From positions 62,001 through 126,000 of the forward strand of contig NZ_FQZU01000015.1 in assembly GCF_900142135.1 (NCBI RefSeq): a DNA stretch of 64,000 nucleotides, written 5' to 3'. The DNA is from Desulfatibacillum alkenivorans DSM 16219. Lineage in GTDB: Bacteria > Desulfobacterota > Desulfobacteria > Desulfobacterales > Desulfatibacillaceae. A model generated the notes under the pieces. It did no database searches. It was not told the DNA's origin and was given only the letters and a program-made list of their open reading frames with translations. Both the position numbers and the translations under genes were made by a program. The number at the start of each line of letters is the position of its first letter. Positions within the stretch are counted from its first letter, which is position 1. Of the stretch, positions 1 through 64,000 are shown piece by piece.

Positions 1-56
1 GCGGGGCGGCGGTCTCCCTGTTTTTGCGGACCTACGATCCCGCCATGGAGTATTGA
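1..56 (+). CDS. C-terminal end of an upstream gene (partial)
   Basis: The third reading frame is open from the window edge and reads GAAVSLFLRTYDPAMEY before a TGA stop at 54-56. Only 17 residues are visible, so no family can be named. The claim rests on the open frame at the edge and on the non-coding look of the next 300 bases. It could be chance. Confidence 0.3.
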   Translation, partial: GAAVSLFLRTYDPAMEY

Positions 57-365
57 TTTCAACCTCCCCTGAAAGGGCGGCGGGGGGGACGGCGCTGCAT
101 TCATTCGAAGGCCAATGCCTTGTGTTGTTTTGCGCCTCAACCGCTCCTAATTCTTCCCCGACTGTTTTATCCTTGAAGCCATTGGGATAATCCTGTAATA
201 TCCTAACCAGTTGCATTGTAGATAATTAGGAAGCCAGTCCCTGCCGGCGGTTATTCCAAAAAAGGCGAAAAACAGCCTGAACGGACAACGTGAAATTCAT
301 CCTGGCATTGACTTCCCGGGCTAAGGCCCTTCCATAAATCTTTTCATTATATAGGCCTGAAAAAC
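57..365. other. Intergenic region upstream of the GGDEF/ATPase gene
   Basis: No gene is visible here. The stretch is richer in A+T than its neighbours toward the right. A TTGACT hexamer at 308-313 could be a -35 box, but no good -10 box follows at the right distance. No clear ribosome-binding site precedes the ATG at 366. Confidence 0.5.
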
Positions 366-3300
366 ATGGAAGAACTTGCGGATCTGGTTTTTTTTCTGGA
401 AAACTCGGGTAAAGATCCCACGAGCATGATTTTCGACGACGAGCTTACGGGGCTTCGCAACCGGCGGTTTATTAAAAATCATCTGGAGTTCAGGGTCCAA
501 TGGGGGGACTTGAAAGCGCGTCCCACTTCCATGGTCTTTGTGGATATCGACAACCTTGACCAGATCAACGACGCCCTGGGCCGGGATCTGGGCACGGCAG
601 TCCTCAAGCATTTGGCCGAGCTTGTGAAGCAAGCTGCTCCGGAAGGGTCCACCGCCGCCCGGTACGGCGCCGACGAGTTTGTCATCCTGCTGCCTGGGGA
701 GCCCAAGAAAACCGCAGTCACCATAGGCAGAAAGCTTATCAGCGCGGTCCATGGGGCGCCTTATATTTCCGAGGACGCCACCCTGGAAATTCCCTTTACC
801 ATCAGCGTCAGCATCACCACGGCGCCGGAAGACGCCGAGTCTGACAAGACCTTTGTGGAAAGAGCCCTGACCGCCCTCAAAATGGCCAAGGACCTGGGCG
901 GGGACCGGGCCATCAACGCTGCGGAAATCAGCCCGGAGAACGAAGCTGCGGAAAGCATGCTGCACAAGGATGCAGCGAAAAACGCCGGCCGCAAAAGCCA
1001 ATTGGCGCAGGTTTCCCAGGCCCTCAAACGCTTTGGAAAGCGCGAAAGCCAGTTGGTGCTCGTGGAAGGCGGGCCCGGCATGGGCAAGACCTCTTTTCTG
1101 GACACCATCAACACCCAGCTGGCCAAGACCAAGGTCGCCCGCATCAGGCTCGCCGGCGTGACGCAGGAATTGTTCCGGCCCTATTACCTGGTTTCCAACC
1201 TGGTGCAGGAACTGCTTTACCGCCGCAAGGACAAGGGGGGGGAGGTCCTGGCGAACCTGGACCCCACGGCGCTGTGCGCCCTGTCTTCGGCCTTTGTGCC
1301 TTCGGGCGACATGCGCATACACACCCGGCAGGCGGCGGATGTGGACCTGGGAGACGAGACCCAAAAACGCGAGCACGTATTCAACGCCATGGCCTCGATT
1401 ATTCCCAAACTGATCGAGAACAAACCCTTGATCGTCCTGGTGGACGACCTGCACCTGGTGGACGAAGCGTCTCTGCTGATATTCAAGCATTTGATTGCGC
1501 AAAAATCCCTGCCGTTGTTCCTGTGCGGAAGCGGTCCAGACGCCCTCCAGGCGGACGGCGAACACGGCCCTTTGTGGCGATTCGTGCAGTCGGTGATTGA
1601 AATGGCGCCATTGGAAACCATACACCTGACGCCCCTTTCGCCCCAGGAAATTGAAGCCCATTTCAACAAGCTCTATCCCGGAGTGAGGCTGCCCGAGCAG
1701 TTGTGCGAAGACATCGCCCAGGTCAGCCAGGGCAATCCCCTGTTTTTCAACGGGATCATGTTCAAGCTGGTTTTTGACGAAAAAATCCGGCGCGCGGACG
1801 GCCATTGGGTGGTGGACCCCATTGAGGAGGACTACCTGCCCCGGTCCATGGACGAAATCATCTCCCAAAAGGTGGCTTCCCTGGACCAGGAAAGCCAGGC
1901 CCTTTTGGACCGGGCCTCTGCTTTTGGAGACAGGGTGACCCTAAGCCTTTTGACCGGCAGTTCGGAAATGGACGAAGCCGCGGTCCTGGACTTTCTGGAC
2001 AATGCGGCGGCCCAGGGGCTGGTCAGCGCCACCTTTCATATGAACGACGAGAACATCCGGTTCTTGGGCAACCAGGTTCGGCAGGTCATCTACGGAAAAA
2101 TCGGCCAGGAGGAAAAAGAGCGGCTGCACGAGAACATCGGCGACTACCAGGAGGAGCTCTACAAAAAGCGCCTCATGCCGTCCCCCGCCATCCTGGCCTA
2201 TCATTATCAGCGTTCCGCCAACCTGGAAAAAGCCAAACTTTACGAGCAAATCCAGGCGCAGCAAAACGAAATGATCTTCAACCCGGATGAGGCCGAAAGC
2301 TATTCGGGCCGCACTCCCGAGTGGGACGACGACGCCCAAGCGCCGGATCAGCCCCTGGCTCCCGAGCATTATCCGCTGGCGGCCAAGGTCATCCGCGCTC
2401 TGCTCATCGCCATTCGCAACACCAAGTTGTACCCCACGGGCAGCGACTTGACGGCCAATGCGGTCAACAAGTTCAAGGAAGTCCTGGAAACCGTGCTGGT
2501 TCACACGCCCCGTTTGACCATCGTGCTGGAAAAGGACGTTATCTACGCCAACGGGGACGCCCTGGAAATTCCGGAGATCAAAACCGTTTCCGAAGCCTTT
2601 TCCGGATTTATGGGGACCATGGACCTGAAGAGCATCGCCTTTTCTCACGGCGCCACCCTGGCGGAACTGGTCCGGCTGGTGGAAGGCATCAGCGAGGTGG
2701 ATCCCAAAAACATCCACAAACGCTTCTGGAAAGAATTTTCCGTGGAAAACAGGCTCAGACGGGTCCAGGTCAAACAGGTCACCTACACCCAGGTGTCGGG
2801 CGAAGATCAGCAGGCTTCCGGAGCGCCGTCCAAGGAAACGGAACTGGGCGGCGAAGAGCAGGTATTGGCCGCCAAGGTGGTCAAAACTCTGCTCAGCTCC
2901 GCCAGCAAGCTCAAACTTTATCCCGCCTCAGGCCCGGTGGCCCAGGAGTCCATTGAGGAAGTGATGAAAATCCTCAAGGTCTTTTTGGACAAGCACGAAG
3001 TCATGACCCTGGCCGGGGTGGACCAATCCCTGCTGTTGAACGGCAACAAGGTGGACGCCCGGGTTTTCGACAAGCTAAGCCCCTTCATGCTTAAGTTTCT
3101 GGAGTCCGCCAGCCTGAAAAGCGTGACTTTTTATCAAAAGGCCTCCAAAAAGGAGTTGACGGTCTTTCTGGCCAACGTGGGCAAGCAGCCCCAGGACGGA
3201 ACCGCCGACGAGTTTTGGGCCAATGTGGGCATGGACAATAAACTGTCCACCATCTATTTCAACATCAGCGTCTACGACGTCCTGGCCGACCAAATCGCCC

Positions 3301-4610
3301 TGCAAGCCGCCGGGGAAGGGCAGGGCGGCCAGGAAGAGGAAGAAGAGGTTGAAGAGCCCCTGGAGTTGGAAAGCGACGAAGGGGATCTGGAGATGCCGCC
3401 CGAGTCGGAGGAGCAGGATATTTCCCTGGAGCCGACGGTGGAGAACATCCGGGACCTTTTTCTCAAAGGCAATGAAAAAGGCGTGGCAAGAGTCCTGGAG
3501 GTTTTGTTCTACAAGTATTCCGAAAAAGAGGAAGGGCAAAGGGAGCAGGTTCTGGAGACATGCCGGGATTTGCTGAACGCCCCGGAGCTTTCTCCGGAGC
3601 CCCGGTTCGCGCCCCTGCTTGTGGATCCCCTTTTGGCCGTCCTGCCGGCGGAGGGCGACGCGCAGCTTTTGGAAAACATGGCTTCGCTGCTGTACGATAC
3701 GGCCGCCAACTTCGTTCGCATCGGGGAATACTCCCTGGCCACCTGGATTTTCGGGCACTTTGCCAGACGCAGGGAAGCCATGGAAATGGAAGACCCCGAA
3801 GGCATCATACCCGAAGCTCTGACCCGGCAGCCGGAGGGAGACATGGCCCTGACCCTCATGGCCGACGTGGCCTCGGGAGAGGGGTTCCGCCAGCAATCGG
3901 CCTTCGCCCTGATCGGCGGCATGGGGGACTCGGGGGTCCGGCTGTTGTTGAACATCATCAAGGATACTGACGACGTCAGAACCCGCCAGATAGCGGCCAG
4001 CCAGCTGGAAAAGATCGGCTATCAGGCGGTGGAGAAGTTGAAACAGGAATTGGTCAACGAAAACAGCGGCAAACGAAAAGCCCGCATCGTGGAGGTTATC
4101 GACACGGCGACCACGGACCTGAAAACGGAGTTGACCTTTCTTTTGGCGGACTCCAACACGTCTGTCAGAAAGGCGGGGTTCGCCCTGGCCGAGCGCCTGA
4201 ACGCTCCCTACGTGGTGGATATTTTAAGCAACCTCCTGGACGACGAAAGGCCGGAGATCGCTACGGAAGCAGTTGTCTGCCTGGGCAAAACCGCCGCTCC
4301 GGGAAGCGCTGGCATCATCGTCAAGCAAATGGATGTGAACAAGGCGCCCGAACTTTTGGAAGCCTGCTGCCAGGCCCTTGGCAGGTTGGCCGACCCGGAA
4401 GCCATTGTGCCTTTGTCAAAAATTCTTTCGTACAAAAAAACCCTTTTCTCCAAAAAGGAGTATGCGGCATCCGTTCGCGCCGCCGCCGCTTTCGCCCTGG
4501 CCGGCATTCCGCACAAGCTGGCCAAAGGCGCTTTGGCCGCCTATGCGGACGATCCGGAGCCCAGGGTGAGGGAGGCGGCGCAAAAGGTTTTGGGCGCTTC
4601 ACAGGATTGA
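366..4610 (+). CDS. Giant signalling protein: GGDEF-like domain, P-loop ATPase, HEAT repeats
   Basis: This 1414-residue protein is probably cytosolic: I see no signal peptide or membrane segment. A diguanylate-cyclase-like domain covers about residues 24-185, but the signature reads GADEF (101-105) instead of GGDEF, so cyclase activity is doubtful. An AAA/STAND-type ATPase follows, with Walker A GGPGMGKTS at 235-243 and Walker B LIVLVDD at 355-361. Two copies of an internal repeat start near residues 672 (AAKVIRALL) and 835 (AAKVVKTLL), each followed by KLYP. A Glu-rich linker lies near 990-1018, and HEAT-like helical repeats fill about 1160-1410. The architecture suggests a nucleotide-controlled scaffold or switch; the partner is unknown. 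The next gene on the same strand, a PATAN-domain protein, may work with it. The start is the first ATG of the open frame. Confidence 0.85.
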   Translation: MEELADLVFFLENSGKDPTSMIFDDELTGLRNRRFIKNHLEFRVQWGDLKARPTSMVFVDIDNLDQINDALGRDLGTAVLKHLAELVKQAAPEGSTAARYGADEFVILLPGEPKKTAVTIGRKLISAVHGAPYISEDATLEIPFTISVSITTAPEDAESDKTFVERALTALKMAKDLGGDRAINAAEISPENEAAESMLHKDAAKNAGRKSQLAQVSQALKRFGKRESQLVLVEGGPGMGKTSFLDTINTQLAKTKVARIRLAGVTQELFRPYYLVSNLVQELLYRRKDKGGEVLANLDPTALCALSSAFVPSGDMRIHTRQAADVDLGDETQKREHVFNAMASIIPKLIENKPLIVLVDDLHLVDEASLLIFKHLIAQKSLPLFLCGSGPDALQADGEHGPLWRFVQSVIEMAPLETIHLTPLSPQEIEAHFNKLYPGVRLPEQLCEDIAQVSQGNPLFFNGIMFKLVFDEKIRRADGHWVVDPIEEDYLPRSMDEIISQKVASLDQESQALLDRASAFGDRVTLSLLTGSSEMDEAAVLDFLDNAAAQGLVSATFHMNDENIRFLGNQVRQVIYGKIGQEEKERLHENIGDYQEELYKKRLMPSPAILAYHYQRSANLEKAKLYEQIQAQQNEMIFNPDEAESYSGRTPEWDDDAQAPDQPLAPEHYPLAAKVIRALLIAIRNTKLYPTGSDLTANAVNKFKEVLETVLVHTPRLTIVLEKDVIYANGDALEIPEIKTVSEAFSGFMGTMDLKSIAFSHGATLAELVRLVEGISEVDPKNIHKRFWKEFSVENRLRRVQVKQVTYTQVSGEDQQASGAPSKETELGGEEQVLAAKVVKTLLSSASKLKLYPASGPVAQESIEEVMKILKVFLDKHEVMTLAGVDQSLLLNGNKVDARVFDKLSPFMLKFLESASLKSVTFYQKASKKELTVFLANVGKQPQDGTADEFWANVGMDNKLSTIYFNISVYDVLADQIALQAAGEGQGGQEEEEEVEEPLELESDEGDLEMPPESEEQDISLEPTVENIRDLFLKGNEKGVARVLEVLFYKYSEKEEGQREQVLETCRDLLNAPELSPEPRFAPLLVDPLLAVLPAEGDAQLLENMASLLYDTAANFVRIGEYSLATWIFGHFARRREAMEMEDPEGIIPEALTRQPEGDMALTLMADVASGEGFRQQSAFALIGGMGDSGVRLLLNIIKDTDDVRTRQIAASQLEKIGYQAVEKLKQELVNENSGKRKARIVEVIDTATTDLKTELTFLLADSNTSVRKAGFALAERLNAPYVVDILSNLLDDERPEIATEAVVCLGKTAAPGSAGIIVKQMDVNKAPELLEACCQALGRLADPEAIVPLSKILSYKKTLFSKKEYAASVRAAAAFALAGIPHKLAKGALAAYADDPEPRVREAAQKVLGASQD

Positions 4611-4626
4611 CATCATTGGTATAATC
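4599..4626 (+). promoter_or_regulatory. Candidate sigma-70 promoter for the PATAN gene
   Basis: TTCACA (4599-4604) and a consensus TATAAT (4621-4626) are separated by 16 bases. The -35 box lies inside the 3' end of the upstream gene, and the predicted start is about 120 bases before the ATG at 4752. This would let the PATAN gene be expressed separately from the giant ATPase gene. Confidence 0.45.
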
Positions 4627-4751
4627 CGTGCATGATATCCTTAGCACGAGGGTTGACCCAATCCGGGCCTTAAGATTCTTGACAAATGCCATAAAAAAGC
4701 CCAATCATATTCAGGAGAAATGATCGAGCGAACCAGGGTGAAGACCAGCTT

Positions 4752-6077
4752 ATGAATTTAAAGGGAAATTTCGAACCAGCCTCCTTGGCCAGCATTCTCC
4801 AATTGTTGTCCAATGAAGAGCGAACCGGCACGCTCCACCTTACCAATGGTGAGAACGAGGTTAAAATATTTGTGCTTAACGGCGGCGTCATCTCAGCGGC
4901 CGGGTCCCAAAAGCAAACCCGCCTGGGCGACCTGCTGCGCAAGAACGGCATGATCTCGGCCAATGACCTGACCTATTGCCTCACCGCCTCCCAACAGAAA
5001 AAACAGGCCTTGGGCAGCGTGCTGGTGCAGCGCGGCTTCATCACCGAAGAAATGCTAAGGGAGACGATTCATAAGCAGGCGGAAGAGGTTATCTTCGACC
5101 TTTTTTCCTGGAAGACCGGTTATTTCGAATATCATGACTCCAACCTGGTTCCCCAGGGCGCTCTGGACACCAAAATCGACATAATGAACATCATTATGGA
5201 GGCCATGTACCGCATCGACGAGATGTGCTACTTTGTCAAGCAGATCCCGACCGAGGATCTGGTGTTCCGGGTTAAGCCCGAAGTCATGAAGAACGAGGAG
5301 AAAAACTTCAAGCCTCACGAACGGCGGTTCATCTCCCTCATCAACGGCGCAAAAACCGTGCGCCAGCTGATCAACACCAGCGGCTTCGACGATTTCAGCG
5401 CTTACCATCTTCTCCATACCCTGCTGACTTTGGAAGCCATCGAAAAGGCCGAAAAGGAAACCGTGTACGAATCCCAGGAGGAAGGGGATTACTCCGGCCT
5501 GATCATTTTCTACACGGAACTGCTCCTGATCATCTACGACAACATCCATACCGAACTCAGCGAATGGGTGGACGCCATGTTCCGGGAAGCCGGCGTGAAC
5601 AGAGAGGAAAAGGAAGCCATCGGGCGCCTCCTGGACACCGCTCCCAACCGCTGGACCTATAATATTGTGGAAAACTGCAAGCCCCAGATGATGAAGCAAA
5701 AGCTGAGCATCTTTGCGGGCTATCATCCCCATAACACCCTGGCCGAAAATTCCGAGGCCCTGAATCAGGTCCTCAGACCCATCAAGAACCGGGAGAAGGG
5801 CGGCGTGTTCCTGCGTAAAAGCTTCAACCAGTTCATCACCAACCTGTTGAACACCGTGGTGGCCACCTTCGGCCCCCGATCCACGCGCAAGATGCTCCTG
5901 GAAATCAACAACATCCTGGTGCACGGCAACGAAAATCCGCCCCATTTCCCCGAGAAGCTCAACGCCATCAAGGAAATGCTGGACCTGCTCATCCGTATGG
6001 CTCAGGAAGGCAAGAACCAAGGCGATCCCAAGAAGAATTCCCTAGGCATTTTCGCGCTGTTTAATCAGAGGAGCTAA
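4752..6077 (+). CDS. PATAN-domain (DUF4388) protein
   Basis: This 441-residue protein begins with the DUF4388/PATAN pattern: residues 1-60 read MNLKGNFEPASLASILQLL and continue with a T-G-x-L-x-L strand and a GGVISAAG turn. PATAN domains are found in gliding, twitching and response-regulator proteins of deltaproteobacteria and are thought to mediate protein contacts. The next segment (about 60-165) resembles the helical unit LGDLLRKNGMI/LGSVLVQRGFI that often follows PATAN, here in two copies. The C-terminal 200 residues are helical and unassigned. No membrane segment is seen. It lies 141 bases after the GGDEF/ATPase gene, so a functional pair is plausible but inferred. Confidence 0.8.
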   Translation: MNLKGNFEPASLASILQLLSNEERTGTLHLTNGENEVKIFVLNGGVISAAGSQKQTRLGDLLRKNGMISANDLTYCLTASQQKKQALGSVLVQRGFITEEMLRETIHKQAEEVIFDLFSWKTGYFEYHDSNLVPQGALDTKIDIMNIIMEAMYRIDEMCYFVKQIPTEDLVFRVKPEVMKNEEKNFKPHERRFISLINGAKTVRQLINTSGFDDFSAYHLLHTLLTLEAIEKAEKETVYESQEEGDYSGLIIFYTELLLIIYDNIHTELSEWVDAMFREAGVNREEKEAIGRLLDTAPNRWTYNIVENCKPQMMKQKLSIFAGYHPHNTLAENSEALNQVLRPIKNREKGGVFLRKSFNQFITNLLNTVVATFGPRSTRKMLLEINNILVHGNENPPHFPEKLNAIKEMLDLLIRMAQEGKNQGDPKKNSLGIFALFNQRS

Positions 6078-6137
6078 TCAGACAAGGGATTTGTTCCTCA
6101 GGCATACATCCTTATGCGTCTTCCGGCTATATGAAGA

Positions 6138-6351
6138 CTCTCGGGTTTAGCGGCTTCATGAGGCAAAACCATGCGTGCTCGCGCACCCGGGCCGGATGCT
6201 GCTCCGCCCGGGCCGCCCAATTAATTCAACCTGCGCCCCAGTATGGAGCGAGATAGGTTGGATAGAGCTTGCGAAACCCTATAAAAATGATGACTTATAT
6301 ATACATCGTCTCCCGTGAATTCATTCCGGCGATGAGATGTGTAAACCAGCC
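6138..6351. repeat. Palindromic intergenic repeat, copy A (degenerate)
   Basis: This is a diverged member of the family best seen at 37050 and 40176. The left end reads CTCGGGTTTAGCGG, the central arms are TTCAACCT (6225-6232) and AGGTTGGATAGAGC (from 6255), followed by TTGCGAAACCC. The span of about 214 bp matches the 218 bp of the two best copies. A GC-rich hairpin (6186-6212, arms built on CCCGGGC) lies inside. It separates two convergent genes. Confidence 0.65.
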
Positions 6352-6361
6352 CTGTCCCCGG

Positions 6362-8440
6362 CTAATCCCCTGAGTACGGGATCTGCTTGCCTTCTGCTTC
6401 GGGCAGCTTTTTTCGCCCGCCGGCGGAATCGCTGGCGGCGCCGCTTCCAACGGGCGCCTGTGCGAAATTTTCTCCGGTGATCATGGTCAACAGCTTGGCC
6501 ACCAGTTGTTGCATTTGCAGGGATTGGGACTTCAGCTCTTCGGAGGCGGAGGCGGATTCCTCGGCGCTTCCCGTGTTTTGCTGGGTGACCTTTTCCATTT
6601 CCGCGATGGCGTGGTTAATCTGCTCGATGCCGTCGGCCTGCTCGTGGGAGGCTTCCGCAATTTCAGACACCAGTTGAGCTACTTTGGAAGCCCTGCCCGC
6701 CACCCGGCCGAAGGAGTGGTTGGTTTCCGTGACCAGGCCGCTTCCCTGTTCGATTTTTTTTACGGTGCCCTCGATGAGCAGAGCGGTGTTTCCGGCGGCT
6801 TCCGCAGCCCGGGACGCCAGGTTGCGCACTTCGTCGGCCACCACGGCGAATCCTGCGCCGGCTTCTCCGGCCCTGGCAGCCTCTACGGCGGCGTTAAGAG
6901 CCAGCAGGTTGGTCTGGAAGGCGATTTCGTCGATTGTCTTGACGATCTTGAAGGTCTCGTCGCTGGCGCTGGTGATTTCCTCCATGGACCGGGTGAGCCC
7001 CTCCATGGCCTGATTGGCTTCCGTGACCACGCTTTCCACCTCTTTCATGAGTTTGTCGGCCTGGCCGGCGTGCTGGGCGTTTTGCTTGGTCATGGAGGAC
7101 ATTTCAACCAGGGCGGCGGATGTGGTCTCCACGGAAGCCGCCTGCTCGGTGGCGCCGTTGGCCAGGCTTTGGCTGGACGAGGCGACCTGATCGGAGGCGC
7201 AGGCCACAAAGCCCAGGCCCTCGTTCAGGCCTTTGACGATTTTCTGCACGGGATTGCTGATGCCTTTGGCCATCAGGAAGCTTGCCGCCAAAGCCAGGAG
7301 AATGATTCCCAGGCTGGCCCCTCCCAGGATGATTAAAAGCCTTTTGATGGTGTTGTCCACCTCCTGCTGGGCTTCCATGAAGTCCTCTTCATAGGCCCCC
7401 GCCCCAATAACCCAGTCCCAGGGCGGATAGTAGGTGAACGCCTGGATTTTAACCCTGGCTTTTTCCTCGCCCGGGTTTTTCCAGGGGACGGATTCAAAGT
7501 TGATCTCTCCGGGTTTGGCCTGGAGGCCCTTATCAATGACTTTTTTGACGAAATAGTTTCCATCGGAATCCTTGACGCCCAGGATGTTCTTTCCGTCGGA
7601 TTGGCGATCCTTGGACACCACATACAAGCCTGCTTCCTTGCCGGATCCCGCCAGGACCCAGGAGTAGCCGGTTTTGCCCACGGACGTGGAAGCGATGGCG
7701 CTCTTGATGGATTCCAGCATTTTATCCTCGGGCGCGCCGACGTATAATATGCCCACAATTTCTCCGGCGTCGGAAGTGATCGGCTGGTAAGCGGTGAGAT
7801 ACCAGGCATTGACGACAAAGGCCCTGCCGAAAAACGTTTCCCCCTGCATGACCGTTTCAATCACTTTATTGGGTTCGCCGTTATGCATATTGGGGATGTA
7901 GGTCCCGATGGCCCGTTGGCCGTCCAGTTTTTTTACGGTGGTGCTCACCCGCAGCATATCCCCGGTTTCGGGGATTCTTTGAAAGATTGTGCAGGTCATA
8001 TGAGTCAGGTCGGTAATATCATCCACCAAGGGAGAGGGCGCCGTAAATTTTGTATTCTGCCCGAGCCACAGATCGCCGGCCAGCATGGTGGGAAGGGAGA
8101 TCGTCGTCTTTTCTTGGGTGAACTGATTGACGATTTCCCAATCCACCATGGCCCTGCCCATATTGATGCCGCCCATGTCCTGCACCATTTTTTGAGCTAT
8201 GCGAAGATTGGACTCCATGGAGCGGCGAATCGCTTCGTCCTGATTGATGGCCATGCGGTATAAGCCCTGGACGATATTCGCCACTTGCTGCCGGGCCATG
8301 CCGTCCATCTGGCCTTTCATCTTTGCCTGCATTTGCTTGCCCTGCCAGGCAAGCAGCCCCATCATAACCAGGCAGGTGATTAATACTGCTGCGGAAGCAA
8401 GGCCCATAACCTTGGTGCTCAAATTGACTCGCCGTGCCAT
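6362..8440 (-). CDS. Methyl-accepting chemotaxis protein with periplasmic Cache sensor
   Basis: The 692-residue receptor has a first membrane helix at about 11-33, a large periplasmic region (about 34-365) of the double-Cache type (Cache_3/Cache_2 pattern, with LYVGAP and [12 protein letters not shown]), a second helix at about 368-392, and a cytoplasmic signalling domain. The highly conserved hairpin tip contains [20 protein letters not shown] near residue 500, which contacts CheA and CheW. Ligands of such sensors are small organic acids or amino acids; which one cannot be read. No CheR-docking pentapeptide is seen at the C terminus. A consensus sigma-54 promoter lies 85 bases upstream of the start, so expression probably depends on RpoN and an enhancer-binding protein. 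Confidence 0.95.
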
Positions 8441-8769
8441 ATGGCGCTCCTTTCCAAACCGGAGTTCTCGTTGTGTAGGAAAAAAAAGAAAAGCCCTGTG
8501 AAGATCAGGCTGCCGCTTCTATTGAGCAACATGCATGCCAGTATTATCCATTGGAAGTGCATCCAAAATACTGCAATAATATGCGGGCATTAGGATATTT
8601 TTTTAAAGAAAGCCTGCCGGGGGGATGGCGGAGGAAAGGAGGGGGAGGGCGTTATTCGTCAAAAATCTGACTTGGCGTCAATCTATTCGAGGAACCGCCT
8701 GTATGGGTTCTGATAGGTGAAAATGGCGTCGTTTGTCCTAAGTCCCGGCCAGGAAAAGGGCGCCAGGGG
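8441..8769. other. Intergenic region with the receptor promoter
   Basis: It holds the minus-strand sigma-54 promoter at 8525-8540. The remainder, including a purine-rich GGAGGAAAGGAGGGGG run near 8630, contains no recognisable gene. Confidence 0.5.
8525..8540 (-). promoter_or_regulatory. Sigma-54 promoter of the chemotaxis receptor gene
   Basis: Read on the minus strand the site is TGGCATGCATGTTGCT, a full match to TGGCAYRNNNNTTGCW, with the -24 GG and -12 GC spaced correctly. The predicted transcript would begin near 8514 and carry a leader of about 75 bases to the ATG at 8440. It differs at one base from the site at 63580, in front of the second receptor. Confidence 0.8.
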
Positions 8770-9315
8770 CTATTGGGAGGCGATGGCGGCGTCCATGGGG
8801 GCTTCCCAGGCTTTGTAAAAGGCGAACAGCGCCTCTTTTCCCGGAACGCGGACGGAATTGAGAACCTCGCGGGTTTTTTGGTGCACCCGGTTTTCTTCGG
8901 CCATTTTCTCTTCCTGGCTGGCGTGAAAGCTTTGGAGAAACTTGGCGAATCTCACAATGTGGATGAGTTCATGGCAAAGGATGTACAAGGCGAAGGGGAA
9001 AAGCCGCAGGTCCTTATCCGATTCCAGGGCTCTGAGAATGGTGTGGTCCATGAGGCAGATTTTATAAAAGTCGTACGAGGATGAGCCCAGAGAGGTTTCG
9101 GATTTTTGCCCCCGATACCGCACGATCTGGGCGAAGGGCCCCTCCACGATTTCTCCGGGGGCCAAGTCCGCCAGGGTCTTGACGTCGTATCGGTGCCAAA
9201 GCCACTGGCTGGCCGACATCTTGTACGAATTGGAAACCAACTCCTCGGCCATGGCTGCGGCGTCTCCCACCGTAAAAATCTGTTCCTTACTGAAATGCGT
9301 CAATGGCTCTTTCAA
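8770..9315 (-). CDS. Unknown protein with an HExxH motif
   Basis: I cannot place this 181-residue protein in a named family. Residues 111-123 read YILCHELIHIVRF, a zincin-type HExxH motif in a helix; His131 (FHAS) or a Glu near 140 could be a third zinc ligand. There is no signal peptide or membrane helix, so if it is a metallopeptidase it acts in the cytosol. The start is TTG at 9315 with a distant GGGAG; a second in-frame TTG (9303) is also possible. It may equally be a catalytically inactive metal-binding protein. Confidence 0.65.
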   Translation of the reverse strand: MKEPLTHFSKEQIFTVGDAAAMAEELVSNSYKMSASQWLWHRYDVKTLADLAPGEIVEGPFAQIVRYRGQKSETSLGSSSYDFYKICLMDHTILRALESDKDLRLFPFALYILCHELIHIVRFAKFLQSFHASQEEKMAEENRVHQKTREVLNSVRVPGKEALFAFYKAWEAPMDAAIASQ

Positions 9316-9693
9316 AATGCTTTTCGGCTCCCGGGGCGCAATCCGTAATCCAATGGTTTGGAATAATGGGAAAATGGTCTTGGGAACAACCTCCCTCCAA
9401 TCAGGAATGGGCTTATCACAATGCTTTGGCTCCTTGCAACCCCTGGATCTCCAATTGGGGGGGCATGATTTTAGTTTTGCAATTATTTGTATATTTTACA
9501 ATGTGTTATTGAACTGGGAGGTCAGGGCGCAAAAAGAGGGGCGGCTATCCTACAGGGCGGAGCCGAATAGCGGGCGCCGGAACCCTCGGGGAGGAGGCGG
9601 ACCATTCCGCTCTCCCTGCAGAGTCCTGGCGAAGGGTGCGATGCAGGCCCGAAGCATTCAGGCCGTCTTGGCTGCGGCGATAGAGTGTGAGAA
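9316..9693. other. Intergenic region, no recognised gene
   Basis: The part from 9440 to 9515 is A+T-rich, while 9530-9620 is G+C-rich. Open frames here lack ribosome-binding sites and family resemblance. I see no strong hairpin. Confidence 0.4.
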
Positions 9694-9894
9694 TCAGCAT
9701 TCGAAATTGGATGTCTCGTCCCTTCCGGCGCGAAGGTCAAACTCAATGGGTTCGCTGGCGATGCCGTCAAAATCAGACTCGGCGGCGCCATTGGTCACCT
9801 GGATTTCACACTCGGGAAACAGCACGTTGAGCATGGCCACCAGCAATGGATTGTCTTTGTCCGGCTGACTGCTTACGATTACGATTTTCTGCAT
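9694..9894 (-). CDS. Small protein of unknown function (66 aa) with a sigma-54 promoter
   Basis: The protein begins MQKIVIVSSQPDKDNPLLVA and ends in a Cys. The start at 9894 is chosen for the strong GGAAGGAGG site just upstream, although the frame stays open further up. The N-terminal beta strand with SSQPD and the following helix LVAMLNVLFPE resemble the first beta-alpha unit of a Rossmann or receiver-like fold, but the protein is far too short for a full domain. It is acidic, with no membrane segment. A perfect sigma-54 promoter at 10023-10038 is the best support that it is a real gene. Function unknown. Confidence 0.65.
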   Translation of the reverse strand: MQKIVIVSSQPDKDNPLLVAMLNVLFPECEIQVTNGAAESDFDGIASEPIEFDLRAGRDETSNFEC

Positions 9895-10494
9895 CGTTCT
9901 ACCTCCTTCCTGTTTACAGGGGGGTGCAGGGACAGAGCTCTGCACAAAATTGGATCAGGGCGGAAGCATCTATGTGGCGCTGGAAAAAATGATCCGGTGT
10001 AGTAGGGCTGCTTTCACTAATAAGCAAAGTGCGTGCCATTTTTTCCTCATTCAAATAACGCCCGGTATTAGCGGGTTTGCTCCACCCTCTTTACAGAACC
10101 CAGACACGACAGGCATTATTGAAGATTTAGGTTAAAATTTTAATAAAAAACAGATAGTTGTTTGTTAGGCGAACTGCGAGTCAGTGTATAGAAAAATCTC
10201 GTGTTTCAGGAAAAATCCTGCTGAGCAAGACGAACGCCGGCGAGGAGCATGGAGAGTAAGAATATGAGCAAGAAAGTATTCACTATAAGATACTCCTTCT
10301 TTTCCATTAGTCAAGATTCCGGACATGGAACTATCACTATTTTAATGTGCGCAGGCCTGAAACTTCCATGCGAGTCACATCCTGCTTGACCTTAAGAAAG
10401 CGACTATGGTCTATACAAAGTTACCATCCGCGGCGCGGCGCAGCGCCGTGTAAACAAACAATTTGCAAAGCCCGCTAGGGTCTTGGGAGAAATT
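9895..10494. other. Intergenic region between divergent genes
   Basis: It contains the minus-strand sigma-54 promoter at 10023-10038. The part from 10090 to 10420 is markedly A+T-rich. A small palindrome CGGCGC-A-GCGCCG lies at 10436-10448, before the DUF4197 gene. TTGACC (10386-10391) followed after 18 bases by TCTATA could be a weak promoter for that gene. Confidence 0.45.
10023..10038 (-). promoter_or_regulatory. Sigma-54 promoter upstream of the 66-residue protein
   Basis: Read on the minus strand the site is TGGCACGCACTTTGCT, a full match to TGGCAYRNNNNTTGCW. The predicted leader to the ATG at 9894 is about 120 bases. Confidence 0.75.
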
Positions 10495-11286
10495 ATGAGG
10501 AAATCCGGTGTATACGTATTGGCAGTGCTGGCGTGCATCCTTTTTGCGGCGGGCGTCATGTCCCCGGCCATGGCCGGCTGGGCCGACGCGATAAAAGGCG
10601 TCGTGAAATCCGCGACCGGGGACTCTTCGGAAGAGACCGCGGAAAAATCATCCACAGCCTCCGATTCCGGCTTGTCGGAAACGGAAATGAATTCCGGCAT
10701 CAAGGAAGCCCTGCATCAGGCCGTCACAACGGCCATCGCCAGTCTGGGCCGGGAAAACGGCTTTTTGAGCAATGACCTGGTTAAGATTCCCGTGCCGGAC
10801 AAACTGGCGCAAGCCGAATCGATCCTGCGGAAGCTGGGGCAGGACGAACTGGTGGATAATTTTGTGGAGAGCATGAACCGGGCCGCCGAAAAGGCCGTGC
10901 CCAAAACCACGGAAATCCTGGGAGGCGCGGTGACCTCCATGACCCTGACTGAAGCGGCTGAAATCCTTCAGGGCGAGGACGATGCAGCCACCCAGTACTT
11001 TGAAACCAAAACCCGGGACCAGCTTTTTGCGGAAATCGAGCCCGTGGTGCAGGAAGCCACGGACTCCGCCAGGGTCACCAGCTACTATAAGGCCATGATG
11101 GATAAGGCCTCGGCCTCCATGCCTCTGCTCCAGTCCTACTCCCCGGACCTGGATGAGTACGTGACCGGCAAGGCCCTGGACGGCCTCTTTGTGATCATGG
11201 CCCAGGAGGAAAAGAAGATCCGCGATAATCCGGCGGCCAGAACCACCGAGCTTCTGGAAAAAGTCTGGGGCTACTTCGGCAATTGA
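10495..11286 (+). CDS. Exported DUF4197 protein
   Basis: A typical signal peptide (MRKSGVYVLAVLACILFAAG, then MSPAMAG) precedes a mature helical protein of about 235 residues, so it is probably periplasmic. The body matches DUF4197: SGIKEALHQAVTTAIASLG, then a KIPVPDKLAQAES segment and a C-terminal LEKVWGYFGN. The family occurs widely in Gram-negative bacteria and has no assigned function. The ATG at 10495 is preferred over a TTG 12 bases upstream because GGGAGA sits just before it and the signal peptide then starts normally. A strong terminator follows. Confidence 0.85.
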   Translation: MRKSGVYVLAVLACILFAAGVMSPAMAGWADAIKGVVKSATGDSSEETAEKSSTASDSGLSETEMNSGIKEALHQAVTTAIASLGRENGFLSNDLVKIPVPDKLAQAESILRKLGQDELVDNFVESMNRAAEKAVPKTTEILGGAVTSMTLTEAAEILQGEDDAATQYFETKTRDQLFAEIEPVVQEATDSARVTSYYKAMMDKASASMPLLQSYSPDLDEYVTGKALDGLFVIMAQEEKKIRDNPAARTTELLEKVWGYFGN

Positions 11287-11312
11287 TGGAAGGCCTCATA
11301 CAGTGCGGGAAA

Positions 11313-11353
11313 AATATTTCGCCGTCATCCCCAAGGATGGCGGCGAAATTTTT
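11313..11353 (+). terminator. Intrinsic terminator after the DUF4197 gene
   Basis: Arms AATATTTCGCCGTCATCC and GGATGGCGGCGAAATTTTT form a stem of about 17 bp with a CCAA loop (one G-U pair), ending in a T run. The A-rich left flank may let it also act on the minus-strand gene ending at 11437. Confidence 0.8.
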
Positions 11354-11436
11354 GGGAGGCTGCTAACCGGGACCCAGCGTTATTTTTGATTTACCCAGGG
11401 GTATGATTACTTGTTTGAAAGCAACGTGGTATGAGG

Positions 11437-12246
11437 TTATTTTTTTATCCCCATGCCCTTGAAAAAGGTATAGCAAAACACGCCGTCTTCTTCGGCGGCG
11501 CGGCGCAAGCCCCGGATGCCTTGCTCCCACGCCCTGGGATCCATCAAGCCTTGCTCCAGGGCTTTTTCCCTGACGCCTTCCACCATGGCCGTAAAGGTGT
11601 TTTTGGTGAATCCCTCCACAAGATCCGGTTTGGACCCATCCACATAAACCATGCGGGGCGAAACCTGAACATCCTGGAATCCCGCTTCCTTTAAAAGCGG
11701 GAACAACCGCCTTCCTATCAGGGAATCCCCGCCCATCTGGGACTGGAGGTAAACCAGGCATTGGACGCATTGGGCTGCGTAGGGATTCTGGGGATGAAAG
11801 TAGGTGGAGCCGTGATCCCCTTCAATCACCGTGATGGTTCCGCCTGGCCTGATCATTGTTTGCAGGGCGTCCAGGGCTTCATCGGGATTGGGCAGATGCT
11901 CCAGCACAAAGCACAGAAAAAGATGGTCGAACGATTCCGGTTCAAAGGGCAGGTCGAAAATATTGGCCTGCTGAAACGTCACGTTGGTGAATCCGGCCTG
12001 AATAATTCTCGCCTGGGCCGCCGCCAGGGATTCCGGGGAGATGTCTATGGACGTGATTTGCGCATCCGGGCTTTTTGCCGCCAGAGTTACGGTCTGGGCG
12101 CCCACGCCGCAGCCCGCTTCCAAAACCCGGCTCCCCGGCGGATAAACCGTGTCGTGGTGCAATAGCTCGGTCAGGGTATTGGCCTGATCTTCCAGGCGCT
12201 CCTTTTCGCGTTCCGAATAGCCGTGTACGTACAAGTTTTCAGTCAT
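11437..12246 (-). CDS. Class I SAM-dependent methyltransferase
   Basis: The 269-residue protein has a UbiE/COQ5-like Rossmann core: motif I VLEAGCGVGAQT, then ITSIDISPESL (acidic loop that binds the SAM ribose), ANIFDLPF, and LCFVLEHLPNPDEAL. These residues define SAM binding; the substrate is not evident. It is soluble. The start at 12246 (MTENLYVHGYSERE) is chosen because the frame upstream reads into the intergenic gap and this N terminus is typical of the family. It begins 25 bases after the stop of the HsdR-N-like gene and is probably co-transcribed with it. Confidence 0.85.
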   Translation of the reverse strand: MTENLYVHGYSEREKERLEDQANTLTELLHHDTVYPPGSRVLEAGCGVGAQTVTLAAKSPDAQITSIDISPESLAAAQARIIQAGFTNVTFQQANIFDLPFEPESFDHLFLCFVLEHLPNPDEALDALQTMIRPGGTITVIEGDHGSTYFHPQNPYAAQCVQCLVYLQSQMGGDSLIGRRLFPLLKEAGFQDVQVSPRMVYVDGSKPDLVEGFTKNTFTAMVEGVREKALEQGLMDPRAWEQGIRGLRRAAEEDGVFCYTFFKGMGIKK

Positions 12247-12271
12247 GATTTTTTCCGGGAGAGGGTAAAGG

Positions 12272-12814
12272 TCAGCAGATGTCGCAATTGCATGCGCCGA
12301 CCGCCTCATAGGTGTAAATAATCCGGGATTCCATTTCCCGGCGTTTGTCGTCTATGGGGTCGAAGGCGGCGTCCCTGGCAAGCTCCTCCAGGGCGGCTTT
12401 ATCCGGGATGGAGTCCAGGCCTTCGGCGATGACCTTGCCGGTCTTCACGTCCAACACCTGGGCGTCCTCTCCGTTGGTCACTACCACAAAAGGAACCTGA
12501 TACGGCTCCAAAAGGCGGGCGGCGGCTATGCAAGGCCTGTGGCGGGTGACCAAAGATCCCGGGGCGTACCGGATGATCATGGCCGTCCTGCCATCGGCGC
12601 TGACGGCGAAATCCACCATCAATTGGCGGCGGTTTTCCCCGGCCTGGGCCATGAGGTCCAGACGAGGCCGGACGTCCTCCTTGGCGTAGCCTTTTTCCTC
12701 CACCAGGATGCGGGCGATCTTCTGCCGGTACCGTTCGTCGTGGGTGTCGGTCAACACCTCGCCGGTCAAAAAATCCTCGGTTTCTCCAAATACGTAATGA
12801 TGCGCGTCAGTCAT
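12272..12814 (-). CDS. Stand-alone HsdR N-terminal-domain-like protein
   Basis: The 180-residue protein resembles the type I restriction enzyme R subunit N-terminal domain (HSDR_N_2): VRPRLDLM, RRQLMVDFAVS, PFVVVTNGEDAQVLD. In true R subunits this is a PD-(D/E)xK nuclease fused to a helicase; here it stands alone with no hsdM or hsdS nearby, so a restriction role is unlikely. The C terminus has three cysteines (ACNCDIC), which could bind metal. The start has AGGAGG ahead of it. Such orphan proteins are common in sulfate reducers, and their function is unknown. Confidence 0.7.
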   Translation of the reverse strand: MTDAHHYVFGETEDFLTGEVLTDTHDERYRQKIARILVEEKGYAKEDVRPRLDLMAQAGENRRQLMVDFAVSADGRTAMIIRYAPGSLVTRHRPCIAAARLLEPYQVPFVVVTNGEDAQVLDVKTGKVIAEGLDSIPDKAALEELARDAAFDPIDDKRREMESRIIYTYEAVGACNCDIC

Positions 12815-12892
12815 AAGTCGCCTCCTGATTTGCTTAGGTATAATATGCGGCACAAATCTCGGAGGCGCAAGGTGCAAGGCAAAATATGGGGC

Positions 12893-13603
12893 TTAACGAT
12901 AGGTAAGCACGGTTTTGTCCTTCACCGCTTCCAAATGCCCGAACTGGTTGAAGGCGTACAGGTTGATCCGGTTTCCGCTGAACTTCAAACGGGTGATGGA
13001 GGCGTTCATGACCTGCCACGAAACCTCCATGGTCCGCTCATGGGAAAGATGCATGGTGCGCTGCAAGGCGACGGATATGGGGCCTCCCGAGGAAAAAACC
13101 GCCACGTTGGTCCCGGAGCCGTGGCTCGCCATGATGGCGTCCAGGCCCTTGTTCACCGTGGCCGTGAATTCCAGCCAGGGGGTGATGCCGGGAACGTCGT
13201 CCTGGCCCGAAGCCCAGGTTTGCATGGCCTTCTCAAAAACCAATTGAAAGGAGCGCCGGTCGGTGTAGATTTTGTCGAAATGCTCGGCCAGGGAAGGCTC
13301 CCTGGCTTCCAGCCTGGGCAGATAGCCCAGCAGCACTTCGTCCGAAGGGTATTCGTTGAACTCGGGCATGGTTTTGCGTTCAGGCAATTCCAGCCCTTTT
13401 TTATCGTAAGCGTCATATAAGGCCTGGGCCGTATGGATTTGCCGTTGGAGGGTCCCGGTGATGACGGAGTCGAACTTTACGCCGTGGTCGGCCAGCCGCT
13501 GGGCCACAATTTCAGATTGGCGCACGCCCAGATCGGAAAGTTTGTCGTAATTGTCTTCCCCAAATGAAGCCTGGCCGTGCCGGATCAAATAAATAACGCT
13601 CAT
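12893..13603 (-). CDS. Histidine phosphatase family protein
   Basis: The 236-residue protein starts MSVIYLIRHGQASFG; RHG at residues 8-10 supplies the phospho-accepting His9 of the phosphoglycerate-mutase/histidine-phosphatase superfamily. The second catalytic His is in the MASHGSGTNVAVFSSGGP region. It is soluble. The substrate is not identifiable; it is more likely a phosphatase than a glycolytic mutase because the mutase-specific RHGxSxWN context is absent. AGGAG lies 10 bases before the ATG. Confidence 0.9.
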   Translation of the reverse strand: MSVIYLIRHGQASFGEDNYDKLSDLGVRQSEIVAQRLADHGVKFDSVITGTLQRQIHTAQALYDAYDKKGLELPERKTMPEFNEYPSDEVLLGYLPRLEAREPSLAEHFDKIYTDRRSFQLVFEKAMQTWASGQDDVPGITPWLEFTATVNKGLDAIMASHGSGTNVAVFSSGGPISVALQRTMHLSHERTMEVSWQVMNASITRLKFSGNRINLYAFNQFGHLEAVKDKTVLTYR

Positions 13604-13701
13604 TTAACGAATGCTCCTGATTAGTCAAAGAATGATCATCCGGGGCCGCCGGCCCCTCCCGCCGCACCGCCTCGTAGTTTTCATGAATAAACCCCTGTAA
13701 A

Positions 13702-14316
13702 TCAGCCCGGCGCAACGTGTTGGGCGACCGCCTTGCCCGCCTCAAACGCCGCGTCCATGGCTTGTTGATCCTTTTTTACCGCTCCCTTGCTGAAATGCAG
13801 CAAGGCGCTCACCCGGGCCGCCGTCTGGCGCCCCAGAAGCGCTTGCAAGGGCATTTCCATGGCCTCCAGGGTAAAACCCATGTCCCGAATATCCTCCTGC
13901 TCGCACACGGCCATTACCGCGGCGCAACGGCCCTGGCCCGCCAGGCGGCTGGACCATCCTCTGGGCCTGTCGTTGGTGAAGTCGTAATAGCAGTATAAAC
14001 GATCGATAAAGGCCTTCATCCAGGCGGTGACGTTGTAGTGATGGGTGGGCGAGGCCAGGATGATCCCTTGGCATTCCTCTATGAGGGGATACAAGAGCTG
14101 CATGCCGTCCATGAGCTTGGTGCACGCCTTGTCCTTGCGGCATTTCTCGCACCCCACGCAAGGCGAGAACTGGTAATCCCGCAGATGAACGATAGTGCAG
14201 GGAACGCCCTGGGCCTCCGCGCCCTGGGCTGCGGTCTGCAGCAGGGCGTCGGTGTTTCCGTTGGGGCGGGGGCTTCCTCCCACTAACAGGATTTTGGATT
14301 GGGGATGCAGGGGCAT
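13702..14316 (-). CDS. Iron-sulfur flavoprotein / NADPH-dependent FMN reductase family
   Basis: The 204-residue protein has a flavodoxin-like fold. GGSPRPNGNTD near the N terminus binds the FMN phosphate, and a compact cysteine motif (CVGCEKCRKDKAC) at about 53-65 matches the cluster-binding region of anaerobe iron-sulfur flavoproteins. ASPTHHYNVTAWMKAFIDR is the usual second flavin-contact region. Such proteins transfer electrons and may reduce oxygen species or quinones; the donor is unknown. The start follows AGGAGA. Confidence 0.88.
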   Translation of the reverse strand: MPLHPQSKILLVGGSPRPNGNTDALLQTAAQGAEAQGVPCTIVHLRDYQFSPCVGCEKCRKDKACTKLMDGMQLLYPLIEECQGIILASPTHHYNVTAWMKAFIDRLYCYYDFTNDRPRGWSSRLAGQGRCAAVMAVCEQEDIRDMGFTLEAMEMPLQALLGRQTAARVSALLHFSKGAVKKDQQAMDAAFEAGKAVAQHVAPG

Positions 14317-14384
14317 GATCGTCTCCTGATCTTGAAAGTTAAGGGGCTGCCTTCCACAAGTCAGGAGGAATCATACCAGGAACG

Positions 14385-14413
14385 AAAAAAAAGAGCAATC
14401 GCTCAGTTTTTTT
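14385..14413. terminator. Bidirectional terminator between the TRAP and flavoprotein genes
   Basis: A short stem GAGC-AATC-GCTC is extended by an A run on the left and a T run on the right, so either strand gives a hairpin followed by Us. On the minus strand it ends the TRAP protein transcript just downstream of its stop. Confidence 0.6.
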
Positions 14414-14421
14414 GCCGGGCG

Positions 14422-15465
14422 TTATTGTTCGCCGTGCGCCGCCCTGTAGTCCTCAAGATGCTGCAGCAATTCGTCCAACAGGGCCCGAGAGTACAGCTTG
14501 CCCGCCAGGTCGGTTCCGATATGCCTTGTTGCAGCCTTGATGCGCCTTAATTCCGAGGGCGAAAATTCATCCTTTTTCATGCCGTAGGTGTACAAGGCTT
14601 GCAAGGACCTTTCGTTGTCCTCTCTGACCTTGGCGTTGAATTTTTTCATCAGGGCCTCCCTCCTTTTAAAATAGCTTTCCTTGGTGGCCTGGGGGACAGC
14701 GTCCCACGCCGCGTTGGTCAGCAGATCCACGGAAGGGGAGTAGCGGATTTTGCAGGGATTGATATTGCGCACCACGTTGTGCATCTGGGCGCCCAGCACA
14801 AAGGCGGCCGGTCCGATGGCGGCTTCGTATTTTCCCGTTTGGGCGGCCGGGGCGATCTCCGGGATGTCCAGGGGGACCAGGTCAGCTCCCAGGTTGGTGA
14901 GCAGTTTTTCTTCCAGGGGGCCGTACCACGTCATAAAACGGACGTCTTTAAAATCTTCCAGCCGGGTGAACGAAACGCCTTTGGAGATGATGATGTCGAA
15001 ATCCTGGTCGCACCAGGCGAAAAGATAAAACCCGTTTTGGCGGAACAATGCTTCAAACACCGGGGTCATTTTTTCTTTAACGTAGTCCACCTCGTCGTAG
15101 TTATCGAACAAAAAGGGAAGCTCCACCACACTCATGGCCGGGCAGGCCTGAGTGGCTCCCTGGCCGCTCAGCCCCGCGCCCTGGAGAAACCCTTTGCGCA
15201 TTTTATTGAGGATTTCCTCATCATCTCCCATGGCCCCTCCCCAGAAGACCTTGACGTCAAAGTCGTCTCCGGCCAGCTCCCGCACCACCGGCAGGACCAG
15301 GTTTTCGTAATGAACCGCCCATCCCACGCCCTTGGGCGCGATGGTGGCCAGCTTGTAGCGCTTCAGGGGCGTTTGGGAATCGCCTGCACAGGCGTAATTG
15401 AAAGGGGCGAGAAAAGACAGGGCCGCCACTAGGGCCGCGAGCACGGCGATTTTCACATAATGCAT
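14422..15465 (-). CDS. TRAP transporter solute-binding protein (DctP family)
   Basis: A signal peptide (MHYVKIAVLAALVAALSFLA) precedes a periplasmic binding protein of about 320 residues. The DctP pattern is clear: YKLATIAPKGVGWAVH at the start and GLSGQGATQACPAMSVVELPFLF in the middle. These proteins capture carboxylates and hand them to DctQ/DctM permeases, but no permease gene is in the window, so it is an orphan. The start at 15465 has AAGGA seven bases upstream. The divergent TetR gene may control it. Confidence 0.88.
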   Translation of the reverse strand: MHYVKIAVLAALVAALSFLAPFNYACAGDSQTPLKRYKLATIAPKGVGWAVHYENLVLPVVRELAGDDFDVKVFWGGAMGDDEEILNKMRKGFLQGAGLSGQGATQACPAMSVVELPFLFDNYDEVDYVKEKMTPVFEALFRQNGFYLFAWCDQDFDIIISKGVSFTRLEDFKDVRFMTWYGPLEEKLLTNLGADLVPLDIPEIAPAAQTGKYEAAIGPAAFVLGAQMHNVVRNINPCKIRYSPSVDLLTNAAWDAVPQATKESYFKRREALMKKFNAKVREDNERSLQALYTYGMKKDEFSPSELRRIKAATRHIGTDLAGKLYSRALLDELLQHLEDYRAAHGEQ

Positions 15466-15683
15466 AATGTATCCTTCAAGGCCAGGTTGGAATCTTTTGG
15501 GCTGCAGTTTTCTTTTAATAAAAACCCTGATTTTTGTCAATGTTCCTGAACCAGGTTCAATTTTTTCCGGGGGCGCCCGGAACCGAATCCGGCCGATTCA
15601 AATTATAACTCTCATTCTTGAATCTACGTCCGGGCCGGTTCAAGAGAATTGAAGAATCTTGAAAGAGGCTTGAAAACAGGGTG

Positions 15684-15728
15684 TTGACAAATTCCATGGT
15701 CCGGGTTACAAATAGAATCCTAATTCTA
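15684..15728 (+). promoter_or_regulatory. tetR promoter with candidate operator
   Basis: TTGACA (15684-15689) is followed after 17 bases by TACAAA (15707-15712). Directly after it is a perfect inverted repeat TAGAAT-CCTA-ATTCTA (15713-15728), ending 11 bases before the start codon. Its position over the probable transcription start fits autorepression by the TetR protein. Confidence 0.55.
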
Positions 15729-15739
15729 AAAGGTGGAAT

Positions 15740-16405
15740 ATGGCGGGAAAAACAAGAAAAAAACAAATCAGAGGCGAGTACACCAGAATCAGTCTGTTGG
15801 AGGCGGCCACCGAGCTTTTCGCAGCCCATGGCTTTGAAGGCGCTTCGGTCAAGCAAATCACCGAACGGGCCGGAGCCTCGGTGGGTTCCTTTTATCATCA
15901 TTTCAATGACAAGGCGGACTTGTTCACCCAGGTTCTGGACAACGGCAGCATGACCCTGCGGCGGTATTTCCGCAAGGTGCGCAACCTGCCCCCGGACGTT
16001 TCCCTGGAGGAGCGGACGCATCAGGCCATTTCAGCGCTGGTGGATTTCGCCACGGAGCACCGTTCCCTGTGGGTGTGGCTGCTGCTGGAAACCGACAAGC
16101 TGCCCCAGCCCATCCGGAAAATCGTGAAAAAGGACCAGGAATTGTATCTGAGGGATCAGGCGCAGGACCTGGAGGCGGCCGTCAGGCTGGGACGCCTCAA
16201 GCCCCTTGACGCCAAACTGGGGGCTCAGGCGGTTTTTGGAATGTGCGTTCACATGCTTTCCGTGTATCTCAACGACCCGAATCCGGACCGGGACGCCTAT
16301 GTGGACGCGATCACCAAGGCCACGGTGGGCATATTGCGGGCCATGGCGGGGTCCAGGCAGCCGGCCTATACTGCGCCGGGCGAAAAGGCTTTGAAGGCCG
16401 GATAA
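15740..16405 (+). CDS. TetR-family transcriptional regulator
   Basis: The 221-residue protein has the TetR helix-turn-helix at about 12-58: RISLLEAATELFAAHGFEGA then VKQITERAGASVGSFYHHF. The C-terminal part is the variable ligand-binding and dimerisation region. The start ATG has AGGTGG ahead. It is followed after 30 bases by a thiolase-like gene and then a flavoprotein gene, so it probably represses a lipid or acyl-CoA operon and responds to an acyl-CoA or related hydrophobic ligand. That role is inferred from context. Confidence 0.92.
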   Translation: MAGKTRKKQIRGEYTRISLLEAATELFAAHGFEGASVKQITERAGASVGSFYHHFNDKADLFTQVLDNGSMTLRRYFRKVRNLPPDVSLEERTHQAISALVDFATEHRSLWVWLLLETDKLPQPIRKIVKKDQELYLRDQAQDLEAAVRLGRLKPLDAKLGAQAVFGMCVHMLSVYLNDPNPDRDAYVDAITKATVGILRAMAGSRQPAYTAPGEKALKAG

Positions 16406-16435
16406 GGCGGGGGACTCGCGCTCCAGGAGGTCAGG

Positions 16436-17938
16436 ATGCCCCATGTCCCCGTGATAGTGGGAATCTCTCAACTCACACAATTTCCCGGATTGGAAAAGCC
16501 TCTGGATCCCATGAGGCTGATGGCCGAAGCCGCCCGGGCCGCTCTTGCGGACGCGGGGCCGCCGGCCCTCGCCCTATTGGTGGATTGCGTCTGGGTTTCC
16601 AATATCCTCAGTTGGGGGTATAAGGACGCCCCCGGCCTTTTGAGCGCCAATTTAGGCCTTAAGCCTTCCCACACCCATTACGGAATCCTGAGCGGGCACG
16701 TTCCCCAATGGTTCGTCAATCAGGCGGCCCGGCGCATAGCCTCCGGCGAAAGCCGGGCCGTGCTCATGGCCGGGGCCGAGGCCCAGCACTCGGTCAGGCA
16801 ATCCTACAAGGGCGCCGTAAAATTGGATTGGCCGGCCAGAGAGAACCCGGAAATCATAGGCGGCGGCGCCAGCCCGGACCTGGGAACCAACAGCCTGGAA
16901 AACAGCCATCAACTCATGATTCCGGTCAATATGTACGCCTTGTTCGAAACTGCAATCAGGGCCGCCAAAGGCCGGGATCTCAAAGAGCATCAGGCCTCCC
17001 TGGGGCGTTTGTTCGAAAAGTTTTCCGCCGTGGCTGCAAAAAATCCCCTGGCATGGAACAGGCGCAAGTATTCCGCCGACGAAATAGCGGCCCCCGGACC
17101 GGACAATCCTGCGGCCTGTGAACCGTACACGCGGCGGATGTGCGCGGCCATGAACGTGGATATGGCGGCCGCAGTGGTAATGACCAGCGAGGAAACCGCA
17201 AAAAGGATGGGAGTGAATTCCTCCCAATGGGTCTACCCCATGGGAGGCGCGGACTTGAACAATATCAGGTACGTGACCCAACGCCCCAAACTGAACGACT
17301 CTCCGGCCTTGGAGCATTGCGTCCAACTGGCCCTGGACCAGGCGGGATTGGGTGTTTCCCAAATCCGGGCTTTTGATCTATACTCCTGCTTTCCCTCCAT
17401 GGTGGAAATCGCCATGGAAGCCCTTGGCCTGGACTTGGAAGACCCCAGGCCTCTGACCCTGACGGGCGGGCTGCCCTTTTTCGGCGGCCCTATGGGAAAC
17501 TACTCCATGCACGCCATAGCCGAGGCGACGGCGCAAATCAGGACGGGAAAGCCGGACAACGTGATGGTCGCCGCAAATGGCGGCTTTAATACGCGGCACT
17601 CCCTAGGAGTCTACGGCCGCGAGCCATCCCCTGAAGGATGGTCGCGGGACGACTCGGCAATTCAGGAATCGATTTTGTCCGCAGCCCTGCCCGAGCCTGT
17701 CAAGGAGGCGGCGGGGAGGCTTGTCGTGGATGGATGCATTGTGCGCAACACCCGGGAGGGCGTTCCGGAAAAAGGCCTGGTTTTGGGAACTCTGGAAGAC
17801 GGGAGAAAAACCCTGGCCGTCCTGGACGCCGGGCCTGCCTTACTTGGACAATTCCGCAACAAAGAACTTGTGGGGGGCGCCGGAGCGGTCCGATTCGACC
17901 CAAACTCCGGCTGCAATATGTTTGTTCCTGAACTGTGA
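16436..17938 (+). CDS. Thiolase-like protein (type-1, SCP-x related)
   Basis: The 500-residue protein has thiolase-superfamily features: VPVIVGISQLT, SGESRAVLMAGAEA, FDLYSCFPSMVEIAMEALG and a GGLPFFGGPMGNYSMHAIAE loop near the C-terminal half. The C-terminal 90 residues fit the extra domain of thiolase-like protein type 1. The usual nucleophilic Cys pattern of degradative thiolases is not seen in the first half (the site reads SGHVPQWF), so it may bind or hydrolyse acyl-CoAs rather than cleave 3-ketoacyl-CoA. AGGAGG precedes the ATG. Confidence 0.85.
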   Translation: MPHVPVIVGISQLTQFPGLEKPLDPMRLMAEAARAALADAGPPALALLVDCVWVSNILSWGYKDAPGLLSANLGLKPSHTHYGILSGHVPQWFVNQAARRIASGESRAVLMAGAEAQHSVRQSYKGAVKLDWPARENPEIIGGGASPDLGTNSLENSHQLMIPVNMYALFETAIRAAKGRDLKEHQASLGRLFEKFSAVAAKNPLAWNRRKYSADEIAAPGPDNPAACEPYTRRMCAAMNVDMAAAVVMTSEETAKRMGVNSSQWVYPMGGADLNNIRYVTQRPKLNDSPALEHCVQLALDQAGLGVSQIRAFDLYSCFPSMVEIAMEALGLDLEDPRPLTLTGGLPFFGGPMGNYSMHAIAEATAQIRTGKPDNVMVAANGGFNTRHSLGVYGREPSPEGWSRDDSAIQESILSAALPEPVKEAAGRLVVDGCIVRNTREGVPEKGLVLGTLEDGRKTLAVLDAGPALLGQFRNKELVGGAGAVRFDPNSGCNMFVPEL

Positions 17939-17958
17939 ACATCAAAGGAGGATTTATC

Positions 17959-19110
17959 ATGGCAAAAAGAGTGCTGCGGACGCCGTTGTGCGACATGCTG
18001 AACATCGACTATCCCATCTTAAGCGCAGGCATGGGGCCGACCCTGATCGGCGAACCCAACGGCGCGCCCGTGGAACTTGTGGTTGCTGTTTCCGAGGCGG
18101 GAGGCCTGGGGGTCCTGGGCGGCGCCGGATTCACTTTGGACGGCCTGCAGGAAGCTATCCGGGAAATCAAGGCGCAAACCGGCAAGCCTTTCGGCGTGGA
18201 CCTTTTGCTGCCGAAGAATTTGCCCGGAGGAACCATGACCGGGGGAAAGGAAAACCTCACCCTGGCCCAGGTGATCGAATTTTTGCCGAAAGAACATCTG
18301 GACTGGTTCCGAAAAGTGGAAAAGGAAATGGGTTTCCCCGCCCTGGAGGATTTGATGGTGAATAACGACACCACCACCATGAATCCCAAGGAAGCCGTGG
18401 CCATCTGCATTGAGGAAAGGGTCCCCCTGTTCGCAGCAGGTTTGGGCGATCCGGGATGGATGGTGGACGAAGCCCACGCCAGGGGCATGAAAGTCCTGGG
18501 CGTGGTGGGCAATGCAAAAAACGCCGGCCGGGTTTCCAAGTCCGGCGTGGATTTAATCGCCGCCCAGGGCCATGAAGGCGGAGGACATACCGGACGGGTG
18601 GGCACATTCGCTTTGCTGCCGCAAGCCATAGACGCCGCCTATCCCGTTCCGGTTCTCGCCGCGGGCGGCGTGGGCGACGGACGCGGCCTGGCGGCCGCCC
18701 TGGCCATGGGATGCATCGGCGTGTGGGTGGGAACCCGTTTTTTGGCCACCAACGAGGGCGGCGCCATGGATCTTTGCAAGCAGCGCATTGTGGAATCCAC
18801 GGACGAAGGCACCCGGGTCAGCAAGCTGTATACGGGAAAAACCTCCCGGGCCAATGTAACCCGGTTCCATGAACTGTGGGACTCCTCCGGCCTGGAAGCG
18901 CTTCCCTTTCCCTTCCAGGTGCTTCTGGCCTCCGCCCTTTTGGGCGGGCTCATCCGCTCCGGCCACGATGACCACGTGGGCGGCTTTGCAGGCCAGGTTT
19001 CCGGGCTGATTCACGAAATCAAGCCCGCGGCGCAGGTTGTGGAAGACATGGTGGAGCAGGCGGCGGATATACTTTCCCGCAAGCTGCCTTCCACGGTCAA
19101 AACCGCATAG
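17959..19110 (+). CDS. Nitronate monooxygenase-like FMN enzyme (2-nitropropane dioxygenase family)
   Basis: The 383-residue TIM-barrel protein carries LNIDYPILSAGMG, SEAGGLGVLGGAGFT, DLIAAQGHEGGGHTG and VPVLAAGGVGDGRGLAAALAMG, the FMN-binding and glycine-rich motifs of the NMO/enoyl-reductase-II family. In strict anaerobes these enzymes more often act as enoyl-thioester reductases or detoxify nitronates; the substrate is not determined. The ATG at 17959 is preferred to the GTG at 17935 because AAAGGAGG lies between them. It follows the thiolase-like gene by 20 bases. Confidence 0.88.
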   Translation: MAKRVLRTPLCDMLNIDYPILSAGMGPTLIGEPNGAPVELVVAVSEAGGLGVLGGAGFTLDGLQEAIREIKAQTGKPFGVDLLLPKNLPGGTMTGGKENLTLAQVIEFLPKEHLDWFRKVEKEMGFPALEDLMVNNDTTTMNPKEAVAICIEERVPLFAAGLGDPGWMVDEAHARGMKVLGVVGNAKNAGRVSKSGVDLIAAQGHEGGGHTGRVGTFALLPQAIDAAYPVPVLAAGGVGDGRGLAAALAMGCIGVWVGTRFLATNEGGAMDLCKQRIVESTDEGTRVSKLYTGKTSRANVTRFHELWDSSGLEALPFPFQVLLASALLGGLIRSGHDDHVGGFAGQVSGLIHEIKPAAQVVEDMVEQAADILSRKLPSTVKTA

Positions 19111-19164
19111 GAGGAAAAATCAAGAAAACTATTGTTAAAAGCCGGTAAACATTTTACACATATG

Positions 19165-19170
19165 TATAAT
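19165..19170 (+). promoter_or_regulatory. Possible -10 box before the acyl-CoA dehydrogenase gene
   Basis: A consensus TATAAT preceded directly by TG lies in the 120-base gap. No convincing -35 box is found, so this is tentative support for an extra promoter inside the operon. Confidence 0.3.
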
Positions 19171-19230
19171 CCGTAAACGAGTTGTGTTTGCCGATCACCC
19201 CCCAACATATAGGAAAGGAAGTAACTAAAA

Positions 19231-21051
19231 ATGGCTCAACAATTGGTTGACAGAAGAGACCTGGACTTTGTCCTGTGGGAGCAACTGGATTGCGAAGGCG
19301 AAATCCTCAAAAAGTACGACGCCTACAAGGAATTCAATAAAAAGACCTGCGATATGATCCTGAACGAAGCCAAGGCCTTGGCGGTGAAGGAACTCCTGCC
19401 CACCATGCAGGAAGGCGACAGGCAGGGCGTACGCTATGATAATAATGAAGTCAAGGTTCCGGACAGCTTTCATCGTCCCCACGAACTGCTGCTGGAAGGC
19501 GAATGGCAGAACCTGGGCGTAGATCCTGAAATGGGCGGCCAGGGCGCTCCCGCGTTCATCTCTTCGGCCACGGCTGAAATGTTCATGGCAGCCAGTTGGG
19601 CCTGCTATTCCTACGCCACCATGGGCAACGGAACCTCGGACATGATCGAGAAGTACGGCACCCAGGAGCAAAAGGACCTGTACATTCCCAAAATCACCAC
19701 CGGCGAATGGGGCGGCACCATGCTGCTGACCGAGCCCGACGCGGGAACCGACGTGGGCGCGCTCACCACCACCGCCGTGAAGAACGATGACGGCACCTAC
19801 TCCCTCACGGGCAACAAGATCTTCATCACCAACGGCGAACACGACCTGTGCGAAAACATCATCCATCCGGTCCTGGCCCGCATTGAAGGAGATCCTCCGG
19901 GAACCAAAGGCATCTCCATTTTTATCGTGCCCAAGTTCTTTGTGAATCCCGACGGCTCCCTGGGCGACCGCAACGACATCCTTTGCACCGGCGTGGAGCA
20001 CAAGCACGGCATCAAGGCCAGCGCCACCTGCCAGATGTCCATGGGCTCCAAGGGCAAGTGCATCGGCTTTCTGCTGGGCAAGGAACGCGAAGGCATGAAG
20101 GTCATGTTCAACATGATGAACCACGCCCGCATGGCCACCGGCCTCCAGGCCATGGCTTACGCCTCCGCCTCCTACCTGGACGCCCTCAACTACGCCAGGG
20201 ACAGGATCCAGGGCCGCAGCATAGACGACATGGCCAACCACGGGGCTCCTCCGGTCGCCATCATCAACCACCCGGACGTCCGCCGCAACCTGTTGTGGAT
20301 GAAGTCCTACGTGAGCGGTTTCCGCAGTTTTTTTCAATACACCTCCCTCGTCGCCACCAAGGCGGCCATGGCCGAGGACGAAGAGGAACGGAAGCTCAAC
20401 AACGGCCTGTTCGAACTCATGACGCCCCTGATCAAGGCCTACCTGTCCGACCTGGGCTACGAAGTCTGCGTTCAGGGCATCCAGGTGTACGGCGGCGTGG
20501 GTTTTTGCCAGGACTTCCTGGCCGAGCAGTACGCCCGCGACTGCAAGATCACCTCCATCTACGAAGGCACCAGCGGCATCCAGGCCATGGACCTTTTGGG
20601 CCGCAAGCTGGGCATGGAAAAAGGCAAGGTCTTCATGGCTTTCATGGGCGAAGTGGGCAAGACCATCGCCAAGGTCAAGGGACAGGAAGAGCTCAAGGGC
20701 CTGGCCGGGGATCTGGAAGCCGCTCTCAACCGTCTGGGCGAGACGGCCATGCATCTGGGCAAAACCGCCATGTCTCCGGATTTTAAGGCAGCCTTCGCCC
20801 ACGCCCTGCCTTTCCTCTATGTCATGGGCGACGTGATCATGGCATGGATGCTCCTGTGGCGCGCCTCCGTGGCCGTGGAAAAACTGGCCGGCAAGGTCAA
20901 GAAAAAGGACGAGGCCTTCTACACGGGCCAGATCAAGACCGCCGAATTCTTCATCCAGAGCCTGCTGCCCATCACTCAGGGCAAGATGAACGCCATTTTC
21001 AACACCAGCAAGGCGGCCATTGAAATGCCGGACGACGGATACGGAATCTAA
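19231..21051 (+). CDS. Acyl-CoA dehydrogenase (long form)
   Basis: The 606-residue FAD enzyme matches the extended acyl-CoA dehydrogenase group (DmdC/FadE-like with a C-terminal extension): MLLTEPDAGTDVGAL contacts FAD and substrate, IFITNGEHDL follows, and SIYEGTSGIQAMDLLGRKL contains the probable catalytic base Glu445. It oxidises an acyl-CoA to the trans-2-enoyl-CoA and passes electrons to ETF. Chain-length preference cannot be read. GGAAAGGAAG precedes the ATG. It closes the TetR-led module and is followed by a strong terminator. Confidence 0.93.
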   Translation: MAQQLVDRRDLDFVLWEQLDCEGEILKKYDAYKEFNKKTCDMILNEAKALAVKELLPTMQEGDRQGVRYDNNEVKVPDSFHRPHELLLEGEWQNLGVDPEMGGQGAPAFISSATAEMFMAASWACYSYATMGNGTSDMIEKYGTQEQKDLYIPKITTGEWGGTMLLTEPDAGTDVGALTTTAVKNDDGTYSLTGNKIFITNGEHDLCENIIHPVLARIEGDPPGTKGISIFIVPKFFVNPDGSLGDRNDILCTGVEHKHGIKASATCQMSMGSKGKCIGFLLGKEREGMKVMFNMMNHARMATGLQAMAYASASYLDALNYARDRIQGRSIDDMANHGAPPVAIINHPDVRRNLLWMKSYVSGFRSFFQYTSLVATKAAMAEDEEERKLNNGLFELMTPLIKAYLSDLGYEVCVQGIQVYGGVGFCQDFLAEQYARDCKITSIYEGTSGIQAMDLLGRKLGMEKGKVFMAFMGEVGKTIAKVKGQEELKGLAGDLEAALNRLGETAMHLGKTAMSPDFKAAFAHALPFLYVMGDVIMAWMLLWRASVAVEKLAGKVKKKDEAFYTGQIKTAEFFIQSLLPITQGKMNAIFNTSKAAIEMPDDGYGI

Positions 21052-21077
21052 TTCCCAATCCATAGAGCGATACAACA

Positions 21078-21117
21078 GGGGCGGTTCCTTTTTTAAAAAA
21101 AGGAGCCGCCCTTTTTG
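21078..21117 (+). terminator. Intrinsic terminator after the acyl-CoA dehydrogenase gene
   Basis: GGGCGGTTCCTTTTTT pairs with AAAAAAAGGAGCCGCCC (one G-U pair), and a T run follows. The symmetrical A/T flanks mean it could act in both directions. Confidence 0.85.
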
Positions 21118-21706
21118 TTTGAATGGGGTCAAATCTACGTTTGACGTTTGAGCCCCAGGTTGACGAATCCGCCTTCAATGACAGGGCGGCCGCGGCGGCG
21201 CAGTTTGCTGCCTGGGCGCGTCAGCGCAGTAGGTGCGGCCTGCTTGACAATTGAAACCCAAAATATCGTGCGGACGAGTGATCCATTCAAAACCGAACAA
21301 AAACAGGAATTCCATCAACGCCATTCGCCCGCCGGCCATCTTTACGTTGATGGTTCTTTATGGGGCGCGCTGGTGGGCTGGTGGGATCGGAGACTCATCC
21401 CCTGCAAAAGGCAGGGCCGCACCCTTCCCGGGAGCGGCGTTTCCAGGGTTTTTCAGGGATTACATGCGACCTTCACTCTGCCAATCTGTGCAATTTTAGA
21501 TAGGCAATAAACTGATTCGCCATAAAAAAGAAACCATGTTTTTCTTTACTGGAAAAAGATAATTCGATACCATATGTACAAAATCACACAAACATAGCGG
21601 CGTTAGATCTGTCATTTGCCATTATTTGCTTATCCTTCGCTTTTTTGTCGTCAAGCCCGGAACGAGCAGAATAAAGGGCGGCATGCAGCCCTGTAAATAG
21701 GTGACC
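21118..21706. other. Gene-free region before the hybrid kinase
   Basis: Apart from the REP-like palindrome at 21125-21156, I find no coding sequence with family resemblance. A minor hairpin CCCTGC-AAAA-GCAGGG lies near 21402-21418. The right half (21500-21650) is A+T-rich and probably holds the kinase promoter. Confidence 0.4.
21125..21156. repeat. REP-like palindrome
   Basis: GGGGTCAAATC-TACG-TTTGAC is followed by GTTTGAGCCCC, giving nested inverted arms GTCAAA/TTTGAC and GGGG/CCCC. The word GGGGTCAAATCTACGTTTGAC resembles REP sequences that accompany Y1 (RAYT) transposases in many proteobacteria. It is a single copy here. Confidence 0.5.
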
Positions 21707-24700
21707 ATGTCTCATAAACCCTCTTATGAAGAGCTGGAAAAGCGGGTCCTTTCTTTGCAGCGCGACAATAGCCGATTGCGGGAGAGCGAAAGCCGCTGGC
21801 GGCTATTAATGGACCATGCTCCAGGGTTGATATGCACTTTTTTGCCTGACGGCGAGATTGTTCACGTCAATCAGGCCTACTGCACTTCATTTAACAAGGC
21901 TTATGCCGAGCTTGTGGGCTCCTCCTTTCTTTTGCTTCTTCCTGAGCCGGACAGGGAGGCGGTTCTGGAAAATATTCATGCTCTCACGCGAGAGAACCCT
22001 ACCATGTCTCACGAGCATCAGGTGATCGCCGCGGACGGGTCCGTCCGTTGGCAGAGGTGGACCAACAGGGCCTTTTTCAACTCCAACGGCGAGGCGGAGA
22101 TCTACCAGGCTGTCGGCGAAGACGTCACTGAGCGGAAGCTGGCGGCTCAGGCCGTTCTCGCGGAACGCAAAAGGTTTGAAGATGTTTTGGAGAAGTTTCC
22201 CTACGGCGTTTGCGTGGTGGACGAAAGCAGGCGGATCGAATTCGTCAACGCAAAAATCAGAACGGAATTCGGGGACCCCGGCGTCTTGCTGTGCCATCAA
22301 TATTTTGAAGACATGCCGGGCTTGTGCCCGGCGTGCAGGACCGGGACGGCGTTCCAGGAAGAGTTTTGCAGAATGGAATGGCGCTCCCCGGAAAAAGACC
22401 GCCATTACGAGGTTTATGACATTCCTTTAAAAAGTGAGAACGGTTCCAAGTCGCGGGTTCAGGTTTTTAATGACATAACGGAACAAAAGCAGGCGGAAAG
22501 CTCTCTGCGGGAAAGCGAGGCCAAGTATCGGGCGCTTGTGGAAAACGCCGGCGAAGCCATCTACATTGTGCAGAAGGGCGTGATTAAGTTTGTGAACGCC
22601 AAGGCGGGGGAACTCACCGGCGTGGACGCCCAGGGCCTGCTGGCCAGGGACATGGAGGACTTCATTCATCCCGAAGACCAGGCCCTGGTGACGGAAAGGC
22701 ATGCACAACGGTTGCGGGGCGAGGCTCCGCCTTCCAGCTATTCCTTCCGGCTGGTCCATGCTTCCGGCGAGATTCGCTGGGTGGAGTTGAGCGTCACCCC
22801 CATAGAATGGGAAGGCAAGCCGGCCACGCTCAATTTTTTGCGGGACATATCGGACAGAAAGAAGGCGGAGGGCGAGATAATAGAGCGCGAGAAACGGTTT
22901 CGCGCCACCCTGGACAACATGCTGGAAGGCTGCCAGATTATCGGTTTTGATTGGTCCTATATTTACCTGAACGACGCAGCCGCCAACCACGGACGCATGC
23001 ACAAGGAGGATATGACCGGAAAAAGCATGCTGGAACTGTATCCGGGAATAGAGCAGACCCAAATTTTCGCCCTGATGCAGGACGGCATGATCAATCGCGT
23101 CTCCCATCAGGTGGAGAACGAGTTTTATTACGGAAACGGGTCGAAACGGTGGTTTGAATTGAGCATTCAGCCTGTTCCGGAGGGGATTTTCGTCCTTTCC
23201 ATTGACGTGACGGAAAAGAAATGGGCGGAGCATTCGCTGAAAGAGAGCGAGAGCCGTTTCAGAACCCTGTTTGAGCAGTCGCCCATAGGCATCATTATGG
23301 CGGCGCCCAACGGATTTCCAATACGCTCCAACAAGGCCCTGCGTGAGCTGGTGGGCTATACGGAAGAGGAAATTTGCTCGCGTTCTTTTCTTGAATGGAC
23401 CCATCCGGATGAAAGGGAGGCTAGCCAGCGGCTTATTAAAAGCATCGCTGCGGGCGAGTACGATCGCAAAATCATGGAAAAGCGCTATCTGCATAAGAAC
23501 GGAGACATGGTCTGGGGACGAACGGCGGTTACGGCTGTGAGAAACAGCGCCGGGGCGGTGGAATACTTCATCGCCATGGTTGAAGACATTACGGAAAGCA
23601 AGATGGCTGAGCAAGTCCTGCAAGACAGTGAGAACCGTTACCGCAGCCTGTTCATGCACTCTCCGGACGCAGTGTTCGCCGCTCTGGACGGCGAGGTTTC
23701 CCTGGTAAATCAGGCCTGCCTGAGTCTTTTCGGCGCACAAAAGGATGAGGACATTGTGGGCAAGCCCATTCTCGATCTGGTCGCCCCCGAGTTCCGGGCT
23801 CTGGCAGCAAAAAGGAGGGACATCCTGGATGCGGAGGGCCGCCCCCTGCCGCTTGCCGAAATGCAGGTGCTTCGGATGGACGGCAAGCCCGTGGACGTGG
23901 AAGTTCTGACCTCCGCCTTTCCCATGGGAGACGCCATGGCGACTCATGTGATTTTACGCGATATCTCGGCGCGGAAAAACATGGAAAAGGAAAAGGAGCA
24001 ACTGCAGGAGCAGCTTTCACAGTCGCAGAAACTGGAGTCCGTAGGACGCCTTGCGGGCGGCGTGGCCCACGACTTGAACAACCTGCTTTCCCCCATCATC
24101 GGTTTCGGCGAGATCTTATCCGACGACCTGGAGCCGGATGACCCCAAGCGGGAGGCGGTGGAAGAAATCCTCGGCGCAGGCTTGAGAGCGAGAAACCTGG
24201 TGCGCCAGCTTTTGGCTTTCAGCCGGAAGCAGACCCTTGAGTTCAAGCCATTGGATATCTCACAAACCCTTGGGGCGTTTAAAAATCTATTACGCCGCAC
24301 TATTCCGGAAGATATTGAGATCAAGGTGGTTTCTTCAGAGAAGGTTTTGCCGGTCATGGCCGATGCAGGGCAGATGGAACAAGTGATTATGAACCTGGCG
24401 GTGAATGCGGCCGACGCCATGCCCAACGGCGGGGTGCTGACTCTGGAAACCGGCATGGCGGATCTGGATGCTGACTACGCCAAACTGCATTCCGAAGTTC
24501 AGCCGGGACGGTATGCGGCCCTGGTCATCAGCGACACCGGCCAGGGCATGGATCAGGCTGCCCGGGAAAGGGCGTTTGAACCTTTTTTCTCCACCAAAGG
24601 AAAACGCGGCACCGGCCTGGGACTTGCTACGGTATATGGAATCGTCAAGCAGCACGGGGGGAGCATCTGGCTGTACAGCGAGGAAGGGCAGGGCGCCACG

Positions 24701-25150
24701 TTCAAGATTTACCTGCCGGTTGCGGAAGAAAGCCGTCCTGCGGACGAGCCTGAAAAAAAGGCTGTCATCAAGCTGAACGGGGACGAAACAATCCTGTTGG
24801 TGGAGGATAATGCAAACGTCCTGCATCTTGCCGGAACCATCCTAAAGCGAAGAGGCTACAAAACCCTTGCAGCGAAAGGCAGCGCCGAGGCCCTGGAGAT
24901 CATTAAGTCCGGCAAGGAGCCCATCCACCTGCTTCTCACGGACGTGGTCATGCCAGAAATGAACGGAAGGCAGCTTTATACCAAAGCCCTGGAAATGCTG
25001 CCGGCTTTGAAAGTGCTTTATATGTCCGGCTACACGGACAACGTCATCGCCCATAGAGGGGTGCTGGACGAAGGGGTGCAGTTCATCCAGAAGCCCTTTT
25101 CCGGCAAAGGGCTGGCCGAAAAAATCCGAAAAATTCTTGATGAAAAATAA
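21707..25150 (+). CDS. Hybrid histidine kinase with six PAS domains and a receiver domain
   Basis: The protein of about 1147 residues begins with a short coiled coil (YEELEKRVLSLQ) and then has six PAS/PAC units at roughly 25-145, 150-265, 270-385, 390-505, 510-630 and 635-755. A HisKA domain follows (GRLAGGVAHDLNNLLSPI, phospho-acceptor His788), then HATPase_c (NLAVNAADAMPNGG, DTGQGM, GTGLGLATVYGIVKQHGG) and a receiver domain with Asp1079 (LLLTDVVMPEMNG). No membrane helix is seen, so it senses cytosolic signals. PAS2 contains LCPACRTG, a possible metal or redox Cys pair. No output regulator is adjacent. GTG at 21701 is an alternative start. Confidence 0.92.
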   Translation: MSHKPSYEELEKRVLSLQRDNSRLRESESRWRLLMDHAPGLICTFLPDGEIVHVNQAYCTSFNKAYAELVGSSFLLLLPEPDREAVLENIHALTRENPTMSHEHQVIAADGSVRWQRWTNRAFFNSNGEAEIYQAVGEDVTERKLAAQAVLAERKRFEDVLEKFPYGVCVVDESRRIEFVNAKIRTEFGDPGVLLCHQYFEDMPGLCPACRTGTAFQEEFCRMEWRSPEKDRHYEVYDIPLKSENGSKSRVQVFNDITEQKQAESSLRESEAKYRALVENAGEAIYIVQKGVIKFVNAKAGELTGVDAQGLLARDMEDFIHPEDQALVTERHAQRLRGEAPPSSYSFRLVHASGEIRWVELSVTPIEWEGKPATLNFLRDISDRKKAEGEIIEREKRFRATLDNMLEGCQIIGFDWSYIYLNDAAANHGRMHKEDMTGKSMLELYPGIEQTQIFALMQDGMINRVSHQVENEFYYGNGSKRWFELSIQPVPEGIFVLSIDVTEKKWAEHSLKESESRFRTLFEQSPIGIIMAAPNGFPIRSNKALRELVGYTEEEICSRSFLEWTHPDEREASQRLIKSIAAGEYDRKIMEKRYLHKNGDMVWGRTAVTAVRNSAGAVEYFIAMVEDITESKMAEQVLQDSENRYRSLFMHSPDAVFAALDGEVSLVNQACLSLFGAQKDEDIVGKPILDLVAPEFRALAAKRRDILDAEGRPLPLAEMQVLRMDGKPVDVEVLTSAFPMGDAMATHVILRDISARKNMEKEKEQLQEQLSQSQKLESVGRLAGGVAHDLNNLLSPIIGFGEILSDDLEPDDPKREAVEEILGAGLRARNLVRQLLAFSRKQTLEFKPLDISQTLGAFKNLLRRTIPEDIEIKVVSSEKVLPVMADAGQMEQVIMNLAVNAADAMPNGGVLTLETGMADLDADYAKLHSEVQPGRYAALVISDTGQGMDQAARERAFEPFFSTKGKRGTGLGLATVYGIVKQHGGSIWLYSEEGQGATFKIYLPVAEESRPADEPEKKAVIKLNGDETILLVEDNANVLHLAGTILKRRGYKTLAAKGSAEALEIIKSGKEPIHLLLTDVVMPEMNGRQLYTKALEMLPALKVLYMSGYTDNVIAHRGVLDEGVQFIQKPFSGKGLAEKIRKILDEK

Positions 25151-25334
25151 TTTCCCCAAGAATGATTTCTTTCAACCCGTCAATCAAGGCTTGTGGCGCC
25201 CTTAAGCAAGAATGCGTTGCGAACGGGGCGTCATGTATTAAGTTTTTGTTGGCGTCATTGGAATCGATTTGGTATGGTGTAAACAACGCTACTACATTAT
25301 GAAGCATAAGAAGCCTTGAAAGGGCTTGGTATAT

Positions 25335-25862
25335 ATGTCTCTGAAAATATTGAGTTTGATTATAATTGTTTTGGCGGTCGTCCTTATTGCGGCCTGTGGG
25401 TTTATACTGCGTTTGCGTAAGCCGTTAAGCGCCAGGCTCAGTTCCATGGGGGGGATTTTCGACTTTGGCGCCAAGGTGCGCGGCGTGTATCCGCCCTTTG
25501 TGGAGGGGATGTGCGGCGCTTATTATATGCGTTTCAGGTTCGTTCCGGGCAAGCGGTTTAAAGGAATTGTGTCCGCCAAGATTGAAATTCCCGTGGATTC
25601 CCAGGTTGTCTGGACCTTCACCCCGGACGACATTGAAAACGGCGACCCCCAAGCCTTTGGGGCGTCTTTGGACTCCTTTAAAGCCCTGGCGAATATGGAG
25701 GGTTTTGAGGCCGTGCATATGGAAAAAGAGCTTCTTACCGCTGTTTTTTCGGCGGAAAAGGCGGGAGGGGAACTGGAACTGCAAAATGTTCCGGCTATGC
25801 GGCGGCGGGTTGTGGCCATGGGCAAGCTGGCCAGAAAATTAGGCTGCATGGCTAAATTATAA
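25335..25862 (+). CDS. Membrane-anchored protein of unknown function
   Basis: The 175-residue protein opens with one hydrophobic helix (LSLIIIVLAVVLIAACGFIL) and then a short basic stretch, leaving a domain of about 140 residues whose side of the membrane is uncertain. The body (AYYMRFRFVPGKRFKGIVSAKIEIP) looks like alternating beta strands. The Cys in the helix lacks a normal lipobox, so a lipoprotein is unlikely. I do not recognise the family. The ATG at 25335 is chosen over a TTG nine bases upstream; the ribosome-binding site is weak for both. Confidence 0.6.
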   Translation: MSLKILSLIIIVLAVVLIAACGFILRLRKPLSARLSSMGGIFDFGAKVRGVYPPFVEGMCGAYYMRFRFVPGKRFKGIVSAKIEIPVDSQVVWTFTPDDIENGDPQAFGASLDSFKALANMEGFEAVHMEKELLTAVFSAEKAGGELELQNVPAMRRRVVAMGKLARKLGCMAKL

Positions 25863-25896
25863 AAAAGGTTGCGTAGCGGTTGATGTTATGCTACCA

Positions 25897-25913
25897 AGGC
25901 GGATGCTCCGCCT
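25897..25913 (+). other. Hairpin in the region upstream of rpsU
   Basis: AGGCGGA-TGC-TCCGCCT is a perfect 7-bp stem with a 3-base loop and no T run. It could end the preceding transcript or be part of a structured leader of rpsU. Confidence 0.4.
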
Positions 25914-25967
25914 AGGAGTATGGCCGTTCGTTTTGTTGCGGGCCAACGCGCAAATTATTGGGTGCGG

Positions 25968-26007
25968 ACCGTAAAGGCTGTTTTTTCGAGTCTTTACGGT
26001 TTTTTTG
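25968..26007 (+). terminator. Terminator or attenuator upstream of rpsU
   Basis: ACCGTAAAG (25968-25976) pairs with CTTTACGGT (25992-26000) across a 15-base loop, followed by seven Ts. It lies 105 bases after the unknown membrane-protein gene and 118 before rpsU. It could end the first gene or attenuate the second. Confidence 0.55.
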
Positions 26008-26124
26008 CTGCCCCGAAACCAAGGAACGAAGGCCGAAATGATCGGCAGAGGATGAAGTTTTTTTGCAATTATGAGCGCAGACGGGAATCTAAACCCGAAA
26101 GCCTGAAATATAAGGAGGTACAAT

Positions 26125-26325
26125 TTGCAGGTTACAGTTCAAGACAATCAACTGGAAAGAGCCGTTAAGGTCCTTAAAAAGATGCTCCGCAAGGAAGGCG
26201 TCCTCACCCAGCTCAAAGAAAAACGCTTTTACGAAAAACCCAGTGTGAAAAAACGCCGTAAAAGGGCGAAAGCCGCTAAAAGAAGGCGCAGGATTGAACT
26301 TCGGGCTAATCAAAGGCGCCGTTAA
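26125..26325 (+). CDS. rpsU: 30S ribosomal protein bS21
   Basis: The 66-residue, very basic protein has the S21 pattern: QDNQLERAVKVLKKMLRKEG at the N terminus and a KKRRKRAKAAKRRRR tail that contacts 16S rRNA. The start is TTG at 26125, backed by a strong AAGGAGG site with about 6 bases of spacing; there is no ATG in frame nearby. A weak start codon under a strong site suggests fixed translational output. Confidence 0.95.
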   Translation: MQVTVQDNQLERAVKVLKKMLRKEGVLTQLKEKRFYEKPSVKKRRKRAKAAKRRRRIELRANQRRR

Positions 26326-26426
26326 CAGGACCGCGCTTTTACACAGCCTTGCTGGGCGGCTCGGGCGGGGCGCCGTTTGATTCAATGGCGCCGCCCGCAC
26401 CAGCCGAATTGAGCAGGAGGATTGAC

Positions 26427-26942
26427 ATGGCAATGAACACTGTCTGGGGGGATTATCAGATTCCATCAGACATTATTGCGCCTGGGGCTCTGTCCACGGC
26501 GAAATCCGTGAGTCTGACAGAAACCAAAGACCTGCGGAAGGAAGACCCCTGCCATGTCATGAAAAAAATCCGCCAGGGAGGCGGGCCCTCCCTGGGCGCT
26601 TACATGAGCGATCGCCCGGTGGCCGATATTCTGCATCAAGCAGCTTCCCAGGCCTTTGAGATTGCAGGCAATGCAAAATCGCCGGGGCGGGCGGAGTTGA
26701 ATCTCTGCTTAAAAATTCAGTCTCTCGACTTTAACGTATTGGTGGGTTTCGCCCAAGGCATGCTTAAATGCATTATCCAGGCGCAGGCCGTGTTCACGGA
26801 CGCTTCTTCCGGCAAGGTCGTCTGGGAAGGAATTTGCGAAGGCGCGGGCAGAACCGGAACCGGAGACTTGGTCAAATCCGCCTTTACTTCCGCATTGAAA
26901 GATTTTATCCAAAACCTGTCGGCCTGCCCCGGATTCAAATAG
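26427..26942 (+). CDS. Unknown soluble protein, YajG-like pattern
   Basis: The 171-residue protein starts at ATG 26427 with AGGAGG six bases upstream; the frame is open further up but has no site there. The C-terminal two thirds (ILHQAASQAFEIAG, LNLCLKIQSLDFNV, AQAVFTDASSGKVVWEG) follow the rhythm of YajG/LptE-like lipoproteins that assemble in the periplasm, yet no signal peptide or lipobox is seen, so the location is unclear. The family link is weak. Confidence 0.6.
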   Translation: MAMNTVWGDYQIPSDIIAPGALSTAKSVSLTETKDLRKEDPCHVMKKIRQGGGPSLGAYMSDRPVADILHQAASQAFEIAGNAKSPGRAELNLCLKIQSLDFNVLVGFAQGMLKCIIQAQAVFTDASSGKVVWEGICEGAGRTGTGDLVKSAFTSALKDFIQNLSACPGFK

Positions 26943-26966
26943 GTTAACGGAGCAAGCCGGCGTCTT

Positions 26967-27452
26967 TTATCCCAAGGAAGCCAGATAGGCTCTCAGGTTC
27001 TTTTTGGTTTTCTTAAGCCCCAGTTTTTTACGCAAGCTGTCTCTGTGAAACTCCACCGCCCGCTTGGATATCTTCAGCAGTTTGGCGATGTCTTTGCTTT
27101 TCACCCCCATCCTGACCAGGTTGGCCACCTCAATCTCCCGAGGCGTAAGATTGGCGTGCTGGCTTCCGATGCGCCGCATGAAAGGCGCTACGATTTCCGA
27201 TAAGTTCTGCTCAATCACGTTCACAAAGATGCTTTGATCCACGTCCAGGTTCGTGTCCTGCAGCCTGGCCACGTACACCATGACCAGGTCTTCTACGTTG
27301 GCCACTACGCGCTGTTGAAAATCCTGGGACGCCATGCGGGTTTGCTCGATAAGCGTTCGCAAAGCCTTGTTAGTCTCTTCCAACTCCCCGTTTCTTATTT
27401 CCAATTCTCGTATCTTTTTTTCCAGCGATGCAACAGTTGGCTTATCAGCCAT
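26967..27452 (-). CDS. LuxR-type helix-turn-helix regulator
   Basis: The 161-residue protein has an N-terminal coiled coil (VASLEKKIRELEIRNGELEE), a middle helical part, and a LuxR/GerE DNA-binding domain at about 98-160: LTPREIEVANLVRMGVKSKD, then IAKLLKISKRAVEFHRDSLR. There is no receiver or autoinducer domain. The same layout is seen in small PAS-linked LuxR proteins of Desulfobacterales that respond to unknown signals. The start follows AGGAGG. Confidence 0.88.
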   Translation of the reverse strand: MADKPTVASLEKKIRELEIRNGELEETNKALRTLIEQTRMASQDFQQRVVANVEDLVMVYVARLQDTNLDVDQSIFVNVIEQNLSEIVAPFMRRIGSQHANLTPREIEVANLVRMGVKSKDIAKLLKISKRAVEFHRDSLRKKLGLKKTKKNLRAYLASLG

Positions 27453-27814
27453 GGGAATTCCTCCTGGACTTGTTAAACAATATCAGCGCGTTTACCGGTC
27501 GATCTACGGGCTGGCGAACAAACATTGAAGAAACGCCGCGTATCAGAGCGCTGGAGGCAGCGCCGCTGCACGGCGGACTGAAAAAACTGGATATTTGAAC
27601 CTCTGTCATAATTTTCTAACACACGGTATATTTTCTTGTCATTTTTTTTTTGACGGAAAAATAACATCGATTACCACGGCCGGAACAGGGGCGATTCCAT
27701 AAAAAAAGCCCGGGCGCAGGACGCCCGGGCTTATTGGCATGCCGATGGATATTTCAAAAAGCGGCCGTCAGTGTAAGAAAACGGCGTTCGTGGTTTAAGC
27801 ATGCTTCTTTGTTC
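27453..27814. other. Intergenic region between LuxR and larB
   Basis: It holds the larB terminator at 27701-27732. The rest is A+T-rich near 27600-27665, consistent with the promoter region of the LuxR gene, but no firm boxes are assigned. Confidence 0.4.
27701..27732 (-). terminator. Intrinsic terminator of larB
   Basis: AAGCCCGGGCG-CAGGA-CGCCCGGGCTT is a perfect 11-bp stem. On the minus strand it is followed by a T run (the A run at 27701-27707), 82 bases after the larB stop. Confidence 0.85.
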
Positions 27815-28585
27815 TTACTTGGCGGCCTCTCCTTCCATATCCATATTGATCATGGAGGCCATGTATCCCGCGCCAAAGCCGTTGTCTATGTTTACCACCG
27901 CCACGTTGGAGGCGCAGCTGTTCAGCATGGATAACAGCGCGGTCAGGCCGCCGAAGCTGGTGCCGTACCCCACGCTGGTCGGCACGGCGATGACCGGCCT
28001 GGGAACCAGCCCCGCCACCACGCTGGGCAGGGCGCCTTCCATGCCGGCCACGACCACCAGCACCGCAGCCTGGTCCAGGATTTCCCGATGCGCGTACAAC
28101 CTATGCAGGCCCGCCACGCCCACGTCAAAGATATTGCGGACCCTGTTGCCCATAGCCCTGGCCGTCAGCACGGCTTCCATGGCCACGGGGATGTCGGAGG
28201 TTCCGGCCGAAAGCACCACAATCTCCCCCCGGCCTTTTTCCCGGATGGGGTTGGGGGCGTGCATGATCATCCGGGGCTGGGCGTGGTATTCGGCCTCGGG
28301 AAAGGCCTTTAAAACTGCATGGGCCTTTTCTTGGTCCACCCGAGTAACCAGGATCACATCGTCCTGGGCCGCCATTTTTTCCATGATCCCGCAAATCTGC
28401 TCCGCGGTCTTGCCCTGGCCGAAAATCACCTCGGGAAAGCCTTTTCTCAAGCCCCGGTGGTGATCCACATGGGCGAAGCCCAGGTCTTCGTGGGAAAAGT
28501 GGCGCAGTTTGTCCATGGCCTGCTCCACCGGAGTGTCTCCGGCGGCGACCCCATCCAGTATTTTTTTTAAAAAGTCGGGATTCAT
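27815..28585 (-). CDS. larB: Nickel-pincer cofactor biosynthesis protein LarB
   Basis: The 256-residue protein matches LarB, which carboxylates and hydrolyses nicotinic acid adenine dinucleotide on the route to the nickel-pincer nucleotide of lactate racemase and related LarA enzymes. It has the family layout: an N-terminal LGFAHVDHHRGLRKGFPEVI segment and a C-terminal AIR-carboxylase-like domain (VLSAGTSDIPVAMEA, DVGVAGLHRL, VVVAGMEGALPSVVAGLV, PTSVGYGTSFGGLTALLSML). The lengths agree with the family. No larA, larC or larE gene is nearby. Confidence 0.93.
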   Translation of the reverse strand: MNPDFLKKILDGVAAGDTPVEQAMDKLRHFSHEDLGFAHVDHHRGLRKGFPEVIFGQGKTAEQICGIMEKMAAQDDVILVTRVDQEKAHAVLKAFPEAEYHAQPRMIMHAPNPIREKGRGEIVVLSAGTSDIPVAMEAVLTARAMGNRVRNIFDVGVAGLHRLYAHREILDQAAVLVVVAGMEGALPSVVAGLVPRPVIAVPTSVGYGTSFGGLTALLSMLNSCASNVAVVNIDNGFGAGYMASMINMDMEGEAAK

Positions 28586-28798
28586 TACCTAAAGCCTATT
28601 CTATTTTTTTTCCGGGGGGTTTATGGTGCAACGTAATAATCATCACTCCACGTTAACACAAACAAACGGTTTTTGATAAGCGGTCTTTGGCCTTGGACGC
28701 AGGATTATGCTATAGAGATACCCCGTCGGGAGTCAACCGAAGTTTAACGATCGGATAAGAATAAATATGCACGATTTTTTCCATACAGGGAGCCGCCC

Positions 28799-29536
28799 AT
28801 GAAAGTTGTTGTTATAATTCCGGCCAGGTACGGGTCCACCCGGTTTGAGGCCAAGCCCCTGGCCCTGATTGCCGGCAAACCCATGATCCAAAGGGTTTAC
28901 GAACGGGCGGCTGCGGCCTCCAGCGTGACGGGCGTGGCCGTGGCCACGGACGACGAACGCATTGTCTCCGCCGTGGAAAAATTCGGCGGCCAGGCGGTCA
29001 TGACCTCGGACGCCTGCCGGTCGGGCACGGACCGGGTGTTTGAGGCCGGGCGCACTTTGGGCCTGACCGGGTCGGATATTGTGGTGAACGTCCAGGGCGA
29101 TCAGCCCGTGTTCGCCCCCGAGTGCATCGACGAGGTGACGGCCCCTTTGATCGGCGACCCCGGAACCGGCATGACCACCCTGGCCTTCGCCATCGTAAAC
29201 GAACGGGAATTGACCGATCCCAAGGACGTTAAAATGGTGTTCGACCAGGACGGCTGGGCCTTGTATTTTTCCCGGGCCACCATTCCCCACGACCGGGACG
29301 GAAACATGGAGTTCGACACTTACAAGCATTTGGGCGTGTACGCCTACACCATGGATTTTCTGGCGGAGTTCTGCTCTTTGCCGGAGGGCCATTTGGAAAA
29401 GATAGAAAAGCTGGAGCAGCTTCGGGCTTTGGAATACGGCCTGGGCATCAAGGCCGTGGTGACCGCCTATGACTCCCCCGAAGTTGACCTGCCTGAAGAC
29501 ATCGCCCGCATCGAAGCGCTTTTGAAAGACGAATAA
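28799..29536 (+). CDS. kdsB: 3-deoxy-manno-octulosonate cytidylyltransferase
   Basis: This 245-residue enzyme activates Kdo as CMP-Kdo for lipopolysaccharide inner-core synthesis in the cytosol. Diagnostic motifs are IIPARYGSTRFEAKPLALI, CRSGTDRVFEA, VNVQGDQPVFAPECID and YKHLGVYAYTMDFL. Length and motif order are normal, and it implies a Gram-negative outer membrane. GGGAG precedes the ATG. Confidence 0.97.
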   Translation: MKVVVIIPARYGSTRFEAKPLALIAGKPMIQRVYERAAAASSVTGVAVATDDERIVSAVEKFGGQAVMTSDACRSGTDRVFEAGRTLGLTGSDIVVNVQGDQPVFAPECIDEVTAPLIGDPGTGMTTLAFAIVNERELTDPKDVKMVFDQDGWALYFSRATIPHDRDGNMEFDTYKHLGVYAYTMDFLAEFCSLPEGHLEKIEKLEQLRALEYGLGIKAVVTAYDSPEVDLPEDIARIEALLKDE

Positions 29537-29578
29537 AAAAAACCGGCGGCGGATGCTTGGTTTAGCTCCCGCCGCCGG
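29535..29578. terminator. Terminator between kdsB and the coiled-coil gene
   Basis: CCGGCGGCGG (29543-29552) pairs with CCGCCGCCGG (29569-29578) across a 16-base loop. The run of As on the left gives a U run on the minus strand, so it mainly ends the minus-strand gene that stops at 29602, and it may also end kdsB. Confidence 0.7.
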
Positions 29579-29601
29579 CCTTGCAGCTTCAATGCTTTCG
29601 C

Positions 29602-30648
29602 TTAATTGCCTAAATCCTGCTCCATAAAATCGCCGTCTCCGGGCAAAGGCACGGGGACCGTGCGAGGCGGCGCGGAGGGCGCGGGTTTTTCCTCTGTGGT
29701 TGATTTTGCGGCGCCGGGCGCGGCCGGAGGAGTCGTAGCCGGGGGCTTTGCTGTGGAGGAAGTCTGAGCAGCTTTTGAGGCTTTCATTGCACTCTCTAAA
29801 GCCGTAAGTCTCTTCTCAAAATATTCCAGCTTGCGCTCCACGGATTTTTCCATTTCCGACTTGGTGGCGCCCAGGACGGCTTCCTGCTCTTTGCGCAAGG
29901 CCTGGACATCCTCCTTGAGAGTTTTGATGTCCGCGGCGGTTTTGGCGCTGTCCTTTTTGACGGCGAATACGTCCTCGGAAAAGGCGCCAAGGTCCGTCCT
30001 GAAGGTCGTCAGGGCGTCTTCCTGATCCTCCAGCTCCCGCTTGGTTGCTTCAATGGATTTGGCCAGGGCGGCGACTTTTTTGGACTGGGCCTCGTCGTCG
30101 CTTTTCAAGCCCTTTTCCAGTTTCTTGAGCTCCTCGTCCATGGCCGCCAAAACAGCGGCTTTAAAATTGTCGGTTTTCACCCGGGCGTCATGAACGGCTT
30201 TATCCGTATATTCCCGTTCTTCCTTAAGGAGCTTTTGGACTTCGCTCCGATCCACCTTGGAAGCCTGGATGCTTTTGGTGGCTTGATCCAACAGGCCTTG
30301 CACCTCGCCCGCCTGTTGGGACACCGACGCGATTTTTTCCTGCAATTCGTCTTCGGCGCCGTCCAACTCCTTCATGAGGGCTTCCACCTTTTGGTTGACG
30401 TCCTTGGTCAGGCCTTCCACCTTGACGTCGCCCTTGTCTGCGATCGTGGTCAGGCGCTGGGTGAAGTTCACCGCCATGAACGAGGCCAAAGCAACCACCA
30501 AAGCCAGCAGGATCACCCACTGGACCGTGATGCGGCGCTCCATTTTTTGAAAACGCTCTATGGTGAGCTCTTCTCCATAGATGTTTTCGAATTCCTTTTC
30601 TTCCTTGCCCAGGCCGTCGTCCTGGCCGAACCCGGTTTCAAATGGCAT
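29602..30648 (-). CDS. Membrane-anchored coiled-coil protein
   Basis: The 348-residue protein has a short acidic N terminus, one membrane helix at about 43-65 (VQWVILLALVVALASFMAV), a long coiled coil of about 220 residues rich in K, E, A and Q heptads, and a Pro/Ala-rich tail (KPPATTPPAAPGAA). The coiled coil probably lies outside the inner membrane. I do not recognise a family beyond a loose similarity to coiled-coil scaffold proteins. It lies 16 bases after guaA and is probably co-transcribed with it. AGGAGA precedes the ATG. Confidence 0.8.
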   Translation of the reverse strand: MPFETGFGQDDGLGKEEKEFENIYGEELTIERFQKMERRITVQWVILLALVVALASFMAVNFTQRLTTIADKGDVKVEGLTKDVNQKVEALMKELDGAEDELQEKIASVSQQAGEVQGLLDQATKSIQASKVDRSEVQKLLKEEREYTDKAVHDARVKTDNFKAAVLAAMDEELKKLEKGLKSDDEAQSKKVAALAKSIEATKRELEDQEDALTTFRTDLGAFSEDVFAVKKDSAKTAADIKTLKEDVQALRKEQEAVLGATKSEMEKSVERKLEYFEKRLTALESAMKASKAAQTSSTAKPPATTPPAAPGAAKSTTEEKPAPSAPPRTVPVPLPGDGDFMEQDLGN

Positions 30649-30664
30649 GGCTCGTCTCCTGGCG

Positions 30665-32194
30665 TTACTCCCATTCGATGGTGCTGGGCGGCTTGGAGCT
30701 GATGTCGTAGACCACCCGGTTGACTCCGTTTATTTCGTTGATGATTCTATTGGACATGACTGCCAGCATGTCATGGGGCAGCCTGGCCCAGTCAGCGGTC
30801 ATGGCGTCCGTGCTTGTGACCGCGCGGATGGCGATGATATTTTCGTAAGTGCGCTGATCCCCCATGACGCCTACGCTCTTGATGGGCAGCAGCACGCCGA
30901 AGGATTGCCACAGCTTGCGGTAGTAATCGTTCTTCCTGATCTCTTCTATAATCAGGGCGTCCACTTCGCGCAGGATGCTGAGCCTTTTGGCCGTGACCTC
31001 GCCGATGACGCGGATGGCCAGGCCGGGGCCGGGGAAGGGCTGCCGCCAGACCATGTCGCCGGGCAGGCCCAGCTCCTCGCCCAAAAGCCTCACTTCGTCC
31101 TTGAACAGATACTTGAGGGGCTCAATGAGCTTGAGCTTCATTTTTTTGGGCAGCCCGCCCACGTTGTGGTGGCTTTTGATCACCGCGGAAGGGCCGCCAA
31201 AGGCGGACACGGACTCGATGATGTCCGGGTACAGGGTGCCCTGGGCGAGGAATTTGGCGCCCTTGATCTTTTTGGCCTCCTCCTCGAACACGTCCATAAA
31301 GACCTTGCCGATGATCTTGCGTTTCTTTTCCGGGTCCGTAACCCCTTTAAGGCCGGACAGGAATTTGCGCGAGGCCTTGGCGTAGCGGACCTTCATGTTC
31401 AGGTTTTGGGTGAAGACCTCTTTGAGGCGGTCGGCTTCGCCTTTTCTCAAAAGGCCGTTATCCACAAATATGGGATGCAGGTTCTTGCCGATGGCCTTGT
31501 GAATGAGCACGGCCGCCACCGAGGAGTCCACGCCGCCGGACAGGCCCAGGATCACCTTGTCGTCCCCGGCGGTCTCCTTGATCTCCTCCACGGCTTCCTT
31601 CACAAAGGATTTCATGGTCCAGTTGCGTTTGCATGCGCACACGTTGAAAAGAAAATTTTTCAGCATGCGTTTGCCCTTGGGCGTGTGGGTGACTTCCGGG
31701 TGAAACTGCAGCCCGAACAGTTTTTTCTCTTTATGGGCGATGGCCGCAACCTTGGTGTTGTCCGTGGACCCGGTGATGACGAATCCCTCGGGCAGCTCCT
31801 TGATGGAATCCCCATGGCTCATCCAGCATTCCGTGGATTCGGGCACGCCTTCAAACAGGCCGGCCGCTTCTTTGGGATGGAACATGGCCAAGCCGTACTC
31901 CCGCTTGTCCGCCCTTTCCACCTTGCCGCCCTGAGTGTGCACCATGAATTGCAGGCCGTAGCAAATGCCCAGAACCGGGACGCCCAGGTTCAAGAGTTCC
32001 GGGTCGATTTTCGGGCTGTTTTCGGAATAGATGCTGGCCGGCCCGCCGGACAGAATGATGCCGTCCGGCGCCAGGGACTTGACTCTTTCCACGGTCAGGC
32101 TTGGCGGCTCTATTTGGCAGTACACCTTGTGCTCTCTCACCCGGCGGGCTATTAACTGGTTGTATTGGGATCCGAAGTCTATAATTATGATCAT
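30665..32194 (-). CDS. guaA: GMP synthase (glutamine-hydrolysing)
   Basis: The 509-residue enzyme converts XMP, ATP and glutamine to GMP. The N-terminal class I glutamine amidotransferase domain has the catalytic Cys in PVLGICYGLQFM; the ATP-pyrophosphatase domain has the P-loop LGLSGGVDSSVAAVLIHKA; the C terminus (SSKPPSTIEWE) is the dimerisation end. The start at 32194 (MIIIIDFGSQYNQ) gives the family's usual length and has GGGAG upstream; the longer open frame would add an unusual 40 residues. Confidence 0.97.
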   Translation of the reverse strand: MIIIIDFGSQYNQLIARRVREHKVYCQIEPPSLTVERVKSLAPDGIILSGGPASIYSENSPKIDPELLNLGVPVLGICYGLQFMVHTQGGKVERADKREYGLAMFHPKEAAGLFEGVPESTECWMSHGDSIKELPEGFVITGSTDNTKVAAIAHKEKKLFGLQFHPEVTHTPKGKRMLKNFLFNVCACKRNWTMKSFVKEAVEEIKETAGDDKVILGLSGGVDSSVAAVLIHKAIGKNLHPIFVDNGLLRKGEADRLKEVFTQNLNMKVRYAKASRKFLSGLKGVTDPEKKRKIIGKVFMDVFEEEAKKIKGAKFLAQGTLYPDIIESVSAFGGPSAVIKSHHNVGGLPKKMKLKLIEPLKYLFKDEVRLLGEELGLPGDMVWRQPFPGPGLAIRVIGEVTAKRLSILREVDALIIEEIRKNDYYRKLWQSFGVLLPIKSVGVMGDQRTYENIIAIRAVTSTDAMTADWARLPHDMLAVMSNRIINEINGVNRVVYDISSKPPSTIEWE

Positions 32195-32440
32195 TGAGTT
32201 TCTCCCGGTTTGATTTGTCGCACGGCTTTTGTCCGCCAGCATCCGGTTGGGTTGAAGGGTTAAGGCGTTGGGCCAAAGGCGTTTTTCTAGCCTGGGAACA
32301 TTGCTTTCGGCCATGGGGCGGTAATCCGCAAAATAAATAAATCGGCGCCGCCGCCTTTTCTTTTCTCGTGATTATGGTATAAGCCGCCGAAAAGTCAACC
32401 GCAATTTGGCCCCATGGGAAACACGGAGGAGAAAGCGCCT

Positions 32441-33205
32441 ATGACGACCGTCCAGATTTACGAAATACAAGAAGCCGGGGAAGCCCGTGAAATGGCCCGT
32501 TTGGGCGTGAATACCGTAGGCTCGGTGCTCACTTCCCGTGAAAACTGGAAACAGGACTCCCTGACGGAAGCCATGGCCGCCGCCCGGGAGGAGGGGCTTG
32601 TGACGAGCCTGATTCCCTTGTTTTCGGAACCGGAGTTGGTTCTGGAGGTTCTTGACTTTTATCAACCGGACCTGGCGCATTTTTGCGACACTCTGACAGA
32701 CTCCCAAGGCGTTCCCCTGGATTTAGCGCCCATGATTGACCTGCAAAAAAAAGTGCGCAGCGCTTTTTCCAACATAAAAATCATGCGTTCCATTCCCATA
32801 GCCCGGCCGGGCAGGGGCCATGTGGTCCCCACATTGGAGTTGGCCAGGGAGTTGGAGCCCCTGAGCGATGTTTTTTTAACGGACACCTGGCTGGGGGACG
32901 GCCAGGATAACGACCCAACGGACCCGGTCCAGGGCTACATAGGAATCACCGGCCTGATATGCGATTGGGATATAGCCGCGGAGCTTGTGAAACAATCGGG
33001 CGTTCCAGTCATTCTGGCCGGAGGGATTTCCCCGAAAAACGCCTATGAGGGCGTTTTGCGCGTACGGCCTGCAGGCGTGGATTCCTGCACCCGGACTAAC
33101 GCCGTGGATGAAAACGGCGCGCCCATCCGTTTTAAAAAAGATCCGGCCAAGGTCAAAATGCTGGTGGAGGAGACGGCCAGGGCGGACCGTAAAATCACAG
33201 GTTGA
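32441..33205 (+). CDS. Phosphoribosylanthranilate-isomerase-like TIM-barrel protein
   Basis: The 254-residue protein has a TrpF-like fold: an N-terminal TVQIYEIQEAGEAREMARLGV and a C-terminal VPVILAGGISPKN followed by GVDSCTRTN, matching the phosphate-binding end of PRA isomerases. The family's catalytic N-terminal KxCG motif is missing (QIYE here), so tryptophan synthesis is doubtful; no trp genes are nearby. GGAGGA lies 10 bases before the ATG at 32441. It may act on another phosphorylated sugar. Confidence 0.75.
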   Translation: MTTVQIYEIQEAGEAREMARLGVNTVGSVLTSRENWKQDSLTEAMAAAREEGLVTSLIPLFSEPELVLEVLDFYQPDLAHFCDTLTDSQGVPLDLAPMIDLQKKVRSAFSNIKIMRSIPIARPGRGHVVPTLELARELEPLSDVFLTDTWLGDGQDNDPTDPVQGYIGITGLICDWDIAAELVKQSGVPVILAGGISPKNAYEGVLRVRPAGVDSCTRTNAVDENGAPIRFKKDPAKVKMLVEETARADRKITG

Positions 33206-33283
33206 TGTTTGGGAAATATGTGGGGACGTTCCATACATGGAACTCAAAATATAAGGGTCGCGTCGATAGTTGGCCTCTAAGTC

Positions 33284-33312
33284 TTGACAATTGTTTTTAA
33301 TACCTTTAACTT
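33284..33312 (+). promoter_or_regulatory. Candidate sigma-70 promoter of the ihfA operon
   Basis: TTGACA (33284-33289) and TAACTT (33307-33312) are 17 bases apart. The site precedes three closely spaced genes ending with ihfA. Confidence 0.45.
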
Positions 33313-33375
33313 GCTTGGAGTCAGCCGTTGATAACGGGTGGGTCCCGAAACTAACTGGATGTAAATCATACAGCC

Positions 33376-33720
33376 ATGAACTGCATTGATGGAATCGAAG
33401 GGGTGCTGAGGTGCATTCTGAGTGAATTCCAGGAACGCTATGTAGCGGGAACCCTGGATGACTCGGATTTTATTCTAAACCTGCGCGTTGTCATAGACGG
33501 TGCGGCCAGATTCCTGGAACAGAACGAGGAGCTTGGCATTGCGCCCGCCATTTTAAAAAAGGTCATGCACCAGGCATGCAAGGAATGGTGGCTGGAATTT
33601 GCAAAAAACCAGCAGGAGGCGGCGGCGGAGGAAGACAAGGATACTCCCAGCGGAGACTCCTTGGAATATTTGGAACACTATTTTGACCATATATTTCATC
33701 ACGGCGCCTATCCGGACTAA
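33376..33720 (+). CDS. Small helical protein of unknown function
   Basis: The 114-residue acidic protein is predicted helical (GVLRCILSEFQERYVAG, ILKKVMHQACKEWWLEFAKN), with a His-rich end (HYFDHIFHHG). I recognise no family. There is only a weak ribosome-binding site. It heads a likely three-gene operon with a 60-residue protein and ihfA. Confidence 0.6.
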   Translation: MNCIDGIEGVLRCILSEFQERYVAGTLDDSDFILNLRVVIDGAARFLEQNEELGIAPAILKKVMHQACKEWWLEFAKNQQEAAAEEDKDTPSGDSLEYLEHYFDHIFHHGAYPD

Positions 33721-33748
33721 GCGCCGGATCGTTCCATGGAGGTAAGGA

Positions 33749-33931
33749 TTGCAGGACAAGGAGTTGGAGGACCTGGAAATAAAGGCCGAAATTGACGAGA
33801 TTATGGAGTCTGTCAATCAAGTCGTCCAGAGACTGGAAAAACACGGCTTGCTTAATAAAAAAGAAGATAAATCGTCAGAAACTGAGGGACGTTCAATACC
33901 GGGCGCCGGCGCCGCCACGGTTGGAGAGTAA
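33749..33931 (+). CDS. Small coiled-coil protein of unknown function (60 aa)
   Basis: The start is TTG at 33749 with a perfect GGAGG six bases upstream. The first 40 residues form an acidic amphipathic helix (ELEDLEIKAEIDEIMESVNQ), and the tail is polar and disordered. It lies 28 bases after the preceding gene and 11 before ihfA. The tight spacing supports it as a real gene. Confidence 0.55.
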   Translation: MQDKELEDLEIKAEIDEIMESVNQVVQRLEKHGLLNKKEDKSSETEGRSIPGAGAATVGE

Positions 33932-33942
33932 TTGGAGGATCT

Positions 33943-34230
33943 ATGGCGTTGACCAAGTGTGACATCGTGGAAAAGATCTATGATATGGGATTCACCAAAA
34001 AAGAATCCGTGGATGTGGTTGAGCAATTGATCGAGATTATCAAGGATTCGCTCGAACAGGGCGACGACGTGTTGATCTCCGGCTTTGGCAAATTCTGCAT
34101 CAAGCAAAAAGACCAAAGAAGGGGCCGCAACCCGGCGACCGGCAGAGACCTTATGCTGCGGGAACGCAAGGTCGTCACCTTCAAGTGCTCCGGAAAATTG
34201 CGCGATCTGATCAACGATTCCCAGGAATAA
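33943..34230 (+). CDS. ihfA: Integration host factor alpha-like DNA-bending protein
   Basis: The 95-residue protein matches the HU/IHF family: MALTKCDIVEKIYDMGFTKK, then VLISGFGKFCIKQK and RGRNPATGRDLMLRERKVVTF, with the Pro at the tip of the DNA-intercalating arm. RNPATG and the length point to IHF alpha rather than HU. IHF bends DNA and assists sigma-54 promoters, three of which occur in this window. GGAGG precedes the ATG, and a terminator follows directly. Confidence 0.93.
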   Translation: MALTKCDIVEKIYDMGFTKKESVDVVEQLIEIIKDSLEQGDDVLISGFGKFCIKQKDQRRGRNPATGRDLMLRERKVVTFKCSGKLRDLINDSQE

Positions 34231-34237
34231 AGACTGC

Positions 34238-34270
34238 GCGTCCCTTTGTCTCAAAGGGACGCGTTTTTTT
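34238..34270 (+). terminator. Intrinsic terminator of ihfA
   Basis: GCGTCCCTTTG-TCT-CAAAGGGACGC is a perfect 11-bp stem followed by G and a run of eight Ts. Confidence 0.92.
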
Positions 34271-34584
34271 TGTCCTTGGCGAAAAAACGAGCGGCCATTC
34301 GGTATATTTTTTCCTCTTCAAAGATTCCCGAATGATGCCAATGCCTTGATGCGGGATCAGAACCCGGCTCCAAGCCTTTTCTTTAGGATTTTTTCCTGAT
34401 GCGGCGGAAAATCCCCTCATCCTTTTTGTTGTGACAAACTTCTACACCCGGCCAGTATGTTCATTGGTCTTATCTGCCTAAATTCTATAATATTTATTAC
34501 CATACTACAGAGGCATCTGAGTTTAACGCCCTTCAATCTGCGCCTTTGAAAATCCGTCCTCCCCAAAACGGCCGGCCGGCAAAG
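34271..34584. other. Gene-free region
   Basis: An A+T-rich stretch (34440-34510) between convergent genes. I see no coding sequence, repeat or promoter of note. Confidence 0.4.
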
Positions 34585-35058
34585 TCAGTCCACAACAATG
34601 ACCGTGACTCCCGAAGCCCCCTGAAGCACCTTGGTGGTTACGCTGCCGGAAAAAAACTCCTTAACCCCGGACAAGCCGCGCCTGCCAAGCACCACGGTGT
34701 CGTATTTTCCTTCCTTGATTTCCTGAAGGATGTCCCGGGCGACGCCGAAACGCTGCTCCTCCACCCGGGTGGTTATGTTGTCCGGCGAAAATCCGGCGGC
34801 GATCAGGCATTTTTCCGCCTCTCCCACGTACTCCTTCATGCGTTCCCTTTTGGCGTCTTCCATGTTGCAAAAAACCTGGCTGTTTCTATTGAATAAGGGA
34901 GTGAGGGACGGACTGTCCATGCCGCAGGCGGTCGAAACCTTGGGCAGGATGGTTATGATGGCGACCTTTGCCGAGGGGTTCATGTTGTTGGCCACATACT
35001 CCAGGGCCTTTTGTGCGTTTTCCGAGTCGTCCAGGGCTATCAGAATGGAATTTGCCAT
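34585..35058 (-). CDS. Universal stress protein
   Basis: The 157-residue protein has the UspA fold: SILIALDDSENAQKALEYVA at the start and the ATP-binding signature VVLGRRGLSGVKEFFSGSV near residue 130. It binds ATP in the cytosol and helps survival under starvation or stress. The start at 35058 has AAGGAGGAG upstream. The spacing G-x2-G-x9-GS is close to the nucleotide-binding subclass. Confidence 0.9.
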   Translation of the reverse strand: MANSILIALDDSENAQKALEYVANNMNPSAKVAIITILPKVSTACGMDSPSLTPLFNRNSQVFCNMEDAKRERMKEYVGEAEKCLIAAGFSPDNITTRVEEQRFGVARDILQEIKEGKYDTVVLGRRGLSGVKEFFSGSVTTKVLQGASGVTVIVVD

Positions 35059-35544
35059 AATACTCCTCCTTTTGCGCTTAGTTCCGCCTCCGCACTTTAG
35101 TCCTTCCAAAAGGCGTTGCTCGTTAATTATGATGCAAGCTGTTCCATATGGTCAAATTAAATGTAAGCAGGAAAGCGCGGGCTGTAAAGGCGCATTTGAT
35201 CGCAATAATGATCTAAAGCGCACGATTTGGCTCGGACACCGCGTCGTAAATGCAATTAACCGCTCATATTTTTACGGTTAACGGCTGTTGGGAATTAAGC
35301 GGAGAAATCGTGCATTTCTCGAGGACGCCTTTTGGCGGTGGGGGGGATGCCGCACGGCGCGGATTCCTGTCAAAAAGGAATAAATGCTTCATGGTGAAAC
35401 AAGCCGCACAACGGCTCCCGTCAAGGATAGACGGTGATTTTGCTTAGGATTAGAGCAGGTTATTCTTTGACATCAAGGCTCCCGGTCTTATAGTAGGTAA
35501 TAGGCCGTTAGGAATTAACAAGGATTAAAGGGAAAGGAGGCGCT
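35059..35544. other. Region between two divergent universal stress genes
   Basis: It holds the plus-strand promoter at 35467-35494. Short frames in between show no family resemblance, and I reject them as genes. Confidence 0.4.
35467..35494 (+). promoter_or_regulatory. Sigma-70 promoter of the second universal stress gene
   Basis: TTGACA (35467-35472) and TATAGT (35489-35494) are 16 bases apart and about 50 bases ahead of the start codon. Confidence 0.65.
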
Positions 35545-35994
35545 ATGAATATCAAGAATGTCAAGAATATATTGTTCCCCACGGATTTTTCATCCACCTC
35601 GGTTTCCGCTTTGCCATGGGTGTATTCCCTGACTGAAAAATACGGGGCGCAGGTGCATTTTTTCCATGTGGTGGAAAAACTGGGGCAATCCGGATTCGGA
35701 TACGTCCCTGCGCCCACCCTGTCCAGTTGGAAGGATCAGATTTTCAAAAGCGCAGAAAAGACTTTTGAAAGGTTCTGCGACGAGCAAATGGACCAATGCC
35801 CAAATTTCATAAAGGTAATGAAAATCGGAAACCCCGTGGAAGAAATCATTGCCTACGCCAATGAAAATGACATTGACCTGATCGTCATGCCTTCCCGTGC
35901 GCGCAAGGGGATGGATCGCCTTTTGATGGGAAGCGTGGCGGAAAAACTGGTGCGCTCTTCATCGGTTCCAGTGCTGGTCGTCAATCCCGATTAG
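35545..35994 (+). CDS. Universal stress protein
   Basis: The 149-residue protein starts NILFPTDFSSTSVSALPWV and carries the nucleotide-binding end IVMPSRARKGMDRLLMGSVA then VPVLVVNP. It is only distantly similar to the divergent neighbour, so the two probably serve different stresses. AAAGGAGG precedes the ATG, and a sigma-70 promoter lies upstream. Confidence 0.92.
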   Translation: MNIKNVKNILFPTDFSSTSVSALPWVYSLTEKYGAQVHFFHVVEKLGQSGFGYVPAPTLSSWKDQIFKSAEKTFERFCDEQMDQCPNFIKVMKIGNPVEEIIAYANENDIDLIVMPSRARKGMDRLLMGSVAEKLVRSSSVPVLVVNPD

Positions 35995-36101
35995 CCGACG
36001 CATGAGGACGGCCCGCCAATAGCAGCCGCCCTAAGCAGCGCCTGCCGGCGGGGCGCTGCATATAATGAAAACCGCCAAGGGCGGGATGCCTGCACCGGGC
36101 G

Positions 36102-36914
36102 TCACCGCCCTTTCCAATGGTACTTTTCGCCCTTAAGCCAGGCGCTCATGGCGCCGCCTGCGTCTTCCGACTTGAGGGCCGCGTCCAGGCCGTTTTGCTC
36201 AATAAGCAGGGCCTTTTCAAAGTCCGTTTCCAATACGCCCTGGCGGATGGCCTTTTTCGCCAGGGACAGGGCTACGGGCGAGCGGGAGGCTATTTTTCTT
36301 GCGAAGGCCTTGGCTTCTTCCACAAAAGTCTCTTTTTCATATAACCGGTGAACCACGCCCAGATCATAGGCCTCCTCTGGGGAATACACCTTGCCGTGAA
36401 GAATCAGATCCATGGCTTTGGCGACGCCCAGCAAGCGCGCCAGACGCTGGGTTCCCCCTGCGCCGGGAATGATGCCCACGTTGGTTTCCGGCAGGCCGTA
36501 GGTGTGCTTTCCCTTGCCGGCCAGGCGAAAATCGCAGGACAGGGCGATTTCCAGCCCGCCCCCGTGGGCCTGTCCGTTCATGGCCGCAATGGTGATGAGG
36601 CGGCTTTGCTCCAGGGCCAGGTTCAGGCGGTTGAAGGGATAGAGTTTTTGGGGCTTGTCTTGCGCCGTTTCTTTTGTCTTTTGCCTGCCTTCGGACAGGG
36701 ACGCCAACTCGCCCACTTCATAATGGGCGATGAAAAACCGTTCATTTCCGCCCGTTAGCATAAAAACCATGAGGTCATCCATGGCTTCCAGATCCGCCAG
36801 AAGGCGCTGAAACTCGAACACGCCGTCCGCCGTGATGGTATGCCGCGGAGGGTTTTTGAAGGTGCAAAAGGCGATGTTCTTTTCTATGGATACATCAAAG
36901 TATTTGTAGTCCAT
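36102..36914 (-). CDS. Enoyl-CoA hydratase/isomerase (crotonase family)
   Basis: The 270-residue enzyme has the crotonase oxyanion hole ([15 protein letters not shown]) and both candidate catalytic glutamates, Glu122 (GGGLEIAL) and Glu143 ([14 protein letters not shown]), so hydratase activity is likely. It would act in beta-oxidation of acyl-CoAs. The start at 36914 is preferred to the ATG three bases upstream because AGGAGG then sits at a usable distance. No other beta-oxidation gene is adjacent. Confidence 0.92.
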
Positions 36915-37348
36915 CATTCCTCCTGGGCGTTTGTTTTGAATTGGGTTGCTCAATTAAGTTGGTATCGAATGCGAAAAGCCTGTAATCGCGGCCGGACCTT
37001 TACTCCCTATGGACCGTGTAGGGAGGCTATTACGGCCTGAGATGCTATCTTGTTGGGTTTCGCGGGAAGGAAAAAGTCACTTTAATCCAATTCCGCAAGA
37101 TGCAGTTAATAGGCCTTCAACGTGCATTTCCATGCCCTGCCCAACCTATGTTTTATTAATAAAGATGGCAGGTTGGGTAGAGTTCGCATGGCTTTTTTAA
37201 AGAGACTGTTTTCTTGTGCGCCGGGAGCAACGCTGGAAGCCAAAAGCCTAGGAACGGAACCCAACAAATGGATTGCCGTCCCCAGAACTATCTTTTGCCC
37301 TGACAACTCGTCATTCCTGCAAGCGGGAGCCCAGCGCCTTTTTCGGAT
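36915..37348. other. Repeat-bearing gap
   Basis: It contains repeat copy B (37050-37267). To its right, GTCATTCCTGCAAGCGGGAG (37308-37327) resembles the common intergenic motif CGTCATTCCCGC...GCGGGAATCCAG, a second repeat class in the same gap. No gene is seen. Confidence 0.5.
37050..37267. repeat. Palindromic intergenic repeat, copy B (218 bp)
   Basis: The left end is TTGTTGGGTTTCGCGGGAA, and the right end is GGAACCCAACAA. The central inverted arms are CTGCCCAACCT (37137-37147) and AGGTTGGGTAG (37170-37180) around a 22-base A/T-rich loop. The length is exactly that of copy C. It is intergenic, between the crotonase and DUF362 genes. Confidence 0.85.
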
Positions 37349-39751
37349 TTACTCCTCCAAGGGCCTGTCCGGCCACTGGATCTTTCCCCCGTCAAACTCG
37401 ACCGTAAAAACCTTGGCCGGGTCGGACGTCTCCTGGACATGGGGAACCATGCCGCCGGCGCCGAATCCTTCAGGCACGTAAAGCATAAAATCCAGGGGCT
37501 TGATTTCGCCGTTCTTGAGGGCGTCCAAATACAAGTCGGGCGCCTTGGGGTTGGGAACGCCGAATTTCTCCCCCACAAACCGGCTGTTGTTCAAGTACCT
37601 GTCCGCATACCCGAATGCACAGCCCCACAAGCTGAACAAGCCTATGCGTTTGGGGAACTTCCAGCCGTAAGTAATCTGATGGATATGGGCGTTTTTAAGC
37701 TGGGCGAAGCTGGGCCAATTGCCGTTCCCCCAGGTCATGTCCGGAAAAAATTGGTCCGGGACGTCCTTTTTCATGAAGGCCATGGCCATGGCCGCCACGG
37801 CCTGGGAACCCCAGAAAAATTCCCGGTTGAAATAGTGGCCTTCAGCGCTCCACGCGGGATCGGTCCCGCGCAGGGGATTGGCCGTCAGGTCGAAAAATCC
37901 CTTGAAGACGTTTTTCTGGTCCTTCTCGCCCCGATAGCTGATGAACTGGCCGCCCAGGAAAAGGCTGGGCCCGAAAATGCCCTTTTTGCCGTTTTCCTCG
38001 TAGCTGACCACCCCGTCGCCGGTTTCATCAAAGGCTGCCAGGAATTCCTTTTTCATGTTCAGGCCTTCCAGTTCATCCACGGCGTCCAGGTATCCGAAAA
38101 AGGTCTTCTGCAGGTCCCAGGGCATTTTATAGATGTCCCAGTACATGTGCCTGGTGTGGATGTCCGTATACGCGCCGTCGTTCACAAACCCCAGCCTGCC
38201 TCCGTAGGACGCCAACGGAGCTCCGGAAACGTCGTCCCAGCCCGTTACAAAATAATCCGATTGCCCCATGCCCCACTCTATGGCTTTGGCGATGGAAAAA
38301 TCGCGGGAGATGGGGTTGTCCAGAGCCTGCCCGGTGGTGATGGCCTTGCCGTCCAGCTTGGGAACGGGCTGAATCTGGGGGAAGAAGCCTCCGAATCCGT
38401 CGTCCAGGCCGGCTTCCACGGCCTTTTTCAGGCCCATGTTGCAGAACAGATATCGGGCGCACATCAAATCCACGGCCGCTACGTCCGAACTCGCCATGAT
38501 AAGGCCTTCGGCCAAAGCCTGGCCCAGGCCTACCCCCTGGTGGTCCCGGTTGACGGTCTCGATGCCGTCCACAATGTGCAGCATCATCACGTCCTGGCTG
38601 GCCGCCGCCCGGATGATGTCCAGCATGGTGCCCGTGAGGCCGCCGGTCTTCTCCACCTTGTAGACGCCGTCCTCGCCCTTCACCGGAATCATCTGTTTGG
38701 GGTCCAGTTCAGGAACCCAAACCTGATGGGGGATGCGGCTTTTGATGACAGGAATGTCCGTGTCCGGCGTGCCGTACATCCATTTTTTGCAACCGGCGTG
38801 ATTGGCCTGCAAAGGATAAAGCCCAATGCCCAAGTTCTTGATGGCGTTGGTGAACATGGCCTGGGAATGCACCTTGAGCTTGGGTACGTTGACCAGGACG
38901 CAGCCGGGATACTTGCGGCAGTCCTCGGGATCCGCGGGATCGCCGCCCACAATGGCCTTGTGCAGGATAATGGACTTGAAGCACTGGCCGTCGGGCAGGT
39001 CGATGGCCCGCCCCCGGTGGGGATCGTCATGCAGCCGGTTGAGGTCGTAGATCATCAGGCGGCCGCCCGCATCGCCGGGAGCGATGAACTCGCCGGTCAA
39101 ACTTTCGTCATAGCCCAGCATGGGGTTTTCGTCCGAGCCTTGGGGAAGGGTGTCCGCCAGGTAGCGCCTGACAAAATAAAAGCCCCAGCCTCCGTAAAAG
39201 TCGTCGCACTTGCCTTCGTAAGCGGCTTCAGGCGTCACCGCCCGCCCGGTCTTTTTGATCCGGGTGTATTGGGCGGCCCGATAGGCGCTGTTGGAGGCCG
39301 CTTCGCCCATGCACATCTGGCCGTACCGGACGCCGCCTTTATCGTGGAACCAGCGCATAATCGCGGCCAAAAAGGCCCAGTCCGTATTGGCCACCGCTCC
39401 GTTGAACAGCAGGTGGGAATAGGGCTCGATGTTCTCCACGGTCACCAGGTTGGGTTTGAGCAACAGCTTCTTGCCTGTCTTGATCCTGGCCTGCACTTTC
39501 AGCAACAAGCCCTCGGCCTGATCCAGGGCCGACATGGCCTTGTCCATATTTTCGTAGGTGTAATCGATCTTGGCTTTGATCTCCGCCCAGGCCTCCTGGT
39601 CGTCCTCTTCGATCACCTTTTTCAAAAGCGCGGGCGAGCCGATATAAGATTTTTCAGGCGAAACCCTGGCTGCTCCGATGGCCGCGCCCGAGCTGTCCAG
39701 GGAGATTTCCCCCATATCCGATTGTACCGTGATGTCGTTTTTTTGCGTCAT
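37349..39751 (-). CDS. DUF362 protein with EF-hand-like loop
   Basis: The 800-residue protein has the DUF362 core: KKLLLKPNLVTVENIEPYS at about 93-112 and LVNVPKLKVHSQAMFTNAIK at about 290-310. DUF362 proteins often accompany iron-sulfur or redox systems in anaerobes, but this one has no ferredoxin domain. Near residues 570-585, FDETGDGVVSYEENG fits a calcium-binding EF-hand loop (D1, T3, D5, G6, S9, E12). The C-terminal 200 residues are unassigned. No signal peptide is seen. AAGGGAA precedes the ATG. Confidence 0.8.
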   Translation of the reverse strand: MTQKNDITVQSDMGEISLDSSGAAIGAARVSPEKSYIGSPALLKKVIEEDDQEAWAEIKAKIDYTYENMDKAMSALDQAEGLLLKVQARIKTGKKLLLKPNLVTVENIEPYSHLLFNGAVANTDWAFLAAIMRWFHDKGGVRYGQMCMGEAASNSAYRAAQYTRIKKTGRAVTPEAAYEGKCDDFYGGWGFYFVRRYLADTLPQGSDENPMLGYDESLTGEFIAPGDAGGRLMIYDLNRLHDDPHRGRAIDLPDGQCFKSIILHKAIVGGDPADPEDCRKYPGCVLVNVPKLKVHSQAMFTNAIKNLGIGLYPLQANHAGCKKWMYGTPDTDIPVIKSRIPHQVWVPELDPKQMIPVKGEDGVYKVEKTGGLTGTMLDIIRAAASQDVMMLHIVDGIETVNRDHQGVGLGQALAEGLIMASSDVAAVDLMCARYLFCNMGLKKAVEAGLDDGFGGFFPQIQPVPKLDGKAITTGQALDNPISRDFSIAKAIEWGMGQSDYFVTGWDDVSGAPLASYGGRLGFVNDGAYTDIHTRHMYWDIYKMPWDLQKTFFGYLDAVDELEGLNMKKEFLAAFDETGDGVVSYEENGKKGIFGPSLFLGGQFISYRGEKDQKNVFKGFFDLTANPLRGTDPAWSAEGHYFNREFFWGSQAVAAMAMAFMKKDVPDQFFPDMTWGNGNWPSFAQLKNAHIHQITYGWKFPKRIGLFSLWGCAFGYADRYLNNSRFVGEKFGVPNPKAPDLYLDALKNGEIKPLDFMLYVPEGFGAGGMVPHVQETSDPAKVFTVEFDGGKIQWPDRPLEE

Positions 39752-40556
39752 GATTCCCTTGCAGAATAAATTATGATTTTAAAGGGTTGGGGAGGATTGG
39801 GAAGCGTGGAGGCGCCGCCGCATTCCATTTTAATACGCTCTCCTATTATCTATGGATTATTTTCACACTCGTCAAGAAAAAATGAAAAACGAGCGCTCAT
39901 TTTATTTTTGTGCGGCGCCCGCGCCGGCCAGTTCCCGGAGGGCTGTTAAGGCCAAGTTGCTGTCAAAATAGTAATATATTCACCTTTTGGATTGTAGTCC
40001 ATATTGTACCAATAACCCACAACGGCGCCGGGTCCCCGTTTCCGGAAGTGCTTCACGGGGATGACGGAGAGCGGCCACTGAAGGAAGATTGTGGGGATGT
40101 AAACTGCATTCTTCAAGACTGAAAAATGCTGTAGGTGGAGACAATTGAAATCAGTATCGTCCCCCTGAAATCAATTTGTTGGGTTTCACAGCAGGGATGC
40201 AGGCCTTATTGGGTGTTCAGGCAAGGGGCCTTTTTTCCACTTCAACGCTCTGTTTCAGCGCTCTACCCAACCTACGTCTTTTCATGTAAAAATAGTAGGT
40301 TGGGTAGAGCTTGCGAAACCTTTCCTAAGGAGGCTGTCCATCTTTTGCCGGGGGAATGTTTAAAGCCAAAACCATGTGAGCGAAACCCAACAAATGGATT
40401 CTCCTAAAACCTTCTTCCCCTCTCGTAGCCCGTCATCCGGCAAGGGCGATTTGTTTTTCAGGATCGCTTCAAGCCGGGACCCATCGTTATGGATTTGTCT
40501 ATGAATATAATTACTTTTTTGAACCAGGGCTTATCCTGCGAATAACAAGCGGGGGG
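39752..40556. other. 805-base gene-free region containing a repeat
   Basis: It contains repeat copy C (40176-40393). Left of it is A+T-rich DNA with GAGCGCTC (39891-39898), a possible promoter area for the DUF362 gene. Right of it, CCCGTCATCCGGCAAGGGCG (40428-40447) is another short palindromic intergenic word. No gene resembles a family. Confidence 0.45.
40176..40393. repeat. Palindromic intergenic repeat, copy C (218 bp, best copy)
   Basis: The outer ends are TTGTTGGGTTTC and GCGAAACCCAACAA. The central arms are perfect over 16 bp: GCTCTACCCAACCTAC (40260-40275) and GTAGGTTGGGTAGAGC (40295-40310), with a 19-base loop. The nested ends and hairpin make a folded structure likely. No open frame is inside. 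Confidence 0.9.
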
Positions 40557-40913
40557 TTACACTTTCCCTTTGAACAACAGGAGCAACAAGGAGTGGACGG
40601 CAAACATGATTGATAAAACGTGTATGGTCGTAATCCATCCTGTTAGGCCGCCGTAAAATGCTTTGGGCAATGTCTGGGAGGCTGCAACAGCGAACATAAT
40701 AGCGATTACACTAAAAAAATTAGAGCCGGTTCTCCAAGCATGGAAATTGGCCATGAACCAAACGCCGCCTGCAATCATGGAGCTGAGAATCATCCCCATG
40801 GAAAGGGGATTGAGCATGAGGCTGGTGGATAGGATTCCTAATAGCGCCGCAGTCAGAAAGACCGGAGCCTGTATTATCAGGAAGCATACATGGTCTTCAA
40901 ATTCCTGGTGCAC
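40557..40913 (-). CDS. Small multi-pass membrane protein
   Basis: The 118-residue protein is almost wholly hydrophobic, with four probable membrane helices (about 10-28, 35-52, 62-78 and 93-112). The start is GTG at 40913 with a weak AGGCGGGA upstream. I recognise no family; the composition resembles small inner-membrane proteins with unknown roles. Confidence 0.6.
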   Translation of the reverse strand: MHQEFEDHVCFLIIQAPVFLTAALLGILSTSLMLNPLSMGMILSSMIAGGVWFMANFHAWRTGSNFFSVIAIMFAVAASQTLPKAFYGGLTGWITTIHVLSIMFAVHSLLLLLFKGKV

Positions 40914-41018
40914 GAGCTGTCCCGCCTAATCCTATAAAAGCATTATTTGAGCTTGATGACGGGCTTTCCACAATCAAAAGCCCTATTGGGTTGACATTTT
41001 CATAAATGGAAACGATGC

Positions 41019-41696
41019 TCAGGATGACTCGTTCATTTTTTTGTCCTTCATTTTTCTATACCACTCTTTGTCGCCGTATAGCTCTTCGGAGCATACCGGG
41101 CACAAGCCATGGCTGAATTTCGCCTCGGAGTGGGTTTCGATGTACGACTCGATGAGCCCCCAATACCCTTTGTCGTCCCGGATTTTTTTGCATCGGGAGC
41201 AAATGGGCAATAGGCCCCGGAGGGTTTGAACGTTGTCAAGGGCTTCCTGCAGTTGTTTAATAAGGCCTTTTTGGCTGTCCAAGGCGTTTTTCAGTTCCGT
41301 GACGTCCCTGGTGATGCCTTCCACGCCGCCGATTTCCCCCTTTTCATCCTTAAAGAAATGGGCGTTGGTGGAGGCCCACCAGACGGAGCCATCCTTGCGC
41401 CGTAATCGGGCCTCGAAGTTTTTTACATGCCCCTTTTCCGTCAAAAGGGCCGTAAATTTTTTTCTTTCCTCGGGAACCAGATAGACTTCCTCGGCCATTT
41501 GCATGCCGATAGCCTCTTCCACGGTGTAGCCGGACAATTTGGTTACTGACCGGGATATGAAAATGATCTCCCCCTGCAGATTTGTCCTGTATAAAAGATC
41601 CGAGCTGTTGTCGGCCAGTGAACGATATATTTTCACGCTTTGCTCAAGATTTTTTATTTTGGTTAGCAACTCGGAATACGTCGGCTTCGGGGCCAT
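41019..41696 (-). CDS. PAS-domain protein with Cys-rich C terminus
   Basis: The 225-residue protein has a coiled-coil N terminus (PTYSELLTKIKNLEQSV), one PAS/PAC domain at about 24-145 (RSLADNSSDLLYRTNLQGEI, ending EGITRDVTELKNALD), and a C-terminal segment typical of Desulfobacterales sensors: LRGLLPICSRCKKIRDDKGY, then HGLCPVCSEELYGD. The two Cys-x2-Cys pairs could bind zinc or sense redox state. There is no kinase or DNA-binding domain, so it must act through partners. ATG at 41696 is preferred to a TTG 78 bases upstream. Confidence 0.82.
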   Translation of the reverse strand: MAPKPTYSELLTKIKNLEQSVKIYRSLADNSSDLLYRTNLQGEIIFISRSVTKLSGYTVEEAIGMQMAEEVYLVPEERKKFTALLTEKGHVKNFEARLRRKDGSVWWASTNAHFFKDEKGEIGGVEGITRDVTELKNALDSQKGLIKQLQEALDNVQTLRGLLPICSRCKKIRDDKGYWGLIESYIETHSEAKFSHGLCPVCSEELYGDKEWYRKMKDKKMNESS

Positions 41697-42074
41697 TGGG
41701 GACCATTTCCGTAACAGTAAAGATGGGGTAAGTAAATGAGTTCGTTGTATGGCAAATGCCTCAAAATTAATCAATAGTAACTGATATATGGCTATTTTTC
41801 AAGCCCTAATTACAGCACCATGGCGAGGAGCAGCGGTTTTATTTTTTGCAGCTTTTTGGTAGGCGGGCGCGCCAAAACCCTTTGTATAGCAACAGGCGCC
41901 GAAGACGGACAGCCTTCGCCGCCGTTCATGGCCCTTGCGGAAATCAACGTCTGGTTCAAAATTTCTTGACAAGCGTGCAACAGTAATGTAGTCAAGTGTG
42001 TACACTCATCGCCGAAAGGCCTTCTGCTTTCCGGCATAATCGTCAAAGTTGCAAGCTGTTAGGGGGATTCGCTC
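41697..42074. other. Divergent intergenic region
   Basis: It lies between the PAS gene and the alkylsulfatase gene and contains the promoter at 41966-41994. No repeat or other gene is seen. Confidence 0.4.
41966..41994 (+). promoter_or_regulatory. Candidate promoter of the alkylsulfatase gene
   Basis: TTGACA (41966-41971) and TAGTCA (41989-41994) are 17 bases apart, 80 bases before the start codon. The -35 box is consensus; the -10 box is weak, so an activator may be needed. Confidence 0.4.
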
Positions 42075-43844
42075 ATGAAAAAAGTATTGCTGGTATTGGT
42101 TGTCCTGTTGCTCGTTGGCGCAGGAGGAGTGGGGCTTTTCATCAAGCTCCGCAGTCAGCCGTCCATGGAGAAGAAGACAATCGCCAATGTGCAGGCTGCA
42201 GGCAGCCTGAAGGAGCACACCAAGCATTTTGAACGCAAGGTGTATAAAATTGCGGACAATATCTATTCCGCGGTGGGCTTTGGCTTGGCCAATTCCATCA
42301 TGATCGAAGGCGACGACGGCCTGATTATTGTGGACACTATGGAAAGCCTCCAGGAAGCCAGGGATGTTTTGGCGGAGTTCCGCAAGATTTCCGGCAAGCC
42401 GGTCAAGGCCATTATCTACACGCACAATCACACGGACCACATATTCGGCGCCCAGGCCTTTGCGGAGGGCGGCGAGCCCGAGGTCTACGCTCACGAAAAC
42501 CTGGGCTATTACGTAAATCGTCTTGTCAGCAAGATGAAGCCCATCATCGGCAACCGCAGCATGCGCATGTTCGGCAATTTTCTGGACCAGGAAGGCTTGG
42601 AGAACGACGGCATTGGTCCGTTTTTGGGCATCGGCCCGGACCGGGAGCTTGGCTACATCCCGCCCACGCAAACCTTTCGCGATAAAATGGACGTGGAAGT
42701 CGCCGGCGTGAAAATGGAGTTGATTTACGCGCCCGGCGAAACCAACGACACCATCTACGTCTGGCTGAAAGGGCCCCGGATTCTGATGACCGGGGACAAC
42801 CTGTACCGCTCCTTTCCCAATTTGTATACGATTCGGGGAACGCCTTATCGCAGCGTTAAAAGCTGGTATCAGAGCGTGGACATTATCCGGGATCTCAAAC
42901 CCGAAATCATGGTCCCCAGCCACGGCCAGCCGATTTTCGGCGCGGAAAAGGTTTACGCCATCGCCACGGACTACCGGGACGCCATCCAGTACGTGCATGA
43001 CCAGGGCATCCGGTGCATGAATATGGGCATGACGCCGGACCAGATTGTGGAGCAGGTCCATCTGCCGCCTCATCTGGCGGCCTCTCCCTATTTGCAGGAG
43101 TACTACGGCAAGGTGTCCTGGTCCCTCCGGTCTTTGTTCGACGGAAACCTGGGCTGGTTTGACGGGGATTCGGCCACGCTTCAGCCCTTGTCCCAAAAAG
43201 ACAACGCCCAGCTTATGGCCGACCTGGCGGGCGGTAAGGACAATCTTCAAAAAGAAGCCCAGGCAAGGTTTGACCAAGGCCAGTTTCAGGCGGCCTTGCA
43301 GTTGACCGGATACATCATCGCCCTGGATCCGCAGAATCAGGACGCCAGAGGCCTGCGCTCCCAGGCGCTTATCAAAATGGGAGAGCGGGAGGAAAACGCC
43401 AACGCACGCCATTATTATCTGACCGAAGCCCTGGAAATCCGGGACAACTTTGTGGCCAGCACCGGAGACGTCAAGTCCAGCCCGGAAATGGTGCACAGAT
43501 TTCCCATCGAGGGATTTTTCGAGTTAATGGCTGTGGGCCTGGATCCGGTCAAGAGCGCTGACCTGGATCAGAAGGTTGCCATCAGGTTTACGGACGCGGG
43601 CAAGGACTTCACCATCCATGTGCGCCGGGGCGTGGCAGAAATTCAGCCGCGTTTGCTGGATGACCCGGATATCCTTGTGAAGGTGGACTCCAAGATCTGG
43701 AAGGAAATGCTGAGCGGCCTGCGCAATCCCGTGACGACCATGGCGGGATTCGACTATGAAAAGGGCGGAACCATCGCGTTCGCCAAGTTCATGAAGATGT
43801 TCAAAACGCCCGCGCCCAAGCTGGCTTTTGAACCTGCTGCCTAA
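42075..43844 (+). CDS. Alkylsulfatase (SdsA-like, metallo-beta-lactamase fold)
   Basis: The 589-residue enzyme has an N-terminal hydrophobic anchor or signal (VLLVLVVLLLVGAGGVGLFI), a zinc beta-lactamase-fold domain with THNHTDHIFG at 116-125 and VPSHGQPIFG further on, an alkyl-sulfatase dimerisation domain (LGWFDGDSATLQPLS), and a C-terminal SCP2-like domain (VAIRFTDAGKDFTIHVRRGV). Known relatives cleave primary alkyl sulfates to alcohol and sulfate. The product sulfate could feed a sulfate reducer. AGGGGG precedes the ATG, and a strong terminator follows. Confidence 0.93.
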   Translation: MKKVLLVLVVLLLVGAGGVGLFIKLRSQPSMEKKTIANVQAAGSLKEHTKHFERKVYKIADNIYSAVGFGLANSIMIEGDDGLIIVDTMESLQEARDVLAEFRKISGKPVKAIIYTHNHTDHIFGAQAFAEGGEPEVYAHENLGYYVNRLVSKMKPIIGNRSMRMFGNFLDQEGLENDGIGPFLGIGPDRELGYIPPTQTFRDKMDVEVAGVKMELIYAPGETNDTIYVWLKGPRILMTGDNLYRSFPNLYTIRGTPYRSVKSWYQSVDIIRDLKPEIMVPSHGQPIFGAEKVYAIATDYRDAIQYVHDQGIRCMNMGMTPDQIVEQVHLPPHLAASPYLQEYYGKVSWSLRSLFDGNLGWFDGDSATLQPLSQKDNAQLMADLAGGKDNLQKEAQARFDQGQFQAALQLTGYIIALDPQNQDARGLRSQALIKMGEREENANARHYYLTEALEIRDNFVASTGDVKSSPEMVHRFPIEGFFELMAVGLDPVKSADLDQKVAIRFTDAGKDFTIHVRRGVAEIQPRLLDDPDILVKVDSKIWKEMLSGLRNPVTTMAGFDYEKGGTIAFAKFMKMFKTPAPKLAFEPAA

Positions 43845-43858
43845 GGTTGGAAATATTA

Positions 43859-43890
43859 ATCAGGGAACGCACTCGCGTTCCCTGATTTTT
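43859..43890 (+). terminator. Intrinsic terminator of the alkylsulfatase gene
   Basis: ATCAGGGAACGC-ACTC-GCGTTCCCTGAT is a perfect 12-bp stem followed by four Ts. Confidence 0.9.
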
Positions 43891-43919
43891 CATAATTCCT
43901 GATAGTTATTGAAAAAGAG

Positions 43920-44019
43920 GTAGGTTGAGTAGGGCCTGCGTTTGCGCTCCCAAAAGTTATTTCCTATTCCCGCCTGTCCGGCCGTATAGTTCCTGGGATT
44001 TTCCCGCGAAACCCAACAA
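43920..44019. repeat. Palindromic intergenic repeat, copy D (right half only)
   Basis: It starts at the central arm GTAGGTTGAGTAGGGC and ends CGCGAAACCCAACAA after 100 bp, matching the 99-bp right half of copies C and E. The left half is absent; the terminator at 43859-43890 lies 29 bases away in its place. Confidence 0.75.
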
Positions 44020-44051
44020 TCTGCTTTCCAAAGTCCTATTTTTCGCCATAA

Positions 44052-45548
44052 TCATGCACTCAACCCCGGCAGCATGGAGCCCGTTTCCATCAGGTTGCGG
44101 TGCAGCTCAAAGCACTTGTTCAAATCATGGGGAATATGGCCGGCCCTGGAGTTTTCAATGTACCGGAACAAATAATCCCGATACATGGGGTGGGCGCAGT
44201 TTTCGATGATCTTTTTCGCCCGGAGCAGGGGGCCCAGGCCGCGCAGGTCGGCCAGGCCTTGCTCGGTAACCACCACCTGCACGGAATGCTCGCCGTTGTC
44301 AATATGGGGGCACATGGGCACCACCGAGGAAATCCTTCCGTCCTTGGCGATGGAAGGCGTCATGAACACGGCCAGATAGGAGTTTCTGGAAAAATCCCCG
44401 CTGCCGCCGATGCCGTTCATGATGTCCATGCCGTAAACATGGGAGGAATTCACGTTGCCGTAAATATCCATTTCCAGGGCCGTGTTCATGGCGATCACGC
44501 CCAAACGGCGGATGATTCCAGGATGGTTGGAGAGTTCCTGGGGCCTGAGGATCAGGCGTTTGGCGAAAAAGTCCATGTTATCTACGATCACGCCAAGGGC
44601 GTCCTCCGTGATGTTCAGGCTTGTAGCGCTGGCCCCGAGCAGCCTTCCTTGTTGCATGAGCTCCACCTGGGAGTCCTGAAACACCTCCGTATACATGGAG
44701 AAAGGCGGTATGTCCGGGTGAGTTCCCAAAACGCCCATGACTCCGTTGGCCACGTTGCCTACGCCCGCCTGGAGCGGCAGAAATTCCTTGGGAATGCGCC
44801 CGGCTTTCATTTCTGATGCCAGGAACTCCACCAGATGCCCGGCGATCTGCCGGCTCACTTGATTGGGTTGGGAGAATTCCGAAACCGTGTCCGGTTCGCT
44901 GTTCAACACCACGCCCGCTACTTTTTTGGGATCCACCGTAGCATAGGGCACGCCGATCCGGCTCATGGGATGGGCGATGGGAATGGGGTCCCTGTGGGGC
45001 GGCGGAGGCAATGTCACGATGTCGGCCATTTCACGCAGGCGAGGCGATTGAACCGTGTTGATTTCAATAATCACCTTGTCGGCCAGGGCCAGCATGGTGG
45101 GGGATATGCCGATGGAGGTGGTCAGGTACACCCTGCCGTCCGGAGTGACTTCCGAGGCCTCCACAACCGCTGCGTCCATCTTGCCGAAAAATCCGAACAG
45201 CATGGCCTGGGGAACGTGGGATAGGTGCATGTCCACATATTCCACGTCCTGATTGTTGATCTGCTTTCTCAGGCTTCTACCCGTCTGGTAAGGGGCGCGC
45301 CAGGAAATGGCGCCGGATTGGGCCAGCACCTCATCAATGGCAAGGCCGCTGGATGCGCCGGTCAGCACGCGCATGGCAAAGGGCCGGCCTTTGCGGTGCT
45401 CGCTTTCGGCTTTATCCGCCAGGGCGTAAGGCACGGCCTTGGCGCCGCCCGCCGCTCCGAACCCGGAAAAGCCGACTGTGTGTCCGTCTTTTATGAAACT
45501 CGCCGCTTCTTTGGCTGTGATAACTGGATAAGGTCCGTATTTGGTCAT
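44052..45548 (-). CDS. Acetyl-CoA hydrolase/CoA-transferase (short form, AarC/Cat1-like)
   Basis: The 498-residue enzyme has the class I CoA-transferase layout: VGFSGFGAAGGAKAVPYALA at the start, the oxyanion loop GVGNVANGVMGVL, and MYTEVFQDSQVELMQQG with the probable catalytic Glu. Length and motifs match succinyl-CoA:acetate CoA-transferases, which swap CoA between acetate and another acid. The start at 45548 (MTKYGPYPVITAKE) has GGAG upstream. It differs in length and motifs from the 728-residue transferase at 61161. Confidence 0.9.
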   Translation of the reverse strand: MTKYGPYPVITAKEAASFIKDGHTVGFSGFGAAGGAKAVPYALADKAESEHRKGRPFAMRVLTGASSGLAIDEVLAQSGAISWRAPYQTGRSLRKQINNQDVEYVDMHLSHVPQAMLFGFFGKMDAAVVEASEVTPDGRVYLTTSIGISPTMLALADKVIIEINTVQSPRLREMADIVTLPPPPHRDPIPIAHPMSRIGVPYATVDPKKVAGVVLNSEPDTVSEFSQPNQVSRQIAGHLVEFLASEMKAGRIPKEFLPLQAGVGNVANGVMGVLGTHPDIPPFSMYTEVFQDSQVELMQQGRLLGASATSLNITEDALGVIVDNMDFFAKRLILRPQELSNHPGIIRRLGVIAMNTALEMDIYGNVNSSHVYGMDIMNGIGGSGDFSRNSYLAVFMTPSIAKDGRISSVVPMCPHIDNGEHSVQVVVTEQGLADLRGLGPLLRAKKIIENCAHPMYRDYLFRYIENSRAGHIPHDLNKCFELHRNLMETGSMLPGLSA

Positions 45549-45785
45549 ATTTTTGCTCCGTTCCGTTAAAGTTACGCTGCGACCGAGCAAAGATTTTGCA
45601 ACCTTTGTACCAAGCTCAATTGGGCTTGTACATGCACCAAACAAAGGGCTGGCGGGGCGGGAGTGCGCCGTTGCTGCGGGGCGTTGGCGTCCGGATTTCT
45701 TACACCCCGGCCTATTTTTTTACAGGCCCTGCAAAACGTCCTTCTCGCTCGCAGGCGCCATGGCGCAACAGAGATAGGGGGCGCG

Positions 45786-47135
45786 TTATTCGCCCAACTC
45801 CTGCTGGACTGCTTCGGCGATGGCCTGGGCGGTCCCTTGGGTGGCTTCTTTGGTGGGGCCTTCCACCATCACGCGGCAGACCGGGCGCGTGCCCGAATAG
45901 CGCACCAAAATCCTGCCCTGGTCGCCCAATTCGTTTTCCGCCTTTTCAATGGCTTCGGCCACGGGTTTTACAGTGGCCAGGTCCGGCTTGGAAGATACGG
46001 GGATGTTGATCAGAACCTGGGGGAAGACGTCCATCATGCGTCCTAGTTCCGACAAGGGCTTTTGGAAGTGGAGCATGGCGCCGATCAACTGGATGCCGGA
46101 AAGAACGCCGTCGCCCGTGGTGTGGCAATCCAAAAAGATCATATGCCCGGAATCCTCGCCGCCTATGACGGCGCCGGACGCCTGCATGGCTTCCAGGACG
46201 TACCTGTCTCCCACGTCCGCGGCGATATGGCGGATGTCCATGCGATCCAGGGCTTTTTTGAATCCCAGGTTGCTCATGACCGTGCTGACAATGGTGTTTT
46301 GGGCGAGCCTGCCGGCTTCCTTGAGCCAGGCGCCGCAAATGATCAATATCTGGTCTCCGGAAATCCGGGCGCCCGTCTCGTCCACGGCGATGAGGCGATC
46401 TCCGTCGCCGTCAAAGGCCAGGCCCAGGTGGGCCTTGTTGGCAATCACTTCCTTCCGGAGCGTTTCGGGATGCTGAGACCCGCAATCCACGTTGATGTTT
46501 ATTCCGTCCGGGGTGATGAACAAAGGAATGATTTCAGCGCCCAACCCGGAAAAGACCTGGGGCGCGATGGAATAGGTGGCGCCGTTGGAGGCGTCCAGGA
46601 CGATTTTCATGCCCTTTAGAGGCTTGTCGCCGGGAAGCAGGGATTGCAAAAAGGCCGCGTAGGAATCCTGGGCGTCGGGAATCTGATGGGTTTCCCCTAC
46701 CGGCCCTCCGGGGAAATCCTTGAACGCCAGGGCTTCTATCTCTTTTTCCACTTCGTCGGAAAGTTTAAAGCCCCTGCCGCCGAAAATCTTCAGGCCGTTG
46801 TCTTCAAAGGGATTGTGGGAGGCGGAAATCATGACGCCGGCGTCCAGGTCGAATTCCCGGATCACATGGGCCAGCCCGGGAGTGGGAATGACGCCCGCGA
46901 ACATGGCGCCGGCCCCTGCGGAGCATATGCCGGCGGCCGCCGCGGACTCCAGCATATTTCCGGATATGCGGGTGTCTCGTCCTATGCCGATTTTCACGGC
47001 GCCGTTTTTACGGGATTGAAAATACAGGGCTGCGGCCCGGCCGATTTTAACCGCCATTTCAGGGGTGATGGGATGTTGATTGGCTTTTCCCCTCACCCCG
47101 TCGGTTCCGAATAGTTTTTCCGCCTTGTTATCCAC
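45786..47135 (-). CDS. glmM: Phosphoglucosamine mutase
   Basis: The 449-residue enzyme interconverts glucosamine-6-phosphate and glucosamine-1-phosphate for peptidoglycan and LPS. FGTDGVRGKANQHPITPEMA is at the N terminus, the phosphoserine loop GVMISASHNPFEDNGLKIF is near residue 103, the metal site AFDGDGDRL follows, and RYSGTRPVCRVMVE binds the substrate phosphate near the C terminus. The start is GTG at 47135 with GGGGAAGAC upstream. The next gene encodes a GlmU-like beta-helix. Confidence 0.96.
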   Translation of the reverse strand: MDNKAEKLFGTDGVRGKANQHPITPEMAVKIGRAAALYFQSRKNGAVKIGIGRDTRISGNMLESAAAAGICSAGAGAMFAGVIPTPGLAHVIREFDLDAGVMISASHNPFEDNGLKIFGGRGFKLSDEVEKEIEALAFKDFPGGPVGETHQIPDAQDSYAAFLQSLLPGDKPLKGMKIVLDASNGATYSIAPQVFSGLGAEIIPLFITPDGININVDCGSQHPETLRKEVIANKAHLGLAFDGDGDRLIAVDETGARISGDQILIICGAWLKEAGRLAQNTIVSTVMSNLGFKKALDRMDIRHIAADVGDRYVLEAMQASGAVIGGEDSGHMIFLDCHTTGDGVLSGIQLIGAMLHFQKPLSELGRMMDVFPQVLINIPVSSKPDLATVKPVAEAIEKAENELGDQGRILVRYSGTRPVCRVMVEGPTKEATQGTAQAIAEAVQQELGE

Positions 47136-47189
47136 GTCTTCCCCAATCGAATGAAGTTATCGGACTGAATGAATTTTGACAGATTCTTT

Positions 47190-48413
47190 TTATCGGCAGG
47201 AGGGGATGATGGCAAGGCTTTCTTCCAAAATCTTTTCAATAAAACCATTCAGCCACGCGGTTCCCTGGGCGGCTTGTTCGGGAGACAGGCTTTTGATGAA
47301 ATCCAGGTAGGCGCCTTGTCCGGCCCGGGCCAGGGCGATGAAGGACTCTCCGCCGTTGGGATTTTGGGAGGCGCTTTTCCATTTTTTCAGGCAGGCGGAA
47401 ATTTCGTCCGCCTTTTCCGCCAAGTCCGTTTTTTGCGCAAAAAGGGCGTCCGATCCCTGGCCGGCTTTTCGCAGCATTTCGTTGGATTTTTCCAGCTTGC
47501 CGCAAAAAGCGTTGAATCGTTTGATGCGTTCATCCAGGGCTTTGCCGCAGGCATCCAGCAGGCCTTCAAACAGCGCTTTTTCCAGGCCGGACCTGTAAAA
47601 GCAGGATCTGACGTGCACGTACCATAAACGCAGGGCCAGCAGGTCGGCGATATAGGCCAGATTATGGGCGGCGATCCTTTTGACCGCTTTATACACGCCG
47701 GGCGTGAAGGGCATGCAGGCCTTGGGCGCGGCGCGCTCCATAAGCAGGCTTCCGGGTTTGGAAACGTCCTTGCGCCAGACCGTTCCCGCGGCGGTTACGT
47801 TGCCGTATTCGATCCGGCAGGGGCCCACCAGGCCGCCCTGGCCGCCCAGGAATATGGGAGGCTGGTTCAGCATAACGCCCCGGGCTACGTCGCCGATCAT
47901 GGACGCCGTGGCTTTGTCCTGCTGGGGCGTGTAATTGAAGTGGATGAACGAGGAGCCCACCTCGCTGTGATTCTTACGGTCCGTGCCTCCGGCCATGAGG
48001 CAGTCGCAAAAATTGATCAGGCTTCCCAGAGTGACAAAAGGAAACAGGATGGTCTGTTTAAGCCCCACGCTGTGGGCGCCGCTGGCCTGCTCCTCCAGGA
48101 TGGTTCCCGGCCGTACATGGGCGCCGGACCCCATGGAAGCTCCTTCCAGAAACACGGCCCCCTGAAAGAAACCGCCCTTCAACTTGACCTTGGGGCCGAT
48201 TTGGCAGTCCTGCACTGTCGCCGGGGCTTCCTCGCCAAGCACGGCGCCGTCCAGGATGCACGTGGATTCTCCAGAGATGCGGCATCCCGGATGGATGACC
48301 ACGCCCCGGCCTGAAATGCGTGCGGGGTTGACCTCCTCACCCACGAACACGCTTTCGGGATGAGGCATGGCAACCCCGCGATTCAGCAATATGTCAATCT
48401 GTCTGTTGGCCAT
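47190..48413 (-). CDS. Left-handed beta-helix protein, GlmU-C-terminal-like
   Basis: The 407-residue protein has hexapeptide-repeat beta-helix character at about 20-240 (GRGVVIHPGCRISGEST, GSGAHVRPGTILEE, LGGQGGLVGPCRIEYGNVTA), resembling the acyltransferase half of GlmU and related sugar-nucleotide transferases, but without a uridylyltransferase domain. The C-terminal 150 residues are helical and unassigned. Placed beside glmM, it may act on amino-sugars. A His acid/base residue like that of GlmU could be one of those in NHSEVGSSFIHFNY. No clear ribosome-binding site. Confidence 0.75.
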   Translation of the reverse strand: MANRQIDILLNRGVAMPHPESVFVGEEVNPARISGRGVVIHPGCRISGESTCILDGAVLGEEAPATVQDCQIGPKVKLKGGFFQGAVFLEGASMGSGAHVRPGTILEEQASGAHSVGLKQTILFPFVTLGSLINFCDCLMAGGTDRKNHSEVGSSFIHFNYTPQQDKATASMIGDVARGVMLNQPPIFLGGQGGLVGPCRIEYGNVTAAGTVWRKDVSKPGSLLMERAAPKACMPFTPGVYKAVKRIAAHNLAYIADLLALRLWYVHVRSCFYRSGLEKALFEGLLDACGKALDERIKRFNAFCGKLEKSNEMLRKAGQGSDALFAQKTDLAEKADEISACLKKWKSASQNPNGGESFIALARAGQGAYLDFIKSLSPEQAAQGTAWLNGFIEKILEESLAIIPSCR

Positions 48414-48438
48414 GAAAAGCCGCTTTCATCGGTCCTTG

Positions 48439-49146
48439 TTAGTCCCTGCCTCCGCCGAACAGGCGCAGCATCATCAGGAACAGGTTGATGAAATCCAGAT
48501 ACAGGGCCAAGGCGCCCATGATAGCGCCTTTGCGCACGGCGGATGCGCCGATGTCGTCGGGCTGGGTCAGGGCCATTTCCTTGATCTTCTGGGTGTCGTA
48601 GGCGGTGAGGCCCACAAAAATTGCAATGGTCAGGTAGGTGATCGCCCAGTACAAAGCGGTGCTTGCCAGGAATATATTGACCACCGAGGCGATGATCACT
48701 CCGATCAGCCCCATGAACATAAACCCGCCCATGGAGGTCAGGTCCTTTTTCGTGACCCAGCCGTATACGCTGCACGCCGCAAAGGTGCCGGCCGTGGCGA
48801 AGAAGGCCCCGAATATGGCGGTTTTGGCGTAGACCGCGAAAATAAAGGACATGGTCAGGCCGTTCAAGGCTGAATAAGCCACAAACATGCCCGTGGCTGT
48901 GCTGGCTTTCATGGTTGTGATTCGTGAGCTTAAAATGAACACCAGCGCCAATTCGGCAATGATTAAGCCGATAAAGACGCCCGGAGTGTTAAATATCAGC
49001 TGGGTCAGCGCCGGAACCTGGAACGTGGCGTAAGCCAGGACGCCGGTCAAAGTCAGGCCGATGAACATCCAATTGTACACGCTGGCTACAAAGGCGTTTA
49101 CCCGCGCCTTGACTTGTTCCGGGGATTGATAGGTGATGGGTTCCAT
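48439..49146 (-). CDS. Bax inhibitor-1 family membrane protein (YccA/YbhL type)
   Basis: The 235-residue protein has seven hydrophobic helices and the family features: VNAFVASVYNWMFIGLTLTG, SALNGLTMSFIF, and TAYDTQKIKEMA before the last helices. Bacterial relatives are inner-membrane calcium-leak or protease-modulating proteins; the exact role here is unknown. GGAGG precedes the ATG. Confidence 0.92.
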   Translation of the reverse strand: MEPITYQSPEQVKARVNAFVASVYNWMFIGLTLTGVLAYATFQVPALTQLIFNTPGVFIGLIIAELALVFILSSRITTMKASTATGMFVAYSALNGLTMSFIFAVYAKTAIFGAFFATAGTFAACSVYGWVTKKDLTSMGGFMFMGLIGVIIASVVNIFLASTALYWAITYLTIAIFVGLTAYDTQKIKEMALTQPDDIGASAVRKGAIMGALALYLDFINLFLMMLRLFGGGRD

Positions 49147-49232
49147 GGTGGTATCCTCCGTAAATTGTAATAATCCAAATGTTATGTCGTCTGATTATCG
49201 GCCCCCTCTTTAAAAACGGCCGATAACCTGCA

Positions 49233-51083
49233 TTATTGCTCCAAGGCCCTGATTTTCTCTTTCAGTTCCGTGGGGTCGTCGCCCCGCAGGATTTTTCCCT
49301 GCAAGGAAATTCTGTACGTTTCCAGGGCTTTTTCAGGATCGCCCGTCTTCAAATAGGCGTCGCCCAAATGCTCCCGGATGACCGGGTCGTCCGGGGCGAG
49401 CTCCACAGCCCTTTTTAAATACCCGAGGGCCTTTTCAAACTCGCCCAGTTTGAAATACACCCAGCCCATGCTGTCCACAATATAACCATCATCCGGCGAA
49501 ATTTCCAGCGCTTTCGCCACCAGTTTTTTCGCTTCTTGCAGATTTTGGCCCAGGTCCGCGTAGGTGTAGCCTAAAAAATTCAGGGCGTCGGCGTTTTCAG
49601 GCTCGATTTTCAGAACCTGCTTCATGGTTTCGATGCAGGCTTGCTTGTCGCCTTGTTTGTCATAGAGAACGCCCAAAGAGTAGAGCAGGTTGATATTGTC
49701 CGGCTCCTCTTCGATGCGGTCCGTAAGCGCTTTTACCGCCAATTCCTGGTTGCCGGCCTGTTGCTGCAGATTGGAGGCGTGGATGACGAATTCCGTCTCC
49801 AGGTGGTCGGCGGACTCCACGGCCTTGAGCGCTTCCAGGGCCGCCATAGCGTCTTCAGGTTTGCCGGTCAGGTACGCCGAGTAAATCAGCCCCTGGAAAT
49901 AATAGGAGGACTTGGGCGGAATGCTTTGATAGGCCTCCAGGGCTTCCTGCTTGCGGCCCGTGGATTCCAGGGCGTAGGCCAAAAAATAGGACAACTCCCC
50001 GTCATTAGGCGCTTGTTTGTGCAGTTCCGAAAATATTTCGGCCGCTTCGGCGAAATACCCGTTGTTTATGTAAGAGTGGGCGACGCCCTTTGCAACCAGG
50101 GGATCCTGGGGATGCTCTTCCCTCAGCTTGCCGAAAACCTCGTTGGCCTTTTCCAACTCCCGCCTGGAAAGATAATACTGGCCCAGACCCAGATAGGGCA
50201 GGGTGTTCGAGGGGGCGTCCCTCATCATCTTGCTGTATATGGCCTGGACCTTTGCGTCGTCTCCCAACTCCCTGTATACCTCGGCCAGGTTAAGCTGAAC
50301 CTGTTCAAAGTCGGGCTTCAAAAGAAGGGTTTCTTCAAAGGCTTGGGCCGCCAGGGCGAAATTTCCCATATTATAGGCGACTCTGCCGATAAAGAACCAG
50401 GCGCTGATCACGTCCGGAGAGTTGGGCAGCTTTTCGATGAAGCGCTGGTAGACGGAAATGGCCTTTTCCGGCTGGTTGGCCTTATGATAGGTCTCCGCCA
50501 ACAGAAAATAAGTCTGGGATTCCTCCGGGGCTGTCTTGAGAACCTTTTCATAGGCCGCGGCGGCCTCGTTCCACTTTTTCAACTGCAGCAGGACCGCGGC
50601 CCGGGTCAGCAAAACCCGGACATTGTCCGGGTCCTCTTTCAAAAGCAGGGCGGACTCCTCCAGGGCGCCTTGGTAATTGCCCTTTTCCACGAGGATTTCC
50701 AACAGCCCTTGCTTTAAAAACCGGGATTCGGGGTCCTTGGCGATGGCTTTGTCCAGGTATAACGAAGCCGCGTCCAGGTTTCTATCCCAAAGCATTCTTT
50801 GGGACAGCAGGTAATTGTAATAGGCCCCGCTGCTTTCGGGAATAATGATCTCCTGGCGCTCCCGCGCCGGTATGACGGCCCTGGCCGGCGCAGATTGCCC
50901 GGGCGGCCGCATCTTGACGGCCAGGCCGGAACGGACGCATCCGGGCGTTATAAGCAGGGCCAGGCCCACTAAGGCCCATACGCCCGCGCGAACCGGAATT
51001 GAGGCGTTTTTGCGGGATGCGGGTTTTTTCGGCGGTTGTTCAGCCGGTTTGAAATCAAAGGCGCCTTTGGGTACGTTAAACAT
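49233..51083 (-). CDS. TPR-repeat lipoprotein
   Basis: The protein of about 616 residues has an N-terminal hydrophobic stretch ending LLITPGC (residue ~49), an imperfect lipobox after a long basic lead, so it may be anchored in the cell envelope. The rest is about fifteen tetratricopeptide repeats of 34 residues (for example NADALNFLGYTYADLGQNLQ and GYIVDSMGWVYFKLGEFEKA). TPR arrays bind partner proteins. The start at 51083 has GGAG five bases upstream. It follows the sigma-factor gene with a hairpin between. Confidence 0.88.
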   Translation of the reverse strand: MFNVPKGAFDFKPAEQPPKKPASRKNASIPVRAGVWALVGLALLITPGCVRSGLAVKMRPPGQSAPARAVIPARERQEIIIPESSGAYYNYLLSQRMLWDRNLDAASLYLDKAIAKDPESRFLKQGLLEILVEKGNYQGALEESALLLKEDPDNVRVLLTRAAVLLQLKKWNEAAAAYEKVLKTAPEESQTYFLLAETYHKANQPEKAISVYQRFIEKLPNSPDVISAWFFIGRVAYNMGNFALAAQAFEETLLLKPDFEQVQLNLAEVYRELGDDAKVQAIYSKMMRDAPSNTLPYLGLGQYYLSRRELEKANEVFGKLREEHPQDPLVAKGVAHSYINNGYFAEAAEIFSELHKQAPNDGELSYFLAYALESTGRKQEALEAYQSIPPKSSYYFQGLIYSAYLTGKPEDAMAALEALKAVESADHLETEFVIHASNLQQQAGNQELAVKALTDRIEEEPDNINLLYSLGVLYDKQGDKQACIETMKQVLKIEPENADALNFLGYTYADLGQNLQEAKKLVAKALEISPDDGYIVDSMGWVYFKLGEFEKALGYLKRAVELAPDDPVIREHLGDAYLKTGDPEKALETYRISLQGKILRGDDPTELKEKIRALEQ

Positions 51084-51105
51084 CGCGGCTCCAAAGCAAA
51101 ATGAC

Positions 51106-51131
51106 AAAAGGCCGGGCCAAAGGGCCCGGCC
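51106..51131 (-). terminator. Terminator-like hairpin after the sigma-factor gene
   Basis: GGCCGGGCC-AAAG-GGCCCGGCC is a perfect 9-bp stem. On the minus strand it is followed by CTTTTGTCATTTT, a broken T run. It lies 9 bases after the sigma-factor stop and 23 bases before the TPR start, so it may only partly separate the two genes. Confidence 0.6.
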
Positions 51132-51139
51132 GGGATTTT

Positions 51140-52126
51140 TCAGGGATTTCCCTGGGTGTCGGGTTCAAAGCCGCCCTGGTAATTGGAAAAGTCGGGAATT
51201 TCCTTCTCCAGGAACGCTTTGAGCTTCTTCACCACGCCGCTTTCCACCTGCCGTACGCGCTCCCGGGAAATGCCGTGGCGATCTCCAATTTGCTGCAGGG
51301 TTACGGGAGAGTCGGAAAACACCCGTTCATCGAAGATTTCCAGTTCCCGTTCCTTGAGGGTTTTGCGGAATATGTCGATTTTCTCCCGCAGGATGGTTTC
51401 CATCTCCTTGCGCGCCACCTGATCCTCGGCCGATTCGCTGGGAGTGGATAAAAATTCGATGCGTTCGGAGTCGGAGTCGTCCTTCACCGGAGCGTCCAGG
51501 GACAAATCCCAGTTGTTCAGGCGCTGGTCCATGTCGACAATGTCCCGCTCCGAAACGCCCAGCTTTTCGGACAACAGCTTGGGTTTGGGGTCGAACCCCT
51601 CCTCCAGGAGCTTTTGCTTTTCCTTTTTCAGCTTGAAAAAAAGCTTGCGCTGAGCCTGGGTGGTGCCGATTTTAACCAGGCGCCAGTTGTCCATGATGAA
51701 CTTGAGGATGTAAGCCTTGATCCAGAAGGACGAATAATACGAAAACTTGACGTTTTTGTACGGATCGAATTTTCTGGCGGCCTGCATGAGCCCGATATTG
51801 CCTTCCTGGATGAGATCCAGGAGGTTTTGCATCCACACCCGTTGAAATTCCAGGGCGATTTTCACAACCAAACGCAGGTTTGCGGTTACCAGTCTGTAGG
51901 CGGCGTCCGGATCGTCAAATTCCTGAACCCGGACCGCAAGCTCCCGCTCCTCTTCTCGGGTTAAAAGGGGATATTTACTGATTTCAGATAGATACCTTTG
52001 CAGGGGATCGTAGGAAACCAGAGCCCTTTCTTTAGACGCCTTGCTTACGACCGCAGGCGGCTTGGCCTTGGCCGGTTTTTCCTTTTTTTGCTCTTCTTCC
52101 AATGATTGGCCTTTATTTTCCGTCAT
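51140..52126 (-). CDS. rpoH: RpoH-type sigma-70 family factor
   Basis: The 328-residue sigma factor has region 1.2/2 (DPLQRYLSEISKYPLLTREE, LLDLIQEGNIGLMQAARKFD), region 2.4 (FSYYSSFWIKAYILKFIMDN), an RpoH-box-like QRKLFFKLKKEKQKL, and region 4.2 (VTLQQIGDRHGISRERVRQV). The lack of a long region 1.1 and the RpoH-box point to a heat-shock-type factor. A basic, disordered N-terminal 35 residues is unusual. It has its own sigma-70 promoter. Confidence 0.9.
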   Translation of the reverse strand: MTENKGQSLEEEQKKEKPAKAKPPAVVSKASKERALVSYDPLQRYLSEISKYPLLTREEERELAVRVQEFDDPDAAYRLVTANLRLVVKIALEFQRVWMQNLLDLIQEGNIGLMQAARKFDPYKNVKFSYYSSFWIKAYILKFIMDNWRLVKIGTTQAQRKLFFKLKKEKQKLLEEGFDPKPKLLSEKLGVSERDIVDMDQRLNNWDLSLDAPVKDDSDSERIEFLSTPSESAEDQVARKEMETILREKIDIFRKTLKERELEIFDERVFSDSPVTLQQIGDRHGISRERVRQVESGVVKKLKAFLEKEIPDFSNYQGGFEPDTQGNP

Positions 52127-52221
52127 ATCAGCACTTTCTTAAAAAAAAGTCGCCTCCCTGTCGGTCCGCTTCTCCCGGATGTTTCCCCTTGCGTCCAGGA
52201 TGGCCGGATTTTAACTAGGAA

Positions 52222-52250
52222 AGTATCCCACATATTGTTTACGGTGTCAA
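52222..52250 (-). promoter_or_regulatory. Sigma-70 promoter of the rpoH-type gene
   Basis: On the minus strand TTGACA (52250-52245) is followed after 17 bases by GATACT (52227-52222). The leader to the start codon at 52126 is about 90 bases. No overlapping repeat is seen. Confidence 0.7.
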
Positions 52251-52385
52251 TTGGGATGGAGCGCCTGGCGGCGCCGGCGCTTCATGGCTGGTATAAAGGA
52301 GGATAAATGATTGATTTTTTTCTGCACTTACGTTTATTGTATGGTCCATGATTAACAATAATACACTTCCGGGATTTGGCAAGTC

Positions 52386-52856
52386 ATGAAAGTTACTGAT
52401 TATATGTCGCCAGAGCAGGTTTATTTGGACGCTCCCATCCGGGGCAAGGAGGAAATCCTTCACTTTGTGTCCCAGGCCTTCGCCCAATGCGGGGCCGCGC
52501 CGGATAAACGCACGGTCTACGATTGCATGAAGGAAAGGGAGGACATCATGAGCACCGGCATCGGCGGGGGCGTGGGCATCCCCCACGCCGCGTGCGCCGG
52601 AGTCACCCGGCCGGCGGTGGTTATCGCCAGGCTCGCCCGGCCGGTGGATTTTCAAGCCCTGGACGCCCATCCCGTGGACGTGATCATCGCCATGGTTGTG
52701 CCCAACGCCCGGGTCAGCCTCCACCTTCGCCTGCTGGCCGCCATTTCCAGGCTGGTGAAGTCAACGAATTTTCTGGATGACGTGCGGTCCGCGTCCTCAT
52801 CCGGGGACCTGTTTTCCCACATTAAAGAAATTGAAAATTCCATGGCTTTTCATTAA
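52386..52856 (+). CDS. ptsN: PTS EIIA(Ntr)-type regulatory protein
   Basis: The 156-residue protein matches the fructose/nitrogen EIIA domain: KEEILHFVSQAFAQCG, then STGIGGGVGIPHAACAG with the phosphorylated His67, and VSLHLRLLAAISRLVK. It takes phosphate from HPr and regulates rather than transports, since no sugar permease is nearby. It lies 34 bases before a PII-like gene. TTGATT-18-TATTGT at 52311-52340 is a possible promoter. Confidence 0.9.
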   Translation: MKVTDYMSPEQVYLDAPIRGKEEILHFVSQAFAQCGAAPDKRTVYDCMKEREDIMSTGIGGGVGIPHAACAGVTRPAVVIARLARPVDFQALDAHPVDVIIAMVVPNARVSLHLRLLAAISRLVKSTNFLDDVRSASSSGDLFSHIKEIENSMAFH

Positions 52857-52890
52857 AGCGGGAGTTTTCCGGGATGCAATATAAAACGCC

Positions 52891-53232
52891 ATGTACTTGC
52901 TAATCGCCGTAATAAATAACGAACAGGTTTTGGAAGACCTGGTCACCGGATGGATCGACATGGGCATCACGGAGGCCACGGTGGCCGAAACCACGGATCT
53001 CTTGCAGCTTATCAGCAACAACATCCCCATATTCGCAGGATTCCGCACCATGACCACCGGCGGCGCCACCCACAACAAAACCATCTTCACCGCCGTGGAG
53101 GACAAGGAGCTTTTGGACAAGGCCACGGGCTTCATCCAAAGCCTGTTCCGCCAGACCGGCAAGCCCTCCCAGGGCTTTTACTTCGTCGTCCCCCTGGTGG
53201 ACAAAGGCGCCCTGGGCCTGGAAGCGCTTTAA
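52891..53232 (+). CDS. PII-like small protein
   Basis: The 113-residue protein looks like a PII/CutA-type ferredoxin-like fold: MYLLIAVINNEQVLEDLVTG opens with a beta strand then a helix, followed by GITEATVAETTDLL, and GFYFVVPLVDKGAL closes. The PII T-loop tyrosine site is not evident. It may bind a nucleotide or sense a metabolite, possibly together with the EIIA protein just upstream. Family assignment is inferred. Confidence 0.65.
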   Translation: MYLLIAVINNEQVLEDLVTGWIDMGITEATVAETTDLLQLISNNIPIFAGFRTMTTGGATHNKTIFTAVEDKELLDKATGFIQSLFRQTGKPSQGFYFVVPLVDKGALGLEAL

Positions 53233-53331
53233 TATCAAGTCTCAATCAAAAGGGAAAAAACAGTTGACGGCCTGATCAATCATCACGAAAGAATGACGCA
53301 GGGCCCCCGCTTGCGACCGAGTCTGAAAAAC

Positions 53332-53567
53332 GGATTGGCTTTGCGGGAATAACGATCTATGCCGCCGCCGATGACAATGGGCGGCCCAGGCAAAAAAAAA
53401 TGCCTGGGCCGCCCTAGTAAGGAAAGTCCTGCAATCTCTATCCAACCTATTATTTTTATGGATAAAACGTAGGTTGGGTAGAGCCATGAAAAGGAGTGTT
53501 GTCAGAACAAAATGCATTGAGCCCAAACGCATCATAAGGTCTTCATCGCCGCTGCGAAACCCAACAA
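53332..53567. repeat. Palindromic intergenic repeat, copy E with an inserted hairpin
   Basis: The left end GGATTGGCTTTGCGGGAA resembles copy B, the central arms are CTCTATCCAACCTA (53436-53449) and TAGGTTGGGTAGAG (from 53470), and the right end is GCTGCGAAACCCAACAA. The right half, from GTAGG at 53469 to the end, is 99 bp, as in copy C. The left half is about 18 bp longer and contains the 14-bp hairpin. Confidence 0.78.
53379..53414. other. Perfect 14-bp hairpin inside repeat copy E
   Basis: GGGCGGCCCAGGCA and TGCCTGGGCCGCCC flank a loop of eight As. There is no T run after it on either strand, so it is not a standard terminator, although it could stabilise the end of the PII-like transcript. 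Confidence 0.7.
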
Positions 53568-53700
53568 AAAGGGCGGCTGCGGTGAAGGATTTCGTGGACA
53601 TGGACTGCTTTCAGGAGGGCCGCAAATTTTCCTTGCCATAAAGCCGATAAGTGTGATATGTATAGCGGTTAACAAGGCCGGGCGTTGGTTTTGGTTGATA

Positions 53701-53765
53701 AATTCCCCGGCCGCAGGGAATTCTTGAGTACGACGCCGTCCGGATTGCCCCGGGCGGTTTTTTTT
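53701..53765 (+). promoter_or_regulatory. Two-hairpin leader with an intrinsic terminator (attenuator)
   Basis: AATTCCC-(8)-GGGAATT (53701-53722) is followed by CCGTCCG-GATTGCCC-CGGGCGG (53736-53757) and eight Ts. The terminator ends 29 bases before the helicase start, which only makes sense as an attenuator or as the terminator of an unseen leader RNA. Confidence 0.55.
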
Positions 53766-53794
53766 GTCGCTTGCGACGGAAGAGAAACATCTAC

Positions 53795-55498
53795 ATGGAT
53801 TTTAGAATATTAGGGCTCTCGGACGAACTGGTCAGAGCCGTGGAAAGCCTGGGCTTTGAAAAACCCACCCCCATCCAGGAAAAAGCCATTCCTTATCTGA
53901 TCGAAGGGGAAAGGGATTTTGTGGGCCTGGCCCAGACGGGCACCGGAAAAACCGGCGCCTACGGCCTGCCCCTGATCCAGAGCATCGACCTGGCAATCTC
54001 CAGGCCCCAGGCCATTGTCATTTGCCCCACCCGGGAGCTTTGCCTGCAGATCGCCGGAGACCTGCGGAATTTCGCCAAGTACATGGAAGACGTCCGCGTG
54101 GCGGCCGTTTACGGAGGCGCGGACATCGTCAAGCAGATCCGCACCGTAAAGGGCGGCGCCCAGATTATTGCGGCCACCCCCGGCCGGCTTCTGGACCTGA
54201 TCAACCGCAAGGCCATCAAGCCGGGCCATGTCACCCGGGTTGTCCTGGACGAAGCGGACGAAATGCTCAACATGGGCTTTCAGGAAGACATCAACGCCAT
54301 TTTATCGGCCTTGCCCGAGGAGAGGCGCACCTGGCTGTTTTCCGCCACCATGCCCAAGGGCGTGGCGGCCATTGCGGCCAATTACCAGACCAATCCCGTG
54401 GAGGTCTCCATGGGCGCCCGCAATCAGGCGTCCCCGGACATCTCCCACATCTGTTACATGATTCACGCCAAGAACCGCTACGCGGCCCTCAAGCGCATCC
54501 TGGACTACTGCCCGGACATGTTCGGCCTGGTGTTCTGCCGCACCCGCAAGGACACCCAGGAAATCGCCGAAGCCCTCATGGCGGACGGCTACAACGCCGA
54601 CGCCCTGCACGGGGATTTGTCCCAGCCCCAGCGGGATCAGGTTATGGGCCGGTTCCGCCGCAAGGCGGTCCAGGTGCTGGCCGCCACGGACGTGGCCGCC
54701 CGGGGCCTGGACGTGGACGACATCAGCCACGTGATTCACTACGTTCTGCCCGACGATCCCGAGGCATACACCCATCGCAGCGGCAGGACCGCCAGGGCGG
54801 GGAAGCAGGGAAAATCCATCGCCCTCATCACTCCCAAGGAGAAATACCGCCTCAGGGACCTGGAGCGCCGGGGCAAGTTTTCCTTCCAACTGGACTCCCT
54901 GCCCCAGGGCCGGGACATCTGCCAAAAGCAGGTGGCCGGGCTGGCCGGGAATATCGCCTCGGTCTCGGTGCGGGAAAACGACATCGCCGAATACATGCCC
55001 GACATCCTGGAAGCCTTTGAAGGCCTGAGCCGGGAGGAAATCATCCAGAAGGCCGTGTCCACGGAATTCAACAGGCTCCTGGATTATTACCGGAACGCCG
55101 GCGACATCAACGCCAAGCCCAGGGAAAAAGTAAAGGGCCAGGCCGGCGCCAAGTTTTCCCGGGAAAAAGTCGCCGGGAAAGGCCGTCACGGCAAGGGCCC
55201 GAAAAAAGACAGGCTCAAGGGCCGGAAGACCCAGCGCTTTTTCATCAATAGGGGCCGTTTGGACAAGGTCAACGAAGGCGCCATCGTCCGCCTGGTCTGC
55301 GAGAATTCCGGCATCAAGTCCCGCAGCATCGGACAGATCGACCTGAACCGGGAATTTTCCTTTTTTGAAGTGGAAAAAAGCCTGGCCCCCAGAGTGCTGC
55401 GCGGCCTGGAAAACGCCACCCTGGACGGCAAAGCCTTTCAGGTGCGGGCGGCGGACAAGCAAAAGCCCGGCGACAAAAGCCGTAAAAAGGCGGCCTGA
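53795..55498 (+). CDS. DEAD-box RNA helicase with DbpA-type RNA-binding domain
   Basis: The 567-residue protein has Q motif (FEKPTPIQEKAIP), motif I (AQTGTGKT), Ia (PTRELCLQ), II (VLDEADEML), III (FSATMP), and VI (YTHRSGRTARAG). A basic Lys/Gly/Arg-rich linker follows, and the last ~80 residues (NRGRLDKVNEGAIVRLVCEN onward) fit the DbpA RNA-binding domain that targets 23S rRNA. It probably acts in ribosome assembly or cold adaptation. Start is ATG 53795 with GGAAGAG about 11 bases upstream. Confidence 0.95.
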   Translation: MDFRILGLSDELVRAVESLGFEKPTPIQEKAIPYLIEGERDFVGLAQTGTGKTGAYGLPLIQSIDLAISRPQAIVICPTRELCLQIAGDLRNFAKYMEDVRVAAVYGGADIVKQIRTVKGGAQIIAATPGRLLDLINRKAIKPGHVTRVVLDEADEMLNMGFQEDINAILSALPEERRTWLFSATMPKGVAAIAANYQTNPVEVSMGARNQASPDISHICYMIHAKNRYAALKRILDYCPDMFGLVFCRTRKDTQEIAEALMADGYNADALHGDLSQPQRDQVMGRFRRKAVQVLAATDVAARGLDVDDISHVIHYVLPDDPEAYTHRSGRTARAGKQGKSIALITPKEKYRLRDLERRGKFSFQLDSLPQGRDICQKQVAGLAGNIASVSVRENDIAEYMPDILEAFEGLSREEIIQKAVSTEFNRLLDYYRNAGDINAKPREKVKGQAGAKFSREKVAGKGRHGKGPKKDRLKGRKTQRFFINRGRLDKVNEGAIVRLVCENSGIKSRSIGQIDLNREFSFFEVEKSLAPRVLRGLENATLDGKAFQVRAADKQKPGDKSRKKAA

Positions 55499-55615
55499 AC
55501 GGAACGGAGCCGTGAGAAAGCAAAGAAGTAACGCATGCTTTGCCACGGCTTCGAAGTTTAGGCCCGGTTTTTGCTGCCATTTAGGTCACGCCGAAAAAGG
55601 CGGGAAAGAACTATC

Positions 55616-55819
55616 ATGAGCGTCCCTTTGCGTAAGGACATCAAGCCCGGCATGGAGGCCGACATCGTGCTGAAGCAGGACCAGCGGTCGGGCAAGCTGA
55701 CCCGGGGCGAGGTAAAGGATCTCTTGACCAAATCCCCCTCCCATCCCCATGGAATCAAGGTGCGTTTGACAAACGGGCTGGTGGGGCGGGTGAAAAAGGT
55801 GTATAGCGTCGCCGAATAA
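55616..55819 (+). CDS. YwbE family protein
   Basis: The 67-residue protein reads VPLRKDIKPGMEADIVLKQD, TRGEVKDLLTKSPSHPHGIK, and VRLTNGLVGRVKKV, the full YwbE (DUF2196) pattern. The fold is probably a small beta barrel; its function is unknown, and RNA binding is a guess from its place after a helicase gene. GGGAAAGAA precedes the ATG at 55616; longer upstream frames are not needed. Confidence 0.92.
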   Translation: MSVPLRKDIKPGMEADIVLKQDQRSGKLTRGEVKDLLTKSPSHPHGIKVRLTNGLVGRVKKVYSVAE

Positions 55820-55885
55820 GGCCGCAGCCGAGTCAGCGAAAATGAGGCTTATGGCCGCTGGTTTGGACGGACCGGAAAGGGCGTT

Positions 55886-56638
55886 ATGGCGAACCCGTTT
55901 AAACATTTTTTGGGATTGTTTGAAAAATCCGGCCAGGATCAGAGCGAATCAGGAGACGATGATTCCGTGAAACCTTGGACAATGATGGAAACCTCCCAGA
56001 CGCCGGCTGACGGCGGCGCCGTCAGTTTGCACCGCCGGGGAAAGGAGTATTCCATCCGCATAGACGGACAGGAGCTCATGAACAGCCGCAGGCACGGCTC
56101 CGAAGAGGAACTGGCCCGGCTGGCCTGCCGGGCCGTGGCCGACAGGGCCGGCTGCCGCGTTCTCATCGGCGGCCTGGGCATGGGCTATACTTTGGCAGCC
56201 GCCCTCAAGCATCTGGACGCTACAGGAACCGCCGTGGTCGCCGAGCTGATCCCGGCCGTGGTTCGCTGGAACCAGAATTATATAGGGCATCTGGCCGACA
56301 AGCCTCTGGAGGACGAGCGGGCCGCCGTCATTCAGGGCGACGTGGCCCAGACCATCCAAAAAAGCAGGCAGGCTTTTGACGCCATTCTCCTGGATGTGGA
56401 TAACGGTCCCGAAGGCCTGACCCAAAAGGAAAACGACCGCCTGTATCAGCCCGAAGGCCTGGAGGAAGCCCGCAAGGCCCTCCGCCCCGGAGGCGTGCTG
56501 GCCGTCTGGTCCGCGGCCAAGGACTCCAGGTTCACCAAAAGGCTCAAGGCCGCCGGATTTCAGGTGGAGATCCATAAGGTTCGGGCTCATCTGGGCAAGG
56601 GCTCCCGCCACTTCATCTGGATCGCTAAAAAGAAATAG
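55886..56638 (+). CDS. Spermidine-synthase-like methyltransferase-fold protein
   Basis: The 250-residue protein has a Rossmann fold with VLIGGLGMGYTLAAAL (nucleotide/SAM loop), VVAELIPAVVRWNQ, and FDAILLDVDNGPEGL, matching the spermidine-synthase superfamily. The N-terminal part (WTMMETSQTPADGGAVSLHR, LMNSRRHGSEEELA) is characteristic of a subgroup with no proven polyamine activity. The putrescine aminopropylation Asp pair is only partly retained. It starts 66 bases after YwbE. Confidence 0.82.
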   Translation: MANPFKHFLGLFEKSGQDQSESGDDDSVKPWTMMETSQTPADGGAVSLHRRGKEYSIRIDGQELMNSRRHGSEEELARLACRAVADRAGCRVLIGGLGMGYTLAAALKHLDATGTAVVAELIPAVVRWNQNYIGHLADKPLEDERAAVIQGDVAQTIQKSRQAFDAILLDVDNGPEGLTQKENDRLYQPEGLEEARKALRPGGVLAVWSAAKDSRFTKRLKAAGFQVEIHKVRAHLGKGSRHFIWIAKKK

Positions 56639-56674
56639 TTGTGGAATCTCCCAATTTCCCCTATTTTGAACGCC

Positions 56675-57781
56675 ATGAAAAAGAAAATCCTCTTTGCATT
56701 TCTGTGCGTCCTTGCTTTGGCCCTGATCGCCGGACTGGTTCTGCGGCGATCCGCCATGAAGCAGGCTGCGGAATTTGACGAAAAAACCTGGGCCGAACTG
56801 AACGAGTCCATCGATCCCCACACCCTCTACCTTCCGAACCTTGAAGACGGCCGATTTTTCGCCCCCTGGAACCGGTACCAGGAAAAACGCTTCCGGGACG
56901 TCATGGGCTGGCGGCTTTCCCCCAAAGAAAAATTCACGGAGGAAGAGGAATCCTTTCTGCCCCAGGTTCTGCCCAATCCTATGGAGCGCATCAAGGCGCA
57001 ACAGGGCGACTTCATTATGTGGATCGGCCACAATACCTTTTTAATCCGCATAGACGGCGTATACTGGATCACCGATCCCATGTTCAGCAAGCGGGCCTTG
57101 CTGCCGCCCCGCCGGACTCCCCCGGGAATCTCCCTGGAAGACTTGAAAAACGTCGCCCCCAAGGTGCGGGTGATCATTTCCCACAATCATTACGACCACC
57201 TGGATACCGCCAGCGTCAAGGCCTTGCCCGAAGACGCTTTGGTTTACGTTCCCCTGGGCCTCAAAGAAACCGTGGAAGGCATGAACAAAACCAATGTGCA
57301 CGAAATGGACTGGTGGGACGAGACAGCGGCGCCGGACGGATTCCGGCTGGTCTGCCTGCCGGCCCAGCACTGGTCCATTCGCGCGGGCATGGGCCGCAAC
57401 GCCTCCTTGTGGGCCAGCTTCATGCTGATCAAGGGGGACACGGTCGTCTATCTGGGCGGGGACAGCGGATATTTTCCCGGATACAAGGAATACGGCAAGG
57501 TCTTCCCGGACATCGACTACGCCCTGATCCCCACCACGGCCTACCATCCCCGATGGTTCATGCATTACCAGCACATGAATATCTCGGAAGCCCTCCAGGC
57601 CTTTGACGAGTTGCACGCCCGATTCTTCATCCCCACCCAATGGGGAACCTTTCGCCTGAGCGACGAGCCCCCGGGATTTCCGGCCCTGGACCTGAAACGC
57701 CAAATCGCAAATCAAGGCCGCGACGCCTCCCGGTTCATCATCCCGGATATAGGACAGGTCATTCCAATAAAGGATGATTAA
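56675..57781 (+). CDS. Metallo-beta-lactamase-fold hydrolase (NAPE-PLD/UlaG-like)
   Basis: The 368-residue protein has an N-terminal signal anchor (ILFAFLCVLALALIAGLVLR) and an MBL domain: GHNTFLIRIDGVYWITDPMF, the zinc motif SHNHYDHLD with HxHxDH at 170-175, VYLGGDSGYF, and PTQWGTFRL near the end. Relatives cleave phosphodiester or lactone bonds, often of lipids. The start at 56675 has no clear ribosome-binding site; the frame upstream touches the previous stop, so translational coupling is possible. Confidence 0.85.
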   Translation: MKKKILFAFLCVLALALIAGLVLRRSAMKQAAEFDEKTWAELNESIDPHTLYLPNLEDGRFFAPWNRYQEKRFRDVMGWRLSPKEKFTEEEESFLPQVLPNPMERIKAQQGDFIMWIGHNTFLIRIDGVYWITDPMFSKRALLPPRRTPPGISLEDLKNVAPKVRVIISHNHYDHLDTASVKALPEDALVYVPLGLKETVEGMNKTNVHEMDWWDETAAPDGFRLVCLPAQHWSIRAGMGRNASLWASFMLIKGDTVVYLGGDSGYFPGYKEYGKVFPDIDYALIPTTAYHPRWFMHYQHMNISEALQAFDELHARFFIPTQWGTFRLSDEPPGFPALDLKRQIANQGRDASRFIIPDIGQVIPIKDD

Positions 57782-57949
57782 AACAAAAAAGATTTCGCGG
57801 GGGACGGCCTTAAAACTTTAAAAATGGGAGTGGGCAGCCCCGGCAGAGCAGTATCCTGCCAGGGTGCGTGAGCATATGAAGTGTGGCCTGTTCGCCAATG
57901 GAAGCCGCAAACTTCAAATGATCCCATGCTTTTGCCGCCGCAGGAATCT

Positions 57950-57974
57950 CGTTCCCATGCTGTGCGTGGGAATG
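57950..57974. repeat. REP-like palindrome near the truncated nitrilase
   Basis: CGTTCCCATGC-TGT-GCGTGGGAATG is an imperfect 11-bp inverted repeat. The word resembles CGTTCCCACGC...GCGTGGGAACG elements, scattered through many proteobacterial genomes. It lies 21 bases beyond the end of the truncated gene. Confidence 0.6.
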
Positions 57975-57994
57975 CATATTATAAATATTAGAAA

Positions 57995-58234
57995 TTACAA
58001 ATCCAAATCTGCGGCTTGCCGCTTCATCCATAGGGTGGTCTTTTCGCCGGTTTGGACGGCTGTTTGCAGCAGCCTGGTCTCCAGGGTGTTTCCCGTGGGG
58101 AAAAATTCCGGCAACACCGCCAGTTGCACTTTGGCCTGCTTACGCTCCTGAAGCCGGTCGGCGTACATGTCCAGGTTGGCTTCCACCTGATAATGACGAA
58201 TTTTCGGCTGTATCAATCCGATTTTGAATTTCAT
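57995..58234 (-). pseudogene. Truncated nitrilase-superfamily gene
   Basis: The 79 residues match the first quarter of carbon-nitrogen hydrolases of the YafV/omega-amidase kind: KIGLIQPKIRHYQVEANLDM, then AVLPEFFPTGNTLETRLLQ with the catalytic Glu, and TTLWMKRQAADL, where intact enzymes go on to a GS loop, the Lys and the nucleophilic Cys. Here a stop follows directly and the Lys and Cys are missing, so no activity is expected. Past the stop the DNA is A+T-rich, then a REP-like palindrome. GAGG precedes the ATG, so the fragment could still be translated. Confidence 0.75.
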
Positions 58235-58278
58235 GACAAGCCTCGGACAGCTTTCCTTTTATGCAAAATACGACGGTA

Positions 58279-59640
58279 TTATTTTCTTTCCGGCGTTTCT
58301 CCCACCTGGTTAAGCGCCAGCTTAAGCAGCACCGGGCCGGCGATCTGGTTGACGGCGATCAAGGCCAGGACCACCGGCAACAGATACCCGCCGATTTCCG
58401 GAAATTGGGCCTGGGCGAGTCCCGCAAGGCCCACGGCCACGCCCGCCTGGGAGACGAATGCCATAAAAGCCCGCTTTCGGTGGAGCGGGGGGCTTTTGGT
58501 TATCAGGCCGGAGAGATTGGTGGCCATCCAAATTCCGCCCGCCCGCATGAAGCCAATGGCCAGGGCCAGGGGCCATGTGGAGGCCAGGGCGTTCAGATCC
58601 AGGGAGGCGCCTGTCAGGCAGAAGAACAACAGGTAGACGGGCAGGGAGAATCGCTCCAGGGTGTCCACAAATATGCGTCCGTAATCGGAAAAATTGGCCA
58701 CCACAAAGCCGGCGGCCATACAGATGAGCAAGGGCTCCATATGCACGGAGGCGTTGTAGTTTTCGTGGATGTACCAGCTTAAAAAGGCCGAGACCCTGGC
58801 CACGCCGAAAGCCGCCAGAAGCAGGACCAGGGGCAGGTCGTGTCCCGCCTTTTTGATGTAATAGGCCAGGCCCCATCCCAACAAGGCGCCCAACAGCACG
58901 GAAATCAGCAACTCGCCCCCCAGGACCGCAAAGACCATGGGATCGGCGCCCTGGGACATCAAAAGGGCCCTTGCCCCCGCCATGGCGATGGTAAACAGCA
59001 CGATCACAATCACGTCAATGGCAACGGTCACGCCCAGGGCGGTTTCCGTAAAAGGCCCTTTAGCCTTGGCTTCGGCGATGATGGCGATGACGGAGGACGG
59101 CGAGATGGCCACGGCCAGCACGCCCAGAAGCAAGCCCATGGCGAGGACTTCCCGCGGGCTGAGCTGGGCCGTAAAGGAGAACATGGGGCCGGTGAGGCTC
59201 ACCAGCGCGGCGACGGAGCAAAATACGATCAGGGCGATGAAAAGCACGGTCAGGCCGATATGCGCAAACCGTTTGGACAGCTCCTTCAATTCCAGGCTTC
59301 CCCCGGCGGTGAGGGCGATGAAACTCAGGGCCAGGTCGTCCACCAGCCGCAGGTCCATTATTCGTTCGTGGGTGAAAATCCCCAAGGCATGAGGGCCGAT
59401 AAGTATGCCGGCGAAGATGTACCCCGTGATTCGGGGGAGCTTCATTACCTGGAAAAGGATCGCGCCCACGTAGCCCGCCAGCATGAGGAATCCCAGGGAG
59501 AAATTCATGGAGCCCGACGCCTGCCAGCTTTCCTCCGGGTTGTACGTTACGTACCATAATCCCAGAATGGCCATGATTCCTATGGCCAGGGAAATGGGCA
59601 GCCACCGGGGCTTGACATTGAGTTGGGGATTAGGATTCAT
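58279..59640 (-). CDS. Cation:proton antiporter (CPA2-like)
   Basis: The 453-residue membrane protein has about twelve helices and the Na+/H+ exchanger-domain features: VMKLPRITGYIFAGILIGP, the discontinuous-helix region AISPSSVIAIIAEAKAKG, VAIDVIVIVLFTIAMAG with the likely ion-binding Asp, and QAGVAVGLAGLAQAQFPE near the end. It would exchange Na+ or K+ for protons at the inner membrane. No C-terminal TrkA domain. Its ATG overlaps the stop of the upstream antiporter-like gene by four bases. Confidence 0.93.
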   Translation of the reverse strand: MNPNPQLNVKPRWLPISLAIGIMAILGLWYVTYNPEESWQASGSMNFSLGFLMLAGYVGAILFQVMKLPRITGYIFAGILIGPHALGIFTHERIMDLRLVDDLALSFIALTAGGSLELKELSKRFAHIGLTVLFIALIVFCSVAALVSLTGPMFSFTAQLSPREVLAMGLLLGVLAVAISPSSVIAIIAEAKAKGPFTETALGVTVAIDVIVIVLFTIAMAGARALLMSQGADPMVFAVLGGELLISVLLGALLGWGLAYYIKKAGHDLPLVLLLAAFGVARVSAFLSWYIHENYNASVHMEPLLICMAAGFVVANFSDYGRIFVDTLERFSLPVYLLFFCLTGASLDLNALASTWPLALAIGFMRAGGIWMATNLSGLITKSPPLHRKRAFMAFVSQAGVAVGLAGLAQAQFPEIGGYLLPVVLALIAVNQIAGPVLLKLALNQVGETPERK

Positions 59641-60827
59641 TCACGGCCTCCCCCTTGTAACACCAATTGGATAAAAGCCGGACCTAACAGCTCGTTCAGC
59701 ACAACCCCCACAAGAATAGTGCTGACCACGGGGACTGCGTAAGACTGGGGGAAGCTCATGGAGAAATCCAGCAAAATGGCCATGGCCATGCCGCCGTGAT
59801 CCAAAAGCCCCAGGCCCAGGTCCGACGGGGCGCCTTTTAATGAGGGGATGCCATGGGCCACGGCGACTCCGCCGGCGATTTTCGCCAGAATGCGCCAGGC
59901 AAAATACATGAGCCCGCCGAAGAAGTATAAAAAGGAATCCATGTGCCAGACCGATCCCAGGAAGATCAGCAGCACCAGATAGGCCGGCTTTTCCAGGGCG
60001 GCGATCATGCCGTAAAGCCTTTCCTTTTCCCGGGTGATGTTCACCAGCAGCAGGCCCGTGGCGAAGTTCACCACCAGGGGGGAAAGGTCCAGCATGGAAG
60101 CCACGCCGCTGCCCAGGATGACGCCTCCCATGAGCACCACGGTCAGTTCCTCCTGGCTGCGTCTGCGGTTTAAGAACAGCAAAAACAGCAGGGTCTGGCA
60201 GGCGATGCATGCAACGGCCTTCAACGCCAGCCAGCCAAAATGCATGTGGGCCGCGGAATCCGGCCTCAGGAGATAAGCCGCGGAAAACACCCCCAGGGCC
60301 AGGGCGCCGTCCGCACTGGACATGACTTGGATCAGGTTGACCAAAGCCCGGTTTCGGGGCGCCCGGGCTAAAGGGGAAAGGGCCAGGTTGACCTGGGCCG
60401 TATTGCAGGCGGCCGCGGCAATGGCCACGCCGGACAGAACATAGGCTGCGTCGGGCAGGTCCAGCACCCGGGGCAATACCAGCCATGCCCCCAGCATCAT
60501 CAAAAGGGCGGTCAGGCCGCAGGCGACCGCCGCTGCGCCCAGATGGCTGTTGGGCGCCCGCCGCAGTTTGGGGATTTCAAACTGGAACCCGGAGAGCAGC
60601 CCAACCCAGCCCAGGACCAGGGCGCACAGGGGCGCCAGCCCTTTTTGCGACTCCGCATCCAGGATATTGAGAAAGCCGGGCCCGATCAGAAACCCGAAAA
60701 AAAGGTACTCTATTCCCGTTAAATAAAAATTTTGGGCCAGGACAGGCGCCTTCAAACTTTTGAAACTTCGGCGGTATCCTGCAAAGGCCAGGATCAAAAT
60801 TAACAGGAAAACAAAGGTCGTTTTCAT
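59637..60827 (-). CDS. Second antiporter-like membrane protein (coupled partner)
   Basis: The 396-residue protein has about eleven membrane helices and a CPA2-like layout: FFGFLIGPGFLNIL at the start, an alanine-rich core SGVAIAAAACNTAQVNLAL in place of the usual ion-site signature, and GLLDHGGMAMAILLDFS near the end. The conserved Asp of true exchangers is not evident, so it may be a regulatory or heterodimer partner of the next gene, with which it is translationally coupled (ATGA). Its own transport activity is uncertain. Confidence 0.8.
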   Translation of the reverse strand: MKTTFVFLLILILAFAGYRRSFKSLKAPVLAQNFYLTGIEYLFFGFLIGPGFLNILDAESQKGLAPLCALVLGWVGLLSGFQFEIPKLRRAPNSHLGAAAVACGLTALLMMLGAWLVLPRVLDLPDAAYVLSGVAIAAAACNTAQVNLALSPLARAPRNRALVNLIQVMSSADGALALGVFSAAYLLRPDSAAHMHFGWLALKAVACIACQTLLFLLFLNRRRSQEELTVVLMGGVILGSGVASMLDLSPLVVNFATGLLLVNITREKERLYGMIAALEKPAYLVLLIFLGSVWHMDSFLYFFGGLMYFAWRILAKIAGGVAVAHGIPSLKGAPSDLGLGLLDHGGMAMAILLDFSMSFPQSYAVPVVSTILVGVVLNELLGPAFIQLVLQGGGRE

Positions 60828-61160
60828 ACTTTTATTCTAACCCATAGAGTCGTTAAGGCCAATAAAATTCAAAGTTTAACACTGTTGCACATCCATTTTT
60901 TGTTTGCAACCATGTTGAAATGTGTTAATGCCCATTTCGGAAGAAACCGTGTCGTATGAGGTTGCACAATTGGATTCAGGAACTCCATTTTTCTGGGGGG
61001 GAGAACCTGGATTTTTTTTGCGCCCGAAAATCGGCGGGCTTTTTGCATAGAGAGCGGTCTCCAAGAAGGCGATGGGGGACAAGGAAGGCGCCCCGTCCAT
61101 GCATATCCCTGGGGGGAGGACGGACGCCTTAAATGTAATTCCTGGAGGAGAACTTTTTAA
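60828..61160. other. Divergent intergenic region
   Basis: Between the antiporter operon and the CoA-transferase gene. GTTGC (60884-60888) and GCAAC (60906-60910) form a loose inverted pair, and GTTGCAC recurs at 60961-60967, which may be protein-binding words. No gene, firm promoter or terminator is seen. Confidence 0.4.
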
Positions 61161-63347
61161 ATGGCGGATAACCAACCAACTTTTTATGACGACGTGGAGA
61201 AGTGTGCAGACGACATTATTCGGATGATGAATAAAAGAGTGAACTTTGCCATGCCCCTGGCATTGGGAAAATCCTATCATCTGGCCAACGAACTTTACCG
61301 GCGGGCCAAGGAAGACCCGGAAATCCAACTGACCTATGTCACGGCCCTGGCCCTGGAAAAACCCACCTGGTCCAGCGACCTGGAAAAACGCCTGGTGGAG
61401 CCCATGCGGGACAGGATCTGGAAAGGGGTGCCGGATTTTGATTATGTGCTGGACATGAGAAAGAACGCCCTGCCCAAAAACGTTACGGTTACGGAATTCT
61501 TTTTCAAGGCCGGCAGCTACAACAATGTGCCCATGGCTCAGCAAAACCACAGCAGTTCCAATTACACCCACGCCATACGCGACATCACCAACTGCTTCGA
61601 CACCCTGGTGGCCTGCCAGTGCGTCTGCAAAGGCGAAATCGACGGCGAGACGGTTTACAGCAATTCCTGCAACTCGGACCTGGCCTACGAAATCTACCCC
61701 TCCAAGCTGGAGGCGGAGCGCACAGGCAAAAAAGTGATTTATATCGGCCATGTCAACGACACGCTCCCTTTCATGTACGGCGACGCGGTGGAGCCGGAAC
61801 ATCACTTTGACATGATCCTGGACAGCCCCAAATATTGTTTTCCCTTGTTTTCCGCGCCCAAGGCCCCCGTCTTTACAAAAGACTACATGATCGGCCTCCA
61901 TGTGAGCAGCCTGATCAAGGACGGCGGCACCCTGCAGATCGGCATCGGAACCCTGGGCGACGCCATCGCCAGCGGCCTGCTCATGCGGCATCACAATAAC
62001 GACGATTACAACCGGCTTCTGGATGACCTGGGGATCAACAACCGCTACAGCCGGCTGATTGATAAAATCGGCGGCCGCGGCGCGTTCGCCCAGGGCCTTT
62101 ACGGCGCCACGGAAATGCTGGTGGACGTGTTTATTGAATTATACACCGGCGGCATCATCAAGAGAAACGTCTACCACAACATCCCGTTAATGAGAATGAT
62201 TAACGACGGCGCTCTGCAGGAGGAGCTCACCCCCGAGTCCGTCAAGGAGCTTTTGTTGCAGGACGAGCATTTCCCGATCCTCAAGGAGCAGGATTTTATA
62301 TCCCTCCAAAACTACGGCGTTTTTAAGGATGATCTCAGATACGAGGACTACCACCTGGTGAACGGCGCCGGCAAGTTTTCCGTGGATTTTCGAAATTCCG
62401 CCAACCTGGAAGCCGTGCTGGAAAACTGCCTGGGCGACAGGCTGAAAAACGGCGTGGTCCTGACCGGCGGCTTTTTTATCGGCCCCAACGGATTTTACGA
62501 CTTCCTCCGGGACATGAGCGACGAAGAACGGAAAAAATTCGAAATGACCGGCGTGAAGGTGGTCAACCAGCTTTACGGGAACGAGGTCCTGCGCAGCCTG
62601 GAGCGCAAGGACGCCCGTTTCGTCAACGCGGGCATGAAAATCTCCCTCATGGGCAACGTGGCTTCCGACGCCTTGAGAAACGGCACGGTCATCAGCGGAG
62701 TGGGCGGGCAGTACAATTTCGTGTCCATGGCCCACGCCCTGCCCGACGCAAGGCTCATCATGATGCTCCGCAGCACCAAGGAAACGCCCAAGGAAGTCAA
62801 ATCCAATATTTTGTTCAACTACGGCTACACCACCATCCCCCGCCACTTGCGGGACATTGTGGTCACCGAATACGGCATAGCCGACCTTCGGAGCAAACCG
62901 GATTGGGTGGTGATGACCGAACTCATCAAAGTCGCCGATTCCCGCTTCCAGGACGAGTTGCTGGACGAAGCCAAAAAAGCCGGGAAAGTGCCCACGGATT
63001 ATGAAATTCCTTACGAATACCGCAATAACTATCCCGATCAACTGGAAAAAAAGCTGGCGCCCTTCAAGGCCAAGGGTTACTTCAAACCCTTCCCCTTCGG
63101 CAAGGAATTCACGGACGAAGAAGTGGCCCTGGGCGCCTCCCTGCGTAAGTTCAAGGGCGGCATGACGGCCAATAAATTCAAGGCCTCCAAGGCGCTCATC
63201 AAGGATCTCAAGGCGCCCGTTCCTCCGGAGGCGGCGCCATACCTCAAACGCATGAACCTGGACGCCCCCAAAGGCGTTAAGGAAAAGCTCATGCAAAAGC
63301 TGGTGGTGCACGCCCTGTCCAAGGCCGGGTACGTGAAGCTGCAATAG
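61161..63347 (+). CDS. CoA-transferase / acetyl-CoA hydrolase family (long form, 728 aa)
   Basis: The 728-residue enzyme belongs to the acetyl-CoA hydrolase/transferase family in its longer variant. The glycine loop GGTLQIGIGTLGDAIASGL is near residues 255-275, EMLVDVFIELYTGGIIKRNV at about 318-337 may hold the catalytic Glu, and ISGVGGQYNFVSMAHALPDA is the conserved C-terminal CoA-contact region, followed by VVTEYGIADLRSKPDWVVM. Substrates are probably short- to medium-chain acids. TGGAGGAG lies before the ATG, and a perfect terminator follows. Confidence 0.88.
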   Translation: MADNQPTFYDDVEKCADDIIRMMNKRVNFAMPLALGKSYHLANELYRRAKEDPEIQLTYVTALALEKPTWSSDLEKRLVEPMRDRIWKGVPDFDYVLDMRKNALPKNVTVTEFFFKAGSYNNVPMAQQNHSSSNYTHAIRDITNCFDTLVACQCVCKGEIDGETVYSNSCNSDLAYEIYPSKLEAERTGKKVIYIGHVNDTLPFMYGDAVEPEHHFDMILDSPKYCFPLFSAPKAPVFTKDYMIGLHVSSLIKDGGTLQIGIGTLGDAIASGLLMRHHNNDDYNRLLDDLGINNRYSRLIDKIGGRGAFAQGLYGATEMLVDVFIELYTGGIIKRNVYHNIPLMRMINDGALQEELTPESVKELLLQDEHFPILKEQDFISLQNYGVFKDDLRYEDYHLVNGAGKFSVDFRNSANLEAVLENCLGDRLKNGVVLTGGFFIGPNGFYDFLRDMSDEERKKFEMTGVKVVNQLYGNEVLRSLERKDARFVNAGMKISLMGNVASDALRNGTVISGVGGQYNFVSMAHALPDARLIMMLRSTKETPKEVKSNILFNYGYTTIPRHLRDIVVTEYGIADLRSKPDWVVMTELIKVADSRFQDELLDEAKKAGKVPTDYEIPYEYRNNYPDQLEKKLAPFKAKGYFKPFPFGKEFTDEEVALGASLRKFKGGMTANKFKASKALIKDLKAPVPPEAAPYLKRMNLDAPKGVKEKLMQKLVVHALSKAGYVKLQ

Positions 63348-63421
63348 CCGCCGCTGAAATTTTTTTTGCCGAAACTCCGCGGAGACGAGCCTGCGCGCGG
63401 AAAATAGGCAACAAAGCATCC

Positions 63422-63457
63422 AAGCCCCGTTCCGGCCTTGCCGGAACGGGGCTTTTT
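63422..63457 (+). terminator. Intrinsic terminator of the long CoA-transferase gene
   Basis: AAGCCCCGTTCCGGC-CTT-GCCGGAACGGGGCTT is a perfect 15-bp stem with a 3-base loop, followed by Ts. Confidence 0.95.
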
Positions 63458-63579
63458 ATCTTCGGGGCAGACCTGCGCCAAGATTCTCCGCACCAATTCC
63501 CGCGCCTCCCCAGGCCGTTTTACTTTTCCCCATTCCTTTGGCGGATCTTTACAAAAAGGCGCCGCCGGCGGTTCGTTTG

Positions 63580-63595
63580 TGGCATGCATTTTGCT
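63580..63595 (+). promoter_or_regulatory. Sigma-54 promoter of the second chemotaxis receptor
   Basis: TGGCATGCATTTTGCT is a full match to TGGCAYRNNNNTTGCW, with the start codon 53 bases downstream. It differs by one base from the promoter of the first receptor (8525-8540). Confidence 0.85.
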
Positions 63596-63648
63596 CGTTT
63601 AAACCTGAACATTTGATTTTCGGCTACGCTTCAGCAAGGAGAATGGAA

Positions 63649-64000
63649 ATGTTCGAAAAAATGAAAGTAAAAACGCAGTTAATGTGTGGTTTTGGCCTTG
63701 TTTTAATCTGCCTTGTGGCGGTGATCGTCGTTTCGACCAACGGCTTTAAAAAAACCGCCGGAAGCTTCGCTAATTTATTGACGAACGAAGGCGGCATAAA
63801 AGTAGCGACCATAAAGGCCGGCGCAGGCATGTTGGAATGCCAGAGTAATGAAAAGGATTTCATGTTGTACAAGGATCCTGTCTATGTGGAGCAATTCGGT
63901 CAAAGCGCGGCTGCATTTGAAAAGATGCTGGGTGAAACAATAACCCTGGCCAGGGAGGCGGGCCACGAGGATATCGCGCGCGCGGCCGGGAACGTCATTA
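63649..64000 (+). CDS. Methyl-accepting chemotaxis protein, N-terminal part
   Basis: Only the first 117 residues are in the window: a basic start MFEKMKVKTQLM, a membrane helix at about 11-30 (CGFGLVLICLVAVIVVSTNG), and the beginning of a periplasmic helical sensor (EKDFMLYKDPVYVEQFGQSA) like a four-helix bundle. The signalling part lies beyond the edge, so receptor identity rests on the N-terminal layout. AAGGAG is seven bases before ATG 63649; an ATG six bases upstream is too close to it. Confidence 0.8.
   Translation, partial: MFEKMKVKTQLMCGFGLVLICLVAVIVVSTNGFKKTAGSFANLLTNEGGIKVATIKAGAGMLECQSNEKDFMLYKDPVYVEQFGQSAAAFEKMLGETITLAREAGHEDIARAAGNVI

Follow-up and report, generated by a model that had tools for sequence, protein, structure and literature searches.

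The gene at 42075..43844 (+) of the window (the whole 64,000-nucleotide stretch of the Desulfatibacillum alkenivorans DSM 16219 genome that was analysed) encodes a 589-aa protein with an ATG start, which carries the domains and the predicted fold of the alkylsulfatases and has a proline in place of the leaving-group histidine of the sec-alkylsulfatase Pisa1. Homologs with proline or histidine at this place are hereafter called Pro-type and His-type, respectively. We give about even chances to the reading that this gene, as a single-gene unit, encodes a membrane-anchored, periplasm-facing di-zinc hydrolase of Pro-type alkylsulfatase fold, which most likely cuts hydrophobic sulfate monoesters for carbon. 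Zinc would be bound by seven ligand positions kept in the sequence, and the substrates would be alkyl- or sterol-like. Desulfatibacillum oxidises hydrocarbons, and the alcohol freed by cleavage would go to this host as carbon; the freed sulfate would be a by-product entering the cell's pool, and the gene would not be a respiration device.

Domain layout, predicted fold and putative zinc site

The ORF detected spanned exactly 42075-43844 (+), where the first-pass annotation had placed an alkylsulfatase-type gene, and that call was confirmed by the ORF, the three-domain layout and the predicted fold. The antisense ORF 42006-43493 was ruled out as a true gene, with no Pfam family at E 1e-4; because the opposite strand gave no such match, the coding ORF is not a chance frame. 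The protein contained, in this order and each above its gathering score, a metallo-beta-lactamase domain (PF00753, Lactamase_B, residues 68-283, 42276..42923 (+), E 6.9e-26), an Alkyl_sulf_dimr domain (PF14863, residues 320-457, 43032..43445 (+), E 5.3e-45) and an Alkyl_sulf_C domain (PF14864, residues 468-581, 43476..43817 (+), E 1.6e-10). All three scored above the curated cut-offs, which places the protein in the alkyl-sulfatase family at the Pfam level. The best six PDB sequence matches were SdsAP (4nur), Pisa1 (two sequences), the K. pneumoniae yjcS product (7tl5), YjcS and SdsA1, with E of about 1e-59 to 2e-56. A second Desulfatibacillum genome carried an ortholog at 83-84% identity (84% in Desulfatibacillum sp. 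MAG7).

An AlphaFold2 model of the window protein, obtained from 17 aligned rows, had a mean pLDDT of 84.2 and a pTM of 0.80, with residues 177-186 below a pLDDT of 50. Foldseek comparison of the model with Pisa1, SdsA1, SdsAP and YjcS gave TMq values of 0.79-0.84 over near full length, and the VIA structural alignments to the same enzymes gave Z of 34.0-39.9 over 526-544 residues (rmsd 2.5-3.1). The next chain after the alkylsulfatases reached a Z of 26.3 and covered the first domain only. The window protein is predicted to adopt the three-domain alkylsulfatase fold. Pisa1, the inverting sec-alkylsulfatase of Pseudomonas sp. DSM 6611, shares the three domains, was among the top Foldseek matches and gave the top Z (39.9), tied with SdsA1 (39.2), but its identity to the window protein is 25%. 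The Pseudomonas primary alkylsulfatases SdsA1 and SdsAP share the predicted fold, HxHxDH and the Asn and Args of the sulfate loop, at ~24% identity, and YjcS of E. coli K-12 (b4083), a His-type protein, shares the domain set and fold at 23% identity. The solved enzymes have an N-terminal extension before the first domain, whereas the window protein lacks it and has an anchor helix instead.

The zinc ligands of SdsAP are His192, His194, Asp196, His197, Glu303, Glu322 and His367 (PMC5426288). At these places the window protein has H117, H119, D121 and H122, forming the HxHxDH motif (42423..42440 (+)), E222 (42738..42740 (+)), D241 and H283 (42921..42923 (+)), with 7/7 ligand positions kept. This is the ligand set of the Type III alkylsulfatases and of SulfAtlas family S3 (HxHxDH plus Glu, Glu/Asp and His). 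In our alignment, Pisa1 has Glu/Asp at the same two ligand positions as the window protein, the Asp standing where SdsAP has the bridging Glu322; the Asp of Pisa1 is placed at the "histidine" site in PMC5426288, unlike in our alignment. This discrepancy leaves the set of ligand positions unaffected.

The Tyr246/Gly263 pair is required for the activity of SdsAP on SDS (PMC5426288). In the sequence columns read on SdsAP, the window protein has F166/G181, an aromatic/Gly pair that resembles the Tyr/Gly of the primary alkylsulfatases and not the Ser233/Phe250 of Pisa1, in a part where the model is of low confidence. The putative sulfate-binding loop GDNLYRSFPNLYTIRGTPYR (residues 240-259, 42792..42851 (+)) includes the ligand position Asp241 and, at the place of Pisa1 His317, Pro248. 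Residues 240-259 matched the published S3 sulfate-loop pattern, which permits His or Pro, with His in 84% of its authors' sequences (PMC5066984, section 11).

The Pro-type branch

In Pisa1, His317 protonates the leaving sulfate (PMC4163651). The residue at this place was His in 13 and Pro in 66 of the 79 aligned rows (L023 was dropped, being identical to L003), with the window protein in the Pro group; the row set was gathered mostly with the window as query, and therefore this ratio cannot be carried over to nature in general. The other loop residues were kept across both groups: Asn249 and Arg254 in 76 rows each and Arg259 in all 79. Three further positions, mostly conserved among the His-type rows, differed in the window protein. 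The residue before YYG was Arg in 12/13 His-type rows and Gln in the window protein and in 41/51 core Pro-type rows, and the His-Asn of the His-type enzymes, SdsA1 and SdsAP included, was replaced by Trp-Ser. The core Pro-type set of 51 rows excluded 15 of the 66, namely the odd rows L020, L083, L084, L088 and L089 and ten rows without Trp349 or Arg254; conservation of these two residues in the core is by construction, since both belonged to its definition. Several Zn-ligand residues are missing from L088 and L089 (G322 and G234), which are possibly relatives without enzyme activity.

A new histidine replacing His317 was considered, as 40/51 core Pro-type rows have His218, four residues before Glu222. 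It serves only in part, because the window protein has Tyr at 218 and such a substitute does not explain it.

A tree was built with IQ-TREE from 78 rows and 555 columns, omitting the fragment L020. The 13 His-type rows, including SdsAP, YjcS and Pisa1, were split from the 65 Pro-type rows by a branch of length 1.25 (100/100). The window protein lay outside the SdsAP/YjcS/Pisa1 clade and grouped with Desulfatibacillum sp. MAG7 and next with other Desulfobacterota; several Pro-type rows sat on very long branches, and their placement is unsure. Identity of the window protein was 24.6% to SdsAP, 24.7% to Pisa1 and 22.9% to YjcS, compared with 50.7% between SdsAP and YjcS and 48.4% between SdsAP and Pisa1. 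S3 membership asks for an identity to SdsA1 of at least 30% across ~600 residues (PMC5066984). On this SdsA1 threshold, the one compared here of a search that its authors ran with 17 other seeds too (PMC5066984), the window protein fell short, with 24% identity when structurally aligned with SdsA1 (2cfu, 2cfz and 2cg2) and 24.6% to SdsAP.

The window protein fails the two His-type tests (residue and clade) and the S3 identity threshold, and we have filed it under neither. Of the initial label "alkylsulfatase", the domain set and the predicted fold stood, but assignment to the SDS-type is unsupported because Pro replaces the acid His, three more positions differ and the protein lies outside the clade of the structure-solved enzymes. 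Within a known Pfam-level family the window gene is an ordinary member, but one from a branch that lacks the leaving-group acid found in Pisa1.

It is possible, though in our view not probable, that the protein is no sulfatase and that the scaffold serves the Pro-type branch for some other substrate, a hydrophobic ester or a lactone, whose anion the loop Asn/Arg/Arg would hold in place of sulfate. The metallo-beta-lactamase superfamily has a wide chemistry, and the loss of the acid across the Pro-type branch, the 1.25-long separation at 100/100, the changed pocket positions and a Halieaceae homolog that adjoins acyl-CoA dehydrogenases, not sulfur genes (see below), all point in this direction. 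The retention of Asn249 (76/79), Arg254 (76/79) and Arg259 (79/79), however, argues against this reading, as do the C-terminal domain retained in the window protein and the acceptance of Pro by the published S3 pattern (PMC5066984).

We consider it rather unlikely that the Pro-type proteins form a separate class of envelope-anchored zinc hydrolases in hydrocarbon- and lipid-degraders, which would dispense with the leaving-group acid by another mechanism (e.g., S-O cleavage instead of the C-O cleavage known for Pisa1 and unlike the studied enzymes with this fold) or through a non-sulfate substrate. If this were true, the database labels "alkyl sulfatase" on Pro-type proteins would be wrong. With the names "Alkyl_sulf_dimr" and "Alkyl_sulf_C", Pfam makes it easy to label as "alkylsulfatase" the members of a branch that lacks the acid of the mechanism proposed for Pisa1; this branch made up 65/78 tree rows in a sample that came for the most part from searches with the window. 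The activity of the Pro-type proteins bears on the use of such labels in sulfur-cycle reconstructions. In the open-access literature searched we found, yeast Bds1 and fungal MaAts (PMC8951457) aside, no Pro-type enzyme with measured activity.

Predicted membrane anchor and gene neighbourhood

Residues 2-25 (42078..42149 (+)) form a predicted membrane anchor, a strongly hydrophobic helix (hydrophobicity peak of 3.04) that was also present in the AlphaFold2 model, and no cleavage site was seen by eye at the N-terminus. Among the 79 aligned rows, 67 had a hydrophobic stretch near the N-terminus above the chosen cut-off and L005, L047 and L073 had none. A simple lipobox pattern occurred in 29/66 Pro-type rows; each frame was taken from the preceding stop onward, and some of these matches possibly lie upstream of the true start. 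An envelope location is likely because of the predicted anchor helix, and the periplasmic side is suggested because the same domains stand behind lipoprotein-like signals in relatives, the charges flanking the helix being ambiguous as to side. The window protein is probably membrane-anchored and envelope-located. The export that the first-pass annotation had set as a condition was in this way supported as a probable envelope location, by helix 2-25 and by the lipobox-like N-termini of many relatives.

The gene is flanked upstream by a divergent PAS protein gene and downstream by a convergent gene of the succinate-CoA-transferase family. A likely intrinsic terminator, a 13-bp hairpin followed by a T-rich tail, lies at 43858..43890 (+), between the gene and the convergent CoA-transferase gene. 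Its fold z was -6.88, with 0/200 shuffles as good, and it was absent from the list of a consensus terminator scan. The gene appears to stand alone and to be transcribed as a single gene. A shared operon with genes of sulfate transport or reduction was considered, and the flanking genes examined include none of these.

The sister genome had different neighbours within 6 kb of the ortholog. Across 18 Desulfobacterota loci (L097-L114, several shortened by contig ends), no neighbour family was common beyond near relatives and scattered cases, and shared neighbour clusters were found mainly within one genus or family (e.g., L099, L100 and L103). The scattered exceptions were genes of the acyl-CoA-dehydrogenase cluster in L104 and L110 and of the LLM, SDR and enoyl-CoA-hydratase clusters in L113, the last having a counterpart in the window at 36102-36953.

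At the Halieaceae-type loci (L009-L019), one or two acyl-CoA-dehydrogenase-cluster genes directly followed the homolog in 10/11, with an LLM-cluster gene in 10/11 and an SDR-cluster gene in 7/11; these counts were made by a simple ORF rule, and the families were read on L015 alone. That locus encodes pimC-like and pimD-like dehydrogenases that score below their equivalog cut-offs, an SDR and, above its cut-off, an LLM oxidoreductase of the Rv3520c subfamily. A thioredoxin/TPR-protein gene borders these genes on one side and an aceK-like gene on the other. The G251 homolog, placed by the tree as sister to the Halieaceae-type, had LLM- and SDR-cluster genes within 6 kb. The neighbours in the Halieaceae-type loci and in G251 point to lipid or cyclic-carbon breakdown. 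The carbon role proposed for the window gene is drawn from this distant family, because the Desulfobacterota loci have no neighbour family common beyond near relatives. As an observation in its own right, the Haliea alexandrii locus (L015:5881-11938) and other Halieaceae-type loci represent a recurrent cluster in which a lipoprotein-like Pro-type homolog occurs together with acyl-CoA dehydrogenases, an SDR and an LLM oxidoreductase of F420 type.

Sulfate respiration and the distribution of homologs

Matches above the curated cut-offs were obtained in the host genome (6.47 Mb, 102 contigs) for dsrA (615 bits), aprA (953 bits) and two sat genes (358 and 352 bits). The gene set of a dissimilatory sulfate reducer (dsrA, aprA and sat) is thus present, and since these genes pass the cut-offs the host can be taken as a sulfate reducer, as the first-pass annotation had thought probable. 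The genome has one other PF14863 gene (C10), also Pro-type, and one PF00884 match. This second PF14863 gene (L116:6047-8350) has a loop without Arg-Gly and lies <20 bases from a same-strand gene of the fatty-acid-hydroxylase family, possibly forming a two-gene unit with it.

We have then counted the relatives of the window protein at an identity of at least 44%, and dsrA at E<=1e-80, in 395 Desulfobacterota genomes. Window-type carriers amounted to 26/395 genomes, and 12 of these 26 had dsrA, against 190/395 overall (Fisher p=1); a co-occurrence with dsrA was accordingly rejected. Among the named carriers of window-type relatives outside Desulfobacterota were genomes of Haliea, Solimonas, Kineobactrum, Rhodospirillales and Bacteroidota, and Myxococcota-assigned ones.

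The His-type search used L036, the homolog of the sister genome (G001), as query. It matched 27 genomes, of which G085 was dropped since its match was Pro-type (L074). Among the 26/395 carriers left, 19 had dsrA, against 171/369 other genomes (Fisher p=0.013, relatedness ignored). The histidine was seen directly in 8 of the 26 carriers and in the rest was taken from an identity of at least 41% to L036; one of the latter carriers, G237, has a split gene. Both searches scored only the two or three best candidates of each genome, and therefore further paralogs may be missed. The His-type homologs lean towards dsrA-positive Desulfobacterota, relatedness being ignored. In the genome of the window, the L036 query gave no His-type homolog at E<=1e-90 with two candidates scored. 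L036 belongs to the same genus and Pfam-level family as the window protein, but shares 24% identity with it and has the loop His, and it is a better candidate than the window gene for the respiration idea.

The full oxidation of dodecanol yields 72 electrons, which reduce 9 sulfates to sulfide, and its oxidation to acetate yields 24 electrons, equivalent to 3 sulfates. One dodecyl sulfate supplies one sulfate, 1/9 of the full-oxidation need, so that dodecyl sulfate is not self-sufficient as a respiratory substrate, and growth on it with no added sulfate could proceed to no more than ~11% of complete oxidation, a working enzyme being granted. For methyl sulfate the balance would be about even.

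The idea of the first-pass annotation, that an exported SDS-type alkylsulfatase makes alkyl sulfate both carbon source and electron acceptor, with the sulfate being respired, is very unlikely for this gene: the protein is not His-type, both PF14863 genes of the host are Pro-type, the L036 query found no match in this genome (E<=1e-90, two candidates scored), carriers of window-type relatives have dsrA as often as expected (12/26 vs. 190/395), such relatives also occur in Haliea, Solimonas and Bacteroidota, the flanking genes are not sulfur genes, and one sulfate comes with a dodecanol that needs nine. What speaks for it are the sulfate-reducing host, the predicted fold, ligand positions and anchor, the lean of His-type homologs towards dsrA-positive Desulfobacterota (19/26 carriers vs. 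171/369) and the published proposal, made for single-cell genomes related to Desulfatiglans, that sulfatases give sulfate reducers both carbon and respirable sulfate (PMC6129605). In a review, too, the purpose given for sdsA1 is to "obtain sulfur for respiration" (PMC5573963), and sulfatase-fed sulfate respiration is not a new idea, being already in print in these two sources. The window gene itself shows no sign of a tie to sulfate respiration. From the earlier interpretation we retain the alkylsulfatase domains and fold, the sulfate reducer and the probable envelope location, and we drop the SDS-type enzyme and the respiratory role. The ecological question that it raised is better put to the His-type homologs, given their lean towards dsrA-positive Desulfobacterota with relatedness ignored.

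Two further observations concern other loci. The sister genome carries a His-type alkylsulfatase homolog at L115:6016-8055 (G001:C92) that adjoins nucleotide-sugar and heptose-kinase-like genes, and the genome of the window gave no match to it. In the window, 37349-39751 (-) encodes an 800-aa protein with a DUF362 stretch, and the opposite strand holds a 775-aa open frame that matches no Pfam family at 1e-4.
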